Assembly: GCA_025350045.1 (NCBI GenBank)
Contig: JANXYM010000087.1
Location: 1-64,000, forward strand
Length of the DNA: 64,000 nt
DNA from: Methanomicrobiales archaeon
GTDB lineage: Archaea; Halobacteriota; Methanomicrobia; Methanomicrobiales; Methanospirillaceae
Direction of reading: 5' to 3'
Shown: one piece after another, positions 1-64,000 of the stretch
Layout: each line of letters opens with the position of its first letter
Position numbering within the stretch: position 1 is the first letter of the stretch
The notes under the pieces: generated by a model
Told to the model about the DNA's origin: nothing
Seen by the model: the letters and a program-made list of their open reading frames with translations, nothing else
Databases searched by the model: none
Translations under genes and position numbers: made by a program

Positions 1-241
1 CCCCTGCTCCTATCCCAATCTATATCACTGATTCCACCCACATCTGATTAAAAAGGCAACCCGTATGATAACCGCCCGCAATCTCACGAAAAACTTTGAC
101 GGCTTCATGGCACTCGACGGGGTCAGCTTCGGGTTTGAAGACGGGGAGATCTTCGTGAGATTGCGGGCGGTTATCATACGGGTTGCCTTTTTAATCAGAT
201 GTGGGTGGAATCAGTGATATAGATTGGGATAGGAGCAGGGG
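1..241. repeat. Perfect 90-bp inverted repeat (arms 1-90 and 152-241)
   Basis: Bases 152-241 are the exact reverse complement of bases 1-90, with a 61-bp spacer (91-151). The left arm is perfect right up to base 1, so the repeat may continue outside the window. Both arms carry the promoter and start region of an ABC transporter ATPase gene. A repeat this long and perfect at the edge of a sequence is often a fold-back assembly or amplification chimera, but a real inverted duplication is not excluded. Confidence 0.95.
65..217 (+). pseudogene. 5' fragment of an ABC transporter ATP-binding protein, broken by the inverted repeat
   Basis: The reading frame from ATG 65 encodes about 30 residues typical of the start of an ABC-2 type ATPase: ITARNLTKNFDGF, MALDGVSF and EDGEIF. 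The family then continues into the Walker A motif (GFLGPNGAGKTT). Here the frame enters the inverted-repeat arm right after EIF and ends at a TGA at 215-217, so Walker A and everything after it is missing. The junction shares a few bases (TTCG) with the sequence expected in an intact gene. As read, the product cannot bind ATP. It could be the partner of the ATPase-less permeases at 6755-9636, but that is inference. A TATA-like CTATATCAC lies near 20-28. Confidence 0.7.
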
Positions 242-614
242 ACACGAAAAAGATGGATGCTTATCATTCCACTTCACCCCCGACCACGGTTTTCATTGGA
301 TCGGAAGTTATGCGGAAATATGTCCAGTTTTGAATCCAGTCATCAGCAGGACGACCACAATAACCAACGCAACCGCTATACGTACAGACCTCATCCGGCT
401 CTCAGAAAAATACGGGCGAACGGTCATAAGATAGCAAAAATCTGTGCGATGCGGTAAATAGATTGTGAAATATTCTTCCGGGAAAATTCCCCGTTACCTA
501 GCCGGCATCCCAGCTCTCCAATGAATAATGCCCGTTCACTTACATTCATCTCCTGCTCGTTATTTACGGTTCGTTTACAGGCAGTGGCGTTAATTACACA
601 ATCGCTAAAAAAAA
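242..614. other. Gene-poor stretch downstream of the surface-protein operon
   Basis: No convincing gene covers these 373 bases. The only coding-like signal is a 39-residue minus-strand frame at 308-427 (listed separately). The leftward surface-protein gene ends at 615, and a run of A residues at 608-616 on the plus strand gives a U-rich transcript end that may act as its terminator. Confidence 0.5.
308..427 (-). CDS. Possible 39-residue membrane or signal peptide, uncertain
   Basis: A short frame starting at ATG 427 reads MTVRPYFSESRMRSVRIAVA and continues into a strongly hydrophobic segment (about residues 16-29) before a TAA at 308-310. It looks like the N-terminal basic and hydrophobic part of an exported protein or pilin that stops early. 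No clear Shine-Dalgarno site is seen. It could be a small membrane peptide, the remains of a truncated secreted-protein gene, or chance. Confidence 0.2.
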   Translation of the reverse strand: MTVRPYFSESRMRSVRIAVALVIVVVLLMTGFKTGHISA

Positions 615-3341
615 TTATTGCCATTTTCCCGTGACCGGGGTGTCCGTACTCAGGCCCCACGATTGTGTGGTTGTTATTGTACCGTTTTTCAGGTAGAACA
701 CCGCCGTTGAATTGCGGAATACTCCTACATCCGTTAACCCATCCCCGTTCCAGTCTCCCGTGACCGGGGTGTCCGTGCTCAGGCCCCACGATTGTGTGGT
801 TGTTGTTGTTCCGTTTTTCAGGTAAAACACCGCCGTTGAATTACGGAATACTCCCACCAGGGTTGTCGCAGTCCGGAGCGGCGGCAGCGTTACGGAGATG
901 TAATTGGTTCTTGTTGTTGAACTCCAATGTCCAGTACTGTTCTTTACAGATAGTGAAACTGAATAACTTCCACTTTTATTGTAAGTATGCACAGGATCTT
1001 TCAAATTAGAATTCGTTGTATTACCGTCACCAAAACTCCAGTTCCAGCTGGTCGGGCTCCCGGTTGAGGTGTCGGTGAATACCACTGAGAGCGGGGCGGG
1101 GCCCGTGCGGGGGGAGGCGGTGAAGTTGGCTACCGGGGGTGAGAGTTTAAAAGTGGCGGAGATACTGGTACTGGATTGGACATTTGAGACAGTAACATTC
1201 ATGGATGTCTTATCTGTTATTGTCTGAGAAACGGTGTTTACTAAGATAGTATCTATCTCATAGTGGGTATTCGCAGTGACGTTAAAAGACTGGCTTCCGC
1301 CTGCGGGAACCGTGACCGCTGTTGATGGAGTACCCGTTCCCCCGGTTCCATAACTCGGGGTAACAGTGTATGTTGGAGGAGTAATTGTTCTGAACGTAGC
1401 AGAGATTTGAGTATTAGATTGAACGTTCGAGACATATATTGTCATAGATCTCCGATCGGTAATTGTCTGAGAAACGGAGTTGAACAGGATTGTATCAATT
1501 TCATGGGTACTATCTGCGGTGATGGTAAAATGGGGGCTGGTTCCACCTGATGTGACGGTAACCGGTGTTGAGGGGCTGATGGAACCCCCGGTGCCAACGA
1601 CTATTGGGGTGATGGTGTAGGAGGTCGTCCCTGTTTTAAACGTGGCTTCAATTGAGTGGTCATTCTGAATATTTGAAAATGGAATATCGACGCTTGCCTT
1701 ATTCGGACTGTACGTTATTGCATTATTATAATCACTATCTATGACAATTTTATCAATCACATATCCGGTTGTTGATTCGACATGGAAGGATTGACTACTG
1801 CCCTTGGTAATTGTTTGGGATGTGGGTGGGTTAATTGAACCACCTGCTCCAGAAATTGGAGTGATGGTAAATTGATTACTGTTTGTACGGATCCACGTTT
1901 CATAGGTATTATTTTCAATATGAATTCCGCTTAATCCGGGATGTCGAGGAGTTTCTACAGTCACCCTTGGGTCCCAGACCGTACCAGTGAGCCTATTATA
2001 ATTAGAATCATAAATATCGACACTCAAAAAATGGATATCGGCAGGTTTTGCAGAGTCTGAAGGGAACGGAATGCAATTAGAAATTCCATCGGCATTGCAG
2101 TAATATGCTTCATATGCAAGGAAAAGATTGACCGCGTCTGGGGTAATCTGACTAATGTAGTCCGAATGCTGATCAATTAGAAGAGTGGTAAATTGAAGTG
2201 AACCAGTTGATGAAACATCATTTCGCCAGAGGGTGATGTGCCAATAATTCTCCCCCGATGCGTAACCCACAATTCCAGTTACGCGATCACCGGTATTCAG
2301 AACAATTCGATTTTCTGGCTCTGAACAAATAGAATATCCAACTGCTACGATACATGATTCTCCTGTCCAAATATCCTTTGGGGGGTGATAATTAAAAGCG
2401 GAAACCGGTTGCAGGATTTCAGTTTTACTTCCATAAGATGCTGGCTGAATACCATTGAATATCATATTTGACGGGCGGTTTGCTGCAACGTTATCTTCAG
2501 CATGTATGGGATTATTCGGAATTATCCAGTCTGCACTGAACATTGCTATCGGAACAGCCGGATTGTGTTGTGTCCAAGCAACCCAACTTCTCCCGGTGTC
2601 GAGAATCGGAGGAGAAGATGCAAGACCAGACCGACCTACAAAATTGGGCAGTTTGGCATTTGTTATGGATTGAGATGTACCGGTTTCCCGGTTGTCGATA
2701 ATTGTTGCGATAACTGCACCTCCATGCGAGATATGTATATTCTTGCCCACGTGTCGTACAGTGGACCCGGATGGAACTTCTATCACATAATTATCAAGTA
2801 TCATATTTCCTGAATTGATCGCTTTGTTCAATCCTACATCATCAGAAGTGTATTGCTGGATACCATCTGGTGAATAAAACCGGGTTTTTCCATCAGATCC
2901 AAATTCAATAAAACCCCCATAGGGAATCTCAGTCGTTAAATCTCCGTCAATATTTACATTTTTGGCAGAACCAGATGTGGCAACGTTGGATTTTTGTACA
3001 ACAAATGATTTTGATTTAACTTTTTTACTCAATGAATCATTACTCGACAGGGAATTTGCTTTTAATCTCTGTTCACGTGCAGCGATCTCATTTATCACAA
3101 TATCCTTGGAAGCAATGTCTTCAGCAATTGCTGCATCAATCTGTTTCTGGATAATATTAGGAAGAGGGGGGGGGGTCACATTTCTCCCTTCGCCAATCGT
3201 TATTGCGTTTATAGGGATAATTATAATTATTACAAAGAAAAAAAACAAGAAAATATATTTGTTTTCAAACTTACAATTCATTTTAGAAGCCATTGCATTA
3301 ACGGATGACGCCGTGTGGAAAGATGTATGATGGACTTTCAT
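615..3341 (-). CDS. Large exported surface protein with InlB-like repeats, PKD domain and C-terminal FG-GAP/VCBS-like repeats
   Basis: A 908-residue exported protein. A very hydrophobic stretch (about residues 28-46) acts as a signal or anchor segment. Residues 60-490 form a region I cannot assign; it has patches reminiscent of lectin-like beta-sandwich proteins. Three repeats of about 75-80 residues follow (about 490-735; ITP..GTGGSI.P, IDTILxNxVSQTITD, VQSxTxISATF), resembling divergent InlB B-repeats. A PKD domain (about 736-820, with WNWSFGDGNTT) precedes two 43-residue units with DWNGDGLTDVGVFR, an FG-GAP/VCBS-like calcium-binding signature. It is the last gene of a three-gene operon. 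ATG 3341 overlaps the upstream stop as ATGA, with GGAG just before it, so I chose it; ATG 3281 would put the signal peptide at the N-terminus. A C10 run (G at 3166-3175) in the 5' part could cause slippage. Likely a cell-surface adhesin or sheath component; substrate unknown. Confidence 0.8.
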   Translation of the reverse strand: MKVHHTSFHTASSVNAMASKMNCKFENKYIFLFFFFVIIIIIPINAITIGEGRNVTPPPLPNIIQKQIDAAIAEDIASKDIVINEIAAREQRLKANSLSSNDSLSKKVKSKSFVVQKSNVATSGSAKNVNIDGDLTTEIPYGGFIEFGSDGKTRFYSPDGIQQYTSDDVGLNKAINSGNMILDNYVIEVPSGSTVRHVGKNIHISHGGAVIATIIDNRETGTSQSITNAKLPNFVGRSGLASSPPILDTGRSWVAWTQHNPAVPIAMFSADWIIPNNPIHAEDNVAANRPSNMIFNGIQPASYGSKTEILQPVSAFNYHPPKDIWTGESCIVAVGYSICSEPENRIVLNTGDRVTGIVGYASGENYWHITLWRNDVSSTGSLQFTTLLIDQHSDYISQITPDAVNLFLAYEAYYCNADGISNCIPFPSDSAKPADIHFLSVDIYDSNYNRLTGTVWDPRVTVETPRHPGLSGIHIENNTYETWIRTNSNQFTITPISGAGGSINPPTSQTITKGSSQSFHVESTTGYVIDKIVIDSDYNNAITYSPNKASVDIPFSNIQNDHSIEATFKTGTTSYTITPIVVGTGGSISPSTPVTVTSGGTSPHFTITADSTHEIDTILFNSVSQTITDRRSMTIYVSNVQSNTQISATFRTITPPTYTVTPSYGTGGTGTPSTAVTVPAGGSQSFNVTANTHYEIDTILVNTVSQTITDKTSMNVTVSNVQSSTSISATFKLSPPVANFTASPRTGPAPLSVVFTDTSTGSPTSWNWSFGDGNTTNSNLKDPVHTYNKSGSYSVSLSVKNSTGHWSSTTRTNYISVTLPPLRTATTLVGVFRNSTAVFYLKNGTTTTTQSWGLSTDTPVTGDWNGDGLTDVGVFRNSTAVFYLKNGTITTTQSWGLSTDTPVTGKWQ
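618..857 (-). repeat. Tandem 129-bp coding repeat at the 3' end of the surface-protein gene
   Basis: Two near-identical units with a 129-bp period (for example CCCGTGACCGGGGTGTCCG at 628 and again at 757) encode the C-terminal 43-residue FG-GAP-like modules. The second encoded module stops after about 37 residues. The high DNA identity points to recent duplication or ongoing copy-number change. Confidence 0.85.
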
Positions 3342-3901
3342 CTCACTTCATCTCCAAGTGAAGATTCGGTTTTACTAGGATTAATGCGAATGAAAGACCC
3401 GGCTTGTATTGAGTTATTTGACCCATCCCAAACGTAGACATCATAATATTTCGGAGCACGAAAATCAGATATATTTGGAATGTATGACCAAGTGTATACT
3501 CCTCCAGTACCACTCTGTATTTTTACTTGTCCCGATGTTTGAGAATACTGGTAATTAGGTGTTGTTGTATAACCTGGGCCGGGTGGAACACTCATTAATT
3601 CCGGTTCATAGATACTCAAGAAAATCTTCGAATCAGCACCAAGATTTGTCGTCCCGTTGATCTCGAATACATCCCCAACAGTGTGAGAGCCGATTGGGTT
3701 AATCACGATACAAGGATCAGTTTCCGGAGAAACAGAGGGGCATTGTGTTTGAATGGTTGGTCTTATGAATGTAACTACTGGGACTGGAGTCGTGGTAGTT
3801 GTCGTACGGTTCTCCTGAATGTTTTCCGAGAGGCATCCGGTGCCTACTAAAACGCATACCAGTGTGAAGAAAATTAAAATTTTCGTATGAATTCGGGTCA
3901 T
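3338..3901 (-). CDS. Predicted lipoprotein, function unknown
   Basis: A 187-residue protein with a classic lipoprotein signal: basic start, hydrophobic residues 8-19, and a lipobox ending in Cys23 (VGTGC). A Thr/Pro-rich linker (residues 33-50) follows. The C-terminal part is a beta-rich domain with GSHTVGDVFEINGTT and YDVYVWDGSNN, similar in style to methanogen surface proteins that carry a small Ig-like domain. It overlaps the small secreted protein upstream by ATGA (3898-3901) and the large PKD protein downstream by ATGA (3338-3341), so the three are probably translated together. It may anchor or assist the large adhesin; that is inference from context. Confidence 0.75.
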   Translation of the reverse strand: MTRIHTKILIFFTLVCVLVGTGCLSENIQENRTTTTTTPVPVVTFIRPTIQTQCPSVSPETDPCIVINPIGSHTVGDVFEINGTTNLGADSKIFLSIYEPELMSVPPGPGYTTTPNYQYSQTSGQVKIQSGTGGVYTWSYIPNISDFRAPKYYDVYVWDGSNNSIQAGSFIRINPSKTESSLGDEVR

Positions 3902-4080
3902 TTTATCACCGCTACTTCATGATCCTCTAAATTCAAAGTCTTGGACGGAATTATCCATTGCTTATTTCCCATCGTCACAGTTCCAACATTATCAGCACTT
4001 ACGGGTGCAACACAGCAAATCAATGCAACTAATACCAATCCAAAAATAATCCGGTAACCTATCCTCAGCTTTGTAATCAT
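3898..4080 (-). CDS. Small secreted protein, first gene of the surface-protein operon
   Basis: A 60-residue product. I chose ATG 4080 because GAGGAGGT lies 8 bases upstream; a TTG at 4086 would be too close to this site. Residues 1-30 form a signal peptide (basic start, hydrophobic core, likely cleavage after APVSA). This leaves only about 30 mature residues, including MGNKQWIIPSKTLNLED. No family is recognised. It may be a short accessory peptide of the lipoprotein and PKD protein encoded downstream, or an N-terminal remnant of a larger protein; its stop overlaps the next start, which supports a genuine operon position. Confidence 0.6.
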   Translation of the reverse strand: MITKLRIGYRIIFGLVLVALICCVAPVSADNVGTVTMGNKQWIIPSKTLNLEDHEVAVIK

Positions 4081-4221
4081 GCTCAATTACCTCCTCAGCC
4101 ATGCGATTTTAGCAGGTACAATCAAATCTTTCAACGAGAAAAGCGCGCTTCAACTCGCCATCAGACAGACTCGGGTCCATTATCTTTTAAAAAAAATATT
4201 GAACCCTTACTTTGCATAAAA

Positions 4222-4238
4222 ATATTATCAGATAATAT
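4222..4238. promoter_or_regulatory. AT-rich inverted repeat, candidate operator
   Basis: ATATTATC-A-GATAATAT is a perfect 8-bp inverted repeat with a one-base centre. The half-site GATAATAT recurs at 4261-4268. It lies about 145 bp upstream of the surface operon start and the same distance from the antitoxin start, so it could serve either promoter. The binding protein is unknown. Confidence 0.45.
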
Positions 4239-4357
4239 ATATGCGTTGTTAATTGGTCCTGATAATATTCTATCCCGGAGCATTTTCCCATCAGGAAGTA
4301 TAAGCGTTGGTATGACACAGATTTTCCTGCTCAACCCAAAATACTAATACCCCCGGA

Positions 4358-4375
4358 AGTAAGACATATCTTACT
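4358..4375. promoter_or_regulatory. Inverted repeat next to antitoxin start, candidate TA operator
   Basis: AGTAAGA-CATA-TCTTACT has perfect 7-bp arms and ends 8 bases before the antitoxin ATG at 4384. AbrB-fold antitoxins commonly bind such sites and repress their own operon, so autoregulation is a reasonable inference. Confidence 0.5.
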
Positions 4376-4383
4376 GATAAATC

Positions 4384-4650
4384 ATGGATGTTGCAATAAC
4401 CAAAATGAGTTCCAAAGGCCAGGTTGTCATCCCCACATCGATGCGAACCGATCTTCCCGAAGGTGAGAGGATCCTGCTCATCAAGGATGGGGAACGGATC
4501 ATTCTCAAACGGCTGACCGATCTTGAGCCGGCATTACAAGACGATGTCCTGTTCGCGGAAAAGACCGAAGAGGCATTCGAAGAATACAGGAAAGGAACGT
4601 TCATCCGGAAGAAAGAGGGTGAGTTCATCGATGAGATAGCCTCATGGTAA
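4384..4650 (+). CDS. AbrB/MazE-fold antitoxin
   Basis: An 88-residue protein. Residues 1-45 match the SpoVT/AbrB swapped-hairpin DNA-binding fold, with the diagnostic TKMSSKGQVVIPTSMR followed by LPEGERILLIKDGERIIL. The C-terminal half (AEKTEEAFEEYRKGTF) is charged and helical, as expected for the part that wraps and neutralises a toxin. The gene overlaps the downstream RelE-type toxin by 7 bp (4644-4650), the usual arrangement of a type II toxin-antitoxin operon. The inverted repeat just upstream is a likely autoregulatory site. Confidence 0.85.
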   Translation: MDVAITKMSSKGQVVIPTSMRTDLPEGERILLIKDGERIILKRLTDLEPALQDDVLFAEKTEEAFEEYRKGTFIRKKEGEFIDEIASW

Positions 4651-4892
4651 CGGTCTCATATCACCCGCACTTTGAAAGAACAATCCGGAAGATCAGTGAT
4701 GCCCGGCTTAAGGAACACGTAAAGCAGCAGATCATCAGAATCATCGGGAACCCCTCTCTCGGAAAACCAATGCGATATTGCCGGAAGCAGACCCGCGAGG
4801 TTTACATCCCGCCGTTCCGGTTATCCTACTGGTATGATAAGAGTCAGGACACGCTTGTCTTCCTTGCGCTGTACCACAAGGATGAACAGTAG
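4644..4892 (+). CDS. RelE/ParE-superfamily toxin
   Basis: An 82-residue protein with the small RelE/ParE fold. It starts VTVSYHPHFERTIRKI, has the central basic helix (LKEHVKQQIIRII) and GNPSLGKPMRYCRK, then the REVYIPPFRLSYWY and DTLVFLALYHKDEQ strands typical of RelE-like mRNA interferases. The C-terminal YHKDE segment matches the catalytic end of many RelE/YoeB relatives, so ribosome-dependent mRNA cleavage is more likely than gyrase inhibition, but this is inference. It is the second gene of the TA pair and overlaps the antitoxin by 7 bp. Confidence 0.85.
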   Translation: MVTVSYHPHFERTIRKISDARLKEHVKQQIIRIIGNPSLGKPMRYCRKQTREVYIPPFRLSYWYDKSQDTLVFLALYHKDEQ

Positions 4893-5880
4893 TTATCTAT
4901 CCACAACACTGACCGGTAAATTTGGTGTGAACCATTCGTATGAGTGAATCATCGGATTCATTGCTTACATTCCAAAGATCCGGTTATACCGGTAATTTCC
5001 CGAACAGAACATACCGGATCCTTTCCTTCTTCATGAACCACCCCTCCTGATCAGTCTTCTCCTCGGTTTTTTAAAAGATTGAAGAAATAATTGCACCATA
5101 GTTTGTGTGACCGTTTCGGAAGCACCTTGAGGAGAAGTGCATACTCCAGGTGAATGATCCCATCCCCAAAAAACAGGGGTTTTTTTCATCAGCAGGGTCT
5201 GGGTTATGGCAGGAAAAAAGGGGCGATTTAAACGCGGCTAAATTGCAGGGTTGATTCCTGATATAATCGGCTTTTTTCTTAAACAATCCATTTTCCAATG
5301 ACTTTAAGATTGCCGTAGACACTGTTTCCTGTTCTGAAAATAACCAGATCCCCGGATTGGCAAAAGGAGGCTGAAATGAACCCCGAATAGTACAGGGCTT
5401 CCGGATACCCATGGATCCCGGTAAGGGTGCCGGACCTTGCCAGAGCGAACTATAAGATCCGCTTCTAAGACTGTGGGATACCTACAGTATTCCAAATCCA
5501 TTTCTTCGTCGGAAAAGTACTCCCCGGTCAGAGATCCCGGCCCCTAAAATATGCAGGATTGGGGGAATTCCGGTATGCCGGTTTTATAAAACCTCAATTT
5601 ACGCTCCGTTTTGCTAAATTATGCATAAAACAACCTGAAAAAAGTATGCTAATAGCACCATTTGGGTGGTCGATCGTTTGCCGGATGGACCAATATTGGT
5701 GAAAAATGAAAAGAAGGCCTGTTTTGGGACAGTACCGGGAAATGATATCGTCGTAGACAGGAGTGGATTTGGCGATGATCGTTGAAACGGGAGGAAGAGA
5801 TACTCCTCATGTCCATATGCCATTCAAGACCGTTGCTCACACAAGTTTTGATGGGACTGTACCGACGGATCCAAAATTTC

Positions 5881-6476
5881 AAATCAAAGCTCGCCCGGAA
5901 TTCCTGAATCAGGATCCGGTTGAAAGATCAAAATCGAGATCCTGTTGAAAACCTGAAATCGAGATCCGATTGATACGGCAACCGTTTTCAAACGCGATCA
6001 CGACCGCGATAAAAATTTCTGAATCAGGGTTTGATGAAAAAATCGTAATCAAAATCTGCCCAAAAAATTCAAATCACGATCCGGTTGAAAATTCCAAATC
6101 GAAGCTTGATGAAAAATTTTGAATCGGGGTCTGCTCGACAATTGCAAATCAGGATCCGGTGGTGAATTCAAAATCAAAGTCCACCCGGAAGCTTTCAATC
6201 GGGTTGTGGTTGAAAATTACAGCTCCGTAGAAATCCTTTTCTTCCTACAATTCGGTTATACTCTTTTAGTAATTATGAGTGTGACCCCCTCTCTCCTCCC
6301 TGAGGGGGAGGCAGCCCAAGGGGAGCGTCCCCTTGACCCCCTCTTTTTTTGAGGATTTCAACAGAGCCAAAATTACCCATCAAAATCTGCTCCAAAATTT
6401 TCGATCAGATTCCGGTTCAAATTTTAAATTGAAACTCGATCGAAAATTGTTGAGCAGGGTCTGTTGAAATTTTTTG
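5881..6476. repeat. Degenerate 25-bp tandem repeat array
   Basis: Units of 25-26 bp recur with the pattern AAATC, then GATCCGGTTGAAAA about three bases later; clear copies start at 5931, 5956, 6069 and 6144. About a dozen units run from 5881 to 6220 and a few more from about 6380 to 6476. The period is not a multiple of three and the units contain stop codons, so this is not a protein repeat. Units abut without unique spacers, so it is not a CRISPR array. Confidence 0.7.
6282..6350. repeat. Hairpin element flanked by 11-bp direct repeats
   Basis: TGACCCCCTCT occurs at 6282-6292 and again at 6334-6344. Between them lie a G/C-rich imperfect palindrome (around 6293-6311) and a perfect hairpin, CAAGGGGA-GCG-TCCCCTTG (6317-6335). 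A T-run (6344-6350) follows. The element interrupts the 25-bp repeat array and resembles a small REP-like or MITE-like palindromic unit; the T-run could also make it a terminator. Confidence 0.55.
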
Positions 6477-6754
6477 ACCCATGAGATAAAAGGAACACGA
6501 AAAATCCTGAGTAACATAAAAACCCGCATCCAATCTGCGAACAGGAACCCAACCAGCCCATCAATCTAAGTACCGCAGCACTCAAATCCGAAACAAAAAC
6601 ATGAACCAACCCAACTCCCCCAACCACTATCCCTGAAAAAAATTGCAAGTACCGATGGGTATTTTACCGATACCCCATATTATTCTGTACTCATAACCTC
6701 ACCGCATCCCGCACCAGGGACACGTCTGGCCGGTGAGAAGAGACAGGAAACCCC

Positions 6755-8560
6755 ATGGGCTGGCTTACCGACATCTCCACCATCGCGCGATGGGAAGTGA
6801 AGAAATCCTTGACCATGATGAGCCGGGAAGTCCTCCCGTTCGCCATCGTCCTCTTCATCCTCCTGGTCGCAGTCACAGGCTTTGCCGCCCAGTCGGGCAT
6901 GCACCTCCAGGACGGCATGTATGAAGTGGGCGTGGATGATCCCCGGGTAGCAGAGCTGATCGCCAGCGATGCCCGGTTCTCCGTGTACCGGGCAGATCCT
7001 GCCATCCTCGAGAAGAACCGGAATGCATTTGACCTGGTCATCATGAACGGCCAGGTGTACAGCAGCGGGACCGACCGGGCAAAGGCGGCACAGAAAACAC
7101 TCGAACGCGATTATGCCAAGTATGTCAACTCGGTCTACAACCGGGAATCGGATCTCTTCGCCGCGTACCCGCTCTGGATCGATGTCCAGACCGTAAAAAG
7201 CGAGCTCACCTTCTTATCCACCCAGTCGGGCCAGTACGTCCAGGCAGCCCCCGGCCGTAAAGCACCGGTTCCCGAAGGGGAGATAAGCGCCATCCCCACA
7301 CCATCCGCTTCGCTGGATTTTACCAAAGAAGAGCTCCGGCAGGAACTGGTCAAGACGAGTTCAAAGAACACCCAGATCTCGCGCTACACCGAAGTCCTCT
7401 CTGCCGAGAGCACGATGGGCAGGTTCAAGACTCCATCGCAGCTCTCGCCCCCGCTACCATTTGACTCCATCATCCTCATCTTCGTCTTCATCTTCCCGCT
7501 CTACTTCACCTCCCAGTTCTTCATGATGAGCATCATGAACGAGCGTATCGAGCGCAAAGGTGAAGTCCTGCTCTCCACACCCGTGGCATCCTCATCGATT
7601 ATCCTCGGAAAGATGATCCCGTATTTCATCGGCATGCTCGCCATCTGCACCGCACTCACCCTCTACGTCAGGGCGCCCCTGATCATCCTCCTCCCGCTTA
7701 TCCCGGTCATCGTCTTCTTCCTGGCAAATGCCCTCCTGATCGGCATGCTCTCGCGCAGCTTCAAGGAGCTCTCGTTCATCTCGATCTTCTTCTCAACGGT
7801 TGCTACCTCGTACCTGTTCTTCCCCAGCATCTTTGCAAACGTCCATGTCATCTCCCTCATCTCGCCCCTGACGCTGATCGTCCTCTCGATACAGGCAAGC
7901 CCGTGGACTGTCACCGACTACCTCTACTCCACCTCCCTCTTCTGGCTGACCGGAGCGGTACTCTTCTACATCGGGATCAGGAACTTCAAGGAGGAACGGC
8001 TCTTTTCAGAAAAACCACTCCTGCCCCGGATCCGCGAGTTCCTCTCCGAGATTATGAGCCGGAAGCACCCGTTTCTCTCCGTCTTTTTGCTGGCCGGGTT
8101 CTCCATACCGTTTGTGTTCATGGTGCAGCTGATGAGCCTCACGCTCTTTTTCAACCTGCCCATGCCGTATTCGCTGGTGCTCCTCCTCATCTTTGCCGCA
8201 CTGGTTGAGGAGTGTGCAAAAGCGGTAGGTATCTACACGCTCTTTGCCCAGGACCCGGCGTTCCTCACCGGGAAGAACCTGCTTGCCGCCTGCGCAGCAA
8301 CCGCGATCGGGTTCCTGGTGGCAGAAAAACTGCTTCTCTTCATCACGCTCGCCCAGATCAGCGAATCCGTTTTCGGCAGCATCCTCTTCCTGTCACTGGG
8401 CGTGCTCTGGATGCCGCTGCTCCTGCATTTTGCCGGCGTGCTGATCGTGGCCTGTTCGCTGAAGTTCTGGGGGCGCAAAGGCCTCGTCATCGGCCTCGTG
8501 ACTGCCACGGCAGTTCACTGCCTGTATAATCTCTACTTTATCCTGGGGTGGATCGGATGA
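6755..8560 (+). CDS. ABC-2 type permease fused to a PrsW-like intramembrane protease domain
   Basis: A 601-residue membrane protein with two parts. Residues 1-420 are an ABC-2 permease of the NatB/Na+-efflux style: one membrane span near residue 30, a long external region (about 50-245), then a cluster of spans with the family signature NERIERKGEVLLSTP near 265. Residues 435-601 form a second multi-span region with PrsW/CPBP-type protease motifs: EECAK (E485, E486, K489), GFLVAEK (E524), a membrane His (H558) and HCLYN (H588). In PrsW-like proteases these acidic and His residues bind the catalytic metal. The stop overlaps the next permease start (ATGA). No ATPase is adjacent. Possible roles are export of a toxic compound or peptide with membrane-protein cleavage; the substrate is unknown. 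Confidence 0.75.
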   Translation: MGWLTDISTIARWEVKKSLTMMSREVLPFAIVLFILLVAVTGFAAQSGMHLQDGMYEVGVDDPRVAELIASDARFSVYRADPAILEKNRNAFDLVIMNGQVYSSGTDRAKAAQKTLERDYAKYVNSVYNRESDLFAAYPLWIDVQTVKSELTFLSTQSGQYVQAAPGRKAPVPEGEISAIPTPSASLDFTKEELRQELVKTSSKNTQISRYTEVLSAESTMGRFKTPSQLSPPLPFDSIILIFVFIFPLYFTSQFFMMSIMNERIERKGEVLLSTPVASSSIILGKMIPYFIGMLAICTALTLYVRAPLIILLPLIPVIVFFLANALLIGMLSRSFKELSFISIFFSTVATSYLFFPSIFANVHVISLISPLTLIVLSIQASPWTVTDYLYSTSLFWLTGAVLFYIGIRNFKEERLFSEKPLLPRIREFLSEIMSRKHPFLSVFLLAGFSIPFVFMVQLMSLTLFFNLPMPYSLVLLLIFAALVEECAKAVGIYTLFAQDPAFLTGKNLLAACAATAIGFLVAEKLLLFITLAQISESVFGSILFLSLGVLWMPLLLHFAGVLIVACSLKFWGRKGLVIGLVTATAVHCLYNLYFILGWIG

Positions 8561-9636
8561 AAGCACGTCACCTGTCAATCATTGCAAAGAAAGAGTTCCG
8601 GGGATTGTTCAACGAGCGCACGATCCTGCTTGCGGTCCTGCTCCAGCTCTTCATCGCCATGTTCTCATCGTTCCTCATGGTCGGGCTCACCTCCATGTAT
8701 GACCCGTCCTCGCTCTCGAAGTATTCACGGTACAAGTACAACATCGCGTACGCCGGCAACGATTCGGCGGTGCTCGAATACCTCCAGACCAGCCCGGACT
8801 TCCGGGTCTACCCGATGGATCTGTCTACCGGGGTTGCTGCATTAAAGGAGCGGAAACTGTCGGCAGTTATCTACGTACCTGACACTTCACCCTCGGCTGA
8901 TGAACCGGTCAAGATCACGTTGTATACGCTGACCAATGATCTCCAGAGTGCGATTGTTGATGTAAAACTCAAGGATGTTTTCTTAAAATACGAAAAGGAC
9001 CTGCGCCAGATACGGATAGACCGGCTGGGGGAACTGCCAATCCCGCTGCAGGTTCCCAAAAGCAGCGGGGGCGGGGACTTCTACGAGTTTGTGTATGGCC
9101 TGCTGATCCCCCTGCTGGTCTTTATGCCGGCCATCATCGCATCAGCGCTGGTCATCGATCTCATCACCGAGGAGTACCAGCACGAGACTTTGGAGACCCT
9201 CATCTCGACACCCATTACGTTTTCGGAGATGGTCTGGGGCAAGGTGCTGGCCTGCGAGCTGCTGGTCCCGATCCAGGCAGGGGCGTGGCTGCTGCTCTTA
9301 ATGGTCAACGGCATTGCGATCCAGAATGCCGGGCTGATCCTGCTGCAGGTTGTGGTTACGTCGCTCATCCTGATCCTGCTCGGTGCTCTCACTGCCCTGC
9401 ACTACCGCGAACGGACGGCAGCACAGTTCATCTTCTCCACTGCACTCGTGGTCGTGATCCTCTTTGTCTTGGCCTTACCGTCAAACCCGCTCAACCTGCT
9501 CACCCGGCTTGCGGTGGGAACTGCCGGTCCCGAACAATGGCTGGTGCTCGCAGCAACGGGAAGTGTCATCATCATCCTGGGGTACCTGACCCAGAAATAT
9601 GCTGAACGGGGGGGAAAATCTCACCATGCGGGATGA
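8557..9636 (+). CDS. ABC-2 type permease (second subunit)
   Basis: A 359-residue permease starting at ATG 8557, which overlaps the upstream stop as ATGA; an in-frame GTG at 8548 is an alternative. It begins with a cytosolic KKEFRGLFNERTI motif, a first span (about 25-45), a long extracytoplasmic part (about 50-180) and five more spans. The family signature TEEYQHETLETLISTPITF after the second span (about 205-225) is the conserved coupling region of ABC-2 permeases. With the upstream gene it should make a heteromeric channel that needs an ATPase, which is not encoded next to it. Confidence 0.85.
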   Translation: MKARHLSIIAKKEFRGLFNERTILLAVLLQLFIAMFSSFLMVGLTSMYDPSSLSKYSRYKYNIAYAGNDSAVLEYLQTSPDFRVYPMDLSTGVAALKERKLSAVIYVPDTSPSADEPVKITLYTLTNDLQSAIVDVKLKDVFLKYEKDLRQIRIDRLGELPIPLQVPKSSGGGDFYEFVYGLLIPLLVFMPAIIASALVIDLITEEYQHETLETLISTPITFSEMVWGKVLACELLVPIQAGAWLLLLMVNGIAIQNAGLILLQVVVTSLILILLGALTALHYRERTAAQFIFSTALVVVILFVLALPSNPLNLLTRLAVGTAGPEQWLVLAATGSVIIILGYLTQKYAERGGKSHHAG

Positions 9637-9649
9637 CCGGGAAAAACAC

Positions 9650-9681
9650 TTTTTTTTAAATTATTCTCTCAATGATGAGAG
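9650..9681 (+). terminator. T-run and small hairpin between convergent genes
   Basis: A run of eight T residues (9650-9657) follows the second permease by 13 bases and should end its transcript. A small hairpin, CTCTCA-ATGA-TGAGAG, lies at 9666-9681. The next gene reads toward this site from the right. Confidence 0.45.
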
Positions 9682-9754
9682 ATGAATAGCGGAGGAAAAA
9701 ACAGAACCCTGCTCTACCCTTTCCCGTTCGGGCCCGTATTTTTAAAAAAGGAGG

Positions 9755-10240
9755 TTACATCGATGCGGTGAGCATCGGTTTATCGATGGCTTTGTAGGTC
9801 ACTCCGGCACTGGTCACAAAGACCTCGACCCGGTCACTTCCCCTGCTGCCCTGGATAACCAGCTCATCCCCGCGCCGGGGTTTCCGTTGCCCGTCATTCA
9901 GGTACTTTTCAATTACTTGCCCGTCAGAGCGGGTCACTTTCATCATAACATTCTGGACAAAGATCTCTCCTTTACCCCCGTTATAGAGCAGGTGAAGGGT
10001 AAAGTCGGGACGCTCCTTGCTGAGCTGGAGATCAACAAACTGCTCGGCGGGCAGCGTATCAACAGCGACAGGAGTTGATACCACAGTTGCCACGGAAGTG
10101 GTGACAGGGTCGGGCAGAGGTGTAGAGGACGTGGAAGTATCCACCGGTTTGATCTCTGCCGCTGTCGGGCTTGTGCAACCGGCAGAGAGCGCACAGAGCA
10201 CGAGCACAAGTGCGGTTGCCAGGAACAGGGTGATTTTCAT
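9755..10240 (-). CDS. Predicted lipoprotein, function unknown
   Basis: A 161-residue protein from ATG 10240; the frame extends further upstream, but this Met begins a proper signal peptide (MKITLFLATALVLVLCALSA). The lipobox ends in GCTSP (Cys21). A Ser/Thr/Val-rich linker (about 22-60) leads to a beta-rich domain with LSKERPDFTLHLLYNGGKG and MMKVTRSDGQVIEKYL, in the style of methanogen lipoproteins of unknown role. It stands alone and converges with the ABC permease genes. Confidence 0.7.
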   Translation of the reverse strand: MKITLFLATALVLVLCALSAGCTSPTAAEIKPVDTSTSSTPLPDPVTTSVATVVSTPVAVDTLPAEQFVDLQLSKERPDFTLHLLYNGGKGEIFVQNVMMKVTRSDGQVIEKYLNDGQRKPRRGDELVIQGSRGSDRVEVFVTSAGVTYKAIDKPMLTASM

Positions 10241-10431
10241 GAATAGTGCTTTAAATCTGTACATATTTCTGATTTGTGCTCGGGAATCGTGCAGATGCAA
10301 ACCTGCCAGCCCCTGCAGTGTTTTTCCGTATTGCGCAGTCCCGGCAGGAAAAAATGCACAAGATTGCAGGAAAGAACAGTTAAATTAAAAAGGACACCCG
10401 GATTAACGTTATGTATCAGGAGTAACAGGGA

Positions 10432-11040
10432 ATGTTCTGTCCTAAATGTGGAAAAGAGACCGATGCATCGGGAAAATTCTGCCAGTGGTGCGGCTCAGAT
10501 ATCGCATCCCTTCCGGCAAAGCCCGTCATCGTTCCCGAAGAGAATGAAGGGCCCGAAGTCGGGGTGTATGCAGGTCTCGGGCGGAGGTTTATTGCGTTCA
10601 TTGTCGATGCAATCCTCATCCTCCTTATTGGAATTGTTACGATCACGTTCTTCTCCATGACAAACGGGATAAAATATGCCTATTATCTCTCGGTCCAGAG
10701 AGCGCCAATTGCTGATCTCACCGAGGCAGGCACTGCGGATGCGGCACTCGGCCCCATTGTTGCGGCACTCGGGATGCTCATCATCGTGATCCCCTGGCTG
10801 TACTTTGCCGGGTTCGAGTCGTCCCGCAGCCAGGCAACACCCGGCAAGGTGCTCATGCGCATCATGGTGACCGATATGGAAGGCAACAAACCCACGTTCG
10901 CCCGGGTCACGCTCCGTCACTTCGGGAAATTTATCTCGGCACTGATCATCTTTATCGGGTTTTTGATGATCGGGCTCACCAAGAAGCGGCAGGGGCTCCA
11001 CGACAAGATCGGCAGTTGCCTTGTGCTCCTTGAGGACTAA
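10432..11040 (+). CDS. Zinc-ribbon RDD-family membrane protein
   Basis: A 202-residue protein. Residues 1-23 form a short zinc ribbon (CPKCGKETDASGKFCQWCG). An RDD domain follows: GLGRRFIAFIVDAILILLIG (about 44-63) with its Arg and Asp residues, a second membrane segment (about 105-125), SQATPGKVLMRIMV, and a third segment ending in KKRQGLHDKIG. RDD proteins have two to four spans; some have been linked to ion transport or stress, but most are uncharacterised. A T-run (11063-11068) lies 22 bases past the stop. Confidence 0.85.
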   Translation: MFCPKCGKETDASGKFCQWCGSDIASLPAKPVIVPEENEGPEVGVYAGLGRRFIAFIVDAILILLIGIVTITFFSMTNGIKYAYYLSVQRAPIADLTEAGTADAALGPIVAALGMLIIVIPWLYFAGFESSRSQATPGKVLMRIMVTDMEGNKPTFARVTLRHFGKFISALIIFIGFLMIGLTKKRQGLHDKIGSCLVLLED

Positions 11041-11137
11041 CAATCCCTGTCAGTATCCAATCTTTTTTCCCCGGATAAAACGGTTTTAATGGCTTTTTTT
11101 AAGGCTGGGTCTGGTATCAGACCATCAGAAAAAAAAG

Positions 11138-11392
11138 TTATTTGTACCGGAACTTCAGGCCGAGCAGCACGAGAATCAGGACAAAGGTGATCACGTTTGC
11201 CACGATGATGGGCAGGGACTCTGTCCAGATACCGTAGCACGTCCAGAGAAGGATCCCTGCTGCAAAGAGAATGAGCATGGCAAGCGAGAGATCCCGGGTC
11301 TCCTTAAGGTTCCATGCCCGGACCACCTGGGGAATGAACGAGATCGTGGTGAGGGCGCCGGCGATATAGCCAACGAGAACTATGGTATCCAT
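11138..11392 (-). CDS. SemiSWEET-type sugar transporter
   Basis: An 84-residue three-helix protein, the usual SemiSWEET (MtN3/PQ-loop) size. Helix 1 carries the diagnostic TTISFIPQVVRAW with the PQ motif, followed by the loop KETRDLSLAMLILF. Helices 2 and 3 follow (WTCYGIWTESLPIIVANVIT). Bacterial SemiSWEETs form dimers that move sugars down a gradient; the archaeal substrate is not known. It has no operon partner: the upstream enzyme gene lies about 100 bp away on the same strand. Confidence 0.85.
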   Translation of the reverse strand: MDTIVLVGYIAGALTTISFIPQVVRAWNLKETRDLSLAMLILFAAGILLWTCYGIWTESLPIIVANVITFVLILVLLGLKFRYK

Positions 11393-11490
11393 GAATTATG
11401 CTCCTTAAGTGTATTTTTCATGCGACCATTTATACCGGTCGCGTTTTCTTATCACAACAACAGGTGCAGAAACCAGGAGAGCTGGACGTA

Positions 11491-11898
11491 TCAGACCGGC
11501 ACCGGCTCGGGTGAGAACTGATCAGCTGCGATCAACCAATTCCGCCCCTCTTTTACTAAGCAGAGCATATCCCTGCCCCGCATGGTCAGCTTCTGCCCAC
11601 CCATTGCAAAGGTGATGGAGAAGAGGTACGTGACTACCGCACATTTTCCTCCCGCATAGATCTGCACGATGTGATCGGTCTCCTGCCAGTCGTGGATGAC
11701 TGCCGCTTCACAAAATGCCCGCCAGCCGGCAACATAGGCATCCTGCCCCACGAGGCGCCCGGGAGTTGTCGGGACAATCGCCACGGCATCGGGATGGATA
11801 TACTGCCGGAAAGCCGGTTCGTCCCAGGACACTGTCCAGCACTGGTTCATCTTCCGTATGGTCGTTTCGATCTGTTGAATTTCCGTACTCAGATACAT
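11491..11898 (-). CDS. NTF2-like (SnoaL/DUF4440-type) protein
   Basis: A 135-residue protein from ATG 11898; the frame continues upstream but nothing there looks like this family. It has the alpha-plus-beta barrel pattern of the NTF2 superfamily: a first helix (TEIQQIETTIRKMNQCW), FRQYIHPDAVAIVP with the usual His-Pro-Asp, then VAGWRAFCEA, VVTYLFSITFAMGG and LVKEGRNWLIAADQFSPEP. Such proteins can be small isomerases, dehydratases or ligand-binding domains. No neighbour indicates the substrate. Confidence 0.75.
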   Translation of the reverse strand: MYLSTEIQQIETTIRKMNQCWTVSWDEPAFRQYIHPDAVAIVPTTPGRLVGQDAYVAGWRAFCEAAVIHDWQETDHIVQIYAGGKCAVVTYLFSITFAMGGQKLTMRGRDMLCLVKEGRNWLIAADQFSPEPVPV

Positions 11899-12131
11899 GG
11901 GCTCATCTCTATTACATAAGGGAGAACAGAAGGGTAAAAAGGTGATCGGGCACGCGATGCGAAAGTGTGGTGGGAACAAAAGAAGCCCTCCCTCACGGGG
12001 TGGGCCGGGTAAGACTGAGCCGGTTACCCAGCCATTCGCGCCGGTCGAACCGTGCAGCAGCATCGGCGATCGCATGATTGGGACTCCCTGTGTGGGGATG
12101 AGCCAGGATGATGGAGATCCACATGGTTCCC

Positions 12132-12938
12132 TCATTTCCGTGCAGTCGCCATGAAGAAGGTGTAGCAGAAGACGCCGTCCGGCTCTGCAGTACGGTAGAG
12201 TGCCGCGATTCCCCGTTCCCATGCCTCCGGGCTCATCAGTTCCTGCTTCAGTACCTCCGGTCCGACCCCTTCCACCATAGCCGTGAAGGTCAGTTTCGTA
12301 AATCCCTCAACGAGCCCGGGACGGGAGGCATCGACATAAACCATTCGCGGTATGACCCGGACATCGGTGTATCCCGCACCGGCCACCAGCGGGTAGAGCT
12401 CCCTGCCGATCAGGGCATTGCCACCTGCCTGCTGCTGGAGTGCCACAAGGCATTCAATGGCCCACCTCGCATCCGGGTTCTCCGGGTGGAAAAAGGTGGA
12501 GCCGTGATCCCCTTCAATCACCGTAATCGTTCCGCCCTCTTTGAGGAGCGGCCGGAGATGCTGCAGTGCAGCCCGGGGGTCTGTGAGATGCTCCAGCACG
12601 AAACAGACAAAGATATGATCGAAGCTGGCTGGTTCGAATGGCAGCCGGAAGATGTCCCCCTGACGGAACGTCACGTTGGTGATCCCTTCGTTAAGGATCT
12701 TCTCCTCCGCCCGCTTGAGGGAGTCCTCAGAGATGTCAAGCGAAGTGATATGAGCGCCAGGATTGTTCCGTGCAAGGATCACCGTCTGGGCACCGATGCC
12801 GCAACCGGCTTCGAGAACACGGGTGCCTGCGGGGAAGCGGGTGTCATCGTGCAGGAGCCCCGTGAGGGTCTGCGCCTGGTCTGCGAGGCGCTCCGACTCG
12901 CGTGCGGAGTAGCCATGAACATACGCGTGGTGTGCCAT
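12132..12938 (-). CDS. SAM-dependent methyltransferase (class I)
   Basis: A 268-residue protein. The Rossmann-fold SAM site is clear: motif I VLEAGCGIGA (41-50), motif II ITSLDISEDSLKRAEEK with Asp at the end of strand 2, motif III FRQGDIFRLPFEPASFD, and FVCFVLEHL for strand 4. The C-terminal 120 residues form the substrate-specific part (GDHGSTFFHPENPDA, YVDASRPG, TFTAMVEG). It resembles UbiE/MenG-like and small-molecule methyltransferases, but the substrate cannot be told. It is a single gene with no clear operon. Confidence 0.85.
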   Translation of the reverse strand: MAHHAYVHGYSARESERLADQAQTLTGLLHDDTRFPAGTRVLEAGCGIGAQTVILARNNPGAHITSLDISEDSLKRAEEKILNEGITNVTFRQGDIFRLPFEPASFDHIFVCFVLEHLTDPRAALQHLRPLLKEGGTITVIEGDHGSTFFHPENPDARWAIECLVALQQQAGGNALIGRELYPLVAGAGYTDVRVIPRMVYVDASRPGLVEGFTKLTFTAMVEGVGPEVLKQELMSPEAWERGIAALYRTAEPDGVFCYTFFMATARK

Positions 12939-13142
12939 AAGGAGTCCTCACGAGATCCGCTGCTTTCAGGCAGGGGTTTCCCGAATGATGTACATTTTTG
13001 TTAGCCACTGTACAAAAATATACTGTATACCCGGATAGCCGGAGACCAGCCAGAGCCAGGTAAAACAGAGATCGCAGGAAAAAAATGGCCGTGCATGAAC
13101 AATGCAATGCTCAACAAACAAAAAACCTGAAAGAAAAGAAAA

Positions 13143-13215
13143 GGCCGGGGCCGAGATTCGAACCCGGGTCGGAGGATCCACAATCCTCTAGGATGACCAA
13201 CTACCCCACCCCGGC
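13143..13215 (-). tRNA. tRNA-His (GTG)
   Basis: A 73-base cloverleaf reads on the minus strand from 13215. The acceptor arm is GCCGGGG/CCCCGGC, the anticodon stem-loop has loop TTGTGGA with anticodon GTG, and the T-arm is GGGTTCGAATC. The discriminator is C, as is usual for archaeal tRNA-His; G-1 is not encoded (the preceding base is T) and must be added after transcription. The D loop has GTAGTTGGTCA. Confidence 0.95.
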
Positions 13216-13507
13216 AATTTGCCCTTTTACATTTGCACTTGGTTTAGATTAATGTATCCTTATTCTGCTTCGGGGTAATCCCTTTGCCCGGACCATTTTG
13301 GGGCCATGTTACCTCCCGGTTTATGCCGCATTTTCACCCTTCAGAGAGATATTAATAGGGCCGGACATCCATTACATATCAGGTGGCTCTGAACGGTATT
13401 CCTTAACGGTGTTGCGTAAAATCGCACACGAGGTGATACACAAAAAAGCGGGACGTTTTTTCTCCCGTATATGCATGAGCTAAAAGATTAATGGAAGGTG
13501 AGGGGAT

Positions 13508-15286
13508 ATGGCGGAAAACCCGAAAATAAGGACGCCGATTGTCTGCGTTATGGGGCACGTGGATCACGGCAAAACTTCGTTGCTTGACCGGATTCGGGGT
13601 TCTTCGGTCGTAAGCTCGGAGGTCGGCGCAATCACCCAGCACATCGGTGCAACGATCGTTCCCATCGATGCAATCCGCGCTCTGAGCGGGTCGATGGGAA
13701 AAGTACCGGTCAACATCCCCGGCCTGCTCTTCATCGATACACCGGGTCATCACGCATTCACTACGCTCCGCGCCCGGGGGGGTGCACTCGCGGACATGGC
13801 GATCCTTGTCGTTGATATCAACCAGGGATTCCAGCCGCAGACGATCGAGGCGCTCCAGATCCTACGCGCCTGCAAGACCCCGTTTGTTGTTGCCGCAACC
13901 AAGATCGATCGTATCCATGGCTGGAGAATCTTTGAGAACGAGTCGTTCCTGTCATCCTTTGCCAAGCAGAATGAGCGGGTACAGAACATGGTAGAGAACA
14001 AAACCTACGAAGTGGTAGGAAAGCTCTCGGAACTGGATTTCTCCGCAGATCGGTTCGACAGGGTCTCAGATTTCCAGCGCAACCTTGCAATCGTTCCCGT
14101 CAGCGCTCACACGGGAGAGGGGATCTGTGACCTGCTGATGGTCATGATCGGGCTTGCCCAGCGCTACATGGGAGAGGCGCTCACCCTCGCTGTCGAAGGC
14201 CCCGGTGCCGGTACCGTTCTTGAAGTGAAAGAAGAGCGCGGGCTGGGAACGACACTGGATGTGATCCTGTACGACGGTACGCTCTCGATTGGCGATGAGA
14301 TTGCCGTAGCAACACAGGATGACGTGATCTTCACCAAGGTGCGGTCGCTCTTAAAACCACGGCCTATGAAAGAGATCCTGATTGAGGACCGGTTCGAGCG
14401 CGAGAAGACCGTGGTCGCAGCCGCGGGAGTCAAAGTCACCGCACCCGACCTGGAGGGTGTGATCGCGGGTTCCCCGCTCTTTGTAGTCCGGGGCAACCGC
14501 GATGAGATCGAAGCAAAGATCAAAAAAGAGATGACCGAGATCCACGTCAACCTTGCTGAAGAGGGGATTGTCATCAAGGCAGATACCATCGGGGCACTGG
14601 AAGCACTCTGCAAAGAACTGGATGGAAAAGGGATTGGGGTGATGCGGGCGGCAGTCGGGCCAGTGAGCCGGCACGACCTGATCGATACCGAGACCATAAA
14701 GAACCCGGTATTCCGCGTCCTGCTCTCGTTCAATACACCCCTGCTTCCCGATGTCGCAGAGATAATCAAAGACCCACTGTATACCCAGGTGAAGGTATTT
14801 GAAGGACGGGTGATCTATCAGCTCATCGATCAGTACGTTGCATGGAGGGACGAGCAGAAGCGCCTCCAGGACAAGCTGCGGTTCGAACATGTAGTGATGC
14901 CGGCAAAGATCCGCCTCATGCCCGACTGCGTATTCCGGCAGAGCAACCCGGCCGTAGTAGGTGTCCGGGTCCTTGGCGGGAAGCTGCGCAATGACGTCAA
15001 CCTGATCAAGCTGGACGGTAAGAAAGTCGGCCATCTCAAGTCCATGCAGCTCCGGCAGGAGAATATCCGGGAGGCTGATGCCGGGCTCGAAGTTGCGATC
15101 TCGATTGAGGGTGCAACCATCGGGCGACAGTTGAACGTGGGAGATGACCTCTTTGTGGATGTTCCTGAACGCCACGTGAAAGTACTGGAGAAGGAGATGC
15201 TCAAATCGTTAAACACGAGCACGCAGGAGATCCTGGAAGAGTACACGTCGATGCGCAGGAAGACCGAACCCTTCTGGGCCAAGTAA
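13508..15286 (+). CDS. infB: Translation initiation factor aIF5B (IF-2 homologue)
   Basis: A 592-residue GTPase that joins ribosomal subunits and places initiator tRNA. The G-domain starts almost at once: G1 GHVDHGKTSLL (16-26), G2 region with ITQHIGAT, G3 DTPGHHAF, and G4 as ATKID. Domain II (GTVLEVKEERGLGTT) follows, then domain III and the C-terminal domain IV, which contacts initiator tRNA (MPDCVFRQSNPAVVGVRVLGG). The archaeal form lacks the long charged N-terminal extension of eIF5B and this one matches. The start is supported by GGTGAGGGGAT just before ATG 13508. S6e follows on the same strand after about 160 bases that hold AT-rich promoter-like boxes. Confidence 0.97.
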   Translation: MAENPKIRTPIVCVMGHVDHGKTSLLDRIRGSSVVSSEVGAITQHIGATIVPIDAIRALSGSMGKVPVNIPGLLFIDTPGHHAFTTLRARGGALADMAILVVDINQGFQPQTIEALQILRACKTPFVVAATKIDRIHGWRIFENESFLSSFAKQNERVQNMVENKTYEVVGKLSELDFSADRFDRVSDFQRNLAIVPVSAHTGEGICDLLMVMIGLAQRYMGEALTLAVEGPGAGTVLEVKEERGLGTTLDVILYDGTLSIGDEIAVATQDDVIFTKVRSLLKPRPMKEILIEDRFEREKTVVAAAGVKVTAPDLEGVIAGSPLFVVRGNRDEIEAKIKKEMTEIHVNLAEEGIVIKADTIGALEALCKELDGKGIGVMRAAVGPVSRHDLIDTETIKNPVFRVLLSFNTPLLPDVAEIIKDPLYTQVKVFEGRVIYQLIDQYVAWRDEQKRLQDKLRFEHVVMPAKIRLMPDCVFRQSNPAVVGVRVLGGKLRNDVNLIKLDGKKVGHLKSMQLRQENIREADAGLEVAISIEGATIGRQLNVGDDLFVDVPERHVKVLEKEMLKSLNTSTQEILEEYTSMRRKTEPFWAK

Positions 15287-15445
15287 AAATTTAAATAGCC
15301 CGGACTGACACGAGGGTTTAATAGCGTACCGGTATAATTAAATGGGTACTTCTCATGTGCAGGCGATCGAGCCGGCAGTTCGAGACGTGAAAAATGCCTG
15401 AAATCGGGTTTTTTCCAGAAAAAAGACCAATAAGGAGAGATTTGA

Positions 15446-15877
15446 ATGGTGGACTTAAAAGTCGTAGTATCAGACCCCAAGACCGGTCGCGCCTATAATG
15501 TCGATGCCAGCGGTGGCGCGGCAGGGTCGATCGTTGGCAAGCGTATTGGCGATGAAATCGATGCAGCCCAGATTGGGCTTGCGGGATACACAATCAAGAT
15601 CACCGGTGCATCGGACAGGACCGGTATCCCCGCAAAGAAAGGTATTCCCGGTGCAGGACGCAGGAAGCTGCTCCTTGCAAACGGAATCGGTTTCCACCCC
15701 ACCATGGACGGAGAGCGCAGGAGAAAGACCGTCCGGTCCAGTGAGATCACCCAGGAGTTCGTGCAGATCAATGCACGCGTTACTGCGTATGGAGAGAAAA
15801 CTCTCGATGAGCTCTTCCCGAAAATTGAAGGGGAGAAAGCTGAAAAAGCCGCAGCAAAAGCCCGCGGCAAAAGATAA
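15446..15877 (+). CDS. rps6e: 30S ribosomal protein S6e
   Basis: A 143-residue archaeal/eukaryotic-type ribosomal protein of the small subunit. Family landmarks are VVVSDPKTGRAYNVD at the start, IVGKRIGDEIDAA, GYTIKITGASDRTGIPAKKG, the basic GAGRRKLLL, and GERRRKTVRSSEI. The C-terminus is short and basic (AEKAAAKARGKR); the phosphorylated eukaryotic tail is absent, as in all archaea. GGAGAG lies just upstream of ATG 15446. It has its own AT-rich promoter region after infB and ends near a T-run facing a gene on the other strand. Confidence 0.97.
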   Translation: MVDLKVVVSDPKTGRAYNVDASGGAAGSIVGKRIGDEIDAAQIGLAGYTIKITGASDRTGIPAKKGIPGAGRRKLLLANGIGFHPTMDGERRRKTVRSSEITQEFVQINARVTAYGEKTLDELFPKIEGEKAEKAAAKARGKR

Positions 15878-15888
15878 GATACCCCATC

Positions 15889-15895
15889 TTTTTTT
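15889..15895 (+). terminator. T-run terminator after rps6e
   Basis: Seven T residues follow the S6e stop by about 11 bases, in the short gap between convergent genes. A U-rich tract is the normal intrinsic terminator in archaea. Confidence 0.5.
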
Positions 15896-15925
15896 AAGAT
15901 TTTATCAAACGTTAAAAAAAAGAGA

Positions 15926-16432
15926 TTATATCTGATAGTTGACGATCACTTCGCCAAAGGCAGAAGAGTTCTTGGCAAACTTGAGTGCCTTTCCATCCTT
16001 GTAGATCTCAACAATAATCTCGTGGCTGGTGGAGCCGTCTTCCTTGTGGAATGTTGCAGATACCGCTCCGGCAGTAGCATTGAGAGGGAGCACGCGCTCA
16101 CCGGAATTTCTCACCGTCACCATCTCCCCGTTTATCCCGTAGGTTCCGGCAAATCCACCGATATAGCTCACCTTGACAAAAGCCCCAATGTCCGGAACGG
16201 TTTCGGTTGGAATTTCTTTGATCGCTTCCGGTTTAATTCCCGTGACTGCGACCGTTGTTGACGGGACCGAAGAACCCGAAGGTACCGGGGTGTTTTGCCC
16301 CGGCGCAATCTGCGCGACAGCATTTCCGCTGCCCATGAAAAAAACGATTGCTATGATCACCACTGCGATGACTCCCACAACTGCCGCGATAGTCACCCAC
16401 GGCTTATCCCACGTATCGTTTCTTCTTCTCAT
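15926..16432 (-). CDS. Membrane-anchored protein with an extracytoplasmic beta domain
   Basis: A 168-residue protein starting at ATG 16432, which has AGGTGA 4 bases upstream; an in-frame ATG at 16447 is possible but lacks a site. A basic start (MRRRNDTWDKPW) is followed by one membrane span (about VTIAAVVGVIAVVIIAIVFF), a Pro/Ser/Val linker, and an exposed domain with VKVSYIGGFAGTYGINGEM, VSATFHKEDGSTSHEIIV and KDGKALKFAKNSS. This fits a secreted or surface beta-sandwich tethered by its N-terminus. It is a type found widely in Methanomicrobiales without known function. Confidence 0.65.
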   Translation of the reverse strand: MRRRNDTWDKPWVTIAAVVGVIAVVIIAIVFFMGSGNAVAQIAPGQNTPVPSGSSVPSTTVAVTGIKPEAIKEIPTETVPDIGAFVKVSYIGGFAGTYGINGEMVTVRNSGERVLPLNATAGAVSATFHKEDGSTSHEIIVEIYKDGKALKFAKNSSAFGEVIVNYQI

Positions 16433-16550
16433 CTGTTCACCTGCCATGACATCATTGAAGCATACGTTTTGAATAAATGGGCGAAATACTTTGTGCTCTG
16501 CCGATTGGGTATCAGAGAAAAGACCAATCGTCTTTTTAAAACGAGATGAT

Positions 16551-17012
16551 TCAGTTTTTCTTCACACCCTGCATAAGCGCATCGGACAGATCCGCAAAAG
16601 GAACCTCATATTTTTTTGCGAGGAGAACGGCAGCAGCCGGAGGCAGAAGGTGACTGTCAAATCCATCCCTGATCATACGGTTCATCTCGGCAACGATATC
16701 GGTCTCTGAGATCGCTGTGGCTTTTGCTATCCGTCCGATCAGTACCTGTGCAGGATCATTGCGCTCAAAGATGCCGGAGCCCGGTCTGAACCCGATAGGA
16801 ATCACAATCGCCGCCAGATCAAAACAGGGTGTATACACTCCGTTTTCAAGGGCCAGGAGACCCTCTTCTTCTGCACGCCGCAGGAGCTGGTTTGCCTGAT
16901 CGGTACTCATCCATTTCCGGTCAAGCGCGTAATAATAGACCAGCTCATTTTTTTTCATACCGGTCTTCCGGGTATGCCTGAACGGTGCGGCGACCGTAAT
17001 CCGTAGTGTCAC
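16551..17012 (-). CDS. DUF2240 family protein
   Basis: A 153-residue archaeal protein. The N-terminus MTLRITVAAPFRHTRKTGMK followed by YYALDRKWMSTDQANQLL matches the start of DUF2240 proteins, which supports ATG 17012. The middle part (VYTPCFDLAAIVIPIGFRPG) and the C-terminal helices (IAKATAISETDIVAEMNRMI) also fit. The helix pattern suggests a winged-helix-like DNA or RNA contact, but the function is unknown. Its start overlaps the upstream gene by ATGA (17009-17012), so the two form an operon near S8e, a position that favours an information-processing role. Confidence 0.7.
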   Translation of the reverse strand: MTLRITVAAPFRHTRKTGMKKNELVYYYALDRKWMSTDQANQLLRRAEEEGLLALENGVYTPCFDLAAIVIPIGFRPGSGIFERNDPAQVLIGRIAKATAISETDIVAEMNRMIRDGFDSHLLPPAAAVLLAKKYEVPFADLSDALMQGVKKN

Positions 17013-17431
17013 TTGGCAGTACCCAGGAGAATATTTTTCATATCGAGCGCGTCCAGGCCCTCACCGCTGCCTTCCTTTGCAATATCGATATCCGTACGGG
17101 ACACCTGGTCGGTCAGGCGAAGATAGAAGACATCGTTTGCAATGGGGACTTTTCCCCCGCCGCGCAGGGCGAGCGCAAGCACGGAACACCTGAGATCGAC
17201 AGCTTCGGTGATCACACCGGGTCGTAACACCTCAGGGGAGATCTCACCAAACGTTGCCCGGTCAAGAGCAATTTCTATACGGGTTTTGACACGGACGAGC
17301 TCTTTTCCGGTCGTCTTGGTTGACTCATGACCATCCATATCAGCAATATACCTGAGCGTTTCGTTAAAAGGCATCCCCATCGCAAATGAGAGATCCACCC
17401 GCTGGGGGAAACGATAACAGATCCTTCGCAT
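17009..17431 (-). CDS. Conserved hypothetical protein next to S8e and DUF2240
   Basis: A 140-residue protein from ATG 17431 (a TTG at 17446 would extend it by five residues). It starts MRRICYRFPQRVDLSFAMGM and contains ALDRATFGEISPEVLRPGVI, VDLRCSVLALALRGGGKVP and a charged C-terminus rich in Asp (TDIDIAKEGSG). I do not recognise the family. There are no membrane spans or signal peptide, so it is cytosolic. It overlaps the DUF2240 gene by 4 bp and lies about 50 bp downstream of rps8e, so all three may be read together. Confidence 0.6.
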   Translation of the reverse strand: MRRICYRFPQRVDLSFAMGMPFNETLRYIADMDGHESTKTTGKELVRVKTRIEIALDRATFGEISPEVLRPGVITEAVDLRCSVLALALRGGGKVPIANDVFYLRLTDQVSRTDIDIAKEGSGEGLDALDMKNILLGTAK

Positions 17432-17481
17432 AGCTAGAGTATGCAAGTCTGAAAGAAAAAAGATTGCTGGTCTGATATTGG

Positions 17482-17859
17482 TTATTCGAGCAACACTGCG
17501 TTGATAACGCCATCCTGGCCCGGGCGGCTCATGATGCGGGCGTGTCCGATCTCGGTTTTAATAACAGCACCCTTGGTAAGCAGATTTCTCCGGACATAGT
17601 TCGGATTTGCGTCGTTCTTCTCGACCTTTTCGATCTTCACTTTTTTGGTCTCACCGTTGGTGAGGTTGGTCACGTTTGCAAAGCCGGCCCGGAGCGCCCG
17701 GACCTTGTCGTTTCCGCCATAGGTGCGGATGATCGTCCTGCGGTCTTCCCCTATGTGGGTGTCTGCCGGTGCAAGACCGATTTCCGCTCTCCGCTTCATC
17801 TGTGCCGGACGGCGCCTGCCACCGGTTACCTTACGTACTGAATCTCCCTGCCACTGCAT
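17482..17859 (-). CDS. rps8e: 30S ribosomal protein S8e
   Basis: A 125-residue small-subunit protein of the archaeal/eukaryotic type. Hallmarks are the start MQWQGDSVRKVTGGRRRPAQ, the repeated basic segments, and ADTHIGEDRRTIIRTYGGND with KVRALRAGFANVTN. The C-terminal NPNYVRRNLLTKGAVIKTEI is also typical. The length agrees with archaeal S8e, which is shorter than the eukaryotic form because it lacks the inserted middle region. It heads the leftward cluster with the two hypothetical genes. Confidence 0.97.
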   Translation of the reverse strand: MQWQGDSVRKVTGGRRRPAQMKRRAEIGLAPADTHIGEDRRTIIRTYGGNDKVRALRAGFANVTNLTNGETKKVKIEKVEKNDANPNYVRRNLLTKGAVIKTEIGHARIMSRPGQDGVINAVLLE

Positions 17860-18039
17860 GGTGTCACTCTCTATAAAATCTTCCCGGAATTGTCTTCCCG
17901 AAGATGGTGCTCCATATATTCTCTTCAGAATTATTTATAGTACTTCCCGCCCGCATTTCTCCTGCTGCCATACTTTTTTAAAGAGACAACAGTCTTTCCC
18001 GGGGACTGTGTCAAGCCGGGAAAATCCTGATCTTTGTAA

Positions 18040-18687
18040 TTATGCCAGAATGCTGTCGAGTAAGGATGCAACACCGTCGCCGGTCTTTAAGTTTGTCCGG
18101 AATACGGGCATCGAAGGATTGTACCGCTTGATATCCGATTGCATCCGATCGAGATTGGCTCCTACGAGCGGAGCCAGATCAACTTTATTGATAACGCCGA
18201 TGGTGCAGTCCCGGAACATCATCGGGTGCTTGTTCACGACATCATCGCCTTCGGTTGAACTTACCACGACTATCCGCTTCTCGGCTCCGAGCCGGAAATC
18301 TGTAGGACATACCATGTTACCCACATTCTCGATGAAGAGCACATCAATATCATCGAGAGGGAGGTGGCCAATGGCGTGTTCAACCAGATGCGCATCGAGA
18401 TGACATTCCTTGCCGGTATTCGCATTGAACGCCGGAATTCCCAGTGCGATAATCCGCTTGAAGTCATCGTCTCCGTATACGTCACCGGCAATTGCACCCG
18501 CCCTTAAACCTTTTTTATTGAGCAGCGGTACAAGACGTTCTATGAGCGCGGTCTTACCCGATCCAATCGCCCCAAGGAGATCGAACGCCCGGACCCCGTG
18601 AGCCTTTAAGTGCTGTGCGTTCTTCCCTGCCAGTGTGTTGTTGACGTCGTATACATCCTTCTCAATCCTGACGTCGATATGGTGCAT
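18040..18687 (-). CDS. hypB: Hydrogenase nickel incorporation protein HypB
   Basis: A 215-residue SIMIBI-class GTPase that helps HypA insert nickel into [NiFe] hydrogenases. The P-loop is GAIGSGKT (39-46), followed by GAIAGDVYGDDDF and the metal-linked NTGKECHLDAH with Cys95, His96 and His100. FIENVGNMVCP forms switch II and NKVDL gives the guanine-specific base contact. The N-terminal CXXCG nickel motif of bacterial HypB is absent, as in methanogens. I chose ATG 18687; the longer frame upstream would overlap the start of srp19 on the other strand. Methanogens need this for F420-reducing and Ech/Eha-type hydrogenases. Confidence 0.93.
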   Translation of the reverse strand: MHHIDVRIEKDVYDVNNTLAGKNAQHLKAHGVRAFDLLGAIGSGKTALIERLVPLLNKKGLRAGAIAGDVYGDDDFKRIIALGIPAFNANTGKECHLDAHLVEHAIGHLPLDDIDVLFIENVGNMVCPTDFRLGAEKRIVVVSSTEGDDVVNKHPMMFRDCTIGVINKVDLAPLVGANLDRMQSDIKRYNPSMPVFRTNLKTGDGVASLLDSILA

Positions 18688-18742
18688 GTAAAATAAGTGG
18701 GAGCGTACACTGTTTATACCTTGACCCACAAACTCTCCTGCA

Positions 18743-19018
18743 ATGGTAGAAGGGGAGTGCATTCTCTATCCCTGCTACTTCAATGCAGGGTATTCACGCG
18801 GGGTGGGAAGACGGGTCCCGCGCAGTCTGGCAGCAAAAGCGCCGGTGATTCCGGATATTGAACGGTCCCTGCGAAGTATTGGGGTAAAATACCGGGTAGA
18901 AGATCACCACCACCCGGCACACTGGCAACGGCATGAAGGTCGTGTTGTAGCCGAATGGACCGGGAAAAAAGAGGCGCTTATAAAAAAAGTAGCCCAGAAG
19001 CTGGATAAGGGACGGTAA
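18743..19018 (+). CDS. srp19: Signal recognition particle protein SRP19
   Basis: A 91-residue RNA-binding protein that folds the 7S RNA so SRP54 can bind and target membrane and secreted proteins. The pattern is the archaeal SRP19 one: ILYPCYFNAGYSRGVGRRVP, then VIPDIERSLRSIGVKYRVED and HPAHWQRHEGRVVAEW, with a basic Lys-rich end. Length is normal. It faces hypB across about 55 bp and is followed 4 bases later by the PHP gene, so the two are likely one transcript. Confidence 0.95.
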   Translation: MVEGECILYPCYFNAGYSRGVGRRVPRSLAAKAPVIPDIERSLRSIGVKYRVEDHHHPAHWQRHEGRVVAEWTGKKEALIKKVAQKLDKGR

Positions 19019-19022
19019 ACGC

Positions 19023-19667
19023 ATGTACGATCTGCACACCCACTCGATCCTTTCTGACGGGGAGATGCTGCCGATTGAATTAATCCGGCGGATGGCTGTG
19101 ATGGGGTACACAACAGTAGCGATCACGGATCATGCTGACCCCTCCAATACCGAAGAGATACTTTCTACTCTTGCCCGGGTACGGGAGTCTGCGCAGATCT
19201 ATGGGGTCAGACTGCTCTGCGGGGTTGAGCTCACCCACGTTCCACCCACCCAGATCGCAAGCCTTGCGAAATCCGCAAAGAACCTGGGGGCAGACATTGT
19301 AATAGTCCACGGTGAAACACCGGTCGAACCGGTGGCTCCCGGGACAAATCATGCTGCCTGCGGGTGCAAATACGTAAACGTGCTCGCACACCCGGGTCTC
19401 ATTACCATGAAGGATGCACAGCTCGCGGAAAAGAACGGGATTGCCCTTGAACTCACCTCACGGGGCGGACACAACCGGACGAACGGTCACGTTGCCCAGA
19501 TCGCACGGGAGGCGGGTTGTCAGATGGTGGTTGATTCTGACGCGCATGCTCCCCATGATATCCTGAGCGAAGATGCAAAATTTATCGTGGCAAAAGGGGC
19601 CGGACTGACCGATGCTCAATGTAAAGAGGTCATAACTTTAAATATCGACCAATTCCTTGGTTCCTGA
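19023..19667 (+). CDS. PHP-domain metal-dependent phosphoesterase
   Basis: A 214-residue PHP-domain protein. It starts with the metal motif DLHTHSILSDGEM (residues 3-15) and has VAITDHADPSN, CGVELTHVP, VIVHGET, VLAHPGLI and a final DSDAHAPHD. All four PHP motifs with their His and Asp residues are present, so it should be active. Relatives include histidinol phosphatase (HisK-type), nucleotide phosphoesterases and RNase P-subunit Rpp30-like proteins; the length and motif order fit the archaeal PHP group of unknown substrate. It lies in an operon with srp19. Confidence 0.85.
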   Translation: MYDLHTHSILSDGEMLPIELIRRMAVMGYTTVAITDHADPSNTEEILSTLARVRESAQIYGVRLLCGVELTHVPPTQIASLAKSAKNLGADIVIVHGETPVEPVAPGTNHAACGCKYVNVLAHPGLITMKDAQLAEKNGIALELTSRGGHNRTNGHVAQIAREAGCQMVVDSDAHAPHDILSEDAKFIVAKGAGLTDAQCKEVITLNIDQFLGS

Positions 19668-19690
19668 AAATTATATTTATACTTTCACGG

Positions 19691-19724
19691 AATATTTAAA
19701 TACCGTTCGGTTGCATATTTATAG
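19691..19724 (+). promoter_or_regulatory. AT-rich promoter of gar1/tfb
   Basis: Two TATA-like boxes, AATATTTAAATA (19691-19702) and TATTTATAG (19716-19724), lie 45-80 bases upstream of the gar1 ATG. Transcription would start about 25 bases past whichever is used. A further AT-rich stretch (about 19726-19745) follows. Confidence 0.5.
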
Positions 19725-19769
19725 ATTACTAAAAAAATTTAGTATTATCGTGTTTGTGAGGTTGTTTAG

Positions 19770-19994
19770 ATGAAGGTTGTTGGTCGAGCGATGAGCACCG
19801 TTGGCAATCGGATGCTCATCATCCAGTGCGATGCCGGTCAGCTTCCCGCATTATACAGCGAAGTGACGGATAAGCGGATGAAACCCGTAGGAAAGATCCT
19901 GGATCTTTTTGGGAATGTGAAAGCACCCTATGCTGCAGTTCTCTGCCGCGAGAAATGCACAGTTCCACCCAACGAGAAACTCTTCGCAAAATAA
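19770..19994 (+). CDS. gar1: H/ACA RNA-protein complex component Gar1
   Basis: A 74-residue protein with the Gar1 beta-barrel core: KVVGRAMSTVGNRMLII at the start, then SEVTDKRMKPVGKILDLFG and VKAPYAAVLC. Gar1 binds Cbf5 in archaeal box H/ACA particles that make pseudouridine in rRNA. The archaeal form lacks the Gly/Arg-rich tails of eukaryotic Gar1, as here. The next gene on the strand is tfb, 63 bases away; this gar1-tfb order is common in euryarchaea and suggests one transcript. Confidence 0.93.
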   Translation: MKVVGRAMSTVGNRMLIIQCDAGQLPALYSEVTDKRMKPVGKILDLFGNVKAPYAAVLCREKCTVPPNEKLFAK

Positions 19995-20057
19995 GAACAC
20001 ACCTGCACGAATGCATCTGCTCAGGCTATCAGAAAAAAACAGTAATGGGGAATGTGG

Positions 20058-21062
20058 ATGACGGAAATTGAGAAGTTAAAAACCCTCCAGAATGAGAGGG
20101 AAGCGCTAAAAACGCGTACAAAACAGAAAGAGACGGAAAAGAAAGCAGAGAGTCACACCGAGACGGTCTGTCCCGAGTGTGGAGGGCGCCAGCTTGTCCA
20201 CGATTACGAACGGGCTGAACTCGTCTGCCAGAGCTGCGGACTTGTCCTTGATGATGATTTCATTGACCGGGGTCCCGAGTGGCGTGCATTCGACCATGAC
20301 CAGCGCATGAAGCGCTCGAGGGTCGGCGCACCGATGACCTTTACCATCCACGACAAGGGTCTCTCGACCATGATCGACTGGCGCAACCGGGACAGCTATG
20401 GCCGGGCAATCTCGTCCAAGAACCGGGCACAGCTCTACCGGCTCCGCAAATGGCAGCGCCGCATCCGTGTGAGCAATGCAACCGAGCGCAACCTTGCGTT
20501 TGCACTCTCTGAACTTGACCGGATGGCATCGGCTCTCGGCCTCCCGCGAAACGTCCGTGAGACAGCAGCAGTAGTGTACCGTGACGCCGTGGACAAGAAC
20601 CTGATCCGCGGGCGGAGCATCGAAGGTGTGGCAGCAGCAGCTCTCTATGCAGCCTGCCGCCAGTGCAATGTGCCCCGAACCCTTGATGAGATCGCAGAAG
20701 TATCGCGTGTCTCCAGAAAAGAGATCGGCAGAACCTACCGTTTCATCTCCCGTGAACTGGGCTTGAAGCTCCTCCCGACCTCCCCCATCGATTATGTGCC
20801 GCGCTTCTGCTCGGGACTGACTCTTAAGGGTGAGGTACAGAGCCGCGCCGTGGAAATTCTCCGGCAGGCCGGGGAACGCGAGCTGACCAGCGGCAGGGGT
20901 CCGACCGGTGTCGCAGCAGCTGCAATTTACATCTCTTCGATCCTTGGAGGAGAGCGACGCACCCAGCGCGAAGTGGCAGAAGTGGCGGGGGTCACTGAAG
21001 TCACGATCCGGAACCGGTACAAGGAACTTGCAGAGAAACTCGACATTGAGATCATTCTCTGA
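20058..21062 (+). CDS. tfb: Transcription initiation factor TFB (TFIIB homologue)
   Basis: A 334-residue factor that bridges TBP-promoter DNA and RNA polymerase. Residues 38-60 form the zinc ribbon (CPEC...CQSC), followed by the B-reader region ([19 protein letters not shown]). Two cyclin repeats come next: the first with [19 protein letters not shown], the second with [20 protein letters not shown]. The C-terminal basic helix ([17 protein letters not shown]) recognises the BRE. ATG 20058 is preferred; an in-frame ATG lies at 20052. A T-run at 21071-21077 ends the unit. Confidence 0.96.
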
Positions 21063-21070
21063 TTTCCGTC

Positions 21071-21077
21071 TTTTTTT
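21071..21077 (+). terminator. T-run terminator after tfb
   Basis: Seven T residues start 8 bases after the tfb stop, consistent with U-tract termination before the tRNA-Ala promoter. Confidence 0.5.
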
Positions 21078-21124
21078 CGCGGAATCCTTCTCTTGAAGCG
21101 ACCACGGATTTTTTTTAGATAGCA

Positions 21125-21134
21125 ACAACTATAT
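21125..21134 (+). promoter_or_regulatory. TATA box of tRNA-Ala(CGC)
   Basis: ACAACTATAT lies about 37-46 bases before the tRNA 5' end, followed by TGTATGCC, the probable start region. The same arrangement (ACAACTATAT, then TAGTATGCC) precedes the second tRNA-Ala at 22778. Confidence 0.55.
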
Positions 21135-21170
21135 CCCCTGCGCTGGAAAATTGTATGCCACAAAAAAGGC

Positions 21171-21242
21171 GGGCTCGTAGATCAGGGGTAGATCGCTACG
21201 TTCGCAACGTAGAGGCCGCGGGTTCAAATCCCGCCGGGTCCA
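21171..21242 (+). tRNA. tRNA-Ala (CGC)
   Basis: A 72-base tRNA with acceptor GGGCTCG/CGGGTCC, anticodon stem CTACG/CGTAG, loop TTCGCAA giving anticodon CGC, and T-loop GGTTCAAATCC. The G-U pair at position 3-70, the alanine identity element, is present (G3 with T70). Discriminator A; no CCA is encoded. Confidence 0.95.
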
Positions 21243-21449
21243 TATCCCGGGTTCATTTACCGGTTCTTTTCTCGCGGTCCTGACCGTGCAGATTGTAGCA
21301 AAAACCGCGTGAATGCCGGTATCATGTTTTTTTTTAACCGTTTGCAGACCCGGATGGGGATTCCCGCCAAAACGGATTTATCACACTTCCTGACAACGTA
21401 CTTATTTGCATCACACCAGTTGTTCAGCCAGAGGACCGGGAGAATAAGA

Positions 21450-22634
21450 ATGTTAAGTAAAAGCGGATCATATATCATCCCAATTACAGTATTCCTTGTA
21501 ATACTGATAATCGTATTACCGGCAAGTGCCTATAACGTTTCAATCTATGGTACGAATTCCGGGTTCAATCCTGATTCTCATAAAGATTCGGTTGTGGTTG
21601 TCCGGTCGATTCCGGGATCCGCAGGAACCGAGCTTGACAACAGCATAAACCAGTTCATTCAACCATCCATAGATGTGATCATTCTTGGCGGAGAGGATAC
21701 GTTTACCCCTGCAACTGCAGCGAAGATAGAAGCGGCCGTAGCAGAGGGGAAAATTCTCGTTGTCACGTATCCGGATAACCGTCGCTTTGATGTAAGCCTG
21801 CCCGCTTCCAATGGCGGAACTGCACCGGGTGGACATTTCCTTGAAATCGCCGATCCAACTGCTGTTTCATCAAAAGAGATTTTCGCTGGACTTCCAAAGC
21901 AGTTTTCCTTGCATGGAGAGGATCCGGAAAAGGAGCAGGCCGTATCAAGGAACGGTTCTGTCACAATACTGAATTTTGATACCGGTATGCCTGCCCTGAT
22001 TTACGGAAAATACGGTAAGGGGTACGTGATCGAGTGGACCACTCGCCCTGTACCGTCATACATGAGCGGAGAAACCGCCGATACCATCCTTTACCGGCAG
22101 ATAACCCGGTTACTTCCTGCACCCGTTACTCTTCCAACAACGATTGCTACACCACAAAAAACCACGATGGTGACCACCAGACCGGAAACTACCTCCACAA
22201 TCCTTAATCCAATCCCCTCGGAAGCACCTGCACCAACGACCGGGAGTGTGACGGTGTATTCATCTCCTATCGGAGCCAGCATCCTCATTGACGGAGTCTA
22301 CTATGGAACCACCCCGGGAAACCTGACCGGCATCCAGCAGGGAAACCACATTATCCGGATCACCCAGAGCGGGTACTATGATTACGAGGGTACGATCTAT
22401 GTAATTGCCGGTCAGACCTCGCATGCATTCGGGACGCTGCCCCCATTGAACCAGGTGTCAGCAGCCCCTACACCGGTCTCGATCATAGTGCCGGTTGTGA
22501 CCGCAGAGCCCACACAGGCCAAAGGACTGCTTGAAAACTCGAGCATTGTTGTTGCGATAATCGGGGTACTTACTGCAACGATCGCTGCGGGAGCCACGAT
22601 ATTTTCCCATATAGCAAAGACCAAAAAAGAGTGA
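21450..22634 (+). CDS. Exported PEGA-domain protein with C-terminal membrane anchor
   Basis: A 394-residue protein. ATG 21450 (CGGGAGAATAAG upstream) begins a signal peptide with YIIPITVFLVILIIVLPASA. The exported part has an N-terminal alpha/beta region (about 30-230) with SVVVVRSIPGSAG, SIDVIILGGEDTFTP and AKIEAAVAEGKILVVTYPDN, resembling a glutamine-amidotransferase-like or ThuA-type fold without obvious catalytic Cys. A Pro/Thr linker follows, then a PEGA domain (GSVTVYSSPIGASILIDGVY, YGTTPGNLTGIQQGNH). The C-terminus has one membrane span (VVAIIGVLTATIAAGATIF) and a basic tail. It lies between two tRNA-Ala genes and is likely a cell-surface binding protein. Confidence 0.8.
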   Translation: MLSKSGSYIIPITVFLVILIIVLPASAYNVSIYGTNSGFNPDSHKDSVVVVRSIPGSAGTELDNSINQFIQPSIDVIILGGEDTFTPATAAKIEAAVAEGKILVVTYPDNRRFDVSLPASNGGTAPGGHFLEIADPTAVSSKEIFAGLPKQFSLHGEDPEKEQAVSRNGSVTILNFDTGMPALIYGKYGKGYVIEWTTRPVPSYMSGETADTILYRQITRLLPAPVTLPTTIATPQKTTMVTTRPETTSTILNPIPSEAPAPTTGSVTVYSSPIGASILIDGVYYGTTPGNLTGIQQGNHIIRITQSGYYDYEGTIYVIAGQTSHAFGTLPPLNQVSAAPTPVSIIVPVVTAEPTQAKGLLENSSIVVAIIGVLTATIAAGATIFSHIAKTKKE

Positions 22635-22730
22635 TGGCCGGTATTTTTGATACTAAAATTCATTCTTTTTTCCTGCATGATGCCCATCTTCGTTCAAAAC
22701 AGCCCGTTTTTCACCAAAGCAACAGTAACA

Positions 22731-22737
22731 ACTATAT
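22731..22737 (+). promoter_or_regulatory. TATA box of tRNA-Ala(TGC)
   Basis: ACTATAT, in the same ACAACTATAT context as the first tRNA-Ala, lies about 41 bases before the tRNA start, followed by AGTATGCC at about 22756-22763. Confidence 0.55.
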
Positions 22738-22777
22738 GGGATAGGCGGAAAAATAGTATGCCGCAAATAGCACTGAA

Positions 22778-22849
22778 GGGCTCGTAGATCAGGGGTAGAT
22801 CGTCACGTTTGCAACGTGAAGGCCACGGGTTCAAATCCCGTCGAGTCCA
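22778..22849 (+). tRNA. tRNA-Ala (TGC)
   Basis: A 72-base tRNA: acceptor GGGCTCG/CGAGTCC, anticodon stem TCACG/CGTGA, loop TTTGCAA giving anticodon TGC, and T-loop GGTTCAAATCC. It differs from the tRNA-Ala(CGC) at 21171 at eight of 72 positions. The G3-U70 pair is kept and the discriminator is A. Confidence 0.95.
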
Positions 22850-23460
22850 TGTATTTCTTTTACCGTTTTTCTCAAAGACCGTCAGGTCCTGCCGGGCTCA
22901 TTCCCGGTTTCCCATACGTTTCCTAAAACCGTGTTACGGTTCAGCCGCCTCCGCACGTGTGCCTTAATCTCCAAACAGCGATACCTGGCAGTGCATTCGT
23001 GGGCGGTTACCGGAGTTGATATCCCGGCAGGCAGACCGCCAGAGGGATCGGATTCAACCTGCGCAATTGCCAAGGGGGGCACTCGAAATTTCCCGGGCAG
23101 GGTCCGGTCGGGAAATTGTCGGCCCCGGTCCCACCCGTACCTTCTGCAACCCGGGGGGTGGGCGGTCACATGCGGTGATGCAGCCGGGGCCGGCAAAGGG
23201 AAGCCAACGATTTTTGGAAAGGATAGGAGCGGGTTGGACAGGGTATCGCGGGGTCTTCGCCAAGACTTGCGGATGCGTTTTGCTAACCGGTTTTCGTTGA
23301 GTATTTCTTTCCAATACTCTTTCCAATACCTCTGCAATTTCATTGAGATTGGCGTTCAGTTGTATGGAGGAAGTAGCGGAAGGACTGGGTGTTCCAGTCA
23401 CGAACATCGACTCGCGAATGAATCAACTACCCTGCTAATTTGAAAAAAAATGAAAGTAAC
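22850..23460. other. 611-bp region without a confident gene
   Basis: The region is GC-rich in the middle (about 23040-23200), with G/C runs that could fold. A minus-strand frame at 23054-23407 (117 residues) starts MFVTGTPSPSATSSIQLNAN and continues with LNEIAEVLERVLERN, which looks protein-like, then becomes Pro-rich and unconvincing; it could be a remnant gene. Other frames on both strands look like chance. I see no RNase P or 7S RNA core motifs. Confidence 0.4.
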
Positions 23461-23910
23461 TCAATCAATCCAGTCCAGCAGGTGGCGTGTCTTATCCTGC
23501 TCGCTCTTCTGGATCAGCTTTGCCTTGACTTTTTTAACTGATTCAGTTGCGGGAGATGACTGCTGCTCAAACTGACCGTAATCCATGTAGTCCCGGGAAA
23601 TCCGGTCTTCTACCTCTACCGTTATCTCCCGGATGGGGGAAGAATGTTCTTCGGATCCTCCAAAAGAAGAGGGATCTTCCTGCCGGATATTCTGCTCATG
23701 CACAACAATGAGCGGGGTTTCCTGTATTATCATGGGGGCCATGACAGGAATCACGGAAGGTGCCGGCTTTGCATCCTGCGGGATTGCCGTGGGCGTGCCG
23801 TATATGCCCTGCGGTGAACCTGACCGGTAGAACAGGAACTCCACAAAATCTTCAACTTCCCTGCGCTGATCGGGGGATAACCGATCCAGCTTGCTTTCCA
23901 GTGATTCCAT
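23461..23910 (-). CDS. Conserved hypothetical protein with a DUF2281-like N-terminus
   Basis: A 149-residue protein. The first 28 residues (MESLESKLDRLSPDQRREVE, then DFVEFLFYR) match the helix pattern seen at the start of DUF2281/VapB-like small proteins. A Pro-rich low-complexity stretch follows (about 29-80). The last third is charged (ITVEVEDRISRDYMDYGQFE, KKVKAKLIQKSEQDKTRHLL) and ends in LDWID, a typical C-terminal anchor-like motif. No enzyme fold, signal or membrane span is visible. It lies upstream of an uncertain frame on the same strand and downstream of thiL. Function unknown. Confidence 0.65.
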   Translation of the reverse strand: MESLESKLDRLSPDQRREVEDFVEFLFYRSGSPQGIYGTPTAIPQDAKPAPSVIPVMAPMIIQETPLIVVHEQNIRQEDPSSFGGSEEHSSPIREITVEVEDRISRDYMDYGQFEQQSSPATESVKKVKAKLIQKSEQDKTRHLLDWID

Positions 23911-23984
23911 AAACGTGCCTTCGTCCGGATGTAGAGAGATCTCTCGTGTTGATCGTAATTAATGCGCCGGTGATGCCGACCGGA

Positions 23985-24848
23985 TTATTCCCACCGGTGC
24001 TGGTACCCGCGTCTGGCAAGCGGTATCCCATCAGCAGTGACCGCTTTTTCTGCTACCACAGTTCCTATCACCGTTGAAAGCACACCGGCAACGGGGAATT
24101 TATCAGGAGCGATAGTAAAGATAAGCTCATAATCCCCACCACCGTGGAGGGCGAGTTCGCGTGCCTGCTCCGGGGGGATACCGGGAGCCAGGGGCAGTTT
24201 TTTCGTATCAATGGCAAACCCACACCCGTTGATACCTGCCAGATCGTAGAGCGAGAGGGCAATCCCGTCACTATCGTCCATCATCGCACTCACGCCGGCC
24301 CGGCCGAGCTGTTGACCTTCCTCCACCCGGGGCTGCGGCTCGAAGAGCGCTTTCTCAAACTGGAGATATCCGTCAAGCCGGGCCTGCGCCTGCCCGGGCG
24401 TGCCGGTAATACAGATAAGGTCTCCCGGCCGGGCACCCTTCCTCCGCACAATGGAATCCCTGGCGACAAGTCCCAGCCCGGTCGTTACGACGGTAAGCTC
24501 CCCATGCCGATCGATATCGCCACCAATGATGGTTGCGCCGAATCTCGTGCAACAGTCCTGTGCCCCCTGCATCACACCCGATAAGGACTTCCAGTCATCC
24601 AGCCCTACAGCGATCAGGAGATATTTCGGCGCAGCTCCCATGCTCGCGATATCCGAAAGGGTGACTGCGGCACTCATCCAGCCGGCCTGCCAGTCAGTCA
24701 TGCCTTCGACAAAGTCGGTAGTCCTGTGGAGCATATCGGTAGTTACTACCATCACCTGTTCACCACACGGCAGCTCTGCACAGTCATCAAGACAGTTCTC
24801 CCGCCCGACCACACCCATTACCACGTTAAGGAGCTCGCGATCATCCAC
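23985..24848 (-). CDS. thiL: ThiL-like thiamine-monophosphate kinase (AIR synthase-related)
   Basis: A 287-residue protein of the PurM/ThiL/HypE ATP-binding superfamily, which converts thiamine monophosphate to the diphosphate. Visible landmarks are the N-terminal DDCAEL (the usual GDDAA metal site), TTDMLHRTTDF, WMSAAVTLSDIASMGAAPKY, IIGGDIDR and MMDDSDGIALSL, with a final LHGGGDYELIFTI. It is slightly shorter than bacterial ThiL. Residues 1-15 lack the usual long N-terminal lead. The gene overlaps the DUF460 gene upstream by 8 bp, so both are one transcript; the pairing has no known functional meaning. Confidence 0.85.
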   Translation of the reverse strand: MDDRELLNVVMGVVGRENCLDDCAELPCGEQVMVVTTDMLHRTTDFVEGMTDWQAGWMSAAVTLSDIASMGAAPKYLLIAVGLDDWKSLSGVMQGAQDCCTRFGATIIGGDIDRHGELTVVTTGLGLVARDSIVRRKGARPGDLICITGTPGQAQARLDGYLQFEKALFEPQPRVEEGQQLGRAGVSAMMDDSDGIALSLYDLAGINGCGFAIDTKKLPLAPGIPPEQARELALHGGGDYELIFTIAPDKFPVAGVLSTVIGTVVAEKAVTADGIPLARRGYQHRWE

Positions 24849-26808
24849 TTTTTTTCACTTCCTTACCCCGTTCGCTCTTGTACTCCTTGAAGATGTGCTC
24901 GATCATTTCCGTCTTCTTCTCCCGTTCATGCTGAACCTGTATCCCCTGCCACTGGAGCAGTGCCTGATCAAACATTTCCTTCCCGCAGAGTCCCTGCTTT
25001 CCCCGTACCTGGACGCCGGCCTCCTTATCGGAAAGGAGGGGCACACCCGCTTCACGGAACACCGGGATGAGCATTGGATCGCTCCCGGCAAGAACACCGT
25101 CTCCGGCAACCACCGCTTTCACCCGCATTTCAGCGAGATCCTTAACAACGCCCCTTCCCCAGCCATCGATACGGGTGACAAAGACGAGGTCTCCCTCGTC
25201 GATTCCCACGTCATCCGCGAGCCTCCGGAGACCATCTTTTGTCAGAGTGTCCATCACCTTCACCGGAAGCACCTCGCCATCCATGGAGAGTTCCGCAAAC
25301 TGTTTGATTCGTACCAACCGTTTGACAAGGTTCCGGTTATGGCGTTCCTCTTTGCGTAAATTTTTTTTTAAACTTGAGATAATGGCATCCTTTTTTACCA
25401 CTTCGGCATCCTTTGCCAGCTCGGCTTCCCGGGAGGTGTTCCCCTTCCGTATGCGTGCCTGCAGGCGGTGATTCTCGTAATCTTTGCTTTTGATTTCTTC
25501 CTGCAGTTCGGCAACAAACGTGCGGAGTCGCTTGACCATCCCGTCCAGCATTCGCACCCGCTCATCGTGTTTTTCATCCACACGGGCCGGGGGGGCTTCC
25601 CGCAGGGGGGCGGGTGCAGTACAACCGTTTATGTCTGCAAGCGCGTGCTCCAGCGACTGCCCGCGGATCACCCGTGCCCGGACTTCATCGAGATCGTGCC
25701 CCGGGGGGATCCGTTTTACCAGGTTCTGGAACTTGTGCCGGTACTGCCGGTAGGCATCAAGAGCTGCGGAAAGTGCATCCCGCTCGTGATCATTTCCATA
25801 CGAGAAGGGGGCGGAAATCTCCAGTTTGGTCTCAATACTCACATCCTGTTTCGGCGTATATGCAACAGCACTGAACGCCCTGCGAATTTTCTCAACAGAA
25901 AAGGGCATATCCTGCACATCGGATGCAATGATGAGGGGTTTTCCGACTTTATAGAGGGCCTCGATCACATCCCCCATGTTCATCTGCCGGGAACTCTGGA
26001 GGTGCAGGAGGTTCCCGTCAAGATCCAGTGCGGCAAAAGCGGTGGTAGTCCCCGGATCGATCCCGACAATAAGATAGCGCGGCTTTCCCGAGAGCGGGCG
26101 GAACCGGATTCGTTCGAGGCGTTTGCCATTGATTCGTACCTGCACATCGGAGCCCCGGTACGGGGAAACGGGGATTTGATCGCGGGTAGTAAAGACCGCA
26201 AATACCACCCGGCTGCAACCGCCAAATGCCCGGGTCTCCTTCTTCTCGTACCTCATCCCGGCTCCCACCAGAGCCTGCTCGATCTCCCGCCCCTTGAACT
26301 GAACCGACCCATGAATCTTGCGAACGTACCGGTTCTGGCTCCATCCACCCTTTCCCGGCGAGCGGTTCCGGCTTACGATGATCTCGCTCTCGTTCTCAAA
26401 CGCGATCACTTCGGCGCCGGCCCCAAGAGAGGCGACCTGTGCAGTGGTCCGGGCTTCGGCGAAGGGATCGAACCGGTTGAAACTGATATTGTACCGGGCT
26501 GCAACCTTCTGGAGCGTCTCTTTGTGCTCACCGCCGGTCACCTGGACAAGCCGGGTCTGCGGAGGAAGACCCTGTAAAAAAAAGTAGAGTTCTTTCTGGT
26601 CAGCAGCAATCTCCTGCAGGCTGTCCACGGCGAGGATATCGGGTTGTTCCTCCCTGAGCATACGGAAGAGCCGGAACAGCGAGATTTCGGATTCGTTCAC
26701 GACAGCCGGGCCCTGCATACGGACGAGGGCATAGACCGGCCTGCGGGTTTTGGATCTCACCGATCCCTTGATGATATCGATGCCAAAGACACTCAGCCGG
26801 TCACGCAT
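24841..26808 (-). CDS. DUF460-family protein with RNase H-like domain
   Basis: A 655-residue archaeal protein of the DUF460 (COG2433) family. The N-terminal part (VFGIDIIKGSVRSKTRRPVY, LAVDSLQEIA) and the central part (from about residue 247: IVGIDPGTTTAFAALDLDG) both look like RNase H-fold strands, the second with the Asp-containing GIDPG of RuvC-like nucleases. Residues 410-500 are a charged coiled coil (RMLDGMVKRLRTFVAELQEE). The C-terminal domain has GIDEGDLVFVTRID. The family is linked to nucleic-acid processing, but no activity is proven. It overlaps rio2 upstream by 16 bp and thiL downstream by 8 bp. Confidence 0.85.
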   Translation of the reverse strand: MRDRLSVFGIDIIKGSVRSKTRRPVYALVRMQGPAVVNESEISLFRLFRMLREEQPDILAVDSLQEIAADQKELYFFLQGLPPQTRLVQVTGGEHKETLQKVAARYNISFNRFDPFAEARTTAQVASLGAGAEVIAFENESEIIVSRNRSPGKGGWSQNRYVRKIHGSVQFKGREIEQALVGAGMRYEKKETRAFGGCSRVVFAVFTTRDQIPVSPYRGSDVQVRINGKRLERIRFRPLSGKPRYLIVGIDPGTTTAFAALDLDGNLLHLQSSRQMNMGDVIEALYKVGKPLIIASDVQDMPFSVEKIRRAFSAVAYTPKQDVSIETKLEISAPFSYGNDHERDALSAALDAYRQYRHKFQNLVKRIPPGHDLDEVRARVIRGQSLEHALADINGCTAPAPLREAPPARVDEKHDERVRMLDGMVKRLRTFVAELQEEIKSKDYENHRLQARIRKGNTSREAELAKDAEVVKKDAIISSLKKNLRKEERHNRNLVKRLVRIKQFAELSMDGEVLPVKVMDTLTKDGLRRLADDVGIDEGDLVFVTRIDGWGRGVVKDLAEMRVKAVVAGDGVLAGSDPMLIPVFREAGVPLLSDKEAGVQVRGKQGLCGKEMFDQALLQWQGIQVQHEREKKTEMIEHIFKEYKSERGKEVKKSG

Positions 26809-27647
26809 TGAATCGCATCCTCAAGGTCATACCTGAGTTGGTATTTCCGTTTAAAATACGTGAGGATGTTATCGAGATCCCGGTTGAGGGTAACTTCGGC
26901 ATTCGGGTGAGCGGCATCTATCCACTGGGGCCAGTCGATGAGCACGCATTTGCCCTCTTCCATGAGGATGTTGTATTCCGAGAGATCGGAATGAATCATA
27001 CCTTCCTTGTAAGCAATACGGACATTTTCCAGAATCTCATCGAGCACAACAGCAGGAGCCTCAAGGATGCAGCGGTTGAGGTTTGCGCCCTGGATCAGCG
27101 ACATTACCACCGTATGCCGGTTCTGTGCAATGGGAAGCGGAACACTGACCTTCGGGTGAAGTGCCACGAGCGCCTTATACTCCCGTTCCGCAGAGAGCTT
27201 CGATGCAACGAGCCACGGGCAGTGTCCCTCGGCCATATATTCCCGGTTGACCCGGGCTGAATTGAAGGATCGCCCCCCGATCCGGTGGAACTTGATGGCG
27301 ACAGGGCCAAGACCGAGAGCTTCATACACCACCGATTCCTTGCCTTCGCCCAGCTGCACCCCCAAAGCCGAGATCGTCCCTTTACGGGTAAGACTTGCCA
27401 GGGCGAGCGTGTCATATCCCCCGAAAACAAGGGCATACCCATCGTAGGGTACCGGGTTGAACCGTACCATGCCCCACTCAATCAGGCGAGCCAGACGGTA
27501 ATTCACTTCGGATTCAGCAAACCCGGTACTGGTTATCAGCTGTTCCAGGGGAACCCAGGAATATCGTGACATCTGGCGCTCAAGCACCGATAATATCGTC
27601 TTTTCGTATTTATGCAGGGTGCGGATGTGTTCCGCAGATACAGCCAT
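26793..27647 (-). CDS. rio2: RIO-type protein kinase Rio2
   Basis: A 284-residue atypical protein kinase involved in late maturation of the small ribosomal subunit. I chose ATG 27647 (MAVSAEHIRTLHKYEKTILS); the frame's longer start is unlikely. An N-terminal winged helix (about 10-85) marks the Rio2 subtype. Next come the glycine-rich loop LGEGKESVVYEA, the ATP Lys in PVAIKFHRIG, the catalytic loop GMIHSDLSEYNIL and the metal-binding IDWPQW. The 3' end overlaps the DUF460 gene. Length is normal for archaeal Rio2. Confidence 0.95.
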   Translation of the reverse strand: MAVSAEHIRTLHKYEKTILSVLERQMSRYSWVPLEQLITSTGFAESEVNYRLARLIEWGMVRFNPVPYDGYALVFGGYDTLALASLTRKGTISALGVQLGEGKESVVYEALGLGPVAIKFHRIGGRSFNSARVNREYMAEGHCPWLVASKLSAEREYKALVALHPKVSVPLPIAQNRHTVVMSLIQGANLNRCILEAPAVVLDEILENVRIAYKEGMIHSDLSEYNILMEEGKCVLIDWPQWIDAAHPNAEVTLNRDLDNILTYFKRKYQLRYDLEDAIQCVTG

Positions 27648-27759
27648 GATCGTTAGAGTGGTGATGTCCCGGACTATAAAATCACTCCATACCGCCACAA
27701 GAAAATATTCATCACAACCTTAAACATCTTTTATCCTCCAGAATAAAATAGATCAGAAC

Positions 27760-28653
27760 ATGCAGTGCAGCAAGTGTCACCGGGATGCGATTGTTTTCCA
27801 GCCCTATTCGGGACTGCATCTCTGCAGTCAGCACCTTACTGCCGATGTTGAGGCAAAAGCAAAAAAACAGATACGGGCGCAGGGCGGGCTCAAACCCGGC
27901 GATCATATAGCCGTACTACTTTCCCAGGATCAGAACAGCTGGGCGCTTTTGTATTTTTTGAAACATCTTACGGCTCAGCGCCGCGATATACGGATTACTG
28001 CCATAGCCATACCAGATGGATCCGGCAACCGCAGCGACATATTGCGTGCGAAGCGTTTTGCAGAATGCCTCGATACAGAGTTCCTTGTTGTCTCGCTGCC
28101 GGAAGAATCCGATAGCCGGACTGAAACATGTCCGAAAGAAAACCGGGATCCGGCATCATTTCCTGTGTCCCGCATTTCCTGTTCCTTCCGGTTGGACAGG
28201 TTTGCACACCTGCACGGGATTACGAAGATTGCATGGGGACTCTGCCTCGATGCTGCTGCTGCAGTAGTGCTCGGGAACATCATCCGGGGCGCTGGGGAAA
28301 ACCGGGTCTGGGGCAACTCATATCAGGACCACCTCCCCCGTATCTGTCCGTTTATTTCAGTCACAGCACTGGAAATATCCCTGTATGCCGCATCCTGCGG
28401 ATGTGGTGATGAACAGACAATCCATCCGGAACAAAGAGATGAATTGCACAAGGATACGATCGCAATGCTGGACAATTATACAAATAAACATCCTGCAACA
28501 AAGTATGCACTCCTGAACCTGGGAGAAACCCTGGGGGGCCCCGGGAGGGGAATCAAAGGGCTCATCCAGACCTGTGCATGGTACGGGGAATCGCTGAGAT
28601 GCTGCTGCAATGTCAGCCCGATACCTCATGAGGTGACAGATGGCACACGTTAA
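27760..28653 (+). CDS. Degenerate tRNA 2-thiolation protein paralogue (Ncs6/TtcA-like)
   Basis: A 297-residue protein with the layout of archaeal Ncs6/CTU1-type tRNA thiolases. The N-terminal zinc site is kept (C3, C6, C22, H25: CSKCHRDA, GLHLCSQH). The PP-loop, which should read SGGKDS, is SQDQNS (55-60, in VLLSQDQNSWALLYFL). The second ATP-site motif (GHNLDDEAQT in active members) is GLCLDAAAAVV, although the following IIRG is kept. The C-terminal zinc motif is also degraded. The frame is intact over its whole length, so the gene is probably expressed but without adenylation activity. It overlaps the K+ channel gene by 14 bp. It may bind RNA, act as a partner, or be a decaying gene. Confidence 0.65.
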   Translation: MQCSKCHRDAIVFQPYSGLHLCSQHLTADVEAKAKKQIRAQGGLKPGDHIAVLLSQDQNSWALLYFLKHLTAQRRDIRITAIAIPDGSGNRSDILRAKRFAECLDTEFLVVSLPEESDSRTETCPKENRDPASFPVSRISCSFRLDRFAHLHGITKIAWGLCLDAAAAVVLGNIIRGAGENRVWGNSYQDHLPRICPFISVTALEISLYAASCGCGDEQTIHPEQRDELHKDTIAMLDNYTNKHPATKYALLNLGETLGGPGRGIKGLIQTCAWYGESLRCCCNVSPIPHEVTDGTR

Positions 28654-30349
28654 ACGGGGAAGAATATGGCGGGTGATCAGGAACTCGCCGGGAATCCAGA
28701 TCGGGATCTATTTCTTGGCATTTGCCATGCTCATCGCCCTCTACACGTACATCTTCCACCTGTTTTATCCATTACTGGAAAACAAATCCATCACATGGGC
28801 CAGTGCCCTTATGTTTGTGGTCCAGTCCATGACAACGGTCGGGTATGGTGAGATCCTCCCCTTCAATAATGATCTCACCATGCTGCTTTCGATCCAGATC
28901 ATTATTTCCGGCGTTATCATGATCTTCGTCGTCATCCCACTTCTTCTTGCACCGTTCCTCACCACCCTCCTCGCACCCACACCCCCAAGGAAAACTCCCC
29001 ATATACTATCGGGGCACACGGTTGTGATGGGATACGATGAACTCACCCGTTCGGTTATTGAAAGCCTAACGATCTCAGAACATGATATCGTGATCATTGA
29101 ACAGGACAAGGCAATCGCCCTTGAGATCGCCACGCATTACCGGAAACGCGCTTATGTGATCTGGGGGGATTATACCGATACCTCAACGTGGGCGGCTGCC
29201 CACATCGACAAGGCACAGAATGTGGTGATCTGCAAGGATGAACGACAGACGGCCAGTATCGTTCTTGGCATCCGGGAGATGGTAAAAGGAAAGATCATTT
29301 CCGTGGTGGACAAGCTCTCATTTGAACGGTACCTCCGGTATGCAGGAGCGGATTATGTACTGTCCCCCAAACATGCAACCGGGAGGATCCTGGCACGCCA
29401 TGCCGTCCTCAATCCGAGCGGAGATGCTGAACCGGATATTCCCGGGCTGGGCAGGATCAACATCAACCTCGAGCATACGGCTGAACAGGAACTCCGGCTC
29501 ATCAATATCCCCGTTGTTTTCGGGTGCAGGGCGGCATTCAAGTCCATTTCAGAACTTCAGCTCTTTGAACGATTCGGGATAATTGTGCCATTTCTCTGGA
29601 AGGCCGGAAAGTTCATTCCGGAACCCAGTCGGGATATTGTTGTTGATAACACGACATCGCTCTTCCTTTTTGGCAGGGCTGAATCCATTGTCAACGCGAT
29701 CCGGGAAGAGTTCAATAGCGACGGTTGTGCAGACGCTTTTGCCGTGATTGCAGGATTCGGGGATGTGGGTGCCGGTGCCTACCAGGAACTCAAGGCGTCC
29801 GGGGTCTCCTGCATTGTAGTGGATTCAAAACAACAGGCAGTGGAGCAGGTTGTAGGCAACGCGGAGGATGAAACGGTGCTGAAAAGGGCCCTTATCGAAG
29901 AGGCACGGTTCTGCGTTGTTGCTCTGAATGATGACGATCTCAACATATTTACCACCCTCATGGCCCGGAACCTCAACCCACTCATAAGGATCCTGGCACG
30001 GGCCAACGAACCGGCTACCGTTGAAAAACTCTACCGGGCGGGTGCTGACTACGTAGCCCTCCTTCCTATGATCGGGGGGCAGACGATCGCGAGGATTATT
30101 CTTGCAAAAACCGCCACCATCCTCCTTGAACTGCCAAACAGCGACCTGGTAATCCTCAAACATGCCAATAAAACGTACTCAAAACCCTTAAAATGGTTCA
30201 CCCGGAAAACCGGAGTCAGGATCATTGGTATCGAGAGCCAGAGCCGCTCGATCATTGCTCCTGAAGCAGAAGAGATCATTCTTGAAGGCGATGCCCTCAT
30301 AGCGGTGGGAAATACTGAACAGTTGAAAAAGTTCATTCATCTGGTATAA
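28640..30349 (+). CDS. Potassium channel with two RCK (TrkA) domains
   Basis: A 569-residue MthK-like channel subunit. Two membrane helices (about 20-42 and 88-112) flank a pore loop with the K+ selectivity filter TTVGYGE (T66-G70). The cytosolic part has two RCK units: the first (TVVMGYDELTRSVIESL, IVIIEQDK) and the second (FAVIAGFGDVGAGAYQELKA, CIVVDSK), each with a Rossmann nucleotide-binding strand; the second keeps the GFGDVG loop. A TrkA-C domain forms the end. Such channels open on binding Ca2+, ATP or c-di-AMP. The gene overlaps the degenerate thiolase gene and is followed by nadE after 15 bp, so the three are co-transcribed. Confidence 0.93.
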   Translation: MAHVKRGRIWRVIRNSPGIQIGIYFLAFAMLIALYTYIFHLFYPLLENKSITWASALMFVVQSMTTVGYGEILPFNNDLTMLLSIQIIISGVIMIFVVIPLLLAPFLTTLLAPTPPRKTPHILSGHTVVMGYDELTRSVIESLTISEHDIVIIEQDKAIALEIATHYRKRAYVIWGDYTDTSTWAAAHIDKAQNVVICKDERQTASIVLGIREMVKGKIISVVDKLSFERYLRYAGADYVLSPKHATGRILARHAVLNPSGDAEPDIPGLGRININLEHTAEQELRLINIPVVFGCRAAFKSISELQLFERFGIIVPFLWKAGKFIPEPSRDIVVDNTTSLFLFGRAESIVNAIREEFNSDGCADAFAVIAGFGDVGAGAYQELKASGVSCIVVDSKQQAVEQVVGNAEDETVLKRALIEEARFCVVALNDDDLNIFTTLMARNLNPLIRILARANEPATVEKLYRAGADYVALLPMIGGQTIARIILAKTATILLELPNSDLVILKHANKTYSKPLKWFTRKTGVRIIGIESQSRSIIAPEAEEIILEGDALIAVGNTEQLKKFIHLV

Positions 30350-30364
30350 CAAAAGGAGTGCGCA

Positions 30365-31141
30365 ATGGCAGCAGATCTTGGGTGCAGGCTGGGACAGATT
30401 GAACAGATGATCCGGTACGCTTACTGGAACAGCGGTTGTACGGGTATCGTTATTGGTGTGAGCGGGGGAATTGACTCGGCTGTTGCGGCAGGATTCTGTT
30501 GCCGGGCAATCGGCCCTGAAAAGGTGCTGGGGCTCTCTCTACCCTCTGCAATCAGCAATCCTGAAGATTGTAAGGATGCGGCAACACTCTGTGAACAGCT
30601 TCACATGGAGCATAAGGTAGTCAGCATAGAACCGATGCTTGAGGGATTCCGGGCAATGCCGGGATTTACCGGTTCCCGGTACCTTACCGGCAACCTGATG
30701 GCCCGCGTCAGGATGGCAGTTGTCTATTATCATGCCAACCTCGACCACCGGCTCGTCTGCGGTACATCCAACCGGAGCGAGTATATGCTCGGCTACTGCA
30801 CAAAATTCGGAGATAATGCAGCAGACGTCCAGCCACTCCTGCACTTGTATAAGGATGAAGTTTACGAAGCCGCACGGGAACTGAAAATACCGGCACCTAT
30901 TGTAAAAAAAGCACCCTCTGCAGGATTGTGGGGAGGCCAGAGTGACGAGAGCGAGATCGGCCTTTCGTATACCGAGATCGATACATCGTTACGGGCACTC
31001 GAACTGCACCAGTGGAAGTCTACAACGCCAACAGAAGAAAAAGTCCTCGCACTAGTGAAAAAAAGCGAGCACAAACGGCTCCCGGCACCTAATCTCTTAG
31101 CATCTCTGCAAAAATGCCGGAATATTGTTCCGGGAAATTGA
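30365..31141 (+). CDS. nadE: NH3-dependent NAD+ synthetase
   Basis: A 258-residue enzyme that amidates nicotinic acid adenine dinucleotide to NAD+ with ATP and ammonia. The adenylation P-loop is VSGGIDSAV (SGGIDS at 33-38). LVCGTSNRSEYMLGYCTKFG and the NaAD site ADVQPLLHLYKDEVYEAARE are present, with APSAGLWGGQSDESEIGLSY and the Lys-rich end. No glutaminase domain is fused, so free ammonia is used. The 3' end overlaps the convergent pgiA gene by 53 bp. Confidence 0.95.
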   Translation: MAADLGCRLGQIEQMIRYAYWNSGCTGIVIGVSGGIDSAVAAGFCCRAIGPEKVLGLSLPSAISNPEDCKDAATLCEQLHMEHKVVSIEPMLEGFRAMPGFTGSRYLTGNLMARVRMAVVYYHANLDHRLVCGTSNRSEYMLGYCTKFGDNAADVQPLLHLYKDEVYEAARELKIPAPIVKKAPSAGLWGGQSDESEIGLSYTEIDTSLRALELHQWKSTTPTEEKVLALVKKSEHKRLPAPNLLASLQKCRNIVPGN

Positions 31142-31793
31142 GAAAAACCAGCATCTCTTCATTCCCGATAAGATGGTAAAGAGGCCCCTTACAACATTGT
31201 TGCATTGCGGGCCTCCAGTGGTCAGGACACCGGACCTCAGGGATCTTTGGGTAATAGGGGTTTTTCTTCAGATTACCGTTACACATCGCATAGTATGCTG
31301 CCCCGTGAAGAGTCTCATATTCACCGTACTCACTCTCAAACGCAGTAGATACGATATTGGCCATGGCAAGGGTCTTGTCTGCGGAAGGATTGATGGAGAT
31401 ATGCCCATATTCAGGAGGAATAACAACAATATCGCCTGCATGGGCTGAGATCATCACCACATCATCCAGTCTCCGCGACTGGAGCAGGTACTTTGCCTCG
31501 CCTTCTATGACTTCATAGACTTCCGGGTATCCTATCCCCGCCGGATTTCTGGGGTGATAGTGTCCTTTGGTCTTCACCCATTCGTCACTGATAGTACAGG
31601 GAGGAATGACCGTGAGATCGTAGCGCAGATTATGGTGGCGTAACCACTGGCGATCTACATCTGACTTTGCCAGATCGCGGTACATAAAATAGAGGGGGGA
31701 GTTACCCTCGCACGAAGGGTCGGCGAGGACAGATCGCATCTCTTCAATTGTCCGGACTGAAGGCAAAGGGAGAGTCCCGTCCCATCCAAGCAT
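31089..31793 (-). CDS. pgiA: Cupin-type glucose-6-phosphate isomerase
   Basis: A 234-residue metal-dependent phosphoglucose isomerase of the archaeal cupin family (the Pyrococcus-type enzyme). The cupin core has TKGHYHPRNPAGIGYPEVYEV with His78, His80 and Glu91 as metal ligands, and GHISINPSADKTLAM with His131 as the fourth. The N-terminal YFMYRDLAKSDVDRQWL fits the family. The start is ATG 31793, sharing its A with the upstream stop (TGATG), so it is translationally coupled to the S-layer-type protein. Its 3' end overlaps nadE on the other strand. Confidence 0.92.
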   Translation of the reverse strand: MLGWDGTLPLPSVRTIEEMRSVLADPSCEGNSPLYFMYRDLAKSDVDRQWLRHHNLRYDLTVIPPCTISDEWVKTKGHYHPRNPAGIGYPEVYEVIEGEAKYLLQSRRLDDVVMISAHAGDIVVIPPEYGHISINPSADKTLAMANIVSTAFESEYGEYETLHGAAYYAMCNGNLKKNPYYPKIPEVRCPDHWRPAMQQCCKGPLYHLIGNEEMLVFLNFPEQYSGIFAEMLRD

Positions 31794-33082
31794 CACTTCT
31801 TCTTTCGCATTACAAGTAAATAATACCCGGCGCCAATGCCGATAATTACGATGACTGCGAGTGCCGGAAGTACCGATACCAGACCGCTTGATGCTGGTTT
31901 TGGCTCTACCTGAACCGGGACCTTGAACGTATCTGATACCTGACTGTTGTCGAGTGCATCCCGGTACCGTATTTCCGCATCCAGCAGATAGGTCTTAGCC
32001 TCTGCTTCATCACCTGCATGTAACTGATATTGGGCAGCTGCAGTTTCTCCGGGTTTTAAGTCCCCGATAAAGGTGGTATCATCTGAACTGGTAAAAGGAT
32101 CAACTGCAGAGATCCGTGCCTGTGAATGATATGCCGTGGTATCACCGTTGTTCCTGTACTCAACGGTTATCACATTGTCCGAACCAGGAAGGACACGGGC
32201 GGGTGCGGAGGTTACAGAAAAAGAGAGTTTTCCCCCCACGGGAATACCCACCGTATCTGTTGCTGAGGTCACAATATCCCCGTCCCGGTTTTCATAGGTG
32301 ACGGCTACATCAACAGGATAGGTCTGCGGTGCAGCGTCGCCAGAAACGGCGACCTTGTACCTGCAGGTAATGATGCCATTGCGCGGGAAATCCCCTATAT
32401 AAACACTGCTGTCGGTGGGGATGATAGGGCTCAAACCATTACGAAGTATCTTTACCGTTGCTTTTTTACCATCTTCAGACCCGATATTTTGTATAGTCAG
32501 GTTGAGATAACCGCCGCTGCCAACATTCAGGTTTTCCGACAGTGCTTCGATAACATCAATTTTTACCTGGGGTTTGACCTGTATGGTGAGAGGAATAACC
32601 TGACTCACCGTACGGTAATGATTCTGAAGGGTGTCAGCCGCATCATTATCAGCGTATGCAAGGTAGGTATACTGGATCGTAAGAGGGATCTGATATTCCC
32701 CGACTGAAGCGTTGGACAGGATCTTGGCCAGAATGGGGACTTTCATGAGCCCCTGCGACTTGATTTCTCCGACATTCTGGGGATCTGATCTGACAATGAC
32801 CGGTGCAGTACCAGAACCGAGCCCTACGGTCACCATCTTGGCAGTGGTCGGCAGATCATCGCGATCAATAGTCCCCGTGGTGACAAATTTTACATCGTTC
32901 ACTCCGCTGTTCCGTACAAGGACATTGATGGTAACATCCTGCCCCGGGGTGAATTGATTCACACCCGAGATTGCTGCTGATATCTGGGGGCTTGACCCCT
33001 GGAAGGTATCCACACCCATCACCGGCAAGGTACCGATGAGCGACAGCACGAGGAAGATAAGGATTATTTTAGGATATTTCAT
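31793..33082 (-). CDS. S-layer-type exported protein with CARDB-like domains
   Basis: A 429-residue exported protein. ATG 33082 gives a signal peptide (MKYPKIILIFLVLSLIGTLP). Three Ig-like beta domains of the COG1361/CARDB type follow, at about 30-165, 170-280 and 285-395; typical pieces are QFTPGQDVTINVLVRNSGVN, LNLTIQNIGSEDGKKATVKI and NVITVEYRNNGDTTAYHSQA. The C-terminus has one membrane span (SVLPALAVIVIIGIGAGYYL) and a short RKKK tail, which makes it a surface protein anchored at its end. It is divergent from a TrmB regulator, and the palindrome between them may control it. It is followed by pgiA, overlapping at the stop. Confidence 0.85.
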   Translation of the reverse strand: MKYPKIILIFLVLSLIGTLPVMGVDTFQGSSPQISAAISGVNQFTPGQDVTINVLVRNSGVNDVKFVTTGTIDRDDLPTTAKMVTVGLGSGTAPVIVRSDPQNVGEIKSQGLMKVPILAKILSNASVGEYQIPLTIQYTYLAYADNDAADTLQNHYRTVSQVIPLTIQVKPQVKIDVIEALSENLNVGSGGYLNLTIQNIGSEDGKKATVKILRNGLSPIIPTDSSVYIGDFPRNGIITCRYKVAVSGDAAPQTYPVDVAVTYENRDGDIVTSATDTVGIPVGGKLSFSVTSAPARVLPGSDNVITVEYRNNGDTTAYHSQARISAVDPFTSSDDTTFIGDLKPGETAAAQYQLHAGDEAEAKTYLLDAEIRYRDALDNSQVSDTFKVPVQVEPKPASSGLVSVLPALAVIVIIGIGAGYYLLVMRKKK

Positions 33083-33099
33083 TGCCAATCACGTGTTGT

Positions 33100-33115
33100 T
33101 GTTGTTATAACAACA
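33100..33115. promoter_or_regulatory. 16-bp perfect palindrome, candidate TrmB operator
   Basis: TGTTGTTATAACAACA is self-complementary and sits in the 65-bp gap between the divergent S-layer-type gene (start 33082) and the TrmB gene (start 33148). It overlaps or adjoins AT-rich promoter elements in both directions. TrmB-family proteins bind palindromes of this size, so it is a good candidate site for the adjacent regulator. Confidence 0.6.
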
Positions 33116-33147
33116 TTTAATATTGCAGAATATAAAGTCATGTTCCA

Positions 33148-33927
33148 ATGACACCCGCCTCCTCCGGCTCTGCAAGAGTTATTGAATGCCTCAAATCACT
33201 CGGTTTGACAAAATATGAGGCGCTGGTGTATATTGCCCTCTTAAAGGTGGTGAGCGCTACAGCTAGCGAGATCCACGAAATATCCACCGTCCCGCGCGCG
33301 TCGGTGTATCCGGTACTCGATCAACTCCAGGAGAAGAGACTTATCTCGGTAGCACGCTCAACCCCCAAGCGGTTTGCCGCTCTCTCTCCGGAGGAGGGGG
33401 TGGCAATCATGATGAGCAGGATCGAACGCGATGCTGCCGATGCCCGCGAGATCCTGTCCGCAATCCACCGTGAGCGAATCAGCCATGAACAGAGTAGCGA
33501 AGAGCTGATATGGAATGTCTATGGCATCGAAAACATACAGAGAAAACTCACTGAGATCATAACCGCTGCCGGCCATGACGTACGGATCATCGCCCATCCC
33601 CAGATCATTTCACCGGAGATCAGAGAGTTGCTCGATGCAGTGGCAGAGCGGGCTGATATTGAGATTGTCACCCACCAGTGGGAGGGGGGGAATAAGGGAA
33701 AACTGCGGGTCTATATCAAGAAGCACCCGGAGATGCCCCGCGAACTTGACCATGTGAAGGATATGATGGCAGGAGGCATCTGCATTGTCGATAACCGGCG
33801 CGTACTGGTCATATTGGGAACCGGTAACGAAGATGCGGTGGCGCTCTTTTCAGAGACTGAGGGCTTTGTCAGGTTCTTCTCACGGTATTACAACCTGATC
33901 GTTGACTGGGCAAAAAAACCGGAATAA
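33148..33927 (+). CDS. TrmB-family transcriptional regulator
   Basis: A 259-residue regulator. The N-terminal winged helix (about 10-85) has LKSLGLTKYEALVYIALLKV and VPRASVYPVLDQLQEKRLI, the classical TrmB DNA-binding signature. A coiled linker follows (SRIERDAADAREILSAIHRE), and then a C-terminal phospholipase-D-like effector domain (about 115-255) with DVRIIAHPQIIS and DNRRVLVILG, where sugars bind in characterised members. The start is close to a TATA-like box, suggesting a very short leader. It likely controls itself and the divergent surface-protein/pgiA unit through the palindrome at 33100. Confidence 0.87.
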   Translation: MTPASSGSARVIECLKSLGLTKYEALVYIALLKVVSATASEIHEISTVPRASVYPVLDQLQEKRLISVARSTPKRFAALSPEEGVAIMMSRIERDAADAREILSAIHRERISHEQSSEELIWNVYGIENIQRKLTEIITAAGHDVRIIAHPQIISPEIRELLDAVAERADIEIVTHQWEGGNKGKLRVYIKKHPEMPRELDHVKDMMAGGICIVDNRRVLVILGTGNEDAVALFSETEGFVRFFSRYYNLIVDWAKKPE

Positions 33928-33947
33928 AACAGCGACAATGATCTTTT

Positions 33948-34712
33948 TTAGTAATCCCTGATCTCATCCATCTGCCGGATATCCATTAATCCCTTCATTG
34001 CCTGCGTCTGAACCCAGCGACCCCCTTCCCGTATTGCTGCCATCGGATTGGTGCCTCCTACGGCCGCAATGCCAATATACTGCGGACTCACGGGAACCCC
34101 GAGAAGCGACAGGTTCGGCATCCCAACTTCAAGGATCCCGGTATAACTGCTGCTCGCAAGTTCATCGAGCACGCTGCCGACAAGAGGCTCTGCTTCCATA
34201 TGGAACTCCCGGATATTTGCAAGAATGTTCCCGCTCCCCCGGCGCATAACACTGGTCACCGAGGTGGTCTTCTGAGAGATGAGCACCTGCAGCGGATCAA
34301 TGGTGGTGTACTCATACAGAATGATATGCGTGAAGCGGATCGGGGTCCGGTCCTCAATTTCCACGACCCCGCCACCAATCGGGTTAACCGGGATACCCCG
34401 CCTTATTAAAAGACCGTCAAACGTGATGCTGCACATCGTGCAGATACCAGTCAAACCTTTGGGGATCACAAAATCTGCAACTTTTTCTCCGGAAGCATAG
34501 AACTTGACCATACCGCTTACACTGACACCGGTTTTGTTGGCGTCTTTGAGTATGGATATCGCAAAATCAAGATCTTCGTTTTTTATCAACGAGAGGTTAT
34601 ATACAACATTTCCCTCTCCCGCAGCCGGATCGAATGTAACCTGGATGGCAAAGTCTTCGATATTATGGTTGACGAACTTGAGCGGGAGGGTCATCATACT
34701 AATCTCGGACAT
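33948..34712 (-). CDS. NrpR regulatory-domain protein (DUF128) without DNA-binding domain, NrpRII-like
   Basis: A 254-residue protein made of a single NrpR regulatory domain. Landmarks are KFYASGEKVADFVIPKG, GIPVNPIGGGVVEIEDRTP, YEYTTIDPLQVLISQKTTSV, MRRGSGNILANIREFHMEAE, GILEVGMPNLSLLGVPVSPQ and GIAAVGGTNPMAAIREGG. NrpR represses nitrogen-fixation and assimilation genes and senses 2-oxoglutarate through this domain. The usual N-terminal winged helix is missing, so this protein cannot bind DNA alone; it matches the NrpRII partner known from Methanosarcina, which works with NrpRI. The gene is divergent from an unknown gene across a 42-bp promoter. Confidence 0.82.
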   Translation of the reverse strand: MSEISMMTLPLKFVNHNIEDFAIQVTFDPAAGEGNVVYNLSLIKNEDLDFAISILKDANKTGVSVSGMVKFYASGEKVADFVIPKGLTGICTMCSITFDGLLIRRGIPVNPIGGGVVEIEDRTPIRFTHIILYEYTTIDPLQVLISQKTTSVTSVMRRGSGNILANIREFHMEAEPLVGSVLDELASSSYTGILEVGMPNLSLLGVPVSPQYIGIAAVGGTNPMAAIREGGRWVQTQAMKGLMDIRQMDEIRDY

Positions 34713-34754
34713 AACAATAGAAAAATTGTTCTATAAGAGTAAGGCAATTTATGT
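34713..34754. promoter_or_regulatory. Compact bidirectional promoter with inverted repeat
   Basis: Only 42 bases separate two divergent starts. AACAAT-AGAAAA-ATTGTT (34713-34730) is an inverted repeat that abuts the NrpR-domain start codon. TTCTATAAGAG (34729-34739) reads as a TATA box in either direction. Both genes would have almost no leader. Confidence 0.5.
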
Positions 34755-35717
34755 ATGATGGAACACGATATGCGGGAAAAAGCCAAGAATGCGATGCGAC
34801 TCATTCTTGAAGCGGCACGGTATGAGGTTGAAGAGGTTGATGACCCGCTTGACCTTTCAGCAGTGCGTGACGGCACCTGCCTGCTGGTGCTCTGTTCGAA
34901 CGAGAAGGATCTGATCGGACAGTTCGACAAGACCAATTACAGCCTCATGATCGATGATCACGAGATGAACTGCAAGAAACTGTTGTTCACCATCGACAAA
35001 GAGATCACGACAGAGAACTGCATCCAGTGGGGTGTGGATGAGTTTGTGCGATATACCGGAGAGGCGGTTCTTGCCGATATCCTCGATCGCGAACTGGGAC
35101 TGGATCTCACACCGGCAAAAGCCAGGAAAGCAGCGGTAATCGCAGCTGCTGCAGCCGCAGCAAAAGAAGAAGATCCATCGGGGATCACAATACCCCACCT
35201 CCCCATAAAGATTACCGAACAGGCTGCTATCCGTACCGCAGGGGTGCAGGGTGCAGCAAAACTGCGATTCATTCCCCATTTCCTGTTCCACTATACGAGC
35301 AGCGGGGAGCAGGTGTACAAGGACCGCAGGATTCCTTTTGATGCAGACGGCTGGGGTGCGATCAATGCAATCAACGGGATAAAAATTGATCTCGATGGCA
35401 AGATGGTCGAAGAGACAGAGATTCCCGGCGGGGCTGAAGTCTGTGATTCGCATATCCGCAAGGATGAGGCCTCCGAGCGGATCATCACCGAATTGATCGA
35501 ACGGCTCACCCAGAAAGTCCGGATCAAGCAGGAGAAAGGCGATGCGATCTTCTATGAAGAAAAGATCTTAAAACCCGACCGGAAAAACATCACCATTGAT
35601 TCCAAACAGGTCTATATCCCGGTCTGGCAGATCCGGGGTAAAAAGATCGTTGAAGTGAATGCATTCACCGGCGAGCTACTCTCAGAACCGATGGATGAAG
35701 GCTGCGAAGTCTTCTGA
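34755..35717 (+). CDS. Conserved archaeal protein of unknown function
   Basis: A 320-residue cytosolic protein from ATG 34755. The N-terminal third (about 1-120) has an alpha/beta pattern with AMRLILEAARYEVEEVDDPL, RDGTCLLVLCSNEKDL and CKKLLFTIDKEITTENCIQW, possibly a nuclease-like or restriction-endonuclease-like fold. An Ala-rich helix (about 130-145) leads to a C-terminal domain with IRTAGVQGAAKLRFIPHFLF, DADGWGAINAINGIKIDLDG and VYIPVWQIRGKKIVEVNAFT. I recognise a conserved methanogen protein but no known activity. It is divergent from the NrpR-domain gene and is followed 83 bp later by the flavoprotein. Confidence 0.6.
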   Translation: MMEHDMREKAKNAMRLILEAARYEVEEVDDPLDLSAVRDGTCLLVLCSNEKDLIGQFDKTNYSLMIDDHEMNCKKLLFTIDKEITTENCIQWGVDEFVRYTGEAVLADILDRELGLDLTPAKARKAAVIAAAAAAAKEEDPSGITIPHLPIKITEQAAIRTAGVQGAAKLRFIPHFLFHYTSSGEQVYKDRRIPFDADGWGAINAINGIKIDLDGKMVEETEIPGGAEVCDSHIRKDEASERIITELIERLTQKVRIKQEKGDAIFYEEKILKPDRKNITIDSKQVYIPVWQIRGKKIVEVNAFTGELLSEPMDEGCEVF

Positions 35718-35800
35718 ACCAGGGGGTTTTGCGGATCTCTAACGAGGAGATCCCGCCCCCTTAAAAAACCAGTTTTTCTCTTTATGAGGCAGGAGATCGC

Positions 35801-37144
35801 ATGATTGTTGTTCTGGGGGGCGGCCCCGCCGGTAGAATCGCATCTATCCGGCTCGCATCCGCAGGAAAAGAGGTCCGCCTTATCGAACGCGGGGGTCTTG
35901 GAGGTATCGGGGGCCAGTGCCTCCATTTTGGCTGTATGCCTGTCTGCGCCCTGAACGATGTGGCCCGCACCATCCATTCAATCCGGGAATTCCAGCGTCT
36001 CGGCATGATCGATGCATCTCCCTCCATCAATTTTCCCGGGATGCTCAAAGAGATGCATGCGATCCAAGCAAAGATCGCATCCGTGCTTGATACCGAGACA
36101 AAATCTGCCGGCGTGGAGATCTGCTACGGAAAGACCGGCCGGCTTGAAGGCAAGACTGTCTTTCTGGATGAAAAGGAGATTGAGGCGGATACAGTAATTG
36201 CCGCCACCGGATCCCGGCCTCATATTCCTGATATTCAGGGAATTGATCTACCGGAAGTGTACACGCCCCATACTCTCTTTGGCATGAAGAAGATCCCGGA
36301 AAAACTCTCAATAATCGGGGGGGGTGTAATGGCTGCAGAATTTGCGTATATTTTCAGCACGTTCGGCAGCGAAGTAACACTCCTGTGCAGGAGTGCATTT
36401 CTGAAAGACACCGATAGGCACCTCCGCCACCTGGCAATAAAGGAACTTAAAAACGTAGAGATACGGGAGAACACGCAGGTTCGATCAATTAAAACGAGAA
36501 ATGGAGTGAAAAACCTCACTCTTGTAACAGAGGGGCAAACCGATCTCATGAAAGCAGACGCAATCCTGATCACCGCAGGACTCGTACCGCGTTCCGAAAT
36601 GCTCAACGGTATTGACAAAGGACCGGGGGGCGAAATCCTCGTCAACGAACACATGCGGACGAGCGTGCCGGAAGTATACGCCTGCGGGGATGTGATCGGA
36701 CCTCCGTATCTTACTCCCGTTGCCCGGCACCAGGGCATGGTCGCTGCTGATAACATCCTCGGGATACCCCGAGCTATGGATTACCGGTTCATCCCGCAAT
36801 CGATCAACCTCTTTTCGGAACTGGCATTCTGCATCCCCGAAACAGAGGGCATGGCATCCCTTGCGATTCCGGGACCAGCAGGTCCCGGCACGTTCTGGTC
36901 AGTGTCTTCCGGCACAACAGGGGTTGCAAAACTCATGTTCGACCCTGGCAGCGGTGCGATCGGGGGCGTATGTGCTGCGGGGCCGGGGGGCGGACTCATT
37001 GCGGGGTACATGGCGTTTCTTATGCAACGCCATTTTTCTGTCCTTGACTTTGAAGAGTTCATTGAAGTCCACCCATCAACCGATGGCGTGTACGGGCTTG
37101 CAAAATATGCCTCTGGGATGCTTAAAAAGAAGATTGAGAGATAA
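35801..37144 (+). CDS. FAD-dependent pyridine nucleotide-disulfide oxidoreductase
   Basis: A 447-residue class I flavoprotein related to dihydrolipoamide dehydrogenase. The FAD site VVLGGGPAGRIASIRLASAG (residues 3-22) is followed by the redox disulfide GGQCLHFGCMP (Cys-X4-Cys). The NAD(P) site is LSIIGGGVMAAEFAYIFSTF, and YACGDVIG near residue 295 contacts FAD. The C-terminal dimer domain is shorter than usual and the catalytic His-Glu pair at its end is not obvious, so it is not a standard lipoamide dehydrogenase. An AGGAG site lies before ATG 35801. The substrate could be a methanogen thiol or disulfide. Confidence 0.85.
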   Translation: MIVVLGGGPAGRIASIRLASAGKEVRLIERGGLGGIGGQCLHFGCMPVCALNDVARTIHSIREFQRLGMIDASPSINFPGMLKEMHAIQAKIASVLDTETKSAGVEICYGKTGRLEGKTVFLDEKEIEADTVIAATGSRPHIPDIQGIDLPEVYTPHTLFGMKKIPEKLSIIGGGVMAAEFAYIFSTFGSEVTLLCRSAFLKDTDRHLRHLAIKELKNVEIRENTQVRSIKTRNGVKNLTLVTEGQTDLMKADAILITAGLVPRSEMLNGIDKGPGGEILVNEHMRTSVPEVYACGDVIGPPYLTPVARHQGMVAADNILGIPRAMDYRFIPQSINLFSELAFCIPETEGMASLAIPGPAGPGTFWSVSSGTTGVAKLMFDPGSGAIGGVCAAGPGGGLIAGYMAFLMQRHFSVLDFEEFIEVHPSTDGVYGLAKYASGMLKKKIER

Positions 37145-37293
37145 TCAGGCTTTTTTATTCACTTTTTTCTGATAAGGTGTTATCCCCGTAAAAACCGACC
37201 GTATTTTTCCGACGCAAATGCTGATGGTATTATTACCCCCGGAATCGCATAATTACGATACACAGAAATCCTACACACCGTGGTGCTTTCAAG

Positions 37294-38823
37294 ATGACCG
37301 GTCCCCTCGAAAATGTTCCATTTGAAATAACAAGGCTCGATAAAATCAATACACTTCAGGAAAAAGGGGTTACGGTCTTTCCCCATACATTTGACCGTAA
37401 GAATACCATTTCTGAGATCAAGACCAGATACGCCGATATAACGCACGACAAGAGCGTGGAGAGCGTTACAACCGCCGGAAGGATCTATATCGTCAGGAAT
37501 CACGGCAAGACCATTTTTGCCGATCTTGGCGATGAGGCAGGCAGGATCCAGCTCTACATACGGAAAAATGATCTCGGTGAGGAACAGTTCGAGCTCTTCA
37601 ACCAGAACATCGAGCGGGGGGACATCATCGGTGTTTCCGGTCATGTCTTCCGGACAAAACTCGGTGAGATCACCATCTGGGTAGACACGTTCACCATTCT
37701 CTGCAAAGCGGTCTGCTCCCTTCCCGAGAAGTTCCACGGCCTTACGGACGTGGAGAAGCGTTACCGCCACCGTTATGTGGATCTCATCACCAATGAAGAG
37801 AGCAGGCAGACATTCCGGGACCGTAGCAGGATTGTCGCACTGATCCGCCGGTTCCTCGATGACAACGGATTTTTAGAGTTCGAGACACCAATTCTCCAGC
37901 CGGTATATGGCGGAGCAAATGCCCGTCCGTTCACCACCTTCCACCACTTCCTCGACCAGAAACTCTTCCTGCGGATTGCACCTGAGCTCTATCTCAAGCG
38001 TCTCGTGGTAGGAGGATTTGAGAAGGTCTTTGAGATTGCACGTAACTTCCGGAATGAGGGAGTGGACACCAACCACAACCCGGAGTTCACCATGGTGGAG
38101 ATCTACTGGGTATACCGGGACTTCCGGGACATGATGGAACTTACCGAAAATATCGTCACCTCCGTCATCCAGTCGATCCACGGTAAACACGAGATCCCGT
38201 ACGGGGAGATTACCCTGAATTTCACCAAACCCTGGAAGAAGATCACCATGGAAGACGCGGTAAAGGAGTACGCGGGCATCGATATATTTGCCCACAGTGT
38301 CGAGGAACTCCGTTCACTGGCACTCCGGCACAAGATTCCAGAATCGGAAAAGCCGCAGTCCCAGCGGGAATTCCTTATCGCCTTTTTCGAGGGGCTCGTC
38401 GAGGAAAAACTCATCCAGCCGACCTTCATCTACGATTACCCGGTTGAGAACTCCCCGCTTGCAAAACGTCACCGCGAAAAGGAAGGATTCACCGAGCGGT
38501 TCGAGTTCTTCATCCATGGAATGGAAGTGGGCAACGGATTCTCAGAACTCAACGATCCTGTCGACCAGAAGGCACGGTTTGAAGCACAGGATGAGAAGAG
38601 GAGAATGGGCGATGTTGAAGCCCAGATGATCGATTACGATTTCATCAATGCCCTCGGGTATGGTATGCCACCAACAGGTGGCGTCGGTATTGGCATCGAC
38701 CGGCTCGTAATGCTGCTGACAAATAATAATTCCATCAAGGAAGTTATCCTGTTCCCCTCGATGAAGACAATCCAGTCTGGCGAGGGAGCAGCAGAAGAGG
38801 AAAAGCCGGAAGCCGGGAACTAG
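37294..38823 (+). CDS. lysS: Lysyl-tRNA synthetase, class II
   Basis: A 509-residue class II synthetase that charges tRNA-Lys. The OB-fold anticodon-binding domain (about 50-150) has VTTAGRIYIVRNHGKTIFAD. The catalytic domain follows with motif 1 (VEKRYRHRYVDLITN, FLEFETPILQP), motif 2 (ARNFRNEGVDTNHNPEFTMV) and motif 3 (GVGIGIDRLVMLL near 465). Most euryarchaea use a class I LysRS, while some methanogens carry class II enzymes, so this is informative for phylogeny. A T-run follows at 38842. Confidence 0.95.
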   Translation: MTGPLENVPFEITRLDKINTLQEKGVTVFPHTFDRKNTISEIKTRYADITHDKSVESVTTAGRIYIVRNHGKTIFADLGDEAGRIQLYIRKNDLGEEQFELFNQNIERGDIIGVSGHVFRTKLGEITIWVDTFTILCKAVCSLPEKFHGLTDVEKRYRHRYVDLITNEESRQTFRDRSRIVALIRRFLDDNGFLEFETPILQPVYGGANARPFTTFHHFLDQKLFLRIAPELYLKRLVVGGFEKVFEIARNFRNEGVDTNHNPEFTMVEIYWVYRDFRDMMELTENIVTSVIQSIHGKHEIPYGEITLNFTKPWKKITMEDAVKEYAGIDIFAHSVEELRSLALRHKIPESEKPQSQREFLIAFFEGLVEEKLIQPTFIYDYPVENSPLAKRHREKEGFTERFEFFIHGMEVGNGFSELNDPVDQKARFEAQDEKRRMGDVEAQMIDYDFINALGYGMPPTGGVGIGIDRLVMLLTNNNSIKEVILFPSMKTIQSGEGAAEEEKPEAGN

Positions 38824-38841
38824 AATTCCCGGCTCAGTCCC

Positions 38842-38847
38842 TTTTTT
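38842..38847 (+). terminator. T-run terminator after lysS
   Basis: Six T residues about 19 bases after the stop, consistent with U-tract termination; another T-run follows at 38865-38872. Confidence 0.4.
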
Positions 38848-39102
38848 CAATACATTCTGATACTTTTTTTTAGATAATATCGGGATTTTGAATCCTTCCA
38901 ACACAATCACCGTGATAGCTGTGAACAGTTAGGGTGCAAGGCAGACTTGCATTGGTATTCCTATCGGCACCTAACTTGTCAGGGGAGTCTCGTGACAATT
39001 CCCGTGATCCTCATTTTGACGCGTGGTTTATGGGTGGGGCACCTGTCTTTGTAAAGACAAGGGGATGGGAGTACCCCCTCTTTTCATATCTGGAAGATCA
39101 GA

Positions 39103-40566
39103 TCATGCGGTCTCACGTACCTTTCCCCTGACCAGTGAGAAGAAGACGCCCACGATACAGAAGATGGCAAAGAGGATGAACCCGATATGCAGGCTTGTCT
39201 GGAACTGGGGGTAATACGCGGGCGTTATTTCCACCGGGCCGATAATAACGGCAAAGAGCAGCATGGCGATCCCCATAGACAACATCTGCCCCAAAAGACG
39301 CATAGTTCCGACCATCCCGGATGCAACCCCGTAATACCGTTTTTCAACCGAACTCATGATGGCATTCGTGTTCGGTGAGGAGAAGAGGCCGAACCCAGCT
39401 CCGAGTACGACAAGACAGAGCACGAGGTACCACAGGGAGGTCTTGTCCGTGAAGAATATCAGGAGAATCAGGCCCACTGCGGTGAGGGCCATGCCCACCG
39501 ATGCAACCACTGCCGGTTCCATACGATCCGAAAGTTTGCCGGCAATCGGGGAAACAATCGCCTGCATTGCCGGCTGCGCGATCAGGATCAGCCCGGCATG
39601 TTCCGGAGTGAAACCTTTCGTGTACTGGAGATCGAGGCTTAACAGGAACGTAACAGCGAAGGTTGCACTGTAGTTGATCAGGGCCGCAAGGTTGGAGAAG
39701 GCGAAAGCCCGGTTTCCGGTAAACAGTTTCATATCAAGGACAGGAAATGCGATCCTCTGTTCGTAGAGGACAAAGATGATCCCTGCCACTACTCCGACTA
39801 AGAGGAGTGTGTACCCTGAACCTTCCGTAGCAACCGAGAGCCCGTACATGACCGCAACAATTACTATCCCGTAGATAACCGATCCGGTCAAGTCAAAGCG
39901 CTCTCCCCTGCATTCGGCCCAGTCGCCTTTCAGTTTCCAGGTGACCAGAAGAATACATGCGATCCCGATCGGGACATTCACGAAGAAAATGCTCCGCCAG
40001 CCGAAGTACTGAGTCAGGACTCCGCCAAGGAAAGGCCCCATCGAGAGGCCGAAGTATACCGATGTTATGTAGATACCCAGCGCTTTTCCCCGCTCGCCCG
40101 GGGGAAAGACCGAACTGAGAATCGCCACCGTTGTCCCGAAAATCATGCCGCTGCCGAGGCCCTGGATGACCCGGATGACGATCATCATGTTTGTCGACGG
40201 GACTATGGTCATTGCAAGCGAAGCTGCGGCAAAGATACCGATACCGTAGAGAAAGATCTTTTTTCTCCCGTAAATATCTGAAATCTTCCCGAACGGGACA
40301 AGGAAGAGCGCTGCGGCAAGAAGGTAGGCAGTCGCGATCCACGAGAGGGCAATCACGTCCATGTGGAACTCGGATGCAATCGTGGGGAGCGCAATATTGA
40401 CTGCTGCTCCGTCAAACGGGGTCAGGAATCCTGCGAGAACGGCAATGAGAAGCACAACCCCCTTCTCGACCCCGGAAAAAACGTGATGAGGGTTCCGGGA
40501 AATCTCGGGGGACTCTGGTTCCGGGCTGCCCGTTTTGGATTGAGCAGACCAGGGAAGGGATACCAT
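39103..40566 (-). CDS. MFS drug exporter, DHA2/EmrB-QacA type
   Basis: A 487-residue transporter with 14 predicted spans, the DHA2 layout. The first spans carry LTPFDGAAVNIALPTIASEF (family motif D1) and ISDIYGRKKIFLYGIGIFAA (motif A). Span 5 has the antiporter motif C, SVYFGLSMGPFLGGVLTQYF. The C-terminal half has FFTDKTSLWYLVLCLVVLGA and GVASGMVGTMRLLGQMLSMG. Related proteins expel hydrophobic drugs or cations with protons. It is a single gene with about 240 bp of non-coding DNA upstream. Confidence 0.92.
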   Translation of the reverse strand: MVSLPWSAQSKTGSPEPESPEISRNPHHVFSGVEKGVVLLIAVLAGFLTPFDGAAVNIALPTIASEFHMDVIALSWIATAYLLAAALFLVPFGKISDIYGRKKIFLYGIGIFAAASLAMTIVPSTNMMIVIRVIQGLGSGMIFGTTVAILSSVFPPGERGKALGIYITSVYFGLSMGPFLGGVLTQYFGWRSIFFVNVPIGIACILLVTWKLKGDWAECRGERFDLTGSVIYGIVIVAVMYGLSVATEGSGYTLLLVGVVAGIIFVLYEQRIAFPVLDMKLFTGNRAFAFSNLAALINYSATFAVTFLLSLDLQYTKGFTPEHAGLILIAQPAMQAIVSPIAGKLSDRMEPAVVASVGMALTAVGLILLIFFTDKTSLWYLVLCLVVLGAGFGLFSSPNTNAIMSSVEKRYYGVASGMVGTMRLLGQMLSMGIAMLLFAVIIGPVEITPAYYPQFQTSLHIGFILFAIFCIVGVFFSLVRGKVRETA

Positions 40567-40803
40567 CGTGTGATTTTGGTCTTTTCATAGGTATTAGTAT
40601 TCCGTTATCCGGTATTTTGAAAAAGGTCGTGGGTGATCCGGAGCATTGTCACCGGAGAGAACCTCTGTTGGGTACATGCCCCAGGCACACGTTTTATGTC
40701 ATTACTGAGTGGGAAAATGAGGTGGCAACCAAGAGGAACAGTAACCGTGATCGGGATGAGATCCCGGGATCCGGGTGCGGGCCCTCCCTTAATTTAATCC
40801 CGG

Positions 40804-41187
40804 TTACTTCTTTTTCGTAACAGGAACCTTCCGTTCGTCCCCGGTTTCCCTGCTGTTTCCACCCGCCATCGAGCATCCTTCGGGCACGTAATACCGCTTC
40901 CCGCCGCTTAAGGCTTTTCCGCAGAAGTCCCGGCAGGTGGCCGGCCGGGTATCATAGATCGCACAACCCCACTTCTTTATCCCGCTCCCGTCAGGCTCAC
41001 CTTCGCAAAGATGCCGGCAGGGAGCATCAGCAAGGAAATAGCCGCCTTCTTCTTTGAGCCCGCGCTCACGGAGGTAATGCAGCTGGTGGGGTTTGCACTG
41101 CCAGACCTGGATAACAGGAATCCAGCGGCAGCATTCACCGCAGCGATTGCAGGTGCCGGTTGCCGGGACGGGTTGGGAAGGTTTCAT
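40804..41187 (-). CDS. YkgJ-family cysteine-cluster protein
   Basis: A 127-residue protein with the Cys-cluster signature CNRCGECCRWIPV (residues 13-25), then DAPCRHLCEG, WGCAIYDTRPATCRDF and a final Cys. Eight or more conserved cysteines fit the YkgJ/CxxCxxCC family, thought to bind zinc or an iron-sulphur cluster. No enzymatic role is known for archaeal members. The basic tail (DERKVPVTKKK) is not part of the family core. Its start is about 130 bp from the end of the rubredoxin-flavodoxin gene on the same strand. Confidence 0.85.
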   Translation of the reverse strand: MKPSQPVPATGTCNRCGECCRWIPVIQVWQCKPHQLHYLRERGLKEEGGYFLADAPCRHLCEGEPDGSGIKKWGCAIYDTRPATCRDFCGKALSGGKRYYVPEGCSMAGGNSRETGDERKVPVTKKK

Positions 41188-41315
41188 AGCAGTATCTCAT
41201 TGTACCGGGTAGGTACAAAAAGAGTGGGGATCGAACAGATTACCCTGAAGTCAATTGCCAGGTTCTGGGATATTCCGGAGACTGGGATTGAAAGGGATCG
41301 AAAAAAGGGATGGTG

Positions 41316-42149
41316 TTATTCGCAGACCGGTACCAGTCTTCCTTTCAGATTCTCCTCAGTACCAAGCCACATCGTCTCCACGACATTGTTCGCCATCCCT
41401 TTTACCTTCTGGATCACGAGCGGGTCGTTTTTTAAGAATTCTGTATCCGTGATCGTGTTGAATTGCGCCCCGTGCACTCGGTACGCGATGCCAAACGGTG
41501 CCAACACGTACCCCAGCTGCTGGAAATAGAGGTAGATATCCATCGCGGTCTTGGTTGCACCATCCTCATGTCCCGAGACCGCAATGCCCACGATCTTTCC
41601 TTCCGTAAGGCCGGGCTTTTTTAACAGGTAGAGATTCTGGATACAGTTCAGCCGGTCGAGGAAATCCTTGAGCCGTGCCGACATATTGTTCCAGTTTATG
41701 GGCGAGGCAACGATGATTGCCTTCGATGCGATCACCATCTCGTGAAACGCGGGCATGTCGTCAAGCTGGTCCCTGCACGGATAGCGGCAGGCATTGTCCC
41801 GCATGCTGTAACAGCACCAGCAGTGGTTGATGGCGAACTCGGAGAGATTGTAGCGCCGGTAACTCACTCCCTTCTCCCGCAGAACTTCTTCGGCAAGATC
41901 TGCGAGGTAGCCGGTATTATTGGCCCGGTGACTGCTGCCATTGATCAGGAGCACATCGAACGATTCCCCGTCATAGCGAAGCGCTTTCTTTTCGGTATAC
42001 TCGACAAACTCCCTGATGGTACCGGCACACTGAGGACATTCCGCGGGTGGGCTCTCTCCTTTCGAAATATAGCCGCAGACCGCACATTTCCAGATTTTAC
42101 CGGGCATGAGACTGCCCGGTCTCGCTTCCCCGGGTGCAGTAGTAGACAT
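41316..42149 (-). CDS. Flavodoxin-like NAD(P)H-dependent FMN reductase with N-terminal rubredoxin-type domain
   Basis: A 277-residue protein. ATG 42149 is preferred because GGAGGA lies 8 bases upstream; the longer frame covers the DUF2769 gene. Residues 18-45 are a rubredoxin-like metal site (WKCAVCGY and PPAECPQCAG). The flavodoxin-like domain starts at about residue 62 with VLLINGSSHRANNTGYLADL and continues through CWCCYSMRDNACRYPCRDQL and AIIVASPINWNNMSARLKDF, the iron-sulphur flavoprotein style. It should pass electrons between the metal centre and FMN, for example in oxidative-stress defence. It overlaps the DUF2769 gene by 53 bp. Confidence 0.85.
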   Translation of the reverse strand: MSTTAPGEARPGSLMPGKIWKCAVCGYISKGESPPAECPQCAGTIREFVEYTEKKALRYDGESFDVLLINGSSHRANNTGYLADLAEEVLREKGVSYRRYNLSEFAINHCWCCYSMRDNACRYPCRDQLDDMPAFHEMVIASKAIIVASPINWNNMSARLKDFLDRLNCIQNLYLLKKPGLTEGKIVGIAVSGHEDGATKTAMDIYLYFQQLGYVLAPFGIAYRVHGAQFNTITDTEFLKNDPLVIQKVKGMANNVVETMWLGTEENLKGRLVPVCE

Positions 42150-42324
42150 GTGAGAAATCCTCCTCTGCCTGTACCGGGCACCCCGGACAGAGACACCCCT
42201 GTTCCTCTTTGATGCAGCCGCTTGTTCCCTGCTTAGCAAGACAATAGGCGATCTCTTCTTTGCAATCCACATAACTCGGGCACATCCCGCAGAGACAGAG
42301 CCCGATTCCTCGTTTCTTATCCAT
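42097..42324 (-). CDS. DUF2769 cysteine-rich protein
   Basis: A 75-residue protein with the conserved Cys pattern of DUF2769: GLCLCGMCPSYVDCKEEIAY, CLAKQGTSGCIKEEQGCLCP and GCPVQAEEDFSHVYYC. About ten cysteines suggest a metal or iron-sulphur site. The 3' end overlaps the start of the rubredoxin-flavodoxin gene by 53 bp in another frame. This tight overlap implies coupled translation and probably a shared redox function, which is inference. Confidence 0.85.
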   Translation of the reverse strand: MDKKRGIGLCLCGMCPSYVDCKEEIAYCLAKQGTSGCIKEEQGCLCPGCPVQAEEDFSHVYYCTRGSETGQSHAR

Positions 42325-42456
42325 GATCCAATACTCCCGGCTGCTCTTTGCTTTCGAAACTACTTATAGGATTTCTGCATGCATGAAAACCGGAACGAAC
42401 GGTTTGCTGATCGTAGAAGTGCACTACTTTTTACCATCGCCATCCATTAGGGAAGT

Positions 42457-42855
42457 ATGCCCAAACATTCCCGCCGGGTATTCTGTTCAGCATGTATCGC
42501 CCTGTTAGTCCTTGCCTGCTTGGCTGCCGGTTGTTCTTCATACCAAGCACCGGCGGCACCCGTAGCAACGGGAGCAACAGCGGCCTCAACCGGAGGTGCA
42601 GACTCAGTCACGATAAAAAATTTCGCGTTCGATCCTTCCCCAATAACCGTGAAAACCGGAACGGCAGTCATCTGGATCAACCAGGACAGCGCACCTCACA
42701 TCATTGTCTCGGACACGGGTTCTCCCACGGCCTTCTCCTCGGATTCGCTCTCAACAGGTACATCTTATAAATTCACTTTCACCCGGACGGGAACGTACAC
42801 ATACTATTGCTCAATTCACCCGTCCATGAAGGGCACGGTCATCGTGCTGTCATAG
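42457..42855 (+). CDS. Lipid-anchored cupredoxin (blue copper protein)
   Basis: A 132-residue exported electron carrier. A signal peptide ends in the lipobox LAAGC (Cys26), so it is attached to the membrane by lipid. After an Ala-rich linker comes an 80-residue plastocyanin-like domain with DPSPITVKTGTAVIWINQDS and the type 1 copper ligands His81, Cys118, His121 and Met124 (SAPHIIVSD, YYCSIHPSM). All four are present. Such proteins are uncommon in methanogens. It is a single gene with a promoter-length gap on both sides. Confidence 0.92.
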   Translation: MPKHSRRVFCSACIALLVLACLAAGCSSYQAPAAPVATGATAASTGGADSVTIKNFAFDPSPITVKTGTAVIWINQDSAPHIIVSDTGSPTAFSSDSLSTGTSYKFTFTRTGTYTYYCSIHPSMKGTVIVLS

Positions 42856-43041
42856 ATCTCATTTTTTTAACGGACCAGCCTCGTAATGGGGAACATTTCG
42901 GCTCCCAATACCAATTCTCCCGGGTATCAGCATAAACCAAACCGTGCCCCAAAACGGCATGGAATGGTCTGATCGAAGCCATCATCAGGACAAACGTAGA
43001 ATCACTCAATATTCGAAAAGATTTTCCGGGGACAAGAAACA

Positions 43042-45609
43042 ATGACATTCACCGCACCATCGAATAAACCGGATCCCCTGCAAACGTATCATACCCTTAC
43101 TGAAGAAGAATTATTTTTCGTTCTTAACAGCAGCCCGGGGGGGCTGACCATAGGGCAGGCGCAAGCAGGTCTTGTCCGCTTCGGGCACAACGATATCGCC
43201 CGTATCCGGAAGCCTCTGGTGATCTTTCAGTTCCTGGGCCATTTCAAAAACCTGCTCATCGTCATCCTGCTCATTGCTGCAGCTATATCAATGTTCGTTG
43301 GTGAACTGATTAATTCAGTCATCATCTTTTTCATCGTCATCGCCAGCGTAACTCTGGATTTTTTCCAGGAATACAAGGCCGATCAGACTGCGGACCTGCT
43401 CAGGCAGAAAATCCTCACCCGGGTCACGGCGTTCCGTGACGGTAGGGAACGGGATCTGCCCATTGCCGAACTGGTTCCGGGAGATCTGGTCAGGCTCACC
43501 GCCGGGGATATTGTTCCTGCCGACGCACGGGTACTGACAGCACGGAATTTTTACGTTAATGAGTCTGCCCTGACCGGTGAACCCTTCCCGGTTGAAAAAC
43601 ACCCGGGGGTTGCCGTCGCTGGAACTCCTGTCACTACTGCCAACAATTACATCTTTCTGGGTACGGCCGTTGTCAGCGGGATGGCCACAGCGCTGGTCAC
43701 AAAGACCGGCATTTCAACAGAATTTGGTAAAGTGGCAAAGACCCTGATCGAACGCCCCCCGGAAACGGAGTTCGAACGGGGGCTGAAGCAGTACAGTTAC
43801 CTGATGTCGAAATTTGTGTTCTTTTTAGTTATCTTCGTGTTCTTCATCAACGCCCTGTTCCGGCATGGCATCCTGGAGTCATTGCTCTTTTCTGTTGCAC
43901 TCGCGGTAGGTATGACACCGGAGCTTCTGCCCATGATCCTCTCCCTCAACCTTTCCAAAGGTTCCATCGCGATGTCCAAAAAAGGAGCTATTGTCCGGCA
44001 CCCGGAATCGATCCAGAACTTTGGAAGCATGGATGTGCTCTGCACGGACAAGACCGGGACCCTTACCAAAAACGAAATTGCGCTTGTGCAGCACCTGGAT
44101 ACAGAAGGAAACGAAAGCGAGAATGTTTTGCTATACTCATTCATCAACAGCTCATTTGACACCGGATTGAAAAGTCCCCTTGATGAAGCGATCCTCAGGT
44201 TCCGCCACATCGATATCGAGGGGGTCCGTAAAATAGATGAGATACCCTTTGATTTTATCAGAAAACGGGTTTCGGTAGTTGTTTCCAACGGCGATAAACA
44301 CATGATCGTATCCAAGGGCGCACCCGAGGAGATCTTCCGTATCTGCTCTTCGATTGATAAAAACGATGTTGTCAAACCACTGACAAATATTATCCGGGAG
44401 CAGATTGATGGCATCTACCAGGCCCAGAGTGCGGGGGGATTTAGAACCCTTGCGGTATGCTATCGTCCCGTGCCGTATGAGATGACACAGTTTTCTGCCG
44501 GCGATGAAAAGGAGATGATCCTTTCCGGCTTTGTCACCTTCATCGATCCTCCCAAAGATACGGCCCGTGAATCGGTCCTGCTGCTGGAACAGTCCGGGAT
44601 AGAACTCAAGATCCTTACCGGGGATAACGAACTAGTTACAAAAAAGATCTGTGAAGATATTGGCATTCTTATCAAAGGTGTTCTCACGGGAGAGGATATC
44701 GAACATATGGACGTTCAGACACTCTCCCGGGTGGTAGAGGACATTACTATCTTCTCCCGCATGACCCCGGTGCAGAAGAACCGGGTCATGATGGCCTTGA
44801 AAAAGAACGGCCATATTGTCGGGTTCATGGGGGACGGAATCAACGACGCACCATCTATCCGTGAGGCAGATGTGGGCATATCGGTTGAAAATGCCGTGGA
44901 TATTGCAAAGGAGTCTGCCGATATTATCCTTTTGAAAAACGACCTGCGTATCCTCAATGACGGGGTGCTTGAGGGAAGGAGAACATTTGGGAACACCATG
45001 AAGTACATCCTGATGGGGACAAGTTCCAATTTCGGGAATATGTTTTCAGTTGCCGGAGCTTCCCTTTTTCTCCGCTTCCTCCCGATGCTCCCAATCCAGA
45101 TCCTGTTGAACAACCTTCTCTACGACATTTCGGAGTCAACGATTCCCACTGATAACGTTGACGAGTCCTATATCAGGACTCCGAAAAAATGGGACATGGA
45201 TTTTATTAAGAAATTCATCATGATATTTGGCCCGATCAGTTCGGTGTTCGATTTTATCACATTCTTTATCCTGCTGATCGTCTTTACTGCCGATGCAGCA
45301 CTCTTCCAGACGGCATGGTTTGTCGAGTCAATCTGCACCCAGACGCTGGTCATTTTCGTGATCCGGACGCGGGTCGTCCCGTTTTATCATAGCAGGCCCA
45401 GCCGGCTTCTCGTTGCAAGCACGGTCCTGATCGTTGCGGTCGCCTGCATCCTGCCGTTTACCGTCATAGGCAGCCTGTTCGGGTTTGTCCCGTTGCCGGC
45501 ATCGTTCTTTGTTGTACTGGCCATACTGGTGATCGGCTATATTGTCATTGTCGAACTGGTCAAACGCTGGTTCTATACCCGATACGATTCCACGAGGGGC
45601 AGGAAATAA
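43042..45609 (+). CDS. mgtA: Magnesium-translocating P-type ATPase, MgtA/MgtB type
   Basis: An 855-residue P3B-type ATPase. It has an N-terminal cation-ATPase region (about 15-85), ten predicted spans, the actuator loop with LTGEPFPVEK (TGEP in place of the usual TGES), the phosphorylation site CTDKTGTLT (D336), ILTGDN in the nucleotide domain, and GDGIND (597-602) for the hinge. The C-terminal six spans (from about 650) have LLYDISESTIPTDNVDESYI, typical of Mg2+ importers. It brings Mg2+ into the cell along the electrical gradient. It stands alone. Confidence 0.93.
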   Translation: MTFTAPSNKPDPLQTYHTLTEEELFFVLNSSPGGLTIGQAQAGLVRFGHNDIARIRKPLVIFQFLGHFKNLLIVILLIAAAISMFVGELINSVIIFFIVIASVTLDFFQEYKADQTADLLRQKILTRVTAFRDGRERDLPIAELVPGDLVRLTAGDIVPADARVLTARNFYVNESALTGEPFPVEKHPGVAVAGTPVTTANNYIFLGTAVVSGMATALVTKTGISTEFGKVAKTLIERPPETEFERGLKQYSYLMSKFVFFLVIFVFFINALFRHGILESLLFSVALAVGMTPELLPMILSLNLSKGSIAMSKKGAIVRHPESIQNFGSMDVLCTDKTGTLTKNEIALVQHLDTEGNESENVLLYSFINSSFDTGLKSPLDEAILRFRHIDIEGVRKIDEIPFDFIRKRVSVVVSNGDKHMIVSKGAPEEIFRICSSIDKNDVVKPLTNIIREQIDGIYQAQSAGGFRTLAVCYRPVPYEMTQFSAGDEKEMILSGFVTFIDPPKDTARESVLLLEQSGIELKILTGDNELVTKKICEDIGILIKGVLTGEDIEHMDVQTLSRVVEDITIFSRMTPVQKNRVMMALKKNGHIVGFMGDGINDAPSIREADVGISVENAVDIAKESADIILLKNDLRILNDGVLEGRRTFGNTMKYILMGTSSNFGNMFSVAGASLFLRFLPMLPIQILLNNLLYDISESTIPTDNVDESYIRTPKKWDMDFIKKFIMIFGPISSVFDFITFFILLIVFTADAALFQTAWFVESICTQTLVIFVIRTRVVPFYHSRPSRLLVASTVLIVAVACILPFTVIGSLFGFVPLPASFFVVLAILVIGYIVIVELVKRWFYTRYDSTRGRK

Positions 45610-45881
45610 AAAAGGGATTTAAACCTTATACCTGAAAGATCATCTGTCACCAGAGCCGGACACATCTCAGTAAGCAATTCGCATACGACCGTAGAACCGG
45701 GTCCTCATCCTCATCCGCAACGAACACCCTGAGTCCCCGGAGCGCTCCGGTACTCCGGATTGCAGTAAGCGCAACAACAGGCTGTTCGCGAATCGCAGTC
45801 CGCTCGTTCCGGTTCCGCAACCGTCCAATCATTACACCCGCAATCGGTGCGGCAGATGTGCCCCCCAAGGGCTCCTGCGTA

Positions 45882-46361
45882 CTACTTGTGGTATGGCTCA
45901 CCCCGGAGGATTCGGAATGCCCGATATACCTGCTCAAAGAGGAGGAGGCGGGCTATGGGGTGGGTGAAGGTCATTTTAGAGAAGGAGAGGCAAAGATTGC
46001 TTCGGGAAAGAACTACCGGGGAGAGACCGAGATCCCCCCCAATCACAAAGACCAGCTGGTTCTGCCCGGAGAGTTCCCATTCGCGAAACGATCCGGCCAG
46101 ATTCTCACTCGACCAGCTCTGCCCCCTCATGTCAAGGGTGATAACAATGGAGCCCTCTGGAATAGCAGCAAGGATCCGATCGCCTTCCTTCTCCTTTGCT
46201 ATTGATTCATTAGCCGGTGAAACGGAGAGGGGGCGTTTCTCCTCTGCCAGCTCAACAACCTGAAGTTTAGTATAGGGCCGCAAGCGTTTTTCATACTCGG
46301 CAATACCCTCCTGTAGGTATTTTTCCTTGATTTTTCCTACAGCTATGATCCGAATCTGCAT
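45882..46361 (-). CDS. rlmH: 23S rRNA pseudouridine methyltransferase RlmH
   Basis: A 159-residue SPOUT methyltransferase that adds a methyl group to N3 of pseudouridine 1915 in 23S rRNA (E. coli numbering). The start IRIIAVGKIKEKYLQEGIAE, the middle ITLDMRGQSWSSENLA, the SAM knot FVIGGDLGLSP and the C-terminus MTFTHPIARLLLFEQVYRAF ending in GEPYHK are the family features. RlmH is mainly bacterial, and its presence in methanomicrobia suggests an old transfer. The 270 bp downstream have no confident gene. Confidence 0.95.
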   Translation of the reverse strand: MQIRIIAVGKIKEKYLQEGIAEYEKRLRPYTKLQVVELAEEKRPLSVSPANESIAKEKEGDRILAAIPEGSIVITLDMRGQSWSSENLAGSFREWELSGQNQLVFVIGGDLGLSPVVLSRSNLCLSFSKMTFTHPIARLLLFEQVYRAFRILRGEPYHK

Positions 46362-46442
46362 GGTTTACCCTGCAATGAAGTTAAACATCTGGACATACGG
46401 CGCGCTAAAAAGATAAAAAGAAGGGGGGTGGAAGTAAGTTAC

Positions 46443-46757
46443 CTATGGATTACTTTTGGACTCTTTTGTATCGATATTTTGGCGAGATAACACTTCAATA
46501 AGTACTTCTTTCATCATATTTTTCATGAGTTCCCGGCCCTCATCTGAGGACATGTAGTCTTTGAACAGCTCTTTAAACTGTCCCATATCGTGGTGATTAT
46601 CGACGAAGCTTAATAAAGCTTGTGTGATACAATCAGAGACCGTGGAGAACTTCTTTTCCTCATACACGAGTTTATTGACCTTCTCGTAGATATTTGGGGG
46701 CATTTTATAGGATATTGCAACACGTTCCCCTCGGGTCGCCGGTATCTTCTCAGCCAT
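46443..46757 (-). CDS. Small RHH-like DNA-binding protein
   Basis: A 104-residue protein. Residues 12-55 look like a ribbon-helix-helix domain: RVAISYKMPPNIYEKVNKLV, then KKFSTVSDCITQALLSFVDN. The C-terminal half is charged and helical (DYMSSDEGRELMKNMMKEVL) and may form oligomers. It resembles small archaeal RHH regulators of the CopG/NikR N-terminal type without a metal domain. An inverted repeat between its TATA box and start codon suggests that it represses its own gene. Confidence 0.75.
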   Translation of the reverse strand: MAEKIPATRGERVAISYKMPPNIYEKVNKLVYEEKKFSTVSDCITQALLSFVDNHHDMGQFKELFKDYMSSDEGRELMKNMMKEVLIEVLSRQNIDTKESKSNP

Positions 46758-46758
46758 T

Positions 46759-46790
46759 CCCTAAAAACTAGGGCTAAATACTATAAATAG
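46759..46790 (-). promoter_or_regulatory. Promoter with operator-like repeat of the RHH gene
   Basis: CCCTA-AAAAC-TAGGG (46759-46773) lies directly next to the start codon, and the TATA-like CTATTTATAG (minus strand, around 46781-46790) lies about 25 bases upstream. This spacing puts the transcript start at or near the ATG, so the mRNA may be leaderless. The repeat sits between TATA box and gene, where a bound protein would block transcription. Confidence 0.5.
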
Positions 46791-46913
46791 CCTGTTAATC
46801 GCCCGCAATAATCCATAAGAATTACATTTTTTTATTTAGTATCCCTTAAGGCATACATATGGAATACTTTTTATAGCGCGGCGGGTAATAGGAGATCATT
46901 CCGAGGTGACCAC

Positions 46914-47396
46914 ATGAACGAAATTATCCTGTTGCTCCTGTCAATCGTTGGCATCTTCTCAGCTGCCTGCTGTGTTGCGCTCGTCGCTCTGGGTAAAATA
47001 ATCGATAATTTTCCCTTAGGAGATGAGGAAACCCGTACCCGGGGAATATCAAGCCCGGCAGAATCGACAAAAATCGCAGTCGTATTGTTCTGGATCTGTT
47101 TCATCCCGGGAGCATGGGCGGTTCTTCAGGAGGGGGTTGTGACTCGTATTGCAGGAATTACCCTGCTGTTTTCCATCTGCCTTTTCATGTTCACGGGGCT
47201 TGTCTTCTCCTTTGCCGTACTCAGCACCATGAAAGGGCTTAAAAATGCATACGGAGATACCGTACTTCGCTTAGGTAAAGAAGTCCCCCAGGTAAGCCCT
47301 TCATCACCAGTGAGTGTAAAAGAGACAACGATCCATCAAAGGCGGAGAGAGAACCCGTTATCGAACGTTATGGTAAATGCATTGCTGAAAAAATAA
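46914..47396 (+). CDS. Three-span membrane protein, function unknown
   Basis: A 160-residue protein with three clear membrane spans: about 4-25 (IILLLLSIVGIFSAACCVAL), 55-75 (IAVVLFWICFIPGAWAVLQ) and 80-110 (IAGITLLFSICLFMFTGLVF). A cytosolic tail of about 45 residues ends basic (HQRRRENPLSNVMVNALLKK). No family is recognised. GAGGTGA lies 5 bases before ATG 46914 and TTTTTATAG stands about 45 bases upstream. It is divergent from the RHH gene across 156 bp and converges on pgk. Confidence 0.6.
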   Translation: MNEIILLLLSIVGIFSAACCVALVALGKIIDNFPLGDEETRTRGISSPAESTKIAVVLFWICFIPGAWAVLQEGVVTRIAGITLLFSICLFMFTGLVFSFAVLSTMKGLKNAYGDTVLRLGKEVPQVSPSSPVSVKETTIHQRRRENPLSNVMVNALLKK

Positions 47397-47406
47397 AATA
47401 GAAGGA

Positions 47407-48621
47407 TTACCCAAATATCTTTTTTGACTGCTCCAGTGCATCAACTGCAGGGAGCTTTTTCCCGGTAAGGAATTCAATACATGCTCCGCCACCCGTAGAG
47501 ATATGCGTGAAATCCTTCTCGATGCCGAGTTTTTCTATCACCACAGCAGTATGTCCCCCACCGACAACTGAGAATTCAACCTTGGACGCAGCCCTGAGAA
47601 GCTCGTAGGTACCGGTGGCAAAGTCTGCATCTTCAAAGACGCCTGCAGGCCCATTGAATACCACGGTTCCTGCCTTTTTGATCTCATGGACGAGGGTTGC
47701 AACTGCGTCCATGCCGAGATCCAGTACGGGTACATCGTCCGGTATCCGGTCTACCGCATATTCCATACGGCGGTTATCCTTCCTGACTGCAACAGACTCG
47801 GGCATTACAACCCGGTCCCGGTAACGGGCAAGGATCTCTTTGGCCTTCTCAATCTCCGGCTGGTATTTGAGCTGGGCGATAAGCTGCGTAGAGGGTTTGC
47901 CGATATCGTAACCTGAGGCAATTAAAAAGACATTGGCCACTAAACCAATGACAATGACCTGATCCGCGATTCCATTATCCAGCACATGCTTTGCTACATC
48001 AATGGAATCATCCACTTTGGTACCACCAAGTACCATACAGACAGGGCGTGGAGCACCGGAAAAAACTTTTGAGAGGGTGGAGACTTCCCTTTCCATGAGT
48101 AGTCCCCCCGCAGAGCGCATGACCATAGGAAGACCAACAACCGTTGGTTGCGAACGGTGGGCAGTACCAAATGCATCATTGACAAAGACATCCGCCATTG
48201 CGGCAAGTTTCTTCACAAGATGCGTCTTTTTGGCCTCTTCGGGTTTTAAGGTCAGGTTCTCCTCAGCATTGAACCTGACATTCTCCAGCATCAGCACCTC
48301 ACCTGTCTTCATCGCGTGCACAGCTTCGCGGGCATGCCGCCCGAAGATACTGTCCACATAGGCGACCGGTTTTCCGAGCAGGTGCTCAAGTTTCTCAGCA
48401 TGGGCTTCCAAGGGAGTGAAATCTTTCTTTCCCGGCCTGCTCTGGTGGGTGACTATCACGACACGGCTGTCAGAAAGAGCACGGATTGTGGGAAGGTGCT
48501 CCCTGAACCGCTTGTCATCCAAAATAAGATTGGAGGTGGGGTCGATAGGGGAGTTGAGATCGAGCCGGAGGAGGACCGTTTTTCCATCGCACCCCAGTTC
48601 CCTTATGGTTCCAATCGGCAT
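47407..48621 (-). CDS. pgk: Phosphoglycerate kinase
   Basis: A 404-residue glycolytic and gluconeogenic enzyme that moves a phosphate between 1,3-bisphosphoglycerate and ADP. Landmarks are VLLRLDLNSPIDPTSN, SRVVIVTHQSRPGKKDFTPL, MLENVRFNAEENL, ADVFVNDAFGTAHRSQPTVV and VVGGGHTAVV near the end. Archaeal PGKs are about this size. GAGGTT lies 3 bases before the second of two adjacent ATGs (48621), which I prefer over 48624. It starts 20 bases after the atpD stop on the same strand and is probably read with the ATP synthase genes. Confidence 0.95.
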   Translation of the reverse strand: MPIGTIRELGCDGKTVLLRLDLNSPIDPTSNLILDDKRFREHLPTIRALSDSRVVIVTHQSRPGKKDFTPLEAHAEKLEHLLGKPVAYVDSIFGRHAREAVHAMKTGEVLMLENVRFNAEENLTLKPEEAKKTHLVKKLAAMADVFVNDAFGTAHRSQPTVVGLPMVMRSAGGLLMEREVSTLSKVFSGAPRPVCMVLGGTKVDDSIDVAKHVLDNGIADQVIVIGLVANVFLIASGYDIGKPSTQLIAQLKYQPEIEKAKEILARYRDRVVMPESVAVRKDNRRMEYAVDRIPDDVPVLDLGMDAVATLVHEIKKAGTVVFNGPAGVFEDADFATGTYELLRAASKVEFSVVGGGHTAVVIEKLGIEKDFTHISTGGGACIEFLTGKKLPAVDALEQSKKIFG

Positions 48622-48641
48622 CATAACCTCAGATAAAAAAA

Positions 48642-49271
48642 TTATGCGGTGTTCCGGGATTTGATCTTTTTCATCCGGAAGAGTTCTTCCCGCTCCATCT
48701 CATCGAGACGCATCTTGATAAAGTCCCGTGCTGCGGTGAGCTCCGGTATAACCTTGTACTCCAGTGCATTGACACGGCGTTTGGTCTTCTCGATCTCATC
48801 GAGCAGGCGCTTCATCGTGGTCTCAATCTCGGCACTCTCGATGATCGATTCTACCAGTTCCTCAAACGCTGATGCTGTCTCATCAATGACTGTTGAAGTG
48901 CCAAGCACACCATAGCCGCGGTCGACAAGACTTTTTCTGACTTTGGATGATTCGATCTGCGGAACGACCACACCCATGATATTCTTGCTCTTCAGGATAA
49001 TCTGGGGTACTTCTTTAACCGAAAATGCCGCAGATTTCACACCGATTGCACCTTCGACGGTGTTGGCTACCGCCATCATCTCGACTGCTTTTGCATACTT
49101 TCGGAGAAGGTCGCCCCGGGTATCCTTGGCATTTGCCAGGATCTTGAAAAATTCAAGGATTAGTCCATCGCGCTTCATTTTAAGGATCTTATAGCCACGC
49201 TCCGATAACTGGATCTTCCGCTTTAAGTTGATCAGTTCTGAACGGGTTGGCTTGATATCGCGCAGGGCCAT
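48642..49271 (-). CDS. atpD: A-type ATP synthase subunit D
   Basis: A 209-residue central-stalk subunit that turns inside the A3B3 hexamer. The start MALRDIKPTRSELINLKRKI with ATG 49271 (GGAG upstream) is typical, followed by a long helix (LSERGYKILKMKRDGLILEF) and a C-terminal helix (EIEKTKRRVNALEYKVIPEL) that form the antiparallel coiled coil. MGVVVPQIESSKVRKSL forms the globular part between them. It is the last ATP synthase gene of the operon, 7 bases from atpB. Confidence 0.96.
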   Translation of the reverse strand: MALRDIKPTRSELINLKRKIQLSERGYKILKMKRDGLILEFFKILANAKDTRGDLLRKYAKAVEMMAVANTVEGAIGVKSAAFSVKEVPQIILKSKNIMGVVVPQIESSKVRKSLVDRGYGVLGTSTVIDETASAFEELVESIIESAEIETTMKRLLDEIEKTKRRVNALEYKVIPELTAARDFIKMRLDEMEREELFRMKKIKSRNTA

Positions 49272-49278
49272 GGACTTT

Positions 49279-50667
49279 CTACTCCTTCTTTGCACCAGTG
49301 CGGAACTTCGGGTGGTACTTGTTGATCAGTTCACGGTCGATACGGGTCAGCTGCTCGACGGGCAGCGTCGCGAGAAGATCCCAGGCGAGGTTTAAGGTAT
49401 CCTCAATGCTGCGATCCTCGTCATATCCCTGGCGGACAAACCGGCTCTCGAAGAGATCAGCAAACTCCAGAAGCAACCGGTCACGTTCGGAAAGGGCATC
49501 CTTACCAACGATGGCAACGAGCCCACGGAGATCGTTTCCTTCTGCGTACCCGGCGTACATCTGGTCGGAGACCTTCTTGTGGTCTTCACGGGTTTTTCCT
49601 TTCCCGATACCGAGATTCATCAGACGGGAGAGCGATGGTAGCACGTTGATGGGCGGATAGATACCTTTACGGTGGAGATCACGGTTGACCACGATCTGGC
49701 CTTCGGTAATGTAACCGGTCAGGTCGGCGATCGGGTGAGTGATATCGTCACCGGGCATGGTCAGGATCGGAATCTGGGTGACAGAGCCCTTCTGACCCTT
49801 GATCATACCGGCACGCTCATAGAGGTTGGCGAGATCCGTGTACATGTATCCCGGGTAGCCACGGCGACCGGGCACTTCTTCACGGGCTGCACCGATCTGA
49901 CGGAGCGCCTCACAGTAGTTGGTCATATCCGTAAGGATGACGAGCACATGCATTCCGAGCTCGAATGCAAGGTATTCAGCAGTGGTCAGGGCCAGCCTTG
50001 GGGTGATGATACGCTCAACGGCTGGGTCATCCGCAAGATTAAGGAACACGACTGCACGTTCCAGCGCACCGGTGCGCTCGAAGTCCTGCATGAAGTAGTT
50101 CGCTTCTTCCTTGGTGATACCCATCGCAGCAAAGACTACCGCGAATTTTTCGGTCGAACCAGGCACTTTTGCCTGCCGTGCGATCTGCAGCGCAACGTTG
50201 TTGTGAGGGAGACCTGCACCCGAGAAGATCGGGAGCTTCTGGCCACGGACAAGGGTGTTGGTTCCATCGATTGTGGAGATACCGGTCTGGATGAAATCCG
50301 CCGGCATGCCCCGGGCGTACGGGTTGATAGCAGCACCGTTGATGTCCAGGCGCTTCTCCGGGACAATATCTGGGCCGCCATCAATGGGTTTACCGCCACC
50401 AGACAGGATGCGTCCGAGCATCTCCCTACCAACAGGCATCTTGATGGTCTCACCCGTGAACCGGACACCGCTGTCTCTTCCGATACCGGCGGTGGTCTCG
50501 AAGATCTGGACAACGACGAGTTCGTCGCTCGTGTCGAGTACCTGGCCACGCTTGGTTGTGCCATCGGCAAGAATTATATTAACGAGTTCGCCATAGGCAA
50601 TCGGCTCGGTCTTTTCGACAAAGACAAGCGGCCCGGCAATCTTGCTTATCGTCCTGTATTCCTTCAT
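49279..50667 (-). CDS. atpB: A-type ATP synthase subunit B (non-catalytic)
   Basis: A 462-residue regulatory subunit. It has a degenerate nucleotide site in place of a P-loop ([20 protein letters not shown]), as usual for subunit B, which senses but does not hydrolyse ATP. Other markers are [20 protein letters not shown] at the start, [20 protein letters not shown] and [20 protein letters not shown]. The start overlaps the atpA stop by 4 bp (50664-50667), and its stop lies 7 bases from atpD. Confidence 0.97.
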
Positions 50668-52430
50668 GCTGCCGACCTCAGTGTGTTGAACTCATCGTCC
50701 ATCTGTTTCATAATCTTCGCCAGTTCAGGTGTGTAATCCTTGATGAACTTGATCTGGGCCAGTTCGTTCTTGGCTTTGACCGCATTGATCTGAGCGGGGC
50801 TGACACCGACAAGCTGGGCTGAGTACGACAGTTCGGCATATGTCTTGATAGCCTTCATCATGGCGTACTGTTTCTTCATGTCACAGAATGTGTCGACTGC
50901 GTCGTATGCATTCTGCTGGAGGAAGATCTCACGGATCATACGGGCAACTTCGATCGTCACCTGCTCAGATTCAGGCAGGGCATCGGAACCAACGAGCTGC
51001 ACGATTTCCTGAAGTTCTGCCTCTTTCTGGAGGATTTCCATGGCCCATGACCGGATGGTGTTCCACTCGGGGGAGACTTCCTTGTCATAATAGTCATGGA
51101 GAGCTTCGAGATACAGGGAGTACGAGTTCAGCCAGTTGATGGCCGGGAAGTGCCTGCGCTGGGAGAGCTTTGCGTCCAGTGCCCAGAAGACCTTGACGAT
51201 ACGCAGGGTGTTCTGGGTAACGGGTTCTGAGAAATCTCCACCAGGCGGGGACACTGCACCGATAACAGAGACGGAGCCACGGGCCCCGTTGAGAGTCTTG
51301 ACAAGGCCGGCACGCTCGTAGAACTCCGAGAGCCGGGCTGCAAGGTATGCCGGGTATCCTTCTTCACCGGGCATCTCTTCGAGACGCGAGGAGATTTCAC
51401 GCATTGCTTCTGCCCACCGGGAGGTCGAATCTGCCATCAGGGAGACGTCATAGCCCATATCACGGAAATATTCTGCAATGGTGATACCGGTATAAACCGA
51501 TGCTTCACGGGCTGCCACGGGCATGTTTGATGTGTTTGCGATGAGCACGGTCCTTTCCATGAGTGGCTTGCCGCTCTTCGGGTCTTCAAGGTGCGGGAAT
51601 TCCGTAAGAACTTCCGTCATCTCGTTGCCGCGTTCTCCGCAGCCGATGTAGACCACAATCTCGGCATCCGACCACTTGGCCAGCTGCTGCTGGGTAACCG
51701 TCTTGCCGCTCCCGAAGGGTCCGGGAATTGCGGCAGTACCTCCCTTTGCGATCGGGAAGAGACCGTCGAGGATACGCTGACCGGTGATCAGCGGGATCGT
51801 CGGGTTCATCTTCTCTTTCACAGGACGGGGAACACGGACCGGCCAGCGCTGGATCATCGGATATTCGCGACCGTCTTCGAGAACACAGATGATCTCGTCG
51901 ATCGTGTAGTCTCCACTCTTGATCGTCTTGACCGTCCCCGGCTTTACATTCGGGGGGAGCATGACCTTATGGACGATGTTGGTTTCCTGAACCTCACCGA
52001 GAATTGCACCCGGCTCGACCTTGTCGCCGGACTTGACAAGCGGCTTGAAGGTCCACTTCTTGTCATGGGATAGACCAGGTGCAGTTACACCACGCTCGAT
52101 AAAGTTGCCCATCTTATCCACAAGTACGGAGAGGGGGCGCTGGATACCATCATAGATACTGGTCAGCAGACCCGGACCGAGTTCAACTGCCAGCGAAAGT
52201 CCGGTGTTTGAGACCGGTTCACCGGGTCTGATACCGGAAGTGTCTTCGTAGACCTGGATGATGACACTCTCACCCTGGATCTTGATGACCTCACCCATCA
52301 GCTCTTCTTTGCCGACCTTCACCACATCGTACATGTGGGCATCAAGGTTGACTGCCGTCACGACAGGGCCGGCAATTCTTTTCAGAACCCCTTGTTTCTG
52401 TTCCTTTGCATGTTTGGTTGTTACTTCCAC
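50664..52430 (-). CDS. atpA: A-type ATP synthase subunit A (catalytic)
   Basis: A 588-residue catalytic subunit. The Walker A motif GPFGSGKT lies at 237-244, with the non-homologous insert typical of A/V-type subunits before it (about 115-190). [20 protein letters not shown] and [20 protein letters not shown] (Walker B region) follow. The start is a GTG at 52430, which overlaps the atpF stop by 10 bp; no ATG is available near the family N-terminus. The stop overlaps atpB. Confidence 0.97.
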
Positions 52431-52726
52431 AGATCAACACCCACCGATCTCTTGATTCTCTCTCTCATGGTCAAACCCCCTTCTTCCTCGGCACCGATCG
52501 CAATCACGGTCGGCTTTACGGAATTTTCCAGAGTTGCACGAAGCCTGCGGGGAACTTTTTCCATGTCGCTGCTGTTGAGTACGAGTATAGCAACCTCGCC
52601 ATCCTGCAGCACGCTGGTGATGTATTCATTGAGTTGTTCATCGTTCTCGGCTGCATAGGTCTTACGGATACCCGCAAGCCTGAAACCAAGAATGAACTCA
52701 CTGTTGCCAATTACTGCGATCTCCAT
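52421..52726 (-). CDS. atpF: A-type ATP synthase subunit F
   Basis: A 101-residue subunit with the start [20 protein letters not shown], an alpha/beta fold like CheY, and [20 protein letters not shown]. It binds subunit D in the central stalk and helps regulate rotation. It starts directly after the atpC stop (no gap) and overlaps atpA by 10 bp. Confidence 0.95.
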
Positions 52727-53782
52727 TTACACCACCAGGTATTCCGCTATCTTCTCAGATGGCAGTTTTGACTCTTTTCCTCTGGCAAGCGCGCGGAGAT
52801 TGAACACCTCGTACTTCTTCTTCTCGAGATAGACGAGAATCGGATGAATTGAGATGGGATTGCGCTTTGACATCCGCTCCATCTGTTCCAGCTGCACCCG
52901 GGTGAGCCGTACTTCAACATCACGGATCGTTTTTTCAGTTCTCATCTCTTCAAGGAGAGAGAGAAGCAGCTTCTGGCGGATCTTTGCTTTGAGCTGGTCA
53001 ATGAATTCGCCCTGATCATCGATGTTATTTAAATTAGCAAAATCCGTTGCTGAAAGTGCTCCCCCGAGGATATGCATCTCCCGTGCATCCTCTTTAAAGG
53101 TGTCAGCCCGGAGCCTGAACAGGGTCTTGATGTTCTTGATATCGATATCGAGCTTGATGAAATCAATGAAGAGATTACCCCCTTTTATTCCTCCCTCGCC
53201 TTCAGCAAGGATCTCCGCATAGAACTGCTTGTAGAGCTCATTTTCCATGCGTGAGAAAGATCCGCTCTCCTTTGCGGCCGGGTACTCGCGGGCTAATACC
53301 GGGTACATCCGGTGACCTTTGAGCGCATCGATAATCCGCTCAATACTCTCTTCCGGTAAGAGGCGGTCGAGCACATTGGCGTCAAGACTGCCCGCAGGAA
53401 CAAGGATCTCTTTGATCTTGCCGGCCTTGACACCCTGCATCTTGCCGCGGAGGATCGTAAGAACATTCTGAATATCCCAGCGACGGAGATAAGCATGGGT
53501 AAACTGCTTTAAGTTTCCTGGAGTAATTTCCTGAATCTTCTGGTATTCCTTGGCTAAGTTCCAGGAAAGGGCAACTTCAATTAAGTCAATGCCTTTAAAG
53601 GTTGTAGCCAGCTCATCGATCTCCTGCTTGTATTCGGTTTCCCCTATGAGACGGGTAATCTCGGGGAGGCTCATATTGAGCATGCGCATATACTCCTCTT
53701 TTGGGAGGAGCTTTGCCTTTCTCACCCGCATCCTGGTACATACGTAGATGTACGGTGCTGAGATATTCTTCACCCCAACCAT
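52727..53782 (-). CDS. atpC: A-type ATP synthase subunit C
   Basis: A 351-residue funnel-shaped subunit that links the central stalk to the membrane ring, built from three similar helical domains. Signature pieces are YIYVCTRMRVRKAKLLPKEE at the start, YLRRWDIQNVLTILRGKMQG in the first third, and NLFIDFIKLDIDIKNIKTLF near residue 210, where the fold repeats. Length agrees with the family. It lies 12 bases after atpE and abuts atpF. Confidence 0.95.
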   Translation of the reverse strand: MVGVKNISAPYIYVCTRMRVRKAKLLPKEEYMRMLNMSLPEITRLIGETEYKQEIDELATTFKGIDLIEVALSWNLAKEYQKIQEITPGNLKQFTHAYLRRWDIQNVLTILRGKMQGVKAGKIKEILVPAGSLDANVLDRLLPEESIERIIDALKGHRMYPVLAREYPAAKESGSFSRMENELYKQFYAEILAEGEGGIKGGNLFIDFIKLDIDIKNIKTLFRLRADTFKEDAREMHILGGALSATDFANLNNIDDQGEFIDQLKAKIRQKLLLSLLEEMRTEKTIRDVEVRLTRVQLEQMERMSKRNPISIHPILVYLEKKKYEVFNLRALARGKESKLPSEKIAEYLVV

Positions 53783-53794
53783 ACCTTACCCCTC

Positions 53795-54373
53795 CTATAC
53801 AAACAGGATGTCAGATGCATCTTTCAACCCGGATTCCCAGACCCGTGCGAGGAATGTACGATAACTGTAATCAATCTGCAACGCTGCTCCTTCACCTTCA
53901 ATGAGGATCCCGCCATCGATGTTAACCGGGTCACCCAGCTTGAATCCCGCAAATTCGGGGTTCTCGGCTATAATTGCCTTTACTGCTGCCACATCCCGGG
54001 CATTACAGTAGACTTTCCCCTTCGGGATCTCTTTTTTTGCCTCGGTGAGGAGTTTTTTAATGGCTTCTCGATGGAAGCTTTCAGGGAGTCCGGCAATCTC
54101 CTTTCGTGTCGCTTCGTAGACTTCGTCTAAAAGCGCCTTTTGCGAATTCAGGATCTCGCGTTTGCCAAGAAGGTTTGCTGCAGAGACATCCTGTCCTACA
54201 ATATGGACGGCCTTCTTTTCAGACTCGGCTTCTGCGGCATGTTTGATCTCTTCAACCCGCTTTTGTGCAGTTGCAAGGATCTTTTCGATGTCCTGTTTTG
54301 ACTCCGACTGGATCCTTGCTGCTTCGCTCTTGCCTTTTTCCCTGATCTCTTCTACAACGGCTTCCAGTCCCAT
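53795..54373 (-). CDS. atpE: A-type ATP synthase subunit E
   Basis: A 192-residue peripheral-stalk subunit. ATG 54373 (AGGAG 8 bases upstream) gives MGLEAVVEEIREKGKSEAAR; the frame upstream belongs to the atpK coding region. A long N-terminal helix (to about 75) pairs with subunit H, and the C-terminal head has VYCNARDVAAVKAIIAENPE and NIDGGILIEGEGAALQIDYS, which bind subunit B. It follows atpK by 13 bases. Confidence 0.95.
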   Translation of the reverse strand: MGLEAVVEEIREKGKSEAARIQSESKQDIEKILATAQKRVEEIKHAAEAESEKKAVHIVGQDVSAANLLGKREILNSQKALLDEVYEATRKEIAGLPESFHREAIKKLLTEAKKEIPKGKVYCNARDVAAVKAIIAENPEFAGFKLGDPVNIDGGILIEGEGAALQIDYSYRTFLARVWESGLKDASDILFV

Positions 54374-54386
54374 TGTCTGCTCCTGC

Positions 54387-54659
54387 TTATAAGAATAACA
54401 GAAGGAGACCGACGACAAGACCGAAGATAACGATGGTTTCGGGGATAACGGTAAAGAGCAGTGCGAGACCGAACATATCCTTGTTCTCGGCGACTGCACC
54501 AACCGCGGCTGAACCGATACCCATTTCGGCAATACCCGTTCCGATACCGGTCAGACCGACTGCGATACCTGCACCAAGTGCCTTCATTCCCATCTGCGAT
54601 GCCTTGATCTGTTCAACGGTCATTCCAACGTCTACTGCTGCTACTAATTCTGCTGCCAT
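54387..54659 (-). CDS. atpK: A-type ATP synthase proteolipid subunit K (c ring)
   Basis: A 90-residue, two-helix proteolipid. An Ala/Gly-rich first helix (ALGAGIAVGLTGIGTGIAEM) and a second helix (GLALLFTVIPETIVIFGLVV) carry the ion-binding carboxylate Glu74 (IPETIVIFG). The N-terminal 20 residues before the first helix are longer than in many c subunits. The Na+-coordinating residues are not complete to my eye, so the coupling ion (H+ or Na+) cannot be told. A single hairpin, not a duplicated one. Confidence 0.92.
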   Translation of the reverse strand: MAAELVAAVDVGMTVEQIKASQMGMKALGAGIAVGLTGIGTGIAEMGIGSAAVGAVAENKDMFGLALLFTVIPETIVIFGLVVGLLLLFL

Positions 54660-54662
54660 AAT

Positions 54663-56651
54663 TTAGTCCTCCGTAAATCTTCTTTTCATTCCGAACGGAA
54701 TGTACTTCACGCCTCCACCTTTGTAGAACTTGGTGAAGAATTCAACATAATGCAACCTGATCGAGTGGAGTCCGCCACCCAGAATACCCAGTGCTACGTT
54801 CAGGGCATGTCCCATAAGGAAGATGACCAGCCCGGCAAGGATGATGAAAATACTGAAGATGGTAAAATTTTCTAACTGGGGCTCAATAAACATGCCGATT
54901 GCAATGAAATTCACTACCATTGCAATTGCAACGGATGAGAGCCCTACCGCAACAATACGGGCATACGATAAAACATGTGAGATGATTGAGGGGAGTTCGA
55001 CAACCTCAAGCATTGAGTCGCGTGCAATGAATAACACACCCACAATGACGAGCACTGCACCGATTACTCCCCCGACATTTACCAGGGAAACAACTGACGG
55101 GAGCCCCGTCAGATTTGGCATGAGGGGTATTACAGCTATTGACCAGATGGCAATCAGTATACCCCACATGACTGCAAGCCAGCCAAAGTTCGCCATTACT
55201 GCCTTTGTCCGGTGATCGCCATGATCCTGGCGTGCATGATTGATAATACCAAGGATACGTCCGAGCGTGATATGCAGAATACCGATCCAGATGGACAGAA
55301 CCATCAGTTCCGGAATCATTGGACCATGTCCCGCTACGGCACCCCCTTCCTCAGCAGCTTCTGCCATAAGGTGGCGGGAGAACATGATCGGTTTCAATCC
55401 CGGAATGGGAAACCCAAGGAACTCACTATAGAGCAATCCAAAGATGATGCTCGATATGCTTGCATTCCTGAGCACGTCCAGCAGCTGCCGGCCTTCTTCA
55501 CCCTTGAAGAACCTCCGGAGCCCGAATGCCATCGCAAGGAGAATCAACCCGTACCCGACGTCTCCAAGGATCAACCCAAAAAAGATAGGAAATACGATAG
55601 ATACCATCAGGGTTGGATCGATTTCAGAGTACCGGGGTCGGCTGAACACGTCGATGAGCACCTGTGTCGGTTTTGCAAACGACGGATTGTTGTACTCTAC
55701 CGGAACATTGTCATGTTCAAAGTCAATAGGCAACACGGTGACATAGATCTTTCCTCCTGTCGCTTTAACAAGAGCATCAGTTACCGCATCAACGCTTTCT
55801 GTTGGAACCCAGCCTTCTGCAACAAATGTCTGTTTCGTTGTCGCAAATCGCAGTGGGGCTTCAGTCTGCTCCACTTCTGCCCGCAAAAATTCCTCACTGG
55901 CAACCAGAAATCCACTGTGCTTCGTACGGACGGTTTCCAGTTTCTGGTGGATTTCTGCGATCTCGGTTTTCATAGTGGAGATCTCGGCGGCATAATAATC
56001 GATACGTACCTGCGGAGAGCCGTTCTCCTCTGGGACTGGTACTGACTGGAATGCAGCCTCCTGCAATGCCCGTTCAACCTCACTACGCTGCCCGACGGGC
56101 GCGACAATAACAATGAAACTCTTGTCTTTGCCGGGGGAATACAACATTTCACAGGGAACAGAAAGTGCTACTTCATGCGCTACATAGCCTGCGAAGACAA
56201 CAAACCCTGAATATCCCCGGTAAAGGTCCAAATCCACCGGTAAGGTAAGAAACGGTGCGATCTCAGCAATTTTTTGCTCGTTCTCTTTGAGACGGGCATC
56301 CAGTTTTGAGCGACGGATCGTAAGATCTTCAACTTCCTGTTCAAGAACCGGGAGTTCGCGTTCAATCCTGGATCTCAATTCTGTCCGGGTACTGGTCTTT
56401 GCTGAATCAATGTCATCCCCATGAATAGAGGTGGCATTTTCTATTGCCCGTATCTTGACGAGATCAACAGATGCTTCACTTGCTCCTGAAAGAGGCGTGC
56501 CGATCTTAAAACCCTCGTAACCCTCTGCCCCTGCTTCAACGAACTCCTCGATATGAAACAGATGATGGCGATAGAGTTCCGCAACAACCGGGGCCATACG
56601 GTCCCGTGATGCGGCGATGAGCAACCGGCTCATCCGCTTAGGCGCTAACAT
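54663..56651 (-). CDS. atpI: A-type ATP synthase subunit I (a subunit)
   Basis: A 662-residue membrane stator. The N-terminal half (1-345) is cytosolic with a helical arm (IRRSKLDARLKENEQKIAEI is one piece) that binds the peripheral stalk. The C-terminal half has seven to eight spans, including MVSIVFPIFFGLILGDVGYG at the start and VLSYARIVAVGLSSVAIAMV, with the essential Arg facing the c ring in SYARI. It overlaps atpH by 14 bp and lies 3 bases from atpK. Confidence 0.95.
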   Translation of the reverse strand: MLAPKRMSRLLIAASRDRMAPVVAELYRHHLFHIEEFVEAGAEGYEGFKIGTPLSGASEASVDLVKIRAIENATSIHGDDIDSAKTSTRTELRSRIERELPVLEQEVEDLTIRRSKLDARLKENEQKIAEIAPFLTLPVDLDLYRGYSGFVVFAGYVAHEVALSVPCEMLYSPGKDKSFIVIVAPVGQRSEVERALQEAAFQSVPVPEENGSPQVRIDYYAAEISTMKTEIAEIHQKLETVRTKHSGFLVASEEFLRAEVEQTEAPLRFATTKQTFVAEGWVPTESVDAVTDALVKATGGKIYVTVLPIDFEHDNVPVEYNNPSFAKPTQVLIDVFSRPRYSEIDPTLMVSIVFPIFFGLILGDVGYGLILLAMAFGLRRFFKGEEGRQLLDVLRNASISSIIFGLLYSEFLGFPIPGLKPIMFSRHLMAEAAEEGGAVAGHGPMIPELMVLSIWIGILHITLGRILGIINHARQDHGDHRTKAVMANFGWLAVMWGILIAIWSIAVIPLMPNLTGLPSVVSLVNVGGVIGAVLVIVGVLFIARDSMLEVVELPSIISHVLSYARIVAVGLSSVAIAMVVNFIAIGMFIEPQLENFTIFSIFIILAGLVIFLMGHALNVALGILGGGLHSIRLHYVEFFTKFYKGGGVKYIPFGMKRRFTED

Positions 56652-56967
56652 TCAGCTGCTCCTTAAACCGCGAAACCAGCAACTGCACTGCTTTTGAAAG
56701 GTTCTTCTCCCCTTTCTCTTTCAATGCCGCTGCGCGCTGATTGCCACTCTTTATGATTTCAGCGTGCTTAAGTGCCGCCTGGTGCCGTGCTTCTTCCAGT
56801 TTCAGCTTTTTGTATTGTTCAGCATTACTCTGCGCTTTTGCAACCAGATTATCAGATTCGAGCTCAGCCTGGGAATGTTTATGTTTCCTCTCTTCCTGGG
56901 CCTTGCTGATCACCGATTGGTACTCTTCTTCAGCTTTCTTGATGTCTTGTAGGACCTCAGTCTTCAT
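56638..56967 (-). CDS. atpH: A-type ATP synthase subunit H
   Basis: A 109-residue, almost wholly helical subunit (MKTEVLQDIKKAEEEYQSVI, then a charged coiled coil of Lys, Glu and Ala through LEEARHQAALKHAEIIKSGN). It pairs with E to form the peripheral stalk. It heads the operon, with GGAGG 5 bases before ATG 56967 and a TATA-like box about 40 bases upstream. The stop overlaps atpI. Confidence 0.93.
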   Translation of the reverse strand: MKTEVLQDIKKAEEEYQSVISKAQEERKHKHSQAELESDNLVAKAQSNAEQYKKLKLEEARHQAALKHAEIIKSGNQRAAALKEKGEKNLSKAVQLLVSRFKEQLNVSA

Positions 56968-57005
56968 CCAACCCTCCTCTCACGGCAGTACAATAATTGG
57001 TGAAA

Positions 57006-57016
57006 AAAGGAATATA
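57006..57016 (-). promoter_or_regulatory. Promoter of the ATP synthase operon
   Basis: ACATATATTCC on the minus strand lies about 39-49 bases upstream of the atpH ATG, the right place for an archaeal TATA box with a short leader containing GAGAGGAGGG. No other TATA-like site is closer. Confidence 0.55.
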
Positions 57017-57091
57017 TGTATTGTTATTTACGATCAGGCAATTGGGTTACCCAAGTCAAATCCTATAGATTAACAACAATACCAGAAAAAT

Positions 57092-57565
57092 TCAGGCTAA
57101 ATCTGTTTTAATCTGGCATTTTATCCTTTGAAGGGATATACCCGCAGGAACCGGTGCTATTTCCACACCCTGTCTGGTACCTCTGAGGGTTATACCAGCC
57201 AACTCATCGCTTGAACATACGAGGTGCTGCTCAGGGTGTGTACCCCGCTGAATCGAACAATTGGTAGAGATCTCCGGTGCAACAGATACCACGTGAGAGA
57301 GCCGTTTTGATCCCGGGTGGTCTTTTTCGAGTACGAGAAGTGGCATATGATATGCTCTTACGAGCTCGATGAGCATCATGGCCGGTTCAACCGCCCCACC
57401 TCCGGGTGCTGAGACTACTACGAGAGACCCGGGTTCGACTCCCTGGACATATTCATCAGATGAGGTTTCTATACACAGCGCAAACCGGGTCAGGGTCTTT
57501 GCAACAAGTAAAAAAGAGTGTGTTTCTGAAATGAGCAGTAGCTCATCATCCAGAGGAAAAATCAT
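57092..57565 (-). CDS. Conserved methanogen protein paired with a zinc ribbon
   Basis: A 157-residue cytosolic protein. The N-terminal part is beta-rich (MIFPLDDELLLISETHSFLL), with SLVVVSAPGGGAVEPAMMLI in the middle, a Gly-rich turn that could bind a phosphate, then VRAYHMPLLVLEKDHPGSKR and SNCSIQRGTH-like segments toward the end. I do not recognise the family. It overlaps the upstream zinc-ribbon gene by ATGA (57562-57565), so the two are translated together, and lies between the pilus-like gene cluster and the ATP synthase operon. Confidence 0.6.
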   Translation of the reverse strand: MIFPLDDELLLISETHSFLLVAKTLTRFALCIETSSDEYVQGVEPGSLVVVSAPGGGAVEPAMMLIELVRAYHMPLLVLEKDHPGSKRLSHVVSVAPEISTNCSIQRGTHPEQHLVCSSDELAGITLRGTRQGVEIAPVPAGISLQRIKCQIKTDLA

Positions 57566-57723
57566 ATTTCAGTCACGTCTTCTGACTGACAGCTCGGACA
57601 GATGGGATTTTTCCCAATTCCCTTGAACCGCTCACTGCATTCATTACAGCGGTAATTTTTTGGCTTTAAACGATCCGGGGGAATATCGATATCCATTGGC
57701 CCGCCAACACTACACACGTCCAT
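57562..57723 (-). CDS. Small zinc-ribbon protein (53 residues)
   Basis: A 53-residue gene starting at ATG 57723 (GAGGTGA just upstream). It reads MDVCSVGGPMDIDIPPDRLK and then has a complete zinc ribbon: YRCNECSERFKG and NPICPSCQSEDV (Cys-X2-Cys twice). Its TGA overlaps the next start as ATGA. Small ribbons of this kind work as adaptor subunits in transcription, translation or secretion complexes. The tight coupling with the unknown downstream gene argues that it is real. Confidence 0.7.
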   Translation of the reverse strand: MDVCSVGGPMDIDIPPDRLKPKNYRCNECSERFKGIGKNPICPSCQSEDVTEI

Positions 57724-57798
57724 TTCACCTCACTACGTCATATTCGCTCTGCATTATTTAATTCTATGGAAAATATGAACGCTCTTTTTTCTTATTTG

Positions 57799-59742
57799 TC
57801 AAACGGGACTGATAGTGAGCACGAAGTTGAAGGCGACCAGCGCGATTATGAGAAGGACACAGGAATGTTTTACTCCTGCCGAAATCGATGATTCACCCAT
57901 CTGCCCGGCAATCATCCCTGAGAAGAGAGCTTGCACAAGACATGCGTGATACAGGAGGCGGTTGAAAGTCTGAATGGGTATCGAACCTATACCAGATAAT
58001 GCCCCGGACGTTGGTAATCCGGTGGTTGTGATTTTTGCAAGCACCGGGAGGAACTGGGTAGTTAGTACCCCTACGACAAAGAGGAAGACAAAGAACGAGA
58101 GGTACACAATCGCGGTATAGATGAACATCTCTGCCAGACGTTCTCTTTTGAGAACTTCGGTCATCTTTGCATCACTGGATGCGATTGAGAGCACCGCGCC
58201 AATCTGACCGCTCATCTCACTCGCTTTGGTGATGAGGGTCACCGTCCGTGCAATGGAGGGGGTACTGACCCGTTCTTCGAACCGCATGAGGGCTTCAGTA
58301 AAATTTGCACCCCATTCCATATCGCGTTTGATTCTCCGTATTTCATAACTCAGGAGCCCGAGGTTGGTGTTCACCATGATAGCAATTGCCTGGGCGATCG
58401 TTAATCCCACCTGGTTGATGCCTGCCATACGTTCAAGAAAGTCAGGTATAAGCGTCTGGATTCCAAGCACTTTCCGGGACCAGATCTCGTAAAACACTGC
58501 ATAGGGAATGAGTATGATGAGCACGGCAATAACGATGTGATCATCAAGTACATTGATGAAGGTCTCCATGTTGGAATAATGAGGTATCTTCACCAGAATT
58601 ATTACAATATAAAGAATTGCGACAGGTACCGTCACATAGAGCGTCTGATTTACATTACTGACAAAACTCTCAAGCGGGTGCCGGATGAAATTGACGAGAG
58701 ATCTGAGCTGGTCATATTTCTTCAGCTGTTCATACAGGGGTTCCTCATCGTTTTTTTTATAAATGATTACGTCTGCATAGGTATGCAGCCACTTTGTCCT
58801 GACGTACCGGGAAGTCTTTTCGGCTTTTATCGAGATGAGATCGATCATAAGAATGAATACGAGTGAACCTATCGGGATGACCGCATAGGTTACCATCGCC
58901 AGCTGGATAACCGCATTGCCACCCATCATCCCCATCACGACCATAATGATGATCAAAAAGAGCGGGCCTGCGACAAACAGAGTTACATAGGACTCTGCAA
59001 CAAGAGAGAGCACCGTGAGAAACTGCCTCTGTTCAAACCGTGCTTCTTCCTGATACAACCTGACCCGCGTGGAGAGAAATTCCGCCATATCCCCGCCACT
59101 CTCAATGACCGAGAGGAGATCTTCTAAAAAATCCTTGAGTTTTTCGGAGGGCGTTGTTTCGGAAAGGTGCCGTATTGCAGTTACTACATCGTACCCGAAA
59201 AAATCTGCGTCCCGGACAATCTGGCGGAACTCCAGCGCAACTTCGCCATAAATGTTTGCACGATCAGAAAGGGATCGGAAGATCACCATAAGTTGAGCTC
59301 CTCCGCGCCTCATGGCGTACATATAAGCCACGGCATTGTGCAGAGTCATGTTGATCTTGATCGAGCGGTTATTCTTCTCGATACCCGGTAAACGCAACAT
59401 GAGGGAATAACCAATAAACGTGCCAATAATAAACGAGGCTATAATCGCCAGAACCTGCATATATTCCGCCGGGTTGATGGCATTGAAAAAGACCGGCAAC
59501 TGCAAGTTAAAAACATTATAGATACCGGTTCTCCCGGAGTATACCTGCAGGCTCAGAAAAGCACTTACAAAATACCCAATTATTGCAAAAAGAATGCCCG
59601 TCAGAAGCGCGATTTTAATGGATCTCCAGAGATACTGCTCAAGTGTCATCCCCGAGCGTGCAGATATCATGTCGGAATGCAGGCTGTGATACCGGAGTGG
59701 ATCGCGCTGGATCCATTTCCAGAGAGAATTCCTGAATATCAT
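57799..59742 (-). CDS. Type IV pilus/archaellum-like membrane platform protein (FlaJ/GspF/TadC family)
   Basis: A 647-residue protein with two T2SSF domains. The first half has spans near 35-65 and 100-125, the motif VAYMYAMRRGGAQLMVIFRS, and LSVIESGGDMAEFLSTR (ESGGD-type) around residue 215. The second half (from about 350) has more spans and a repeat of the pattern, including MAGINQVGLTIAQAIAIMVN and RTVTLITKASEMSGQIGAVL. This is the usual platform on which a FlaI-type ATPase assembles pilins. It is longer than archaellum FlaJ, closer to archaeal adhesive-pilus platforms. It overlaps the ATPase gene by ATGA. No pilin or prepilin peptidase gene is in the window. Confidence 0.88.
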   Translation of the reverse strand: MIFRNSLWKWIQRDPLRYHSLHSDMISARSGMTLEQYLWRSIKIALLTGILFAIIGYFVSAFLSLQVYSGRTGIYNVFNLQLPVFFNAINPAEYMQVLAIIASFIIGTFIGYSLMLRLPGIEKNNRSIKINMTLHNAVAYMYAMRRGGAQLMVIFRSLSDRANIYGEVALEFRQIVRDADFFGYDVVTAIRHLSETTPSEKLKDFLEDLLSVIESGGDMAEFLSTRVRLYQEEARFEQRQFLTVLSLVAESYVTLFVAGPLFLIIIMVVMGMMGGNAVIQLAMVTYAVIPIGSLVFILMIDLISIKAEKTSRYVRTKWLHTYADVIIYKKNDEEPLYEQLKKYDQLRSLVNFIRHPLESFVSNVNQTLYVTVPVAILYIVIILVKIPHYSNMETFINVLDDHIVIAVLIILIPYAVFYEIWSRKVLGIQTLIPDFLERMAGINQVGLTIAQAIAIMVNTNLGLLSYEIRRIKRDMEWGANFTEALMRFEERVSTPSIARTVTLITKASEMSGQIGAVLSIASSDAKMTEVLKRERLAEMFIYTAIVYLSFFVFLFVVGVLTTQFLPVLAKITTTGLPTSGALSGIGSIPIQTFNRLLYHACLVQALFSGMIAGQMGESSISAGVKHSCVLLIIALVAFNFVLTISPV

Positions 59743-61481
59743 CGGATTACCTTGCGGAGATCGGTAATATGGGCCAGCACTTCTTTGGCATCGATGTAGT
59801 ACGCATGGAAGAGGGTCGCAACCGAGATATAATCTTTAATTCCCTGCTTTCTCATCTCTTCTAAGAGATTTTTCCGTATGGCAATTTCAGCCTCAAGCTG
59901 TTCACGGGTCCATCCCCGTTTTTCTGCAATATCAGAATAGATCTGGGATCTCCCGGTAAAACTGAACTTGTCCTTAACGGGATCATATACGAAAACATTG
60001 TTGACCCGCAGGTTTCCGGTTGATGGATCAATACCGGCAATCTCGACAACTTCCTGAACCCGGCGGACGCGTTCTGTTCCGTGATAGATAAGACCCTGCA
60101 CGCTGACGATGTTAAGGGCCTGCACCATGTTTCTGGGAACATTCAATGGCTCGCTTTCGAGACGGTGGATTGCTGCATCTACACTCCCTGCGTGCATGGT
60201 GGAGAAGGTGGTATGCCCGGTATTCATTGCCTGGAAAAGGGTCTGGGCTTCAGCACCTCGCACTTCCCCAACAAGGATGAATTCGGGACGTTGTCGCATC
60301 GCAGCCCGCAACAGGTCAAACATGTTGATGGCATTGCCACCTTCCGAAAGGGCTTCCCGGGTGACACTCGCGATCCAGTTGTCATGGTACAGGGTGATCT
60401 CACGGGTATCTTCAATACTCACAATTTTAGCAACCGGAGGAATGAACAGGGAGACCGCATTCAGAGAAGTCGTCTTTCCGGAAGCAGTCCCTCCGATAAA
60501 CAAGAGGCTTTTGTTATTCTCAATAGCGAGCCAGAAATAAGCAAGCGATTCCGCATTGAAAGTACCGATCTCCATGAGTTCAATGGGAGAGAACGGCTCT
60601 TCCCGGAATTTCCGTATGGTAAACGAAGTCCCCCGGGTTGTCACTTCAGTACCAAGAGTGAGCTGGAGCCGGGAGCCCTCCGGGAGCGTCGCATCGATCA
60701 TCGGAGAGCCCGTAGAGATGTGCTTTCCCGAACGCTGGGCGAGCGTGATTGCCAGCGAGTTCAGAACATCGGATTCAAAGGCAATATTTGTTTTGATGTT
60801 CCGGTAGTGCCGGTGATAGAGGAAGAGCGGGACTTTATTGCCATCGCAGGAGATATCCTCCAGATTAGGATCCTTCATCAGGGGGTCAATACGCGACCAG
60901 CCGATAAAATTCCTGATCAGGAAATACTGAAGCTTGTAGAGAGTGGATCGTTCAAGCGTAAGGCCATAATTGTCAATGAGACCGTGCATCTTTTCAAGGA
61001 GGATGCGCCTGCGATCCTTTTTGATCTCATCGGCTGTCAGGATCAGTACATCCCGCAGATCCTCATAAAGACGCTCCAGCAGTTCATATTCAAAGTCGGA
61101 CAGGGAGGGTTCAAACAGGAGATATTCCGGCTGATTGGTCTTCTTATTCAGGGCAATAATGACGAGAGATCGCCCGTTTTCTATCCAGTACTGATCGATC
61201 TGTTCATAGGAGTCGTCCACATTTACTTCAACAAGCGTTCCGTCCCGTTCAAAAACGTATTCATCTATGGCTGATTTCGCAACCCCTTTGAGCAGGTGAA
61301 AATAGTGGCGGTAGCTTGCATCGGGTTTTTTGGATATCGTTTTGGATTCCGGTGCGGGAGTTTTCTCTGTATTCCCACCGGCTAAGGTTTTTTCTGGTTC
61401 AGCAGGTGGTTCAGCAGGTCCCTGGGCCCCTTTTTCCGCCTGATCTTTTTTAAGCGAATTTAAGAATTCAGAAATCTGCAT
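59739..61481 (-). CDS. Type II/IV secretion ATPase (FlaI/GspE/TadA family)
   Basis: A 580-residue hexameric ATPase that drives pilus or secretion-apparatus assembly. ATG 61481 is chosen (TTG at 61490 is the only earlier start). Residues 15-55 are a Pro/Glu/Lys-rich flexible lead. Then come the N-terminal domain (about 60-290), the Walker A GGTASGKTTSL (330-340), the Asp box VSIEDTREITL, Walker B EFILVGEVRGAEAQTLFQAM and the His box TGHTTFSTMHAGS. All catalytic motifs are present. It overlaps the platform gene and is divergent from the KaiC pair. Confidence 0.92.
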   Translation of the reverse strand: MQISEFLNSLKKDQAEKGAQGPAEPPAEPEKTLAGGNTEKTPAPESKTISKKPDASYRHYFHLLKGVAKSAIDEYVFERDGTLVEVNVDDSYEQIDQYWIENGRSLVIIALNKKTNQPEYLLFEPSLSDFEYELLERLYEDLRDVLILTADEIKKDRRRILLEKMHGLIDNYGLTLERSTLYKLQYFLIRNFIGWSRIDPLMKDPNLEDISCDGNKVPLFLYHRHYRNIKTNIAFESDVLNSLAITLAQRSGKHISTGSPMIDATLPEGSRLQLTLGTEVTTRGTSFTIRKFREEPFSPIELMEIGTFNAESLAYFWLAIENNKSLLFIGGTASGKTTSLNAVSLFIPPVAKIVSIEDTREITLYHDNWIASVTREALSEGGNAINMFDLLRAAMRQRPEFILVGEVRGAEAQTLFQAMNTGHTTFSTMHAGSVDAAIHRLESEPLNVPRNMVQALNIVSVQGLIYHGTERVRRVQEVVEIAGIDPSTGNLRVNNVFVYDPVKDKFSFTGRSQIYSDIAEKRGWTREQLEAEIAIRKNLLEEMRKQGIKDYISVATLFHAYYIDAKEVLAHITDLRKVIR

Positions 61482-61696
61482 ACTGCACAAGCTCCCTATC
61501 CGTAAAACTACTGTTGTTCCCGATGTATAATTCGGGAGATCATTCTATATAATGTATGTGTCATTACGGGAAATTGGCGGATATTTAGTCGTTTTACCTG
61601 CATTTCTGATGATCATGCTTTAGCGATCAGATATATTTATAACACTCCCCATGAGAGTTTCTGTGAAGAATAGTTCTCTATTAGTGAGGGGGGTTT
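61482..61696. promoter_or_regulatory. Divergent promoter between the pilus-like genes and the KaiC pair
   Basis: For the leftward ATPase gene, TCTATATAAT (61544-61553) is the TATA-like box, with a small inverted repeat CCCGA-TGTATAAT-TCGGG (61519-61536) just downstream. For the rightward KaiC genes, ATATATTTATAA (61631-61642) is the TATA box and GTGAGGGGGG before ATG 61697 is the ribosome site. The shared 215-bp region makes coordinated control likely. Confidence 0.6.
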
Positions 61697-62524
61697 ATGC
61701 AGGAATTCGACAGTAAAAAAATGCCTACCGGGATCTCATCACTCGACCCGATTCTTGATGGGGGAGTTCCACCGGGTTCTGTCATCCTTTTTCTTGGGGA
61801 TCTCGGGGCGGGTAGTAACGAGTTTGTGTACAGTTCTATGATAAACCTCTTGGATGCCCAAAAAAAAGGTGAATTAAAAGACAAAACCACTCCAAAAGAG
61901 CTCCGGTATATCACCTTCACTCGGCTCAAAGATGACGTAAGAAAGGAGATCGTCAATTCACTGCACGTTGACAATGTAAGCCAGCTCGTGGATTCAATCC
62001 AGTTCGATGACCTTTCCGAACTCTATTTTGACAGTAGCGTTGTTCCCGATGAGTGGTACAGCCACAGCGATCTCCTTACAAGAATGCAAAAGCGGTCTGG
62101 TCATGAAAATGTGCTTGTCCAGCTCTCAAACGTGATCAATACAGCACAACCGCACAGTCTTATCGTCATGGATTCTATCACCGATATCGCGACACAATCC
62201 AATACTCCCAACAGCTGGTCAAACCTTACCGGTTTTTTACGGGGTTTACAGCGGGTGTCAAAACAACGGGACCTGAGCTGTTACCTGCTGCTCACCCAGG
62301 GTATTCTCAGTTCAGCCCAGGAGAAAGAGCTCTCCGATATTGCAGATGCGGTGATTCTTTTTAAATGGGAGGAGAGTACGGGTTCCCGCAGGCAGCGGGT
62401 AATGTACTTTGAAAAATTCAGGGGAGTTATGCCACATCTCGAGGAGCGCGATCTCGTGAAATTTGCTGTCCGAATATCGACTACCAGTGGTTTTGAAGTG
62501 AGCAATATCCGGGTGGTCATATGA
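61697..62524 (+). CDS. KaiC/RecA-like protein with degenerate Walker A
   Basis: A 275-residue RecA-superfamily domain of the KaiC/GvpD/RAD55 group. It starts TGISSLDPILDGGVPPGSVI, the KaiC-type lead-in. The Walker A motif should be GxxGxGKT but reads GDLGAGSNE (residues 34-42), with Ser-Asn where the essential Lys-Thr should be. Walker B is kept (SLIVMDSITDIA). So it probably binds nucleotide weakly or not at all. It overlaps the second KaiC-like gene by ATGA. Both lie divergent from a FlaI/FlaJ-like pair, and FlaH, the regulator of archaellum FlaI, is itself a KaiC-like protein. Confidence 0.82.
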   Translation: MQEFDSKKMPTGISSLDPILDGGVPPGSVILFLGDLGAGSNEFVYSSMINLLDAQKKGELKDKTTPKELRYITFTRLKDDVRKEIVNSLHVDNVSQLVDSIQFDDLSELYFDSSVVPDEWYSHSDLLTRMQKRSGHENVLVQLSNVINTAQPHSLIVMDSITDIATQSNTPNSWSNLTGFLRGLQRVSKQRDLSCYLLLTQGILSSAQEKELSDIADAVILFKWEESTGSRRQRVMYFEKFRGVMPHLEERDLVKFAVRISTTSGFEVSNIRVVI

Positions 62525-63219
62525 GTCCCGGGCGGGTTAAGATGGGTATCCTGGGTCTTGATGATATGCTGGGCGGGGGTCTTATTCCGGGCAGCATCTG
62601 TGCGATTATCGGTACGTATGGTACCGGCAAGACAACATTTTCTCTTGATTTCGTATGGGACGGGCTGACAAAAGGAGAGCGGGTTATCTACATCAGTCTT
62701 GAGGAACGCGAGGAGAGGATTCTTTCTTACATGACGCAGAAGGGATGGGATGTAATGCCTTTTTTGAACAAATCGTTCTATGTTATCAAACTCGATCCCA
62801 CGGATTTCAATGTTGCCAACAACCGTATCAAAAACGAACTGCCAAAACTCATCGAAGAAGTGAAGGCCAGCAGGGTGGTTATCGATCCGATCTCTCTGTT
62901 TGAAGACCTGTTCGATAACGATTCTGAACGACGGCAGGAGATGTACCGGTTTATCGAAGGCCTCCGCGACAGGAACTGCACGATCATGATGACCTCAGAG
63001 ACACACAGGGACAACATTTTTTCCAGTCGTCATGGGCTGATCGAGTACCTGGCTGACACGGTGATCCTGCTCCGGTATGTCCGTCCCTCTGATCTGACCG
63101 ATGTCCATCTGGCACTCGAAGTGGTCAAGATGCGCATGTCTGCCCATTCACGTGAGATCAAGCCGTACGAGATTGAGCAGGAACAGGTCATGGTTTACTC
63201 AGAAGCAAATGTGTTCTGA
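62521..63219 (+). CDS. KaiC/RecA-like ATPase with intact Walker A
   Basis: A 232-residue KaiC-family ATPase. The lead-in MGILGLDDMLGGGLIPGSIC runs straight into a complete Walker A, GTYGTGKTTF (31-40). VIYISLEEREERILSYM follows, with the catalytic Glu pair seen in KaiC-type proteins. Walker B is RVVIDPISLFED, and TIMMTSETHRD and LADTVILLRYVRPSD complete the fold. It overlaps the first gene by ATGA, so a hetero-oligomer of one active and one inactive subunit is plausible. Length fits single-domain KaiC proteins. Confidence 0.88.
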   Translation: MSPGRVKMGILGLDDMLGGGLIPGSICAIIGTYGTGKTTFSLDFVWDGLTKGERVIYISLEEREERILSYMTQKGWDVMPFLNKSFYVIKLDPTDFNVANNRIKNELPKLIEEVKASRVVIDPISLFEDLFDNDSERRQEMYRFIEGLRDRNCTIMMTSETHRDNIFSSRHGLIEYLADTVILLRYVRPSDLTDVHLALEVVKMRMSAHSREIKPYEIEQEQVMVYSEANVF

Positions 63220-63352
63220 AGTGATGGGGGAGGACTGGTAGGATTCCTTTTTAATTGTGCAAAAACAAAAAACAGGGCATTTTTTATTCGGAACGCCGGT
63301 TACGAACTTCCCTTCATACGTGTTTTCTCTAAAGAAACGACAATTTTAGAAT

Positions 63353-63616
63353 TTAAAGGGTTATTCCCAGAATATCCAGCAATACAAGAATGCAGACACC
63401 CGGTAACCCACCAATCGCGGAGATCAGAACGGTTGCAAGATCATACCCGAGATCTGGTTTTCCCATCCATTGCATGACATGCAGGAAATTCAGGATAAAC
63501 AGAAGGATGATCCCCAGGATGGCATTAACAATAAGCACCGTGAACTTTTTTACCAGATAGTAGACGATCGCAACAATTGCTACTACGAGAAGAATTGCAA
63601 TGAGTACTGCGCTCAT
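63353..63616 (-). CDS. BofA-family small membrane protein
   Basis: An 87-residue protein with two clear membrane spans (about 4-22 and 27-48) and a hydrophobic C-terminal end. KKFTVLIVNAILGIILLFIL and ATVLISAIGGLPGVCILVLL match the BofA family, which in Bacillus inhibits an intramembrane protease during sporulation. Archaea do not sporulate, so the methanogen role must differ. It reads leftward, 19 bases downstream of the TldD/PmbA-type gene. Confidence 0.78.
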   Translation of the reverse strand: MSAVLIAILLVVAIVAIVYYLVKKFTVLIVNAILGIILLFILNFLHVMQWMGKPDLGYDLATVLISAIGGLPGVCILVLLDILGITL

Positions 63617-63634
63617 AATTATCCCTTTTTTCCT

Positions 63635-64000
63635 CTATTTACCAATGATACGCTGCTTATTTATCTTTACCGAAGGCAGAATCAGCGAGCCGAGTGAACG
63701 GGATTCGGGGCTTATTCCGATAATCTCGTTATGCATCGAAAAGACGTTTCCTGACAGCATGGCACTGCGGATGGGTTCCTGAAACTCCCCACCCTCCATC
63801 CAGAACGCATTGGAGAGTTCAACAGAGAACTCCCCACTCATCGGGTTTGCCGTGTGAGCACCAACCACACTGTGCACGTATACCACTCGCTCATCTTCTA
63901 TCGTACTCCGTTTACCGTCCACGACAAAATTATGGTGGCCGATTCCCGGAGAGCCGCCGTACCCTCCCCGTACCGCACTTGAAGTACTGGTCTTTCCATA
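63635..64000 (-). CDS. TldD/PmbA-family protein, C-terminal part (runs off window)
   Basis: An open frame enters from the right edge and ends at 63635, giving at least 121 residues. The reading from the edge is RGGYGGSPGIGHHNFVVDG, then VHSVVGAHTANPMSGEFSVE, NAFWMEGGEFQEPIRSAMLS and GNVFSMHNEIIGISPESRSL. These are the C-terminal features of TldD/PmbA proteins, which pair to make a peptidase that processes small peptides. The His-containing HEXXXH part would lie upstream, outside the window, if it belongs to TldD rather than PmbA. Confidence 0.85.
   Translation of the reverse strand, partial: YGKTSTSSAVRGGYGGSPGIGHHNFVVDGKRSTIEDERVVYVHSVVGAHTANPMSGEFSVELSNAFWMEGGEFQEPIRSAMLSGNVFSMHNEIIGISPESRSLGSLILPSVKINKQRIIGK

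Follow-up and report, generated by a model that had tools for sequence, protein, structure and literature searches.

The analysis presented here describes, in the genome of a Methanomicrobiales archaeon, a single gene in which an ABC-2 permease is joined to a C-terminal PrsW-type domain, and which belongs to a three-gene set together with a second ABC-2 permease and an ABC ATPase. The stretch of DNA analysed, hereafter the window, takes up the opening 64 kb of contig C78, in a 2.53-Mb genome assembled in 121 contigs, and the window start coincides with the contig start. The gene architecture (Table 1) is firm. Specifically, the permease–PrsW fusion proposed in an earlier, sequence-only reading of this DNA was borne out, as a match to PF12698 (40.7 bits, against a Pfam cut-off of 31.6) and the C-terminal motif segment lie in one and the same reading frame, and E485, E486, K489, E524, H558, H588 and N592 are present exactly at the residue numbers given in that reading. 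The second permease exceeds the same PF12698 cut-off, with 60.9 bits. Among named organisms, the closest relatives of this protein, at 91% identity, come from Methanoregula and other Methanomicrobiales.

Table 1. Features of the fusion locus and of the contig end, in window coordinates.
Feature	Position	Strand	Basis or remark
ABC-2 permease (residues 1 to ~430) joined to PrsW-type domain (~436-601)	6755..8560	+	ORF, 601 aa
PrsW-type domain, residues 436-601	8060..8557	+	PF13367, hhalign, conservation; EE485/486..K489, F520...E524-K525, H558, H588..YN592
Second ABC-2 permease, 362 aa	8548..9636	+	PF12698; overlaps 3' end of fusion gene
ATPase codons 1-30, copied onto the + strand in the fold-back	65..154	.	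contig-end fold-back
Exact 90-bp inverted repeat, 1-90 / 152-241	1..241	.	contig end

The association of the fusion with its partners was assessed at 80 order-level loci, out of 82 positive genomes, and at 34 further loci fetched across the phylum (one of the same family, the other 33 of different orders). The second permease adjoins the fusion in 77 of the 80 order-level loci, the remaining three stopping within the fusion gene, and in all of the 34 further loci. In 78 of the 80 order-level loci, an ABC ATPase gene flanks the fusion upstream in divergent orientation, with gaps of 75-2711 bp, and the two loci without it (L049 and the window) are contig ends. In the further set, the ATPase adjoins the fusion in 30 of the 34 loci, divergently in 19 and on the same strand in 11, and in the other four genomes the best ATPase homologue is found elsewhere in the genome, at 45-51% identity. 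This ATPase carries PF00005, has LSKGM and not LSGG as its signature, and is nearest to the DrrA model with a score below the cut-off of that model; its homologues mostly count 293-297 codons, a few copies being longer, cut or broken. At one locus (L089, 3365-4260) the ATPase of genome G027 is split in two frames, with one in-frame stop, and the fusion is kept in that genome.

All together, the ATPase is the normal neighbour of the fusion, placed divergently or, in one clade, in the same operon. The earlier claim that the permease has no ATPase beside it, unusual for ABC-2 systems, does not hold among the relatives. When the fusion was looked for in other archaea, as that reading advised, to see whether an ATPase gene always adjoins it, the fusion recurred, and adjacency was found at the large majority of the order-level and phylum-wide loci and not at all of them.

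In the window genome, the ATPase gene is not truncated but interrupted by a break in the assembly. The start codon of the true gene is at base 177 of the - strand, from where the gene leaves the contig, and its remainder, codons 39-296, opens contig C103 of the same genome (C103:1-774). This piece, which is the sole ATPase match in the window genome at E 1e-60, begins with the last residues of the Walker A motif, GKTTLL. Because the contig end carries the 90-bp inverted repeat and the rest of the gene lies on C103, the piece at position 65, previously taken for a truncated ATPase, is a contig-end effect, and the link drawn earlier between a missing ATPase and a truncated one is not supported. 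The repeat itself, close to where the ATPase has its Walker A region, is probably a fold-back that arose in assembly or amplification.

When 100 genomes of relatives were searched, the fusion was present in 82, almost always as a single match per genome, and the ATPase (E 1e-60) in 80. At this threshold the ATPase is missing from all 18 fusion-less genomes, and in the two genomes with the fusion and no ATPase match (G023 and G058) the locus is at a contig end. Across the phylum, matches to the fusion profile were found in 214 of 392 genomes, and every one of the 34 fetched loci contains the fusion and the second permease. The only neighbours recurring phylum-wide are the ATPase, the fusion and the second permease, beyond which synteny is seen only at the level of the order; no conserved substrate or regulator gene was found beside the three-gene set in the neighbour survey of the phylum-wide loci, and no split permease/PrsW pair among 114 loci. 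The tree largely follows taxonomic families, with the 11 same-strand loci forming one clade (100/100) and the 15 rows of the window's order another (100/100), a topology that fits vertical inheritance. We read the three genes as a set passed down in much of the archaeal phylum to which both Methanomicrobiales and haloarchaea belong. On a plasmid of the haloarchaeon Haladaptatus salinisoli, the genes annotated as ATP-binding protein, permease subunit and permease overlap head to tail. In addition, a contig scan for relatives returned 119 related stretches, and the best 80 of these 119 all carry methanogen or euryarchaeal titles. The ten fusion-less genomes listed for genus g29 (family f6) are near complete (1.6-2.0 Mb), so that the system is dispensable in this genus.

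We assayed the relation of the C-terminal domain to PrsW through profile comparisons. A genome search with PF13367 scored the window at 25.4 bits against a cut-off of 23.5, at positions 8081-8551, and 19 of the 20 fused matches listed in this search exceed the cut-off; hmmscan runs with the proteins (the full protein, residues 431-601 and 72 relatives) did not list PF13367. The hhalign comparison of the domain with 17 free-standing PrsW proteins of the same order gave a probability of 92.5% and an E-value of 4.9e-7, with the EExxK motif, the motif-2 Glu, the His and the HxxxN motif all in register, and the control comparisons returned E 0.49 for the permease half and E 0.16 for the reversed domain. 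A profile search against PDB sequences gave no match up to E 1.

The available text of Ovchinnikov et al. (PMC4602095) assigns the EExxK of PrsW to TM3, its His to TM5 and its HxxxD to TM6, on a four-helix core common to PrsW and the archaeal type II CAAX protease. In the structure model of the fusion protein, the motifs fall in the successive predicted helices 472-499, 506-536, 552-572 and 575-596. The domain shares with PrsW (PF13367) the EExxK and FxxxE motifs, the helix-5 His and HxxxN, in the same helix order. It differs in two respects: PrsW is free-standing in B. subtilis and in free-standing copies found among relatives, whereas the window domain is fused to a permease, and motif 2 reads EK in the window domain and EN in PrsW. 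The EExxxR motif of CPBP/Rce1 does not occur in the 48-protein alignment described below, where the domain has EExxK.

Conservation of the motifs was followed at increasing phylogenetic distance. Within the order, all seven motif residues are identical in 77 of 77 proteins (the 80 loci minus three contig-cut copies). In the 35 rows formed by the 34 further loci and the window, E485, E486, K489, E524, K525, H558 and H588 are kept throughout, while position 592 is N in 33 rows and D in the remaining two. A phylum-wide joint alignment of 48 proteins, with identity to the window protein down to 21%, retains only 18 invariant columns, eight of which are within the last 171 residues and correspond to E485, E486, K489, E524, K525, P554, H558 and H588. 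When the relatives were checked for loss of motif residues from the C-terminal domain, six of the seven thus proved invariant, and N592 is kept in 46 of the 48, again with D in the other two. The identity of all seven residues within the order and of six of them across the phylum shows that they are not there by chance, and such near-absolute conservation marks a site under selection. In a separate alignment of 72 proteins EExxK is kept in 71; the exception, L185 (5001-6773), is a fusion protein with R in place of K489, the sole change at the seven motif residues among these 72 proteins.

The full-length structure model is modest (pLDDT 72.0, pTM 0.62) and does not give the packing of the two halves. 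Residues 3-414 match ABC exporters, with a best Z of 15.3, the fold matches of this half including a mycobacterial efflux pump and ABCG/ABCH, NosDFY and Wzm chains. As for the C-terminal part, and bearing in mind that for helical proteins Z values below about 13 can stem from a common helix arrangement, residues 436-601 of the full model match APH-1 (Z 10.9, 155 aligned residues, rmsd 4.4) and residues 453-601 match Rce1 (4cad; Z 5.4, 112 aligned, rmsd 3.4, 19% identity), while the domain modelled alone (432-601; pLDDT 89.0, pTM 0.83) has as top matches a multipass-translocon chain and APH-1 chains, with Z 10.8 each, and also matches SagB-SpdC (6u0o; Z 5.1). Rce1 4cad is listed for the full model only, being absent among the 50 best rows for the domain alone, and Foldseek gave no match at E <= 0.001 with either model. 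These fold matches of a helical bundle are to be regarded as suggestive, not as proof.

Loop charges were used to derive the membrane topology. Across the 48 proteins, Lys plus Arg per 10 residues amounts to 1.6-3.7 in the predicted inside loops and to 0.1-0.9 in the outside loops, a pattern that fits six plus five TM helices with the N-terminus inside. On the basis of these charges and of the usual six-helix layout of ABC-2 permeases, the PrsW site is predicted to lie toward the outer half of the membrane.

As a phylum-wide exporter with its own intramembrane protease fits, in fused form, the logic of EcsAB–RasP/Eep, we favour a cut-then-export reading, held tentatively and with slightly less than even confidence, in which the three-gene ABC-2 exporter would cut membrane peptides by means of its PrsW domain and then expel them. 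Specifically, the PrsW domain, acting as a glutamate-type intramembrane protease, would clip a membrane-inserted peptide at the outer half of the membrane, candidate substrates being a signal-peptide remnant, a lipoprotein leader or a small membrane protein; the two permeases, powered by the neighbouring ATPase, would draw the fragment from the bilayer and release it outside, and the physical fusion would couple cutting and export. In this scheme catalysis, the peptide substrate, the coupling, the export direction and the order of the steps are what we infer; the data themselves show the gene architecture, the association of the three genes, the conserved site, the kinship with PrsW and the topology pattern. 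The earlier suggestion that the fusion cuts a substrate or signal peptide during export is plausible. More doubtful is the bolder version, in which a one-polypeptide machine would use an intramembrane glutamate protease to free peptides in the bilayer and hand them to its own exporter pore, serving peptide disposal or secretion throughout the phylum. In the sources available, EcsAB is described as needed for, or working with, RasP/Eep in clearing or exporting membrane peptides (PMC7157817, PMC2996298), and lipoprotein-leader peptides of Staphylococcus aureus are released in two stages, being processed by Eep and then exported by EcsAB (PMC7157817). The parallel with EcsAB–RasP is one of analogy and not of homology.

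Readings that invoke signalling, sorting, a scaffold or unrelated functions rank below cut-then-export. To our knowledge, archaea are without bacterial-type sigma and anti-sigma factors, which counts against the idea that transport state or membrane stress opens the PrsW domain for a first cut in a membrane-anchored regulator, like that of B. subtilis PrsW on RsiW. An active site toward the outer side of the membrane, as predicted here, would suit such a signalling arm, as would the description of PrsW as the founding site-1 protease (available text of PMC4602095), but a regulator gene conserved beside the three-gene set was not found, and we consider it unlikely. Glutamate-type intramembrane proteases are also described, in the accessible part of PMC11980579, as sorting surface proteins, and a domain that, in the manner of myxosortase or Rce1, strips off C-terminal or lipoprotein anchors, with the pump moving lipid or protein to the outer leaflet, would agree with the broad, housekeeping-like distribution of the locus; since no tagged substrate gene is linked to it and the motif is EExxK with FxxxE, not EExxxR, this role seems rather less probable still.

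Could the domain be a non-catalytic scaffold, stabilising the permease or guiding membrane substrates? APH-1 and TMEM147 have the same fold without proteolysis, and it is a multipass-translocon chain and an APH-1 chain that lead the fold matches of residues 432-601. However, the predicted catalytic residues are invariant in 48 proteins down to 21% identity, unlike those of a decayed site, which makes a scaffold improbable. Lastly, the likeness of the permease half to efflux-pump, ABCG/ABCH, NosDFY and Wzm chains, and of the ATPase to the DrrA model below its cut-off, would be expected of an ordinary drug or lipid exporter whose protease acts separately on unrelated membrane proteins; nevertheless, the fusion is kept in every near-full-length member aligned (77/77 and 48/48) and is never replaced by a split pair among the 114 loci, and we regard this as very unlikely.

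Fusions of a protease with an exporter are known already. In C39 peptidase-containing ABC transporters, protease and exporter form one polypeptide and the cut is coupled to export; their peptidase is a soluble cysteine enzyme and their exporter has a different fold, and no C39 peptidase domain was matched in either permease at E <= 1 in Pfam. Another is NF041647 (NCBIfam, ABC transporter permease subunit/CPBP intramembrane protease), which also joins an ABC-2 permease to a glutamate-type intramembrane protease. Here the protease is PrsW-type and not CPBP, and it is joined to another kind of permease: the permease half of NF041647 resembles the second permease of our locus (45.7 bits), not the fused one, which suggests, on sequence grounds, that the two fusions arose independently. 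With its cut-off of 435 bits NF041647 does not match the fusion protein, and none of 146 genomes of the phylum reaches this cut-off. The EcsAB/PptAB plus RasP/Eep systems of Firmicutes likewise place an ABC exporter and an intramembrane protease in one peptide pathway (available parts of PMC7157817 and PMC2996298); they are separate proteins, with a membrane metalloprotease of the site-2 kind and a permease of another family, and the EcsB model matched neither permease at E <= 1 in Pfam.

PrsW has been described as joined to other domains in polymorphic toxins and in archaeal PH0065, with a proposed role in processing and release, and no permease fusion is among those listed in the accessible portion of that source (PMC3482391). 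Likewise, the main text of PMC11237513, on archaeal fusions, does not contain the term "PrsW", and no description of an ABC permease–PrsW fusion was found in the literature searched, whose reach stopped short of subscription papers. The RefSeq label of the haloarchaeal copy reads only "ABC transporter permease subunit", so that the protease half is unlabelled there. If the bolder, one-polypeptide version is true, a system by which an entire archaeal phylum disposes of membrane peptides or secretes peptides has so far been annotated merely as an ABC permease. The matter bears on what archaea do with cleaved signal peptides and other membrane peptides and on the role of archaeal PrsW-type proteases, and it offers a protease and a pump in one gene with two fixed partners, in cultivable groups whose haloarchaeal carriers are genetically tractable.

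As for the genomic surroundings, ATPase start and permease start are about 6.5 kb apart in the window genome (interval 217-6755), compared with 75-2711 bp in 78 relatives, and this gap varies strongly within the window genus. In the window genome the gap holds, by sequence inspection, a surface-protein-like ORF, a small lipoprotein-like ORF, a toxin–antitoxin-like pair and a repeat region. The pair, at 4384-4892, consists of overlapping AbrB/MazE-like (88 aa) and RelE-like (82 aa) ORFs and is likely a toxin–antitoxin module. The repeat, at 5883-6424, is degenerate and non-coding, its period being close to 25 nt. A query covering 5600-6240 matches 21 places in its own genome and 20 of 24 window-genus genomes (own included), against none of 16 from other genera, and within it positions 5600-5728 form a separate dispersed element.

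Follow-up and report, generated by a model that had tools for sequence, protein, structure and literature searches.

We asked what a pair of KaiC-like proteins, only one of which appears able to use ATP, does beside the motor genes of an archaeal filament. The four genes concerned lie in a stretch of 64,000 nucleotides, here called the window, on contig 78 of a 2.53 Mb assembly with 121 contigs. The host is a methanogen whose named close relatives belong to Methanoregula. The genes are as follows:

57799–59742, minus strand: FlaJ/TadC-like platform protein, 647 aa, two T2SSF domains
59739–61481, minus strand: FlaI/PilB3-like assembly ATPase, 580 aa from the ATG at 61481, T2SSE domain
61697–62524, plus strand: Kai1, pseudo-KaiC, 275 aa, Walker A Lys and Thr and catalytic Glu pair missing
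62521–63219, plus strand: Kai2, intact KaiC-family ATPase (KaiC_arch_3), 232 aa

The open reading frame of flaI opens with a TTG at 61490, and relatives begin at the ATG at 61481. Genes flaJ and flaI overlap by 4 bp, as do kai1 and kai2 (ATGA), and the two operons diverge from a common region of 215 bp. The first-pass annotation had described this divergent layout with its KaiC overlap as well as the loss of the Walker A lysine in the first KaiC only, and both descriptions hold at these coordinates (G-D-L-G-A-G-S-N-E-F in Kai1 versus G-T-Y-G-T-G-K-T-T-F in Kai2).

The unit is flanked by genes for A-type ATPase subunits, orf157, BofA and TldD. The orf157 gene (57092–57565, minus strand) separates flaJ from the A-type ATPase operon. 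Its product is conserved in Methanomicrobiales only, contains invariant RGTHPEQ and HPGS motifs and gave a confident AF2 model (pLDDT 91.8); neither Pfam nor NCBIfam has a matching family, and the comparison with PDB folds gave nothing better than E 0.2. The archaeal BofA-family protein (63353–63616, minus strand; PF07441, 52.4 versus 26.1 bits) is encoded downstream of Kai2 in many relatives. The family owes its name to sporulation control in Bacillus.

The ATPase matches PF00437 (126.1, cut-off 24.9) and, barely over the threshold, the PilB3_C domain PF23989 (27.2, cut-off 27.0). The platform protein matches PF00482 in two stretches (95 bits), and the 4-bp overlap places this TadC/PilC platform directly beside the ATPase, a trait of PilB3-type pili. 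Both motor proteins also resemble archaellum models, as would be expected of a second archaellum or a direct derivative with Kai1 and Kai2 as its ArlH. All of these models, however, remain well under their cut-offs (FlaI 410.6 of 550, FlaJ 67 of 550, ArlH 58.1 of 215). Unlike in an archaellum, neither archaellins nor the ArlC–G genes (ArlCDE, ArlFG) are among the locus neighbors listed above, the ATPase carries PilB3_C, and a separate FlaH-like/FlaI locus of the host lies on contig 45. Model cut-offs and gene neighborhood rule out an archaellum identity of the locus, and we regard the whole explanation as contradicted and extremely improbable. Judged by its domains and neighbors, this is the motor of a type IV pilus of the PilB3 type (euryarchaeal clade 2) and not an archaellum; pilus assembly itself is a prediction.

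The two KaiC-like proteins were compared with their aligned orthologs (51 sequences for Kai1, 32 for Kai2). In all 51 Kai1 sequences the Walker A lysine and the catalytic glutamate pair are missing; Kai1 of the window also lacks the Walker A threonine. A sequencing error or a recent decay of this motif was rejected, because the lysine is missing in every ortholog and a glutamate two residues further on is invariant. The Walker B aspartate (Asp159 in the window) is kept in 50 of 51 orthologs and the arginine of the finger in 45 of 51. This finger reads K240-F-R-G in the window, and the K-F-R-G segment near the C-terminus is the best-conserved stretch of the protein. Kai1 nevertheless belongs to the KaiC superfamily: PF06745 scores 38.7 versus 26.6, the single-chain AF2 model (mean pLDDT 81) has a RecA fold with KaiC and FlaH as nearest structures, and Foldseek matched it to both with E about 1e-11, including the FlaH entry 4yds. 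On these motifs Kai1 is an ancient pseudo-ATPase.

Kai2 scores 348.7 against TIGR03880 (KaiC_arch_3; cut-off 249.45). All 32 aligned sequences have an intact Walker A, Walker B and K-x-R finger (K-M-R in the window), and the acidic pair is nearly always kept, with one or two positions of the Glu pair occupied by Asp, Gln or Ser. In genus g21, possibly Methanocorpusculum, Kai2 reads GTGRTT instead of GTGKTT (locus L120, 8485–9210; locus L121, 8898–9626), and the second KaiC seems to be decaying there as well. A profile comparison aligned Kai1 and Kai2 along the RecA core. Neither protein is a circadian KaiC: both are single-domain, and NF006799 yields 41.5 for Kai1 and 123.8 for Kai2 versus the required 408.

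In KaiC, subunit n+1 reaches the ATP of subunit n with K224/R226 and K457/R459, which hold its phosphates (PMC2777353). Since Kai1 has lost its own site and kept the finger for a neighbor's site, the simplest reading is that it serves as a partner subunit of Kai2. A mixed ring of the two proteins is likely from this motif pattern, and the pairing of a pseudo-ATPase with an ATPase predicts that the active site is shared between subunits, its finger being contributed in trans.

The conservation of the unit was followed in a Kai1 scan of named genomes, which gave 35 Methanomicrobiales loci (L009–L043). Kai2 follows Kai1 in 35 of 35, and a divergent FlaI is present in 28, down to about 50% identity and mostly with the ATGA overlap of the two KaiC genes. 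In six of the seven remaining loci the contig ends at most about 1.6 kb upstream of Kai1; in L030 it ends after 2.1 kb without FlaI. The four genes are also linked in seven families outside the order (L104–L109, L111, L113, L115, L116, L119–L122, and L096 on the same strand). The co-occurrence in other genomes that the first-pass annotation had proposed to check is thus found, and because the arrangement recurs in 28 Methanomicrobiales contigs and seven outside families, it is not due to chance. Among 393 genomes of the phylum, Kai1 is present in 187 and Kai2 in 186, with both in 181, neither in 201 and discordance in 11.

The KaiC genes and the motor are also lost together. Kai1 and the cognate FlaI are both present in 65 of 83 Methanomicrobiales genomes and both missing in the other 18, where FlaI of Kai1-positive genomes matches the cognate profile with E ≤ 8.5e-194 and the best value in the 18 Kai1-negative genomes is 4.3e-183. 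Seventeen of these 18 keep another FlaI and one has none. The second-best FlaI of the host, on contig 49, reaches 594 bits and scores at about the level of the FlaI proteins in the Kai1-negative genomes, which therefore probably retain a motor of the contig-49 type and have lost the cognate one. As the 18 genomes are drawn from several genera, there were several losses, yet fewer than 18 independent events, and the joint loss may reflect only a few of them.

Exceptions to the linkage were found further away, in groups whose names (haloarchaea, Methanosarcinaceae-like) are labels inferred from size, GC and gene content. Family f8 (Methanosarcinaceae-like) has high-scoring FlaI and FlaJ and no KaiC neighbor in the loci examined; the KaiC pair as an obligate part of every such motor was rejected for this reason. 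GC-rich haloarchaea-like genomes contain Kai1, Kai2 and FlaI far apart from each other, and in family f9 the KaiC pair is found without an adjacent FlaI (L098, L103), with KaiC genes and FlaI present and unlinked. A separation of the KaiC pair from FlaI/FlaJ in most relatives, which the first-pass annotation would have counted against a functional connection, is therefore seen in haloarchaea and family f9, whereas among methanogens and the groups closest to them the genes remain linked and disappear jointly.

In haloarchaeal Kai1 the finger lysine is replaced by Gln or Glu and the arginine stays. This change would fit a loosened partnership between Kai1 and Kai2, with few events behind it. Haloarchaeal Kai2 (L128, L130, L131, L133) has an acidic, Gly-rich N-terminal extension of roughly 130–340 residues before the KaiC domain. 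A recurrent neighbor of haloarchaeal Kai1 (about 230–340 aa; L087–L091, L095, L102) combines a coiled-coil with a C-terminal zinc-ribbon-like motif and is possibly a new partner.

The unlinked genes in haloarchaea and family f9, together with the limited number of loss events, could mean that the KaiC pair has an unrelated housekeeping role and stands beside flaI only through the shared divergent promoter region; the A-type ATPase, BofA and TldD flanks are likewise conserved in Methanomicrobiales. Outside the order, however, the BofA and orf157 flanks are gone and the four genes still stand together. In L116 the first gene on the Kai1-Kai2 side encodes a PilA pilin, and the joint loss occurred in several genera that still have another FlaI. 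We consider a housekeeping role improbable.

As to the substrate, a regular-expression scan found no pilin in the window or in the intergenic gaps of close relatives. Pilin genes of the host are located on contigs 56 and 46 and its one prepilin peptidase (PF06847) on contig 49, so the earlier statement that no pilin or peptidase is nearby stands for the window, as far as the pilin scan goes, and does not extend to the rest of the genome. PilA-type pilins (PF07790) are encoded inside the locus of the relatives L104 and L116, and pilin-like genes in that of L107, L117, L120 and L121. In Haloferax, the pilins of PilB3-C3 are encoded in trans (PMC4858521, PMC6491452). Because of the PilB3_C domain on the ATPase, the pilins in relatives' loci and this precedent, the exported substrate, left as unknown in the first-pass annotation, is most likely a PilA-type pilin encoded elsewhere in the host genome. 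Other genes enter the locus as well: in L108 and L109 a MinD-family ATPase separates Kai1 from FlaI, in L110 such an ATPase is next to Kai1, and in L119 a PAS-PAS-DUF835 protein (10349–11917, minus strand), a possible sensor input, is encoded directly upstream of Kai1-Kai2.

The shared intergenic region contains three elements:

61519–61536, no strand: imperfect palindrome CCCGATGTATAATTCGGG, seen by eye in the intergenic alignment, close relatives only
61543–61554, minus strand: flaI-flaJ promoter, predicted TATA box CATTATATAGAA, near-invariant in 10 aligned intergenic regions
61632–61642, plus strand: kai1-kai2 promoter, predicted TATA box TATATTTATAA, highly conserved across the same 10 regions

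The palindrome, which was not picked up by a repeat finder, sits near the predicted transcription start of flaI and is a possible operator.

A 215-bp region with two conserved TATA boxes and a candidate operator would suit a KaiC pair that acts as a signaling node for pilus gene expression, or for a switch between attached and motile states, through other proteins and without touching FlaI. The divergent promoter would then keep a regulator and its target together. The Haloferax KaiC-like proteins CirA and CirD act on archaellum genes at the transcript level (PMC13286277), and the sensor-like protein of L119, the FlaI/FlaJ motors of family f8 without a KaiC pair and the scattered yet retained haloarchaeal genes point in the same direction. 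Pfam and NCBIfam matches, on the other hand, revealed no DNA-binding domain in Kai1 or Kai2, and ArlH, itself KaiC-like, works on an archaeal type IV filament motor through contact with the ATPase. A signaling node is a possibility to be taken seriously, at odds clearly short of even.

Based on these results we favor a PilB3-type pilus motor with a dedicated two-subunit KaiC regulator, a mixed ring that gates FlaI/FlaJ, and put its probability at roughly 55%. In this proposal Kai2 would bind and use ATP. Kai1, its own site being unusable, would lend its K-x-R finger to the ATP in a neighboring Kai2, and the two would most likely assemble as a mixed ring. The nucleotide or phosphorylation state of the ring could then permit or block pilus assembly by FlaI/FlaJ, with pilins supplied from elsewhere in the genome. 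That the ring touches FlaI, and in which direction it exerts control, we infer from the archaellum, where ArlI is stimulated by ArlH in its ATP-bound form and bound less tightly by phosphorylated ArlH (PMC8978795, PMC12024892). The ArlH-like, two-subunit switch of the first-pass annotation accordingly keeps its active/inactive pair and its linkage to the motor as observations, and docking on FlaI would follow by analogy.

Two known systems are close to this arrangement. Haloferax PilB3-PilC3 is likewise a FlaI/FlaJ pair with PilB3_C whose motor operon is free of pilins; its pilins are encoded in trans, those of the present system in trans or in relatives' loci. What our locus adds is a dedicated, divergent KaiC pair with one pseudo-ATPase. 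ArlH-ArlI resembles it in that a KaiC-like protein of RecA fold is encoded alongside a FlaI-type ATPase, but there is one such protein instead of two, and neither Kai1 nor Kai2 reaches the ArlH cut-off. One sentence in the accessible part of a 2016 paper states that the KaiC families arCOG01172 and arCOG01173 are possibly co-transcribed with VirB11/TadC in Methanomicrobia (PMC4858521). This is very likely the same association, although that part mentions no inactive partner, co-loss or mixed ring. Inactivated KaiC domains (iKaiC, DUF835, MEDS) without catalytic motifs are known from archaeal signaling (PMC5847659); they are mostly fused to REC or PAS, whereas Kai1 is a stand-alone protein beside an intact partner. 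A literature text search gave no further relevant paper on arCOG01172/arCOG01173, iKaiC or TIGR03880. The first-pass annotation's candidate for an undescribed system was thus noted in 2016 as far as KaiC families beside such operons are concerned; for the conserved pairing of an active with a pseudo-ATPase KaiC, and for its loss together with the motor, the accessible texts gave no earlier description.

Two peptides, VYITLE and YELTNE, are encoded by the qPCR primers for Haloferax cirB; they agree with haloarchaeal Kai2 in 6 of 6 positions at the Glu-pair strand and in 4 of 6 near the C-terminus, respectively. An ATP-NAD kinase gene adjoins both cirB and the haloarchaeal kai2 of L130. Given these peptides and the common neighbor, CirB is probably the Kai2 ortholog. 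CirB has been examined for light/dark expression (PMC3941300), and the accessible text of that study contains no pilus assay. With CirB as Kai2 ortholog the pilus hypothesis becomes testable in Haloferax, where a cirB deletion has already been reported.

According to the accessible part of a review, all other members of the type IV filament family assemble without an ArlH homolog (PMC12024892). That statement seems too strict in view of a KaiC pair whose presence and loss follow those of an ordinary pilus motor. Many archaea retain or lack all four genes as a set, and for this reason we regard the pair as a probable dedicated device for pilus control. It offers a simple, genetically tractable case of archaeal KaiC action on type IV motors. 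More tentative, and rather doubtful at present, is the idea that a ring of live and dead KaiC subunits, the dead one completing the ATP site of the live one, runs many of the type IV pili other than archaella throughout Halobacteriota. If true, this ring would act as a timer or latch of two genes on a pilus motor; the principle known from ArlH would then reach past the archaellum, and haloarchaeal CirB would gain a physical target.
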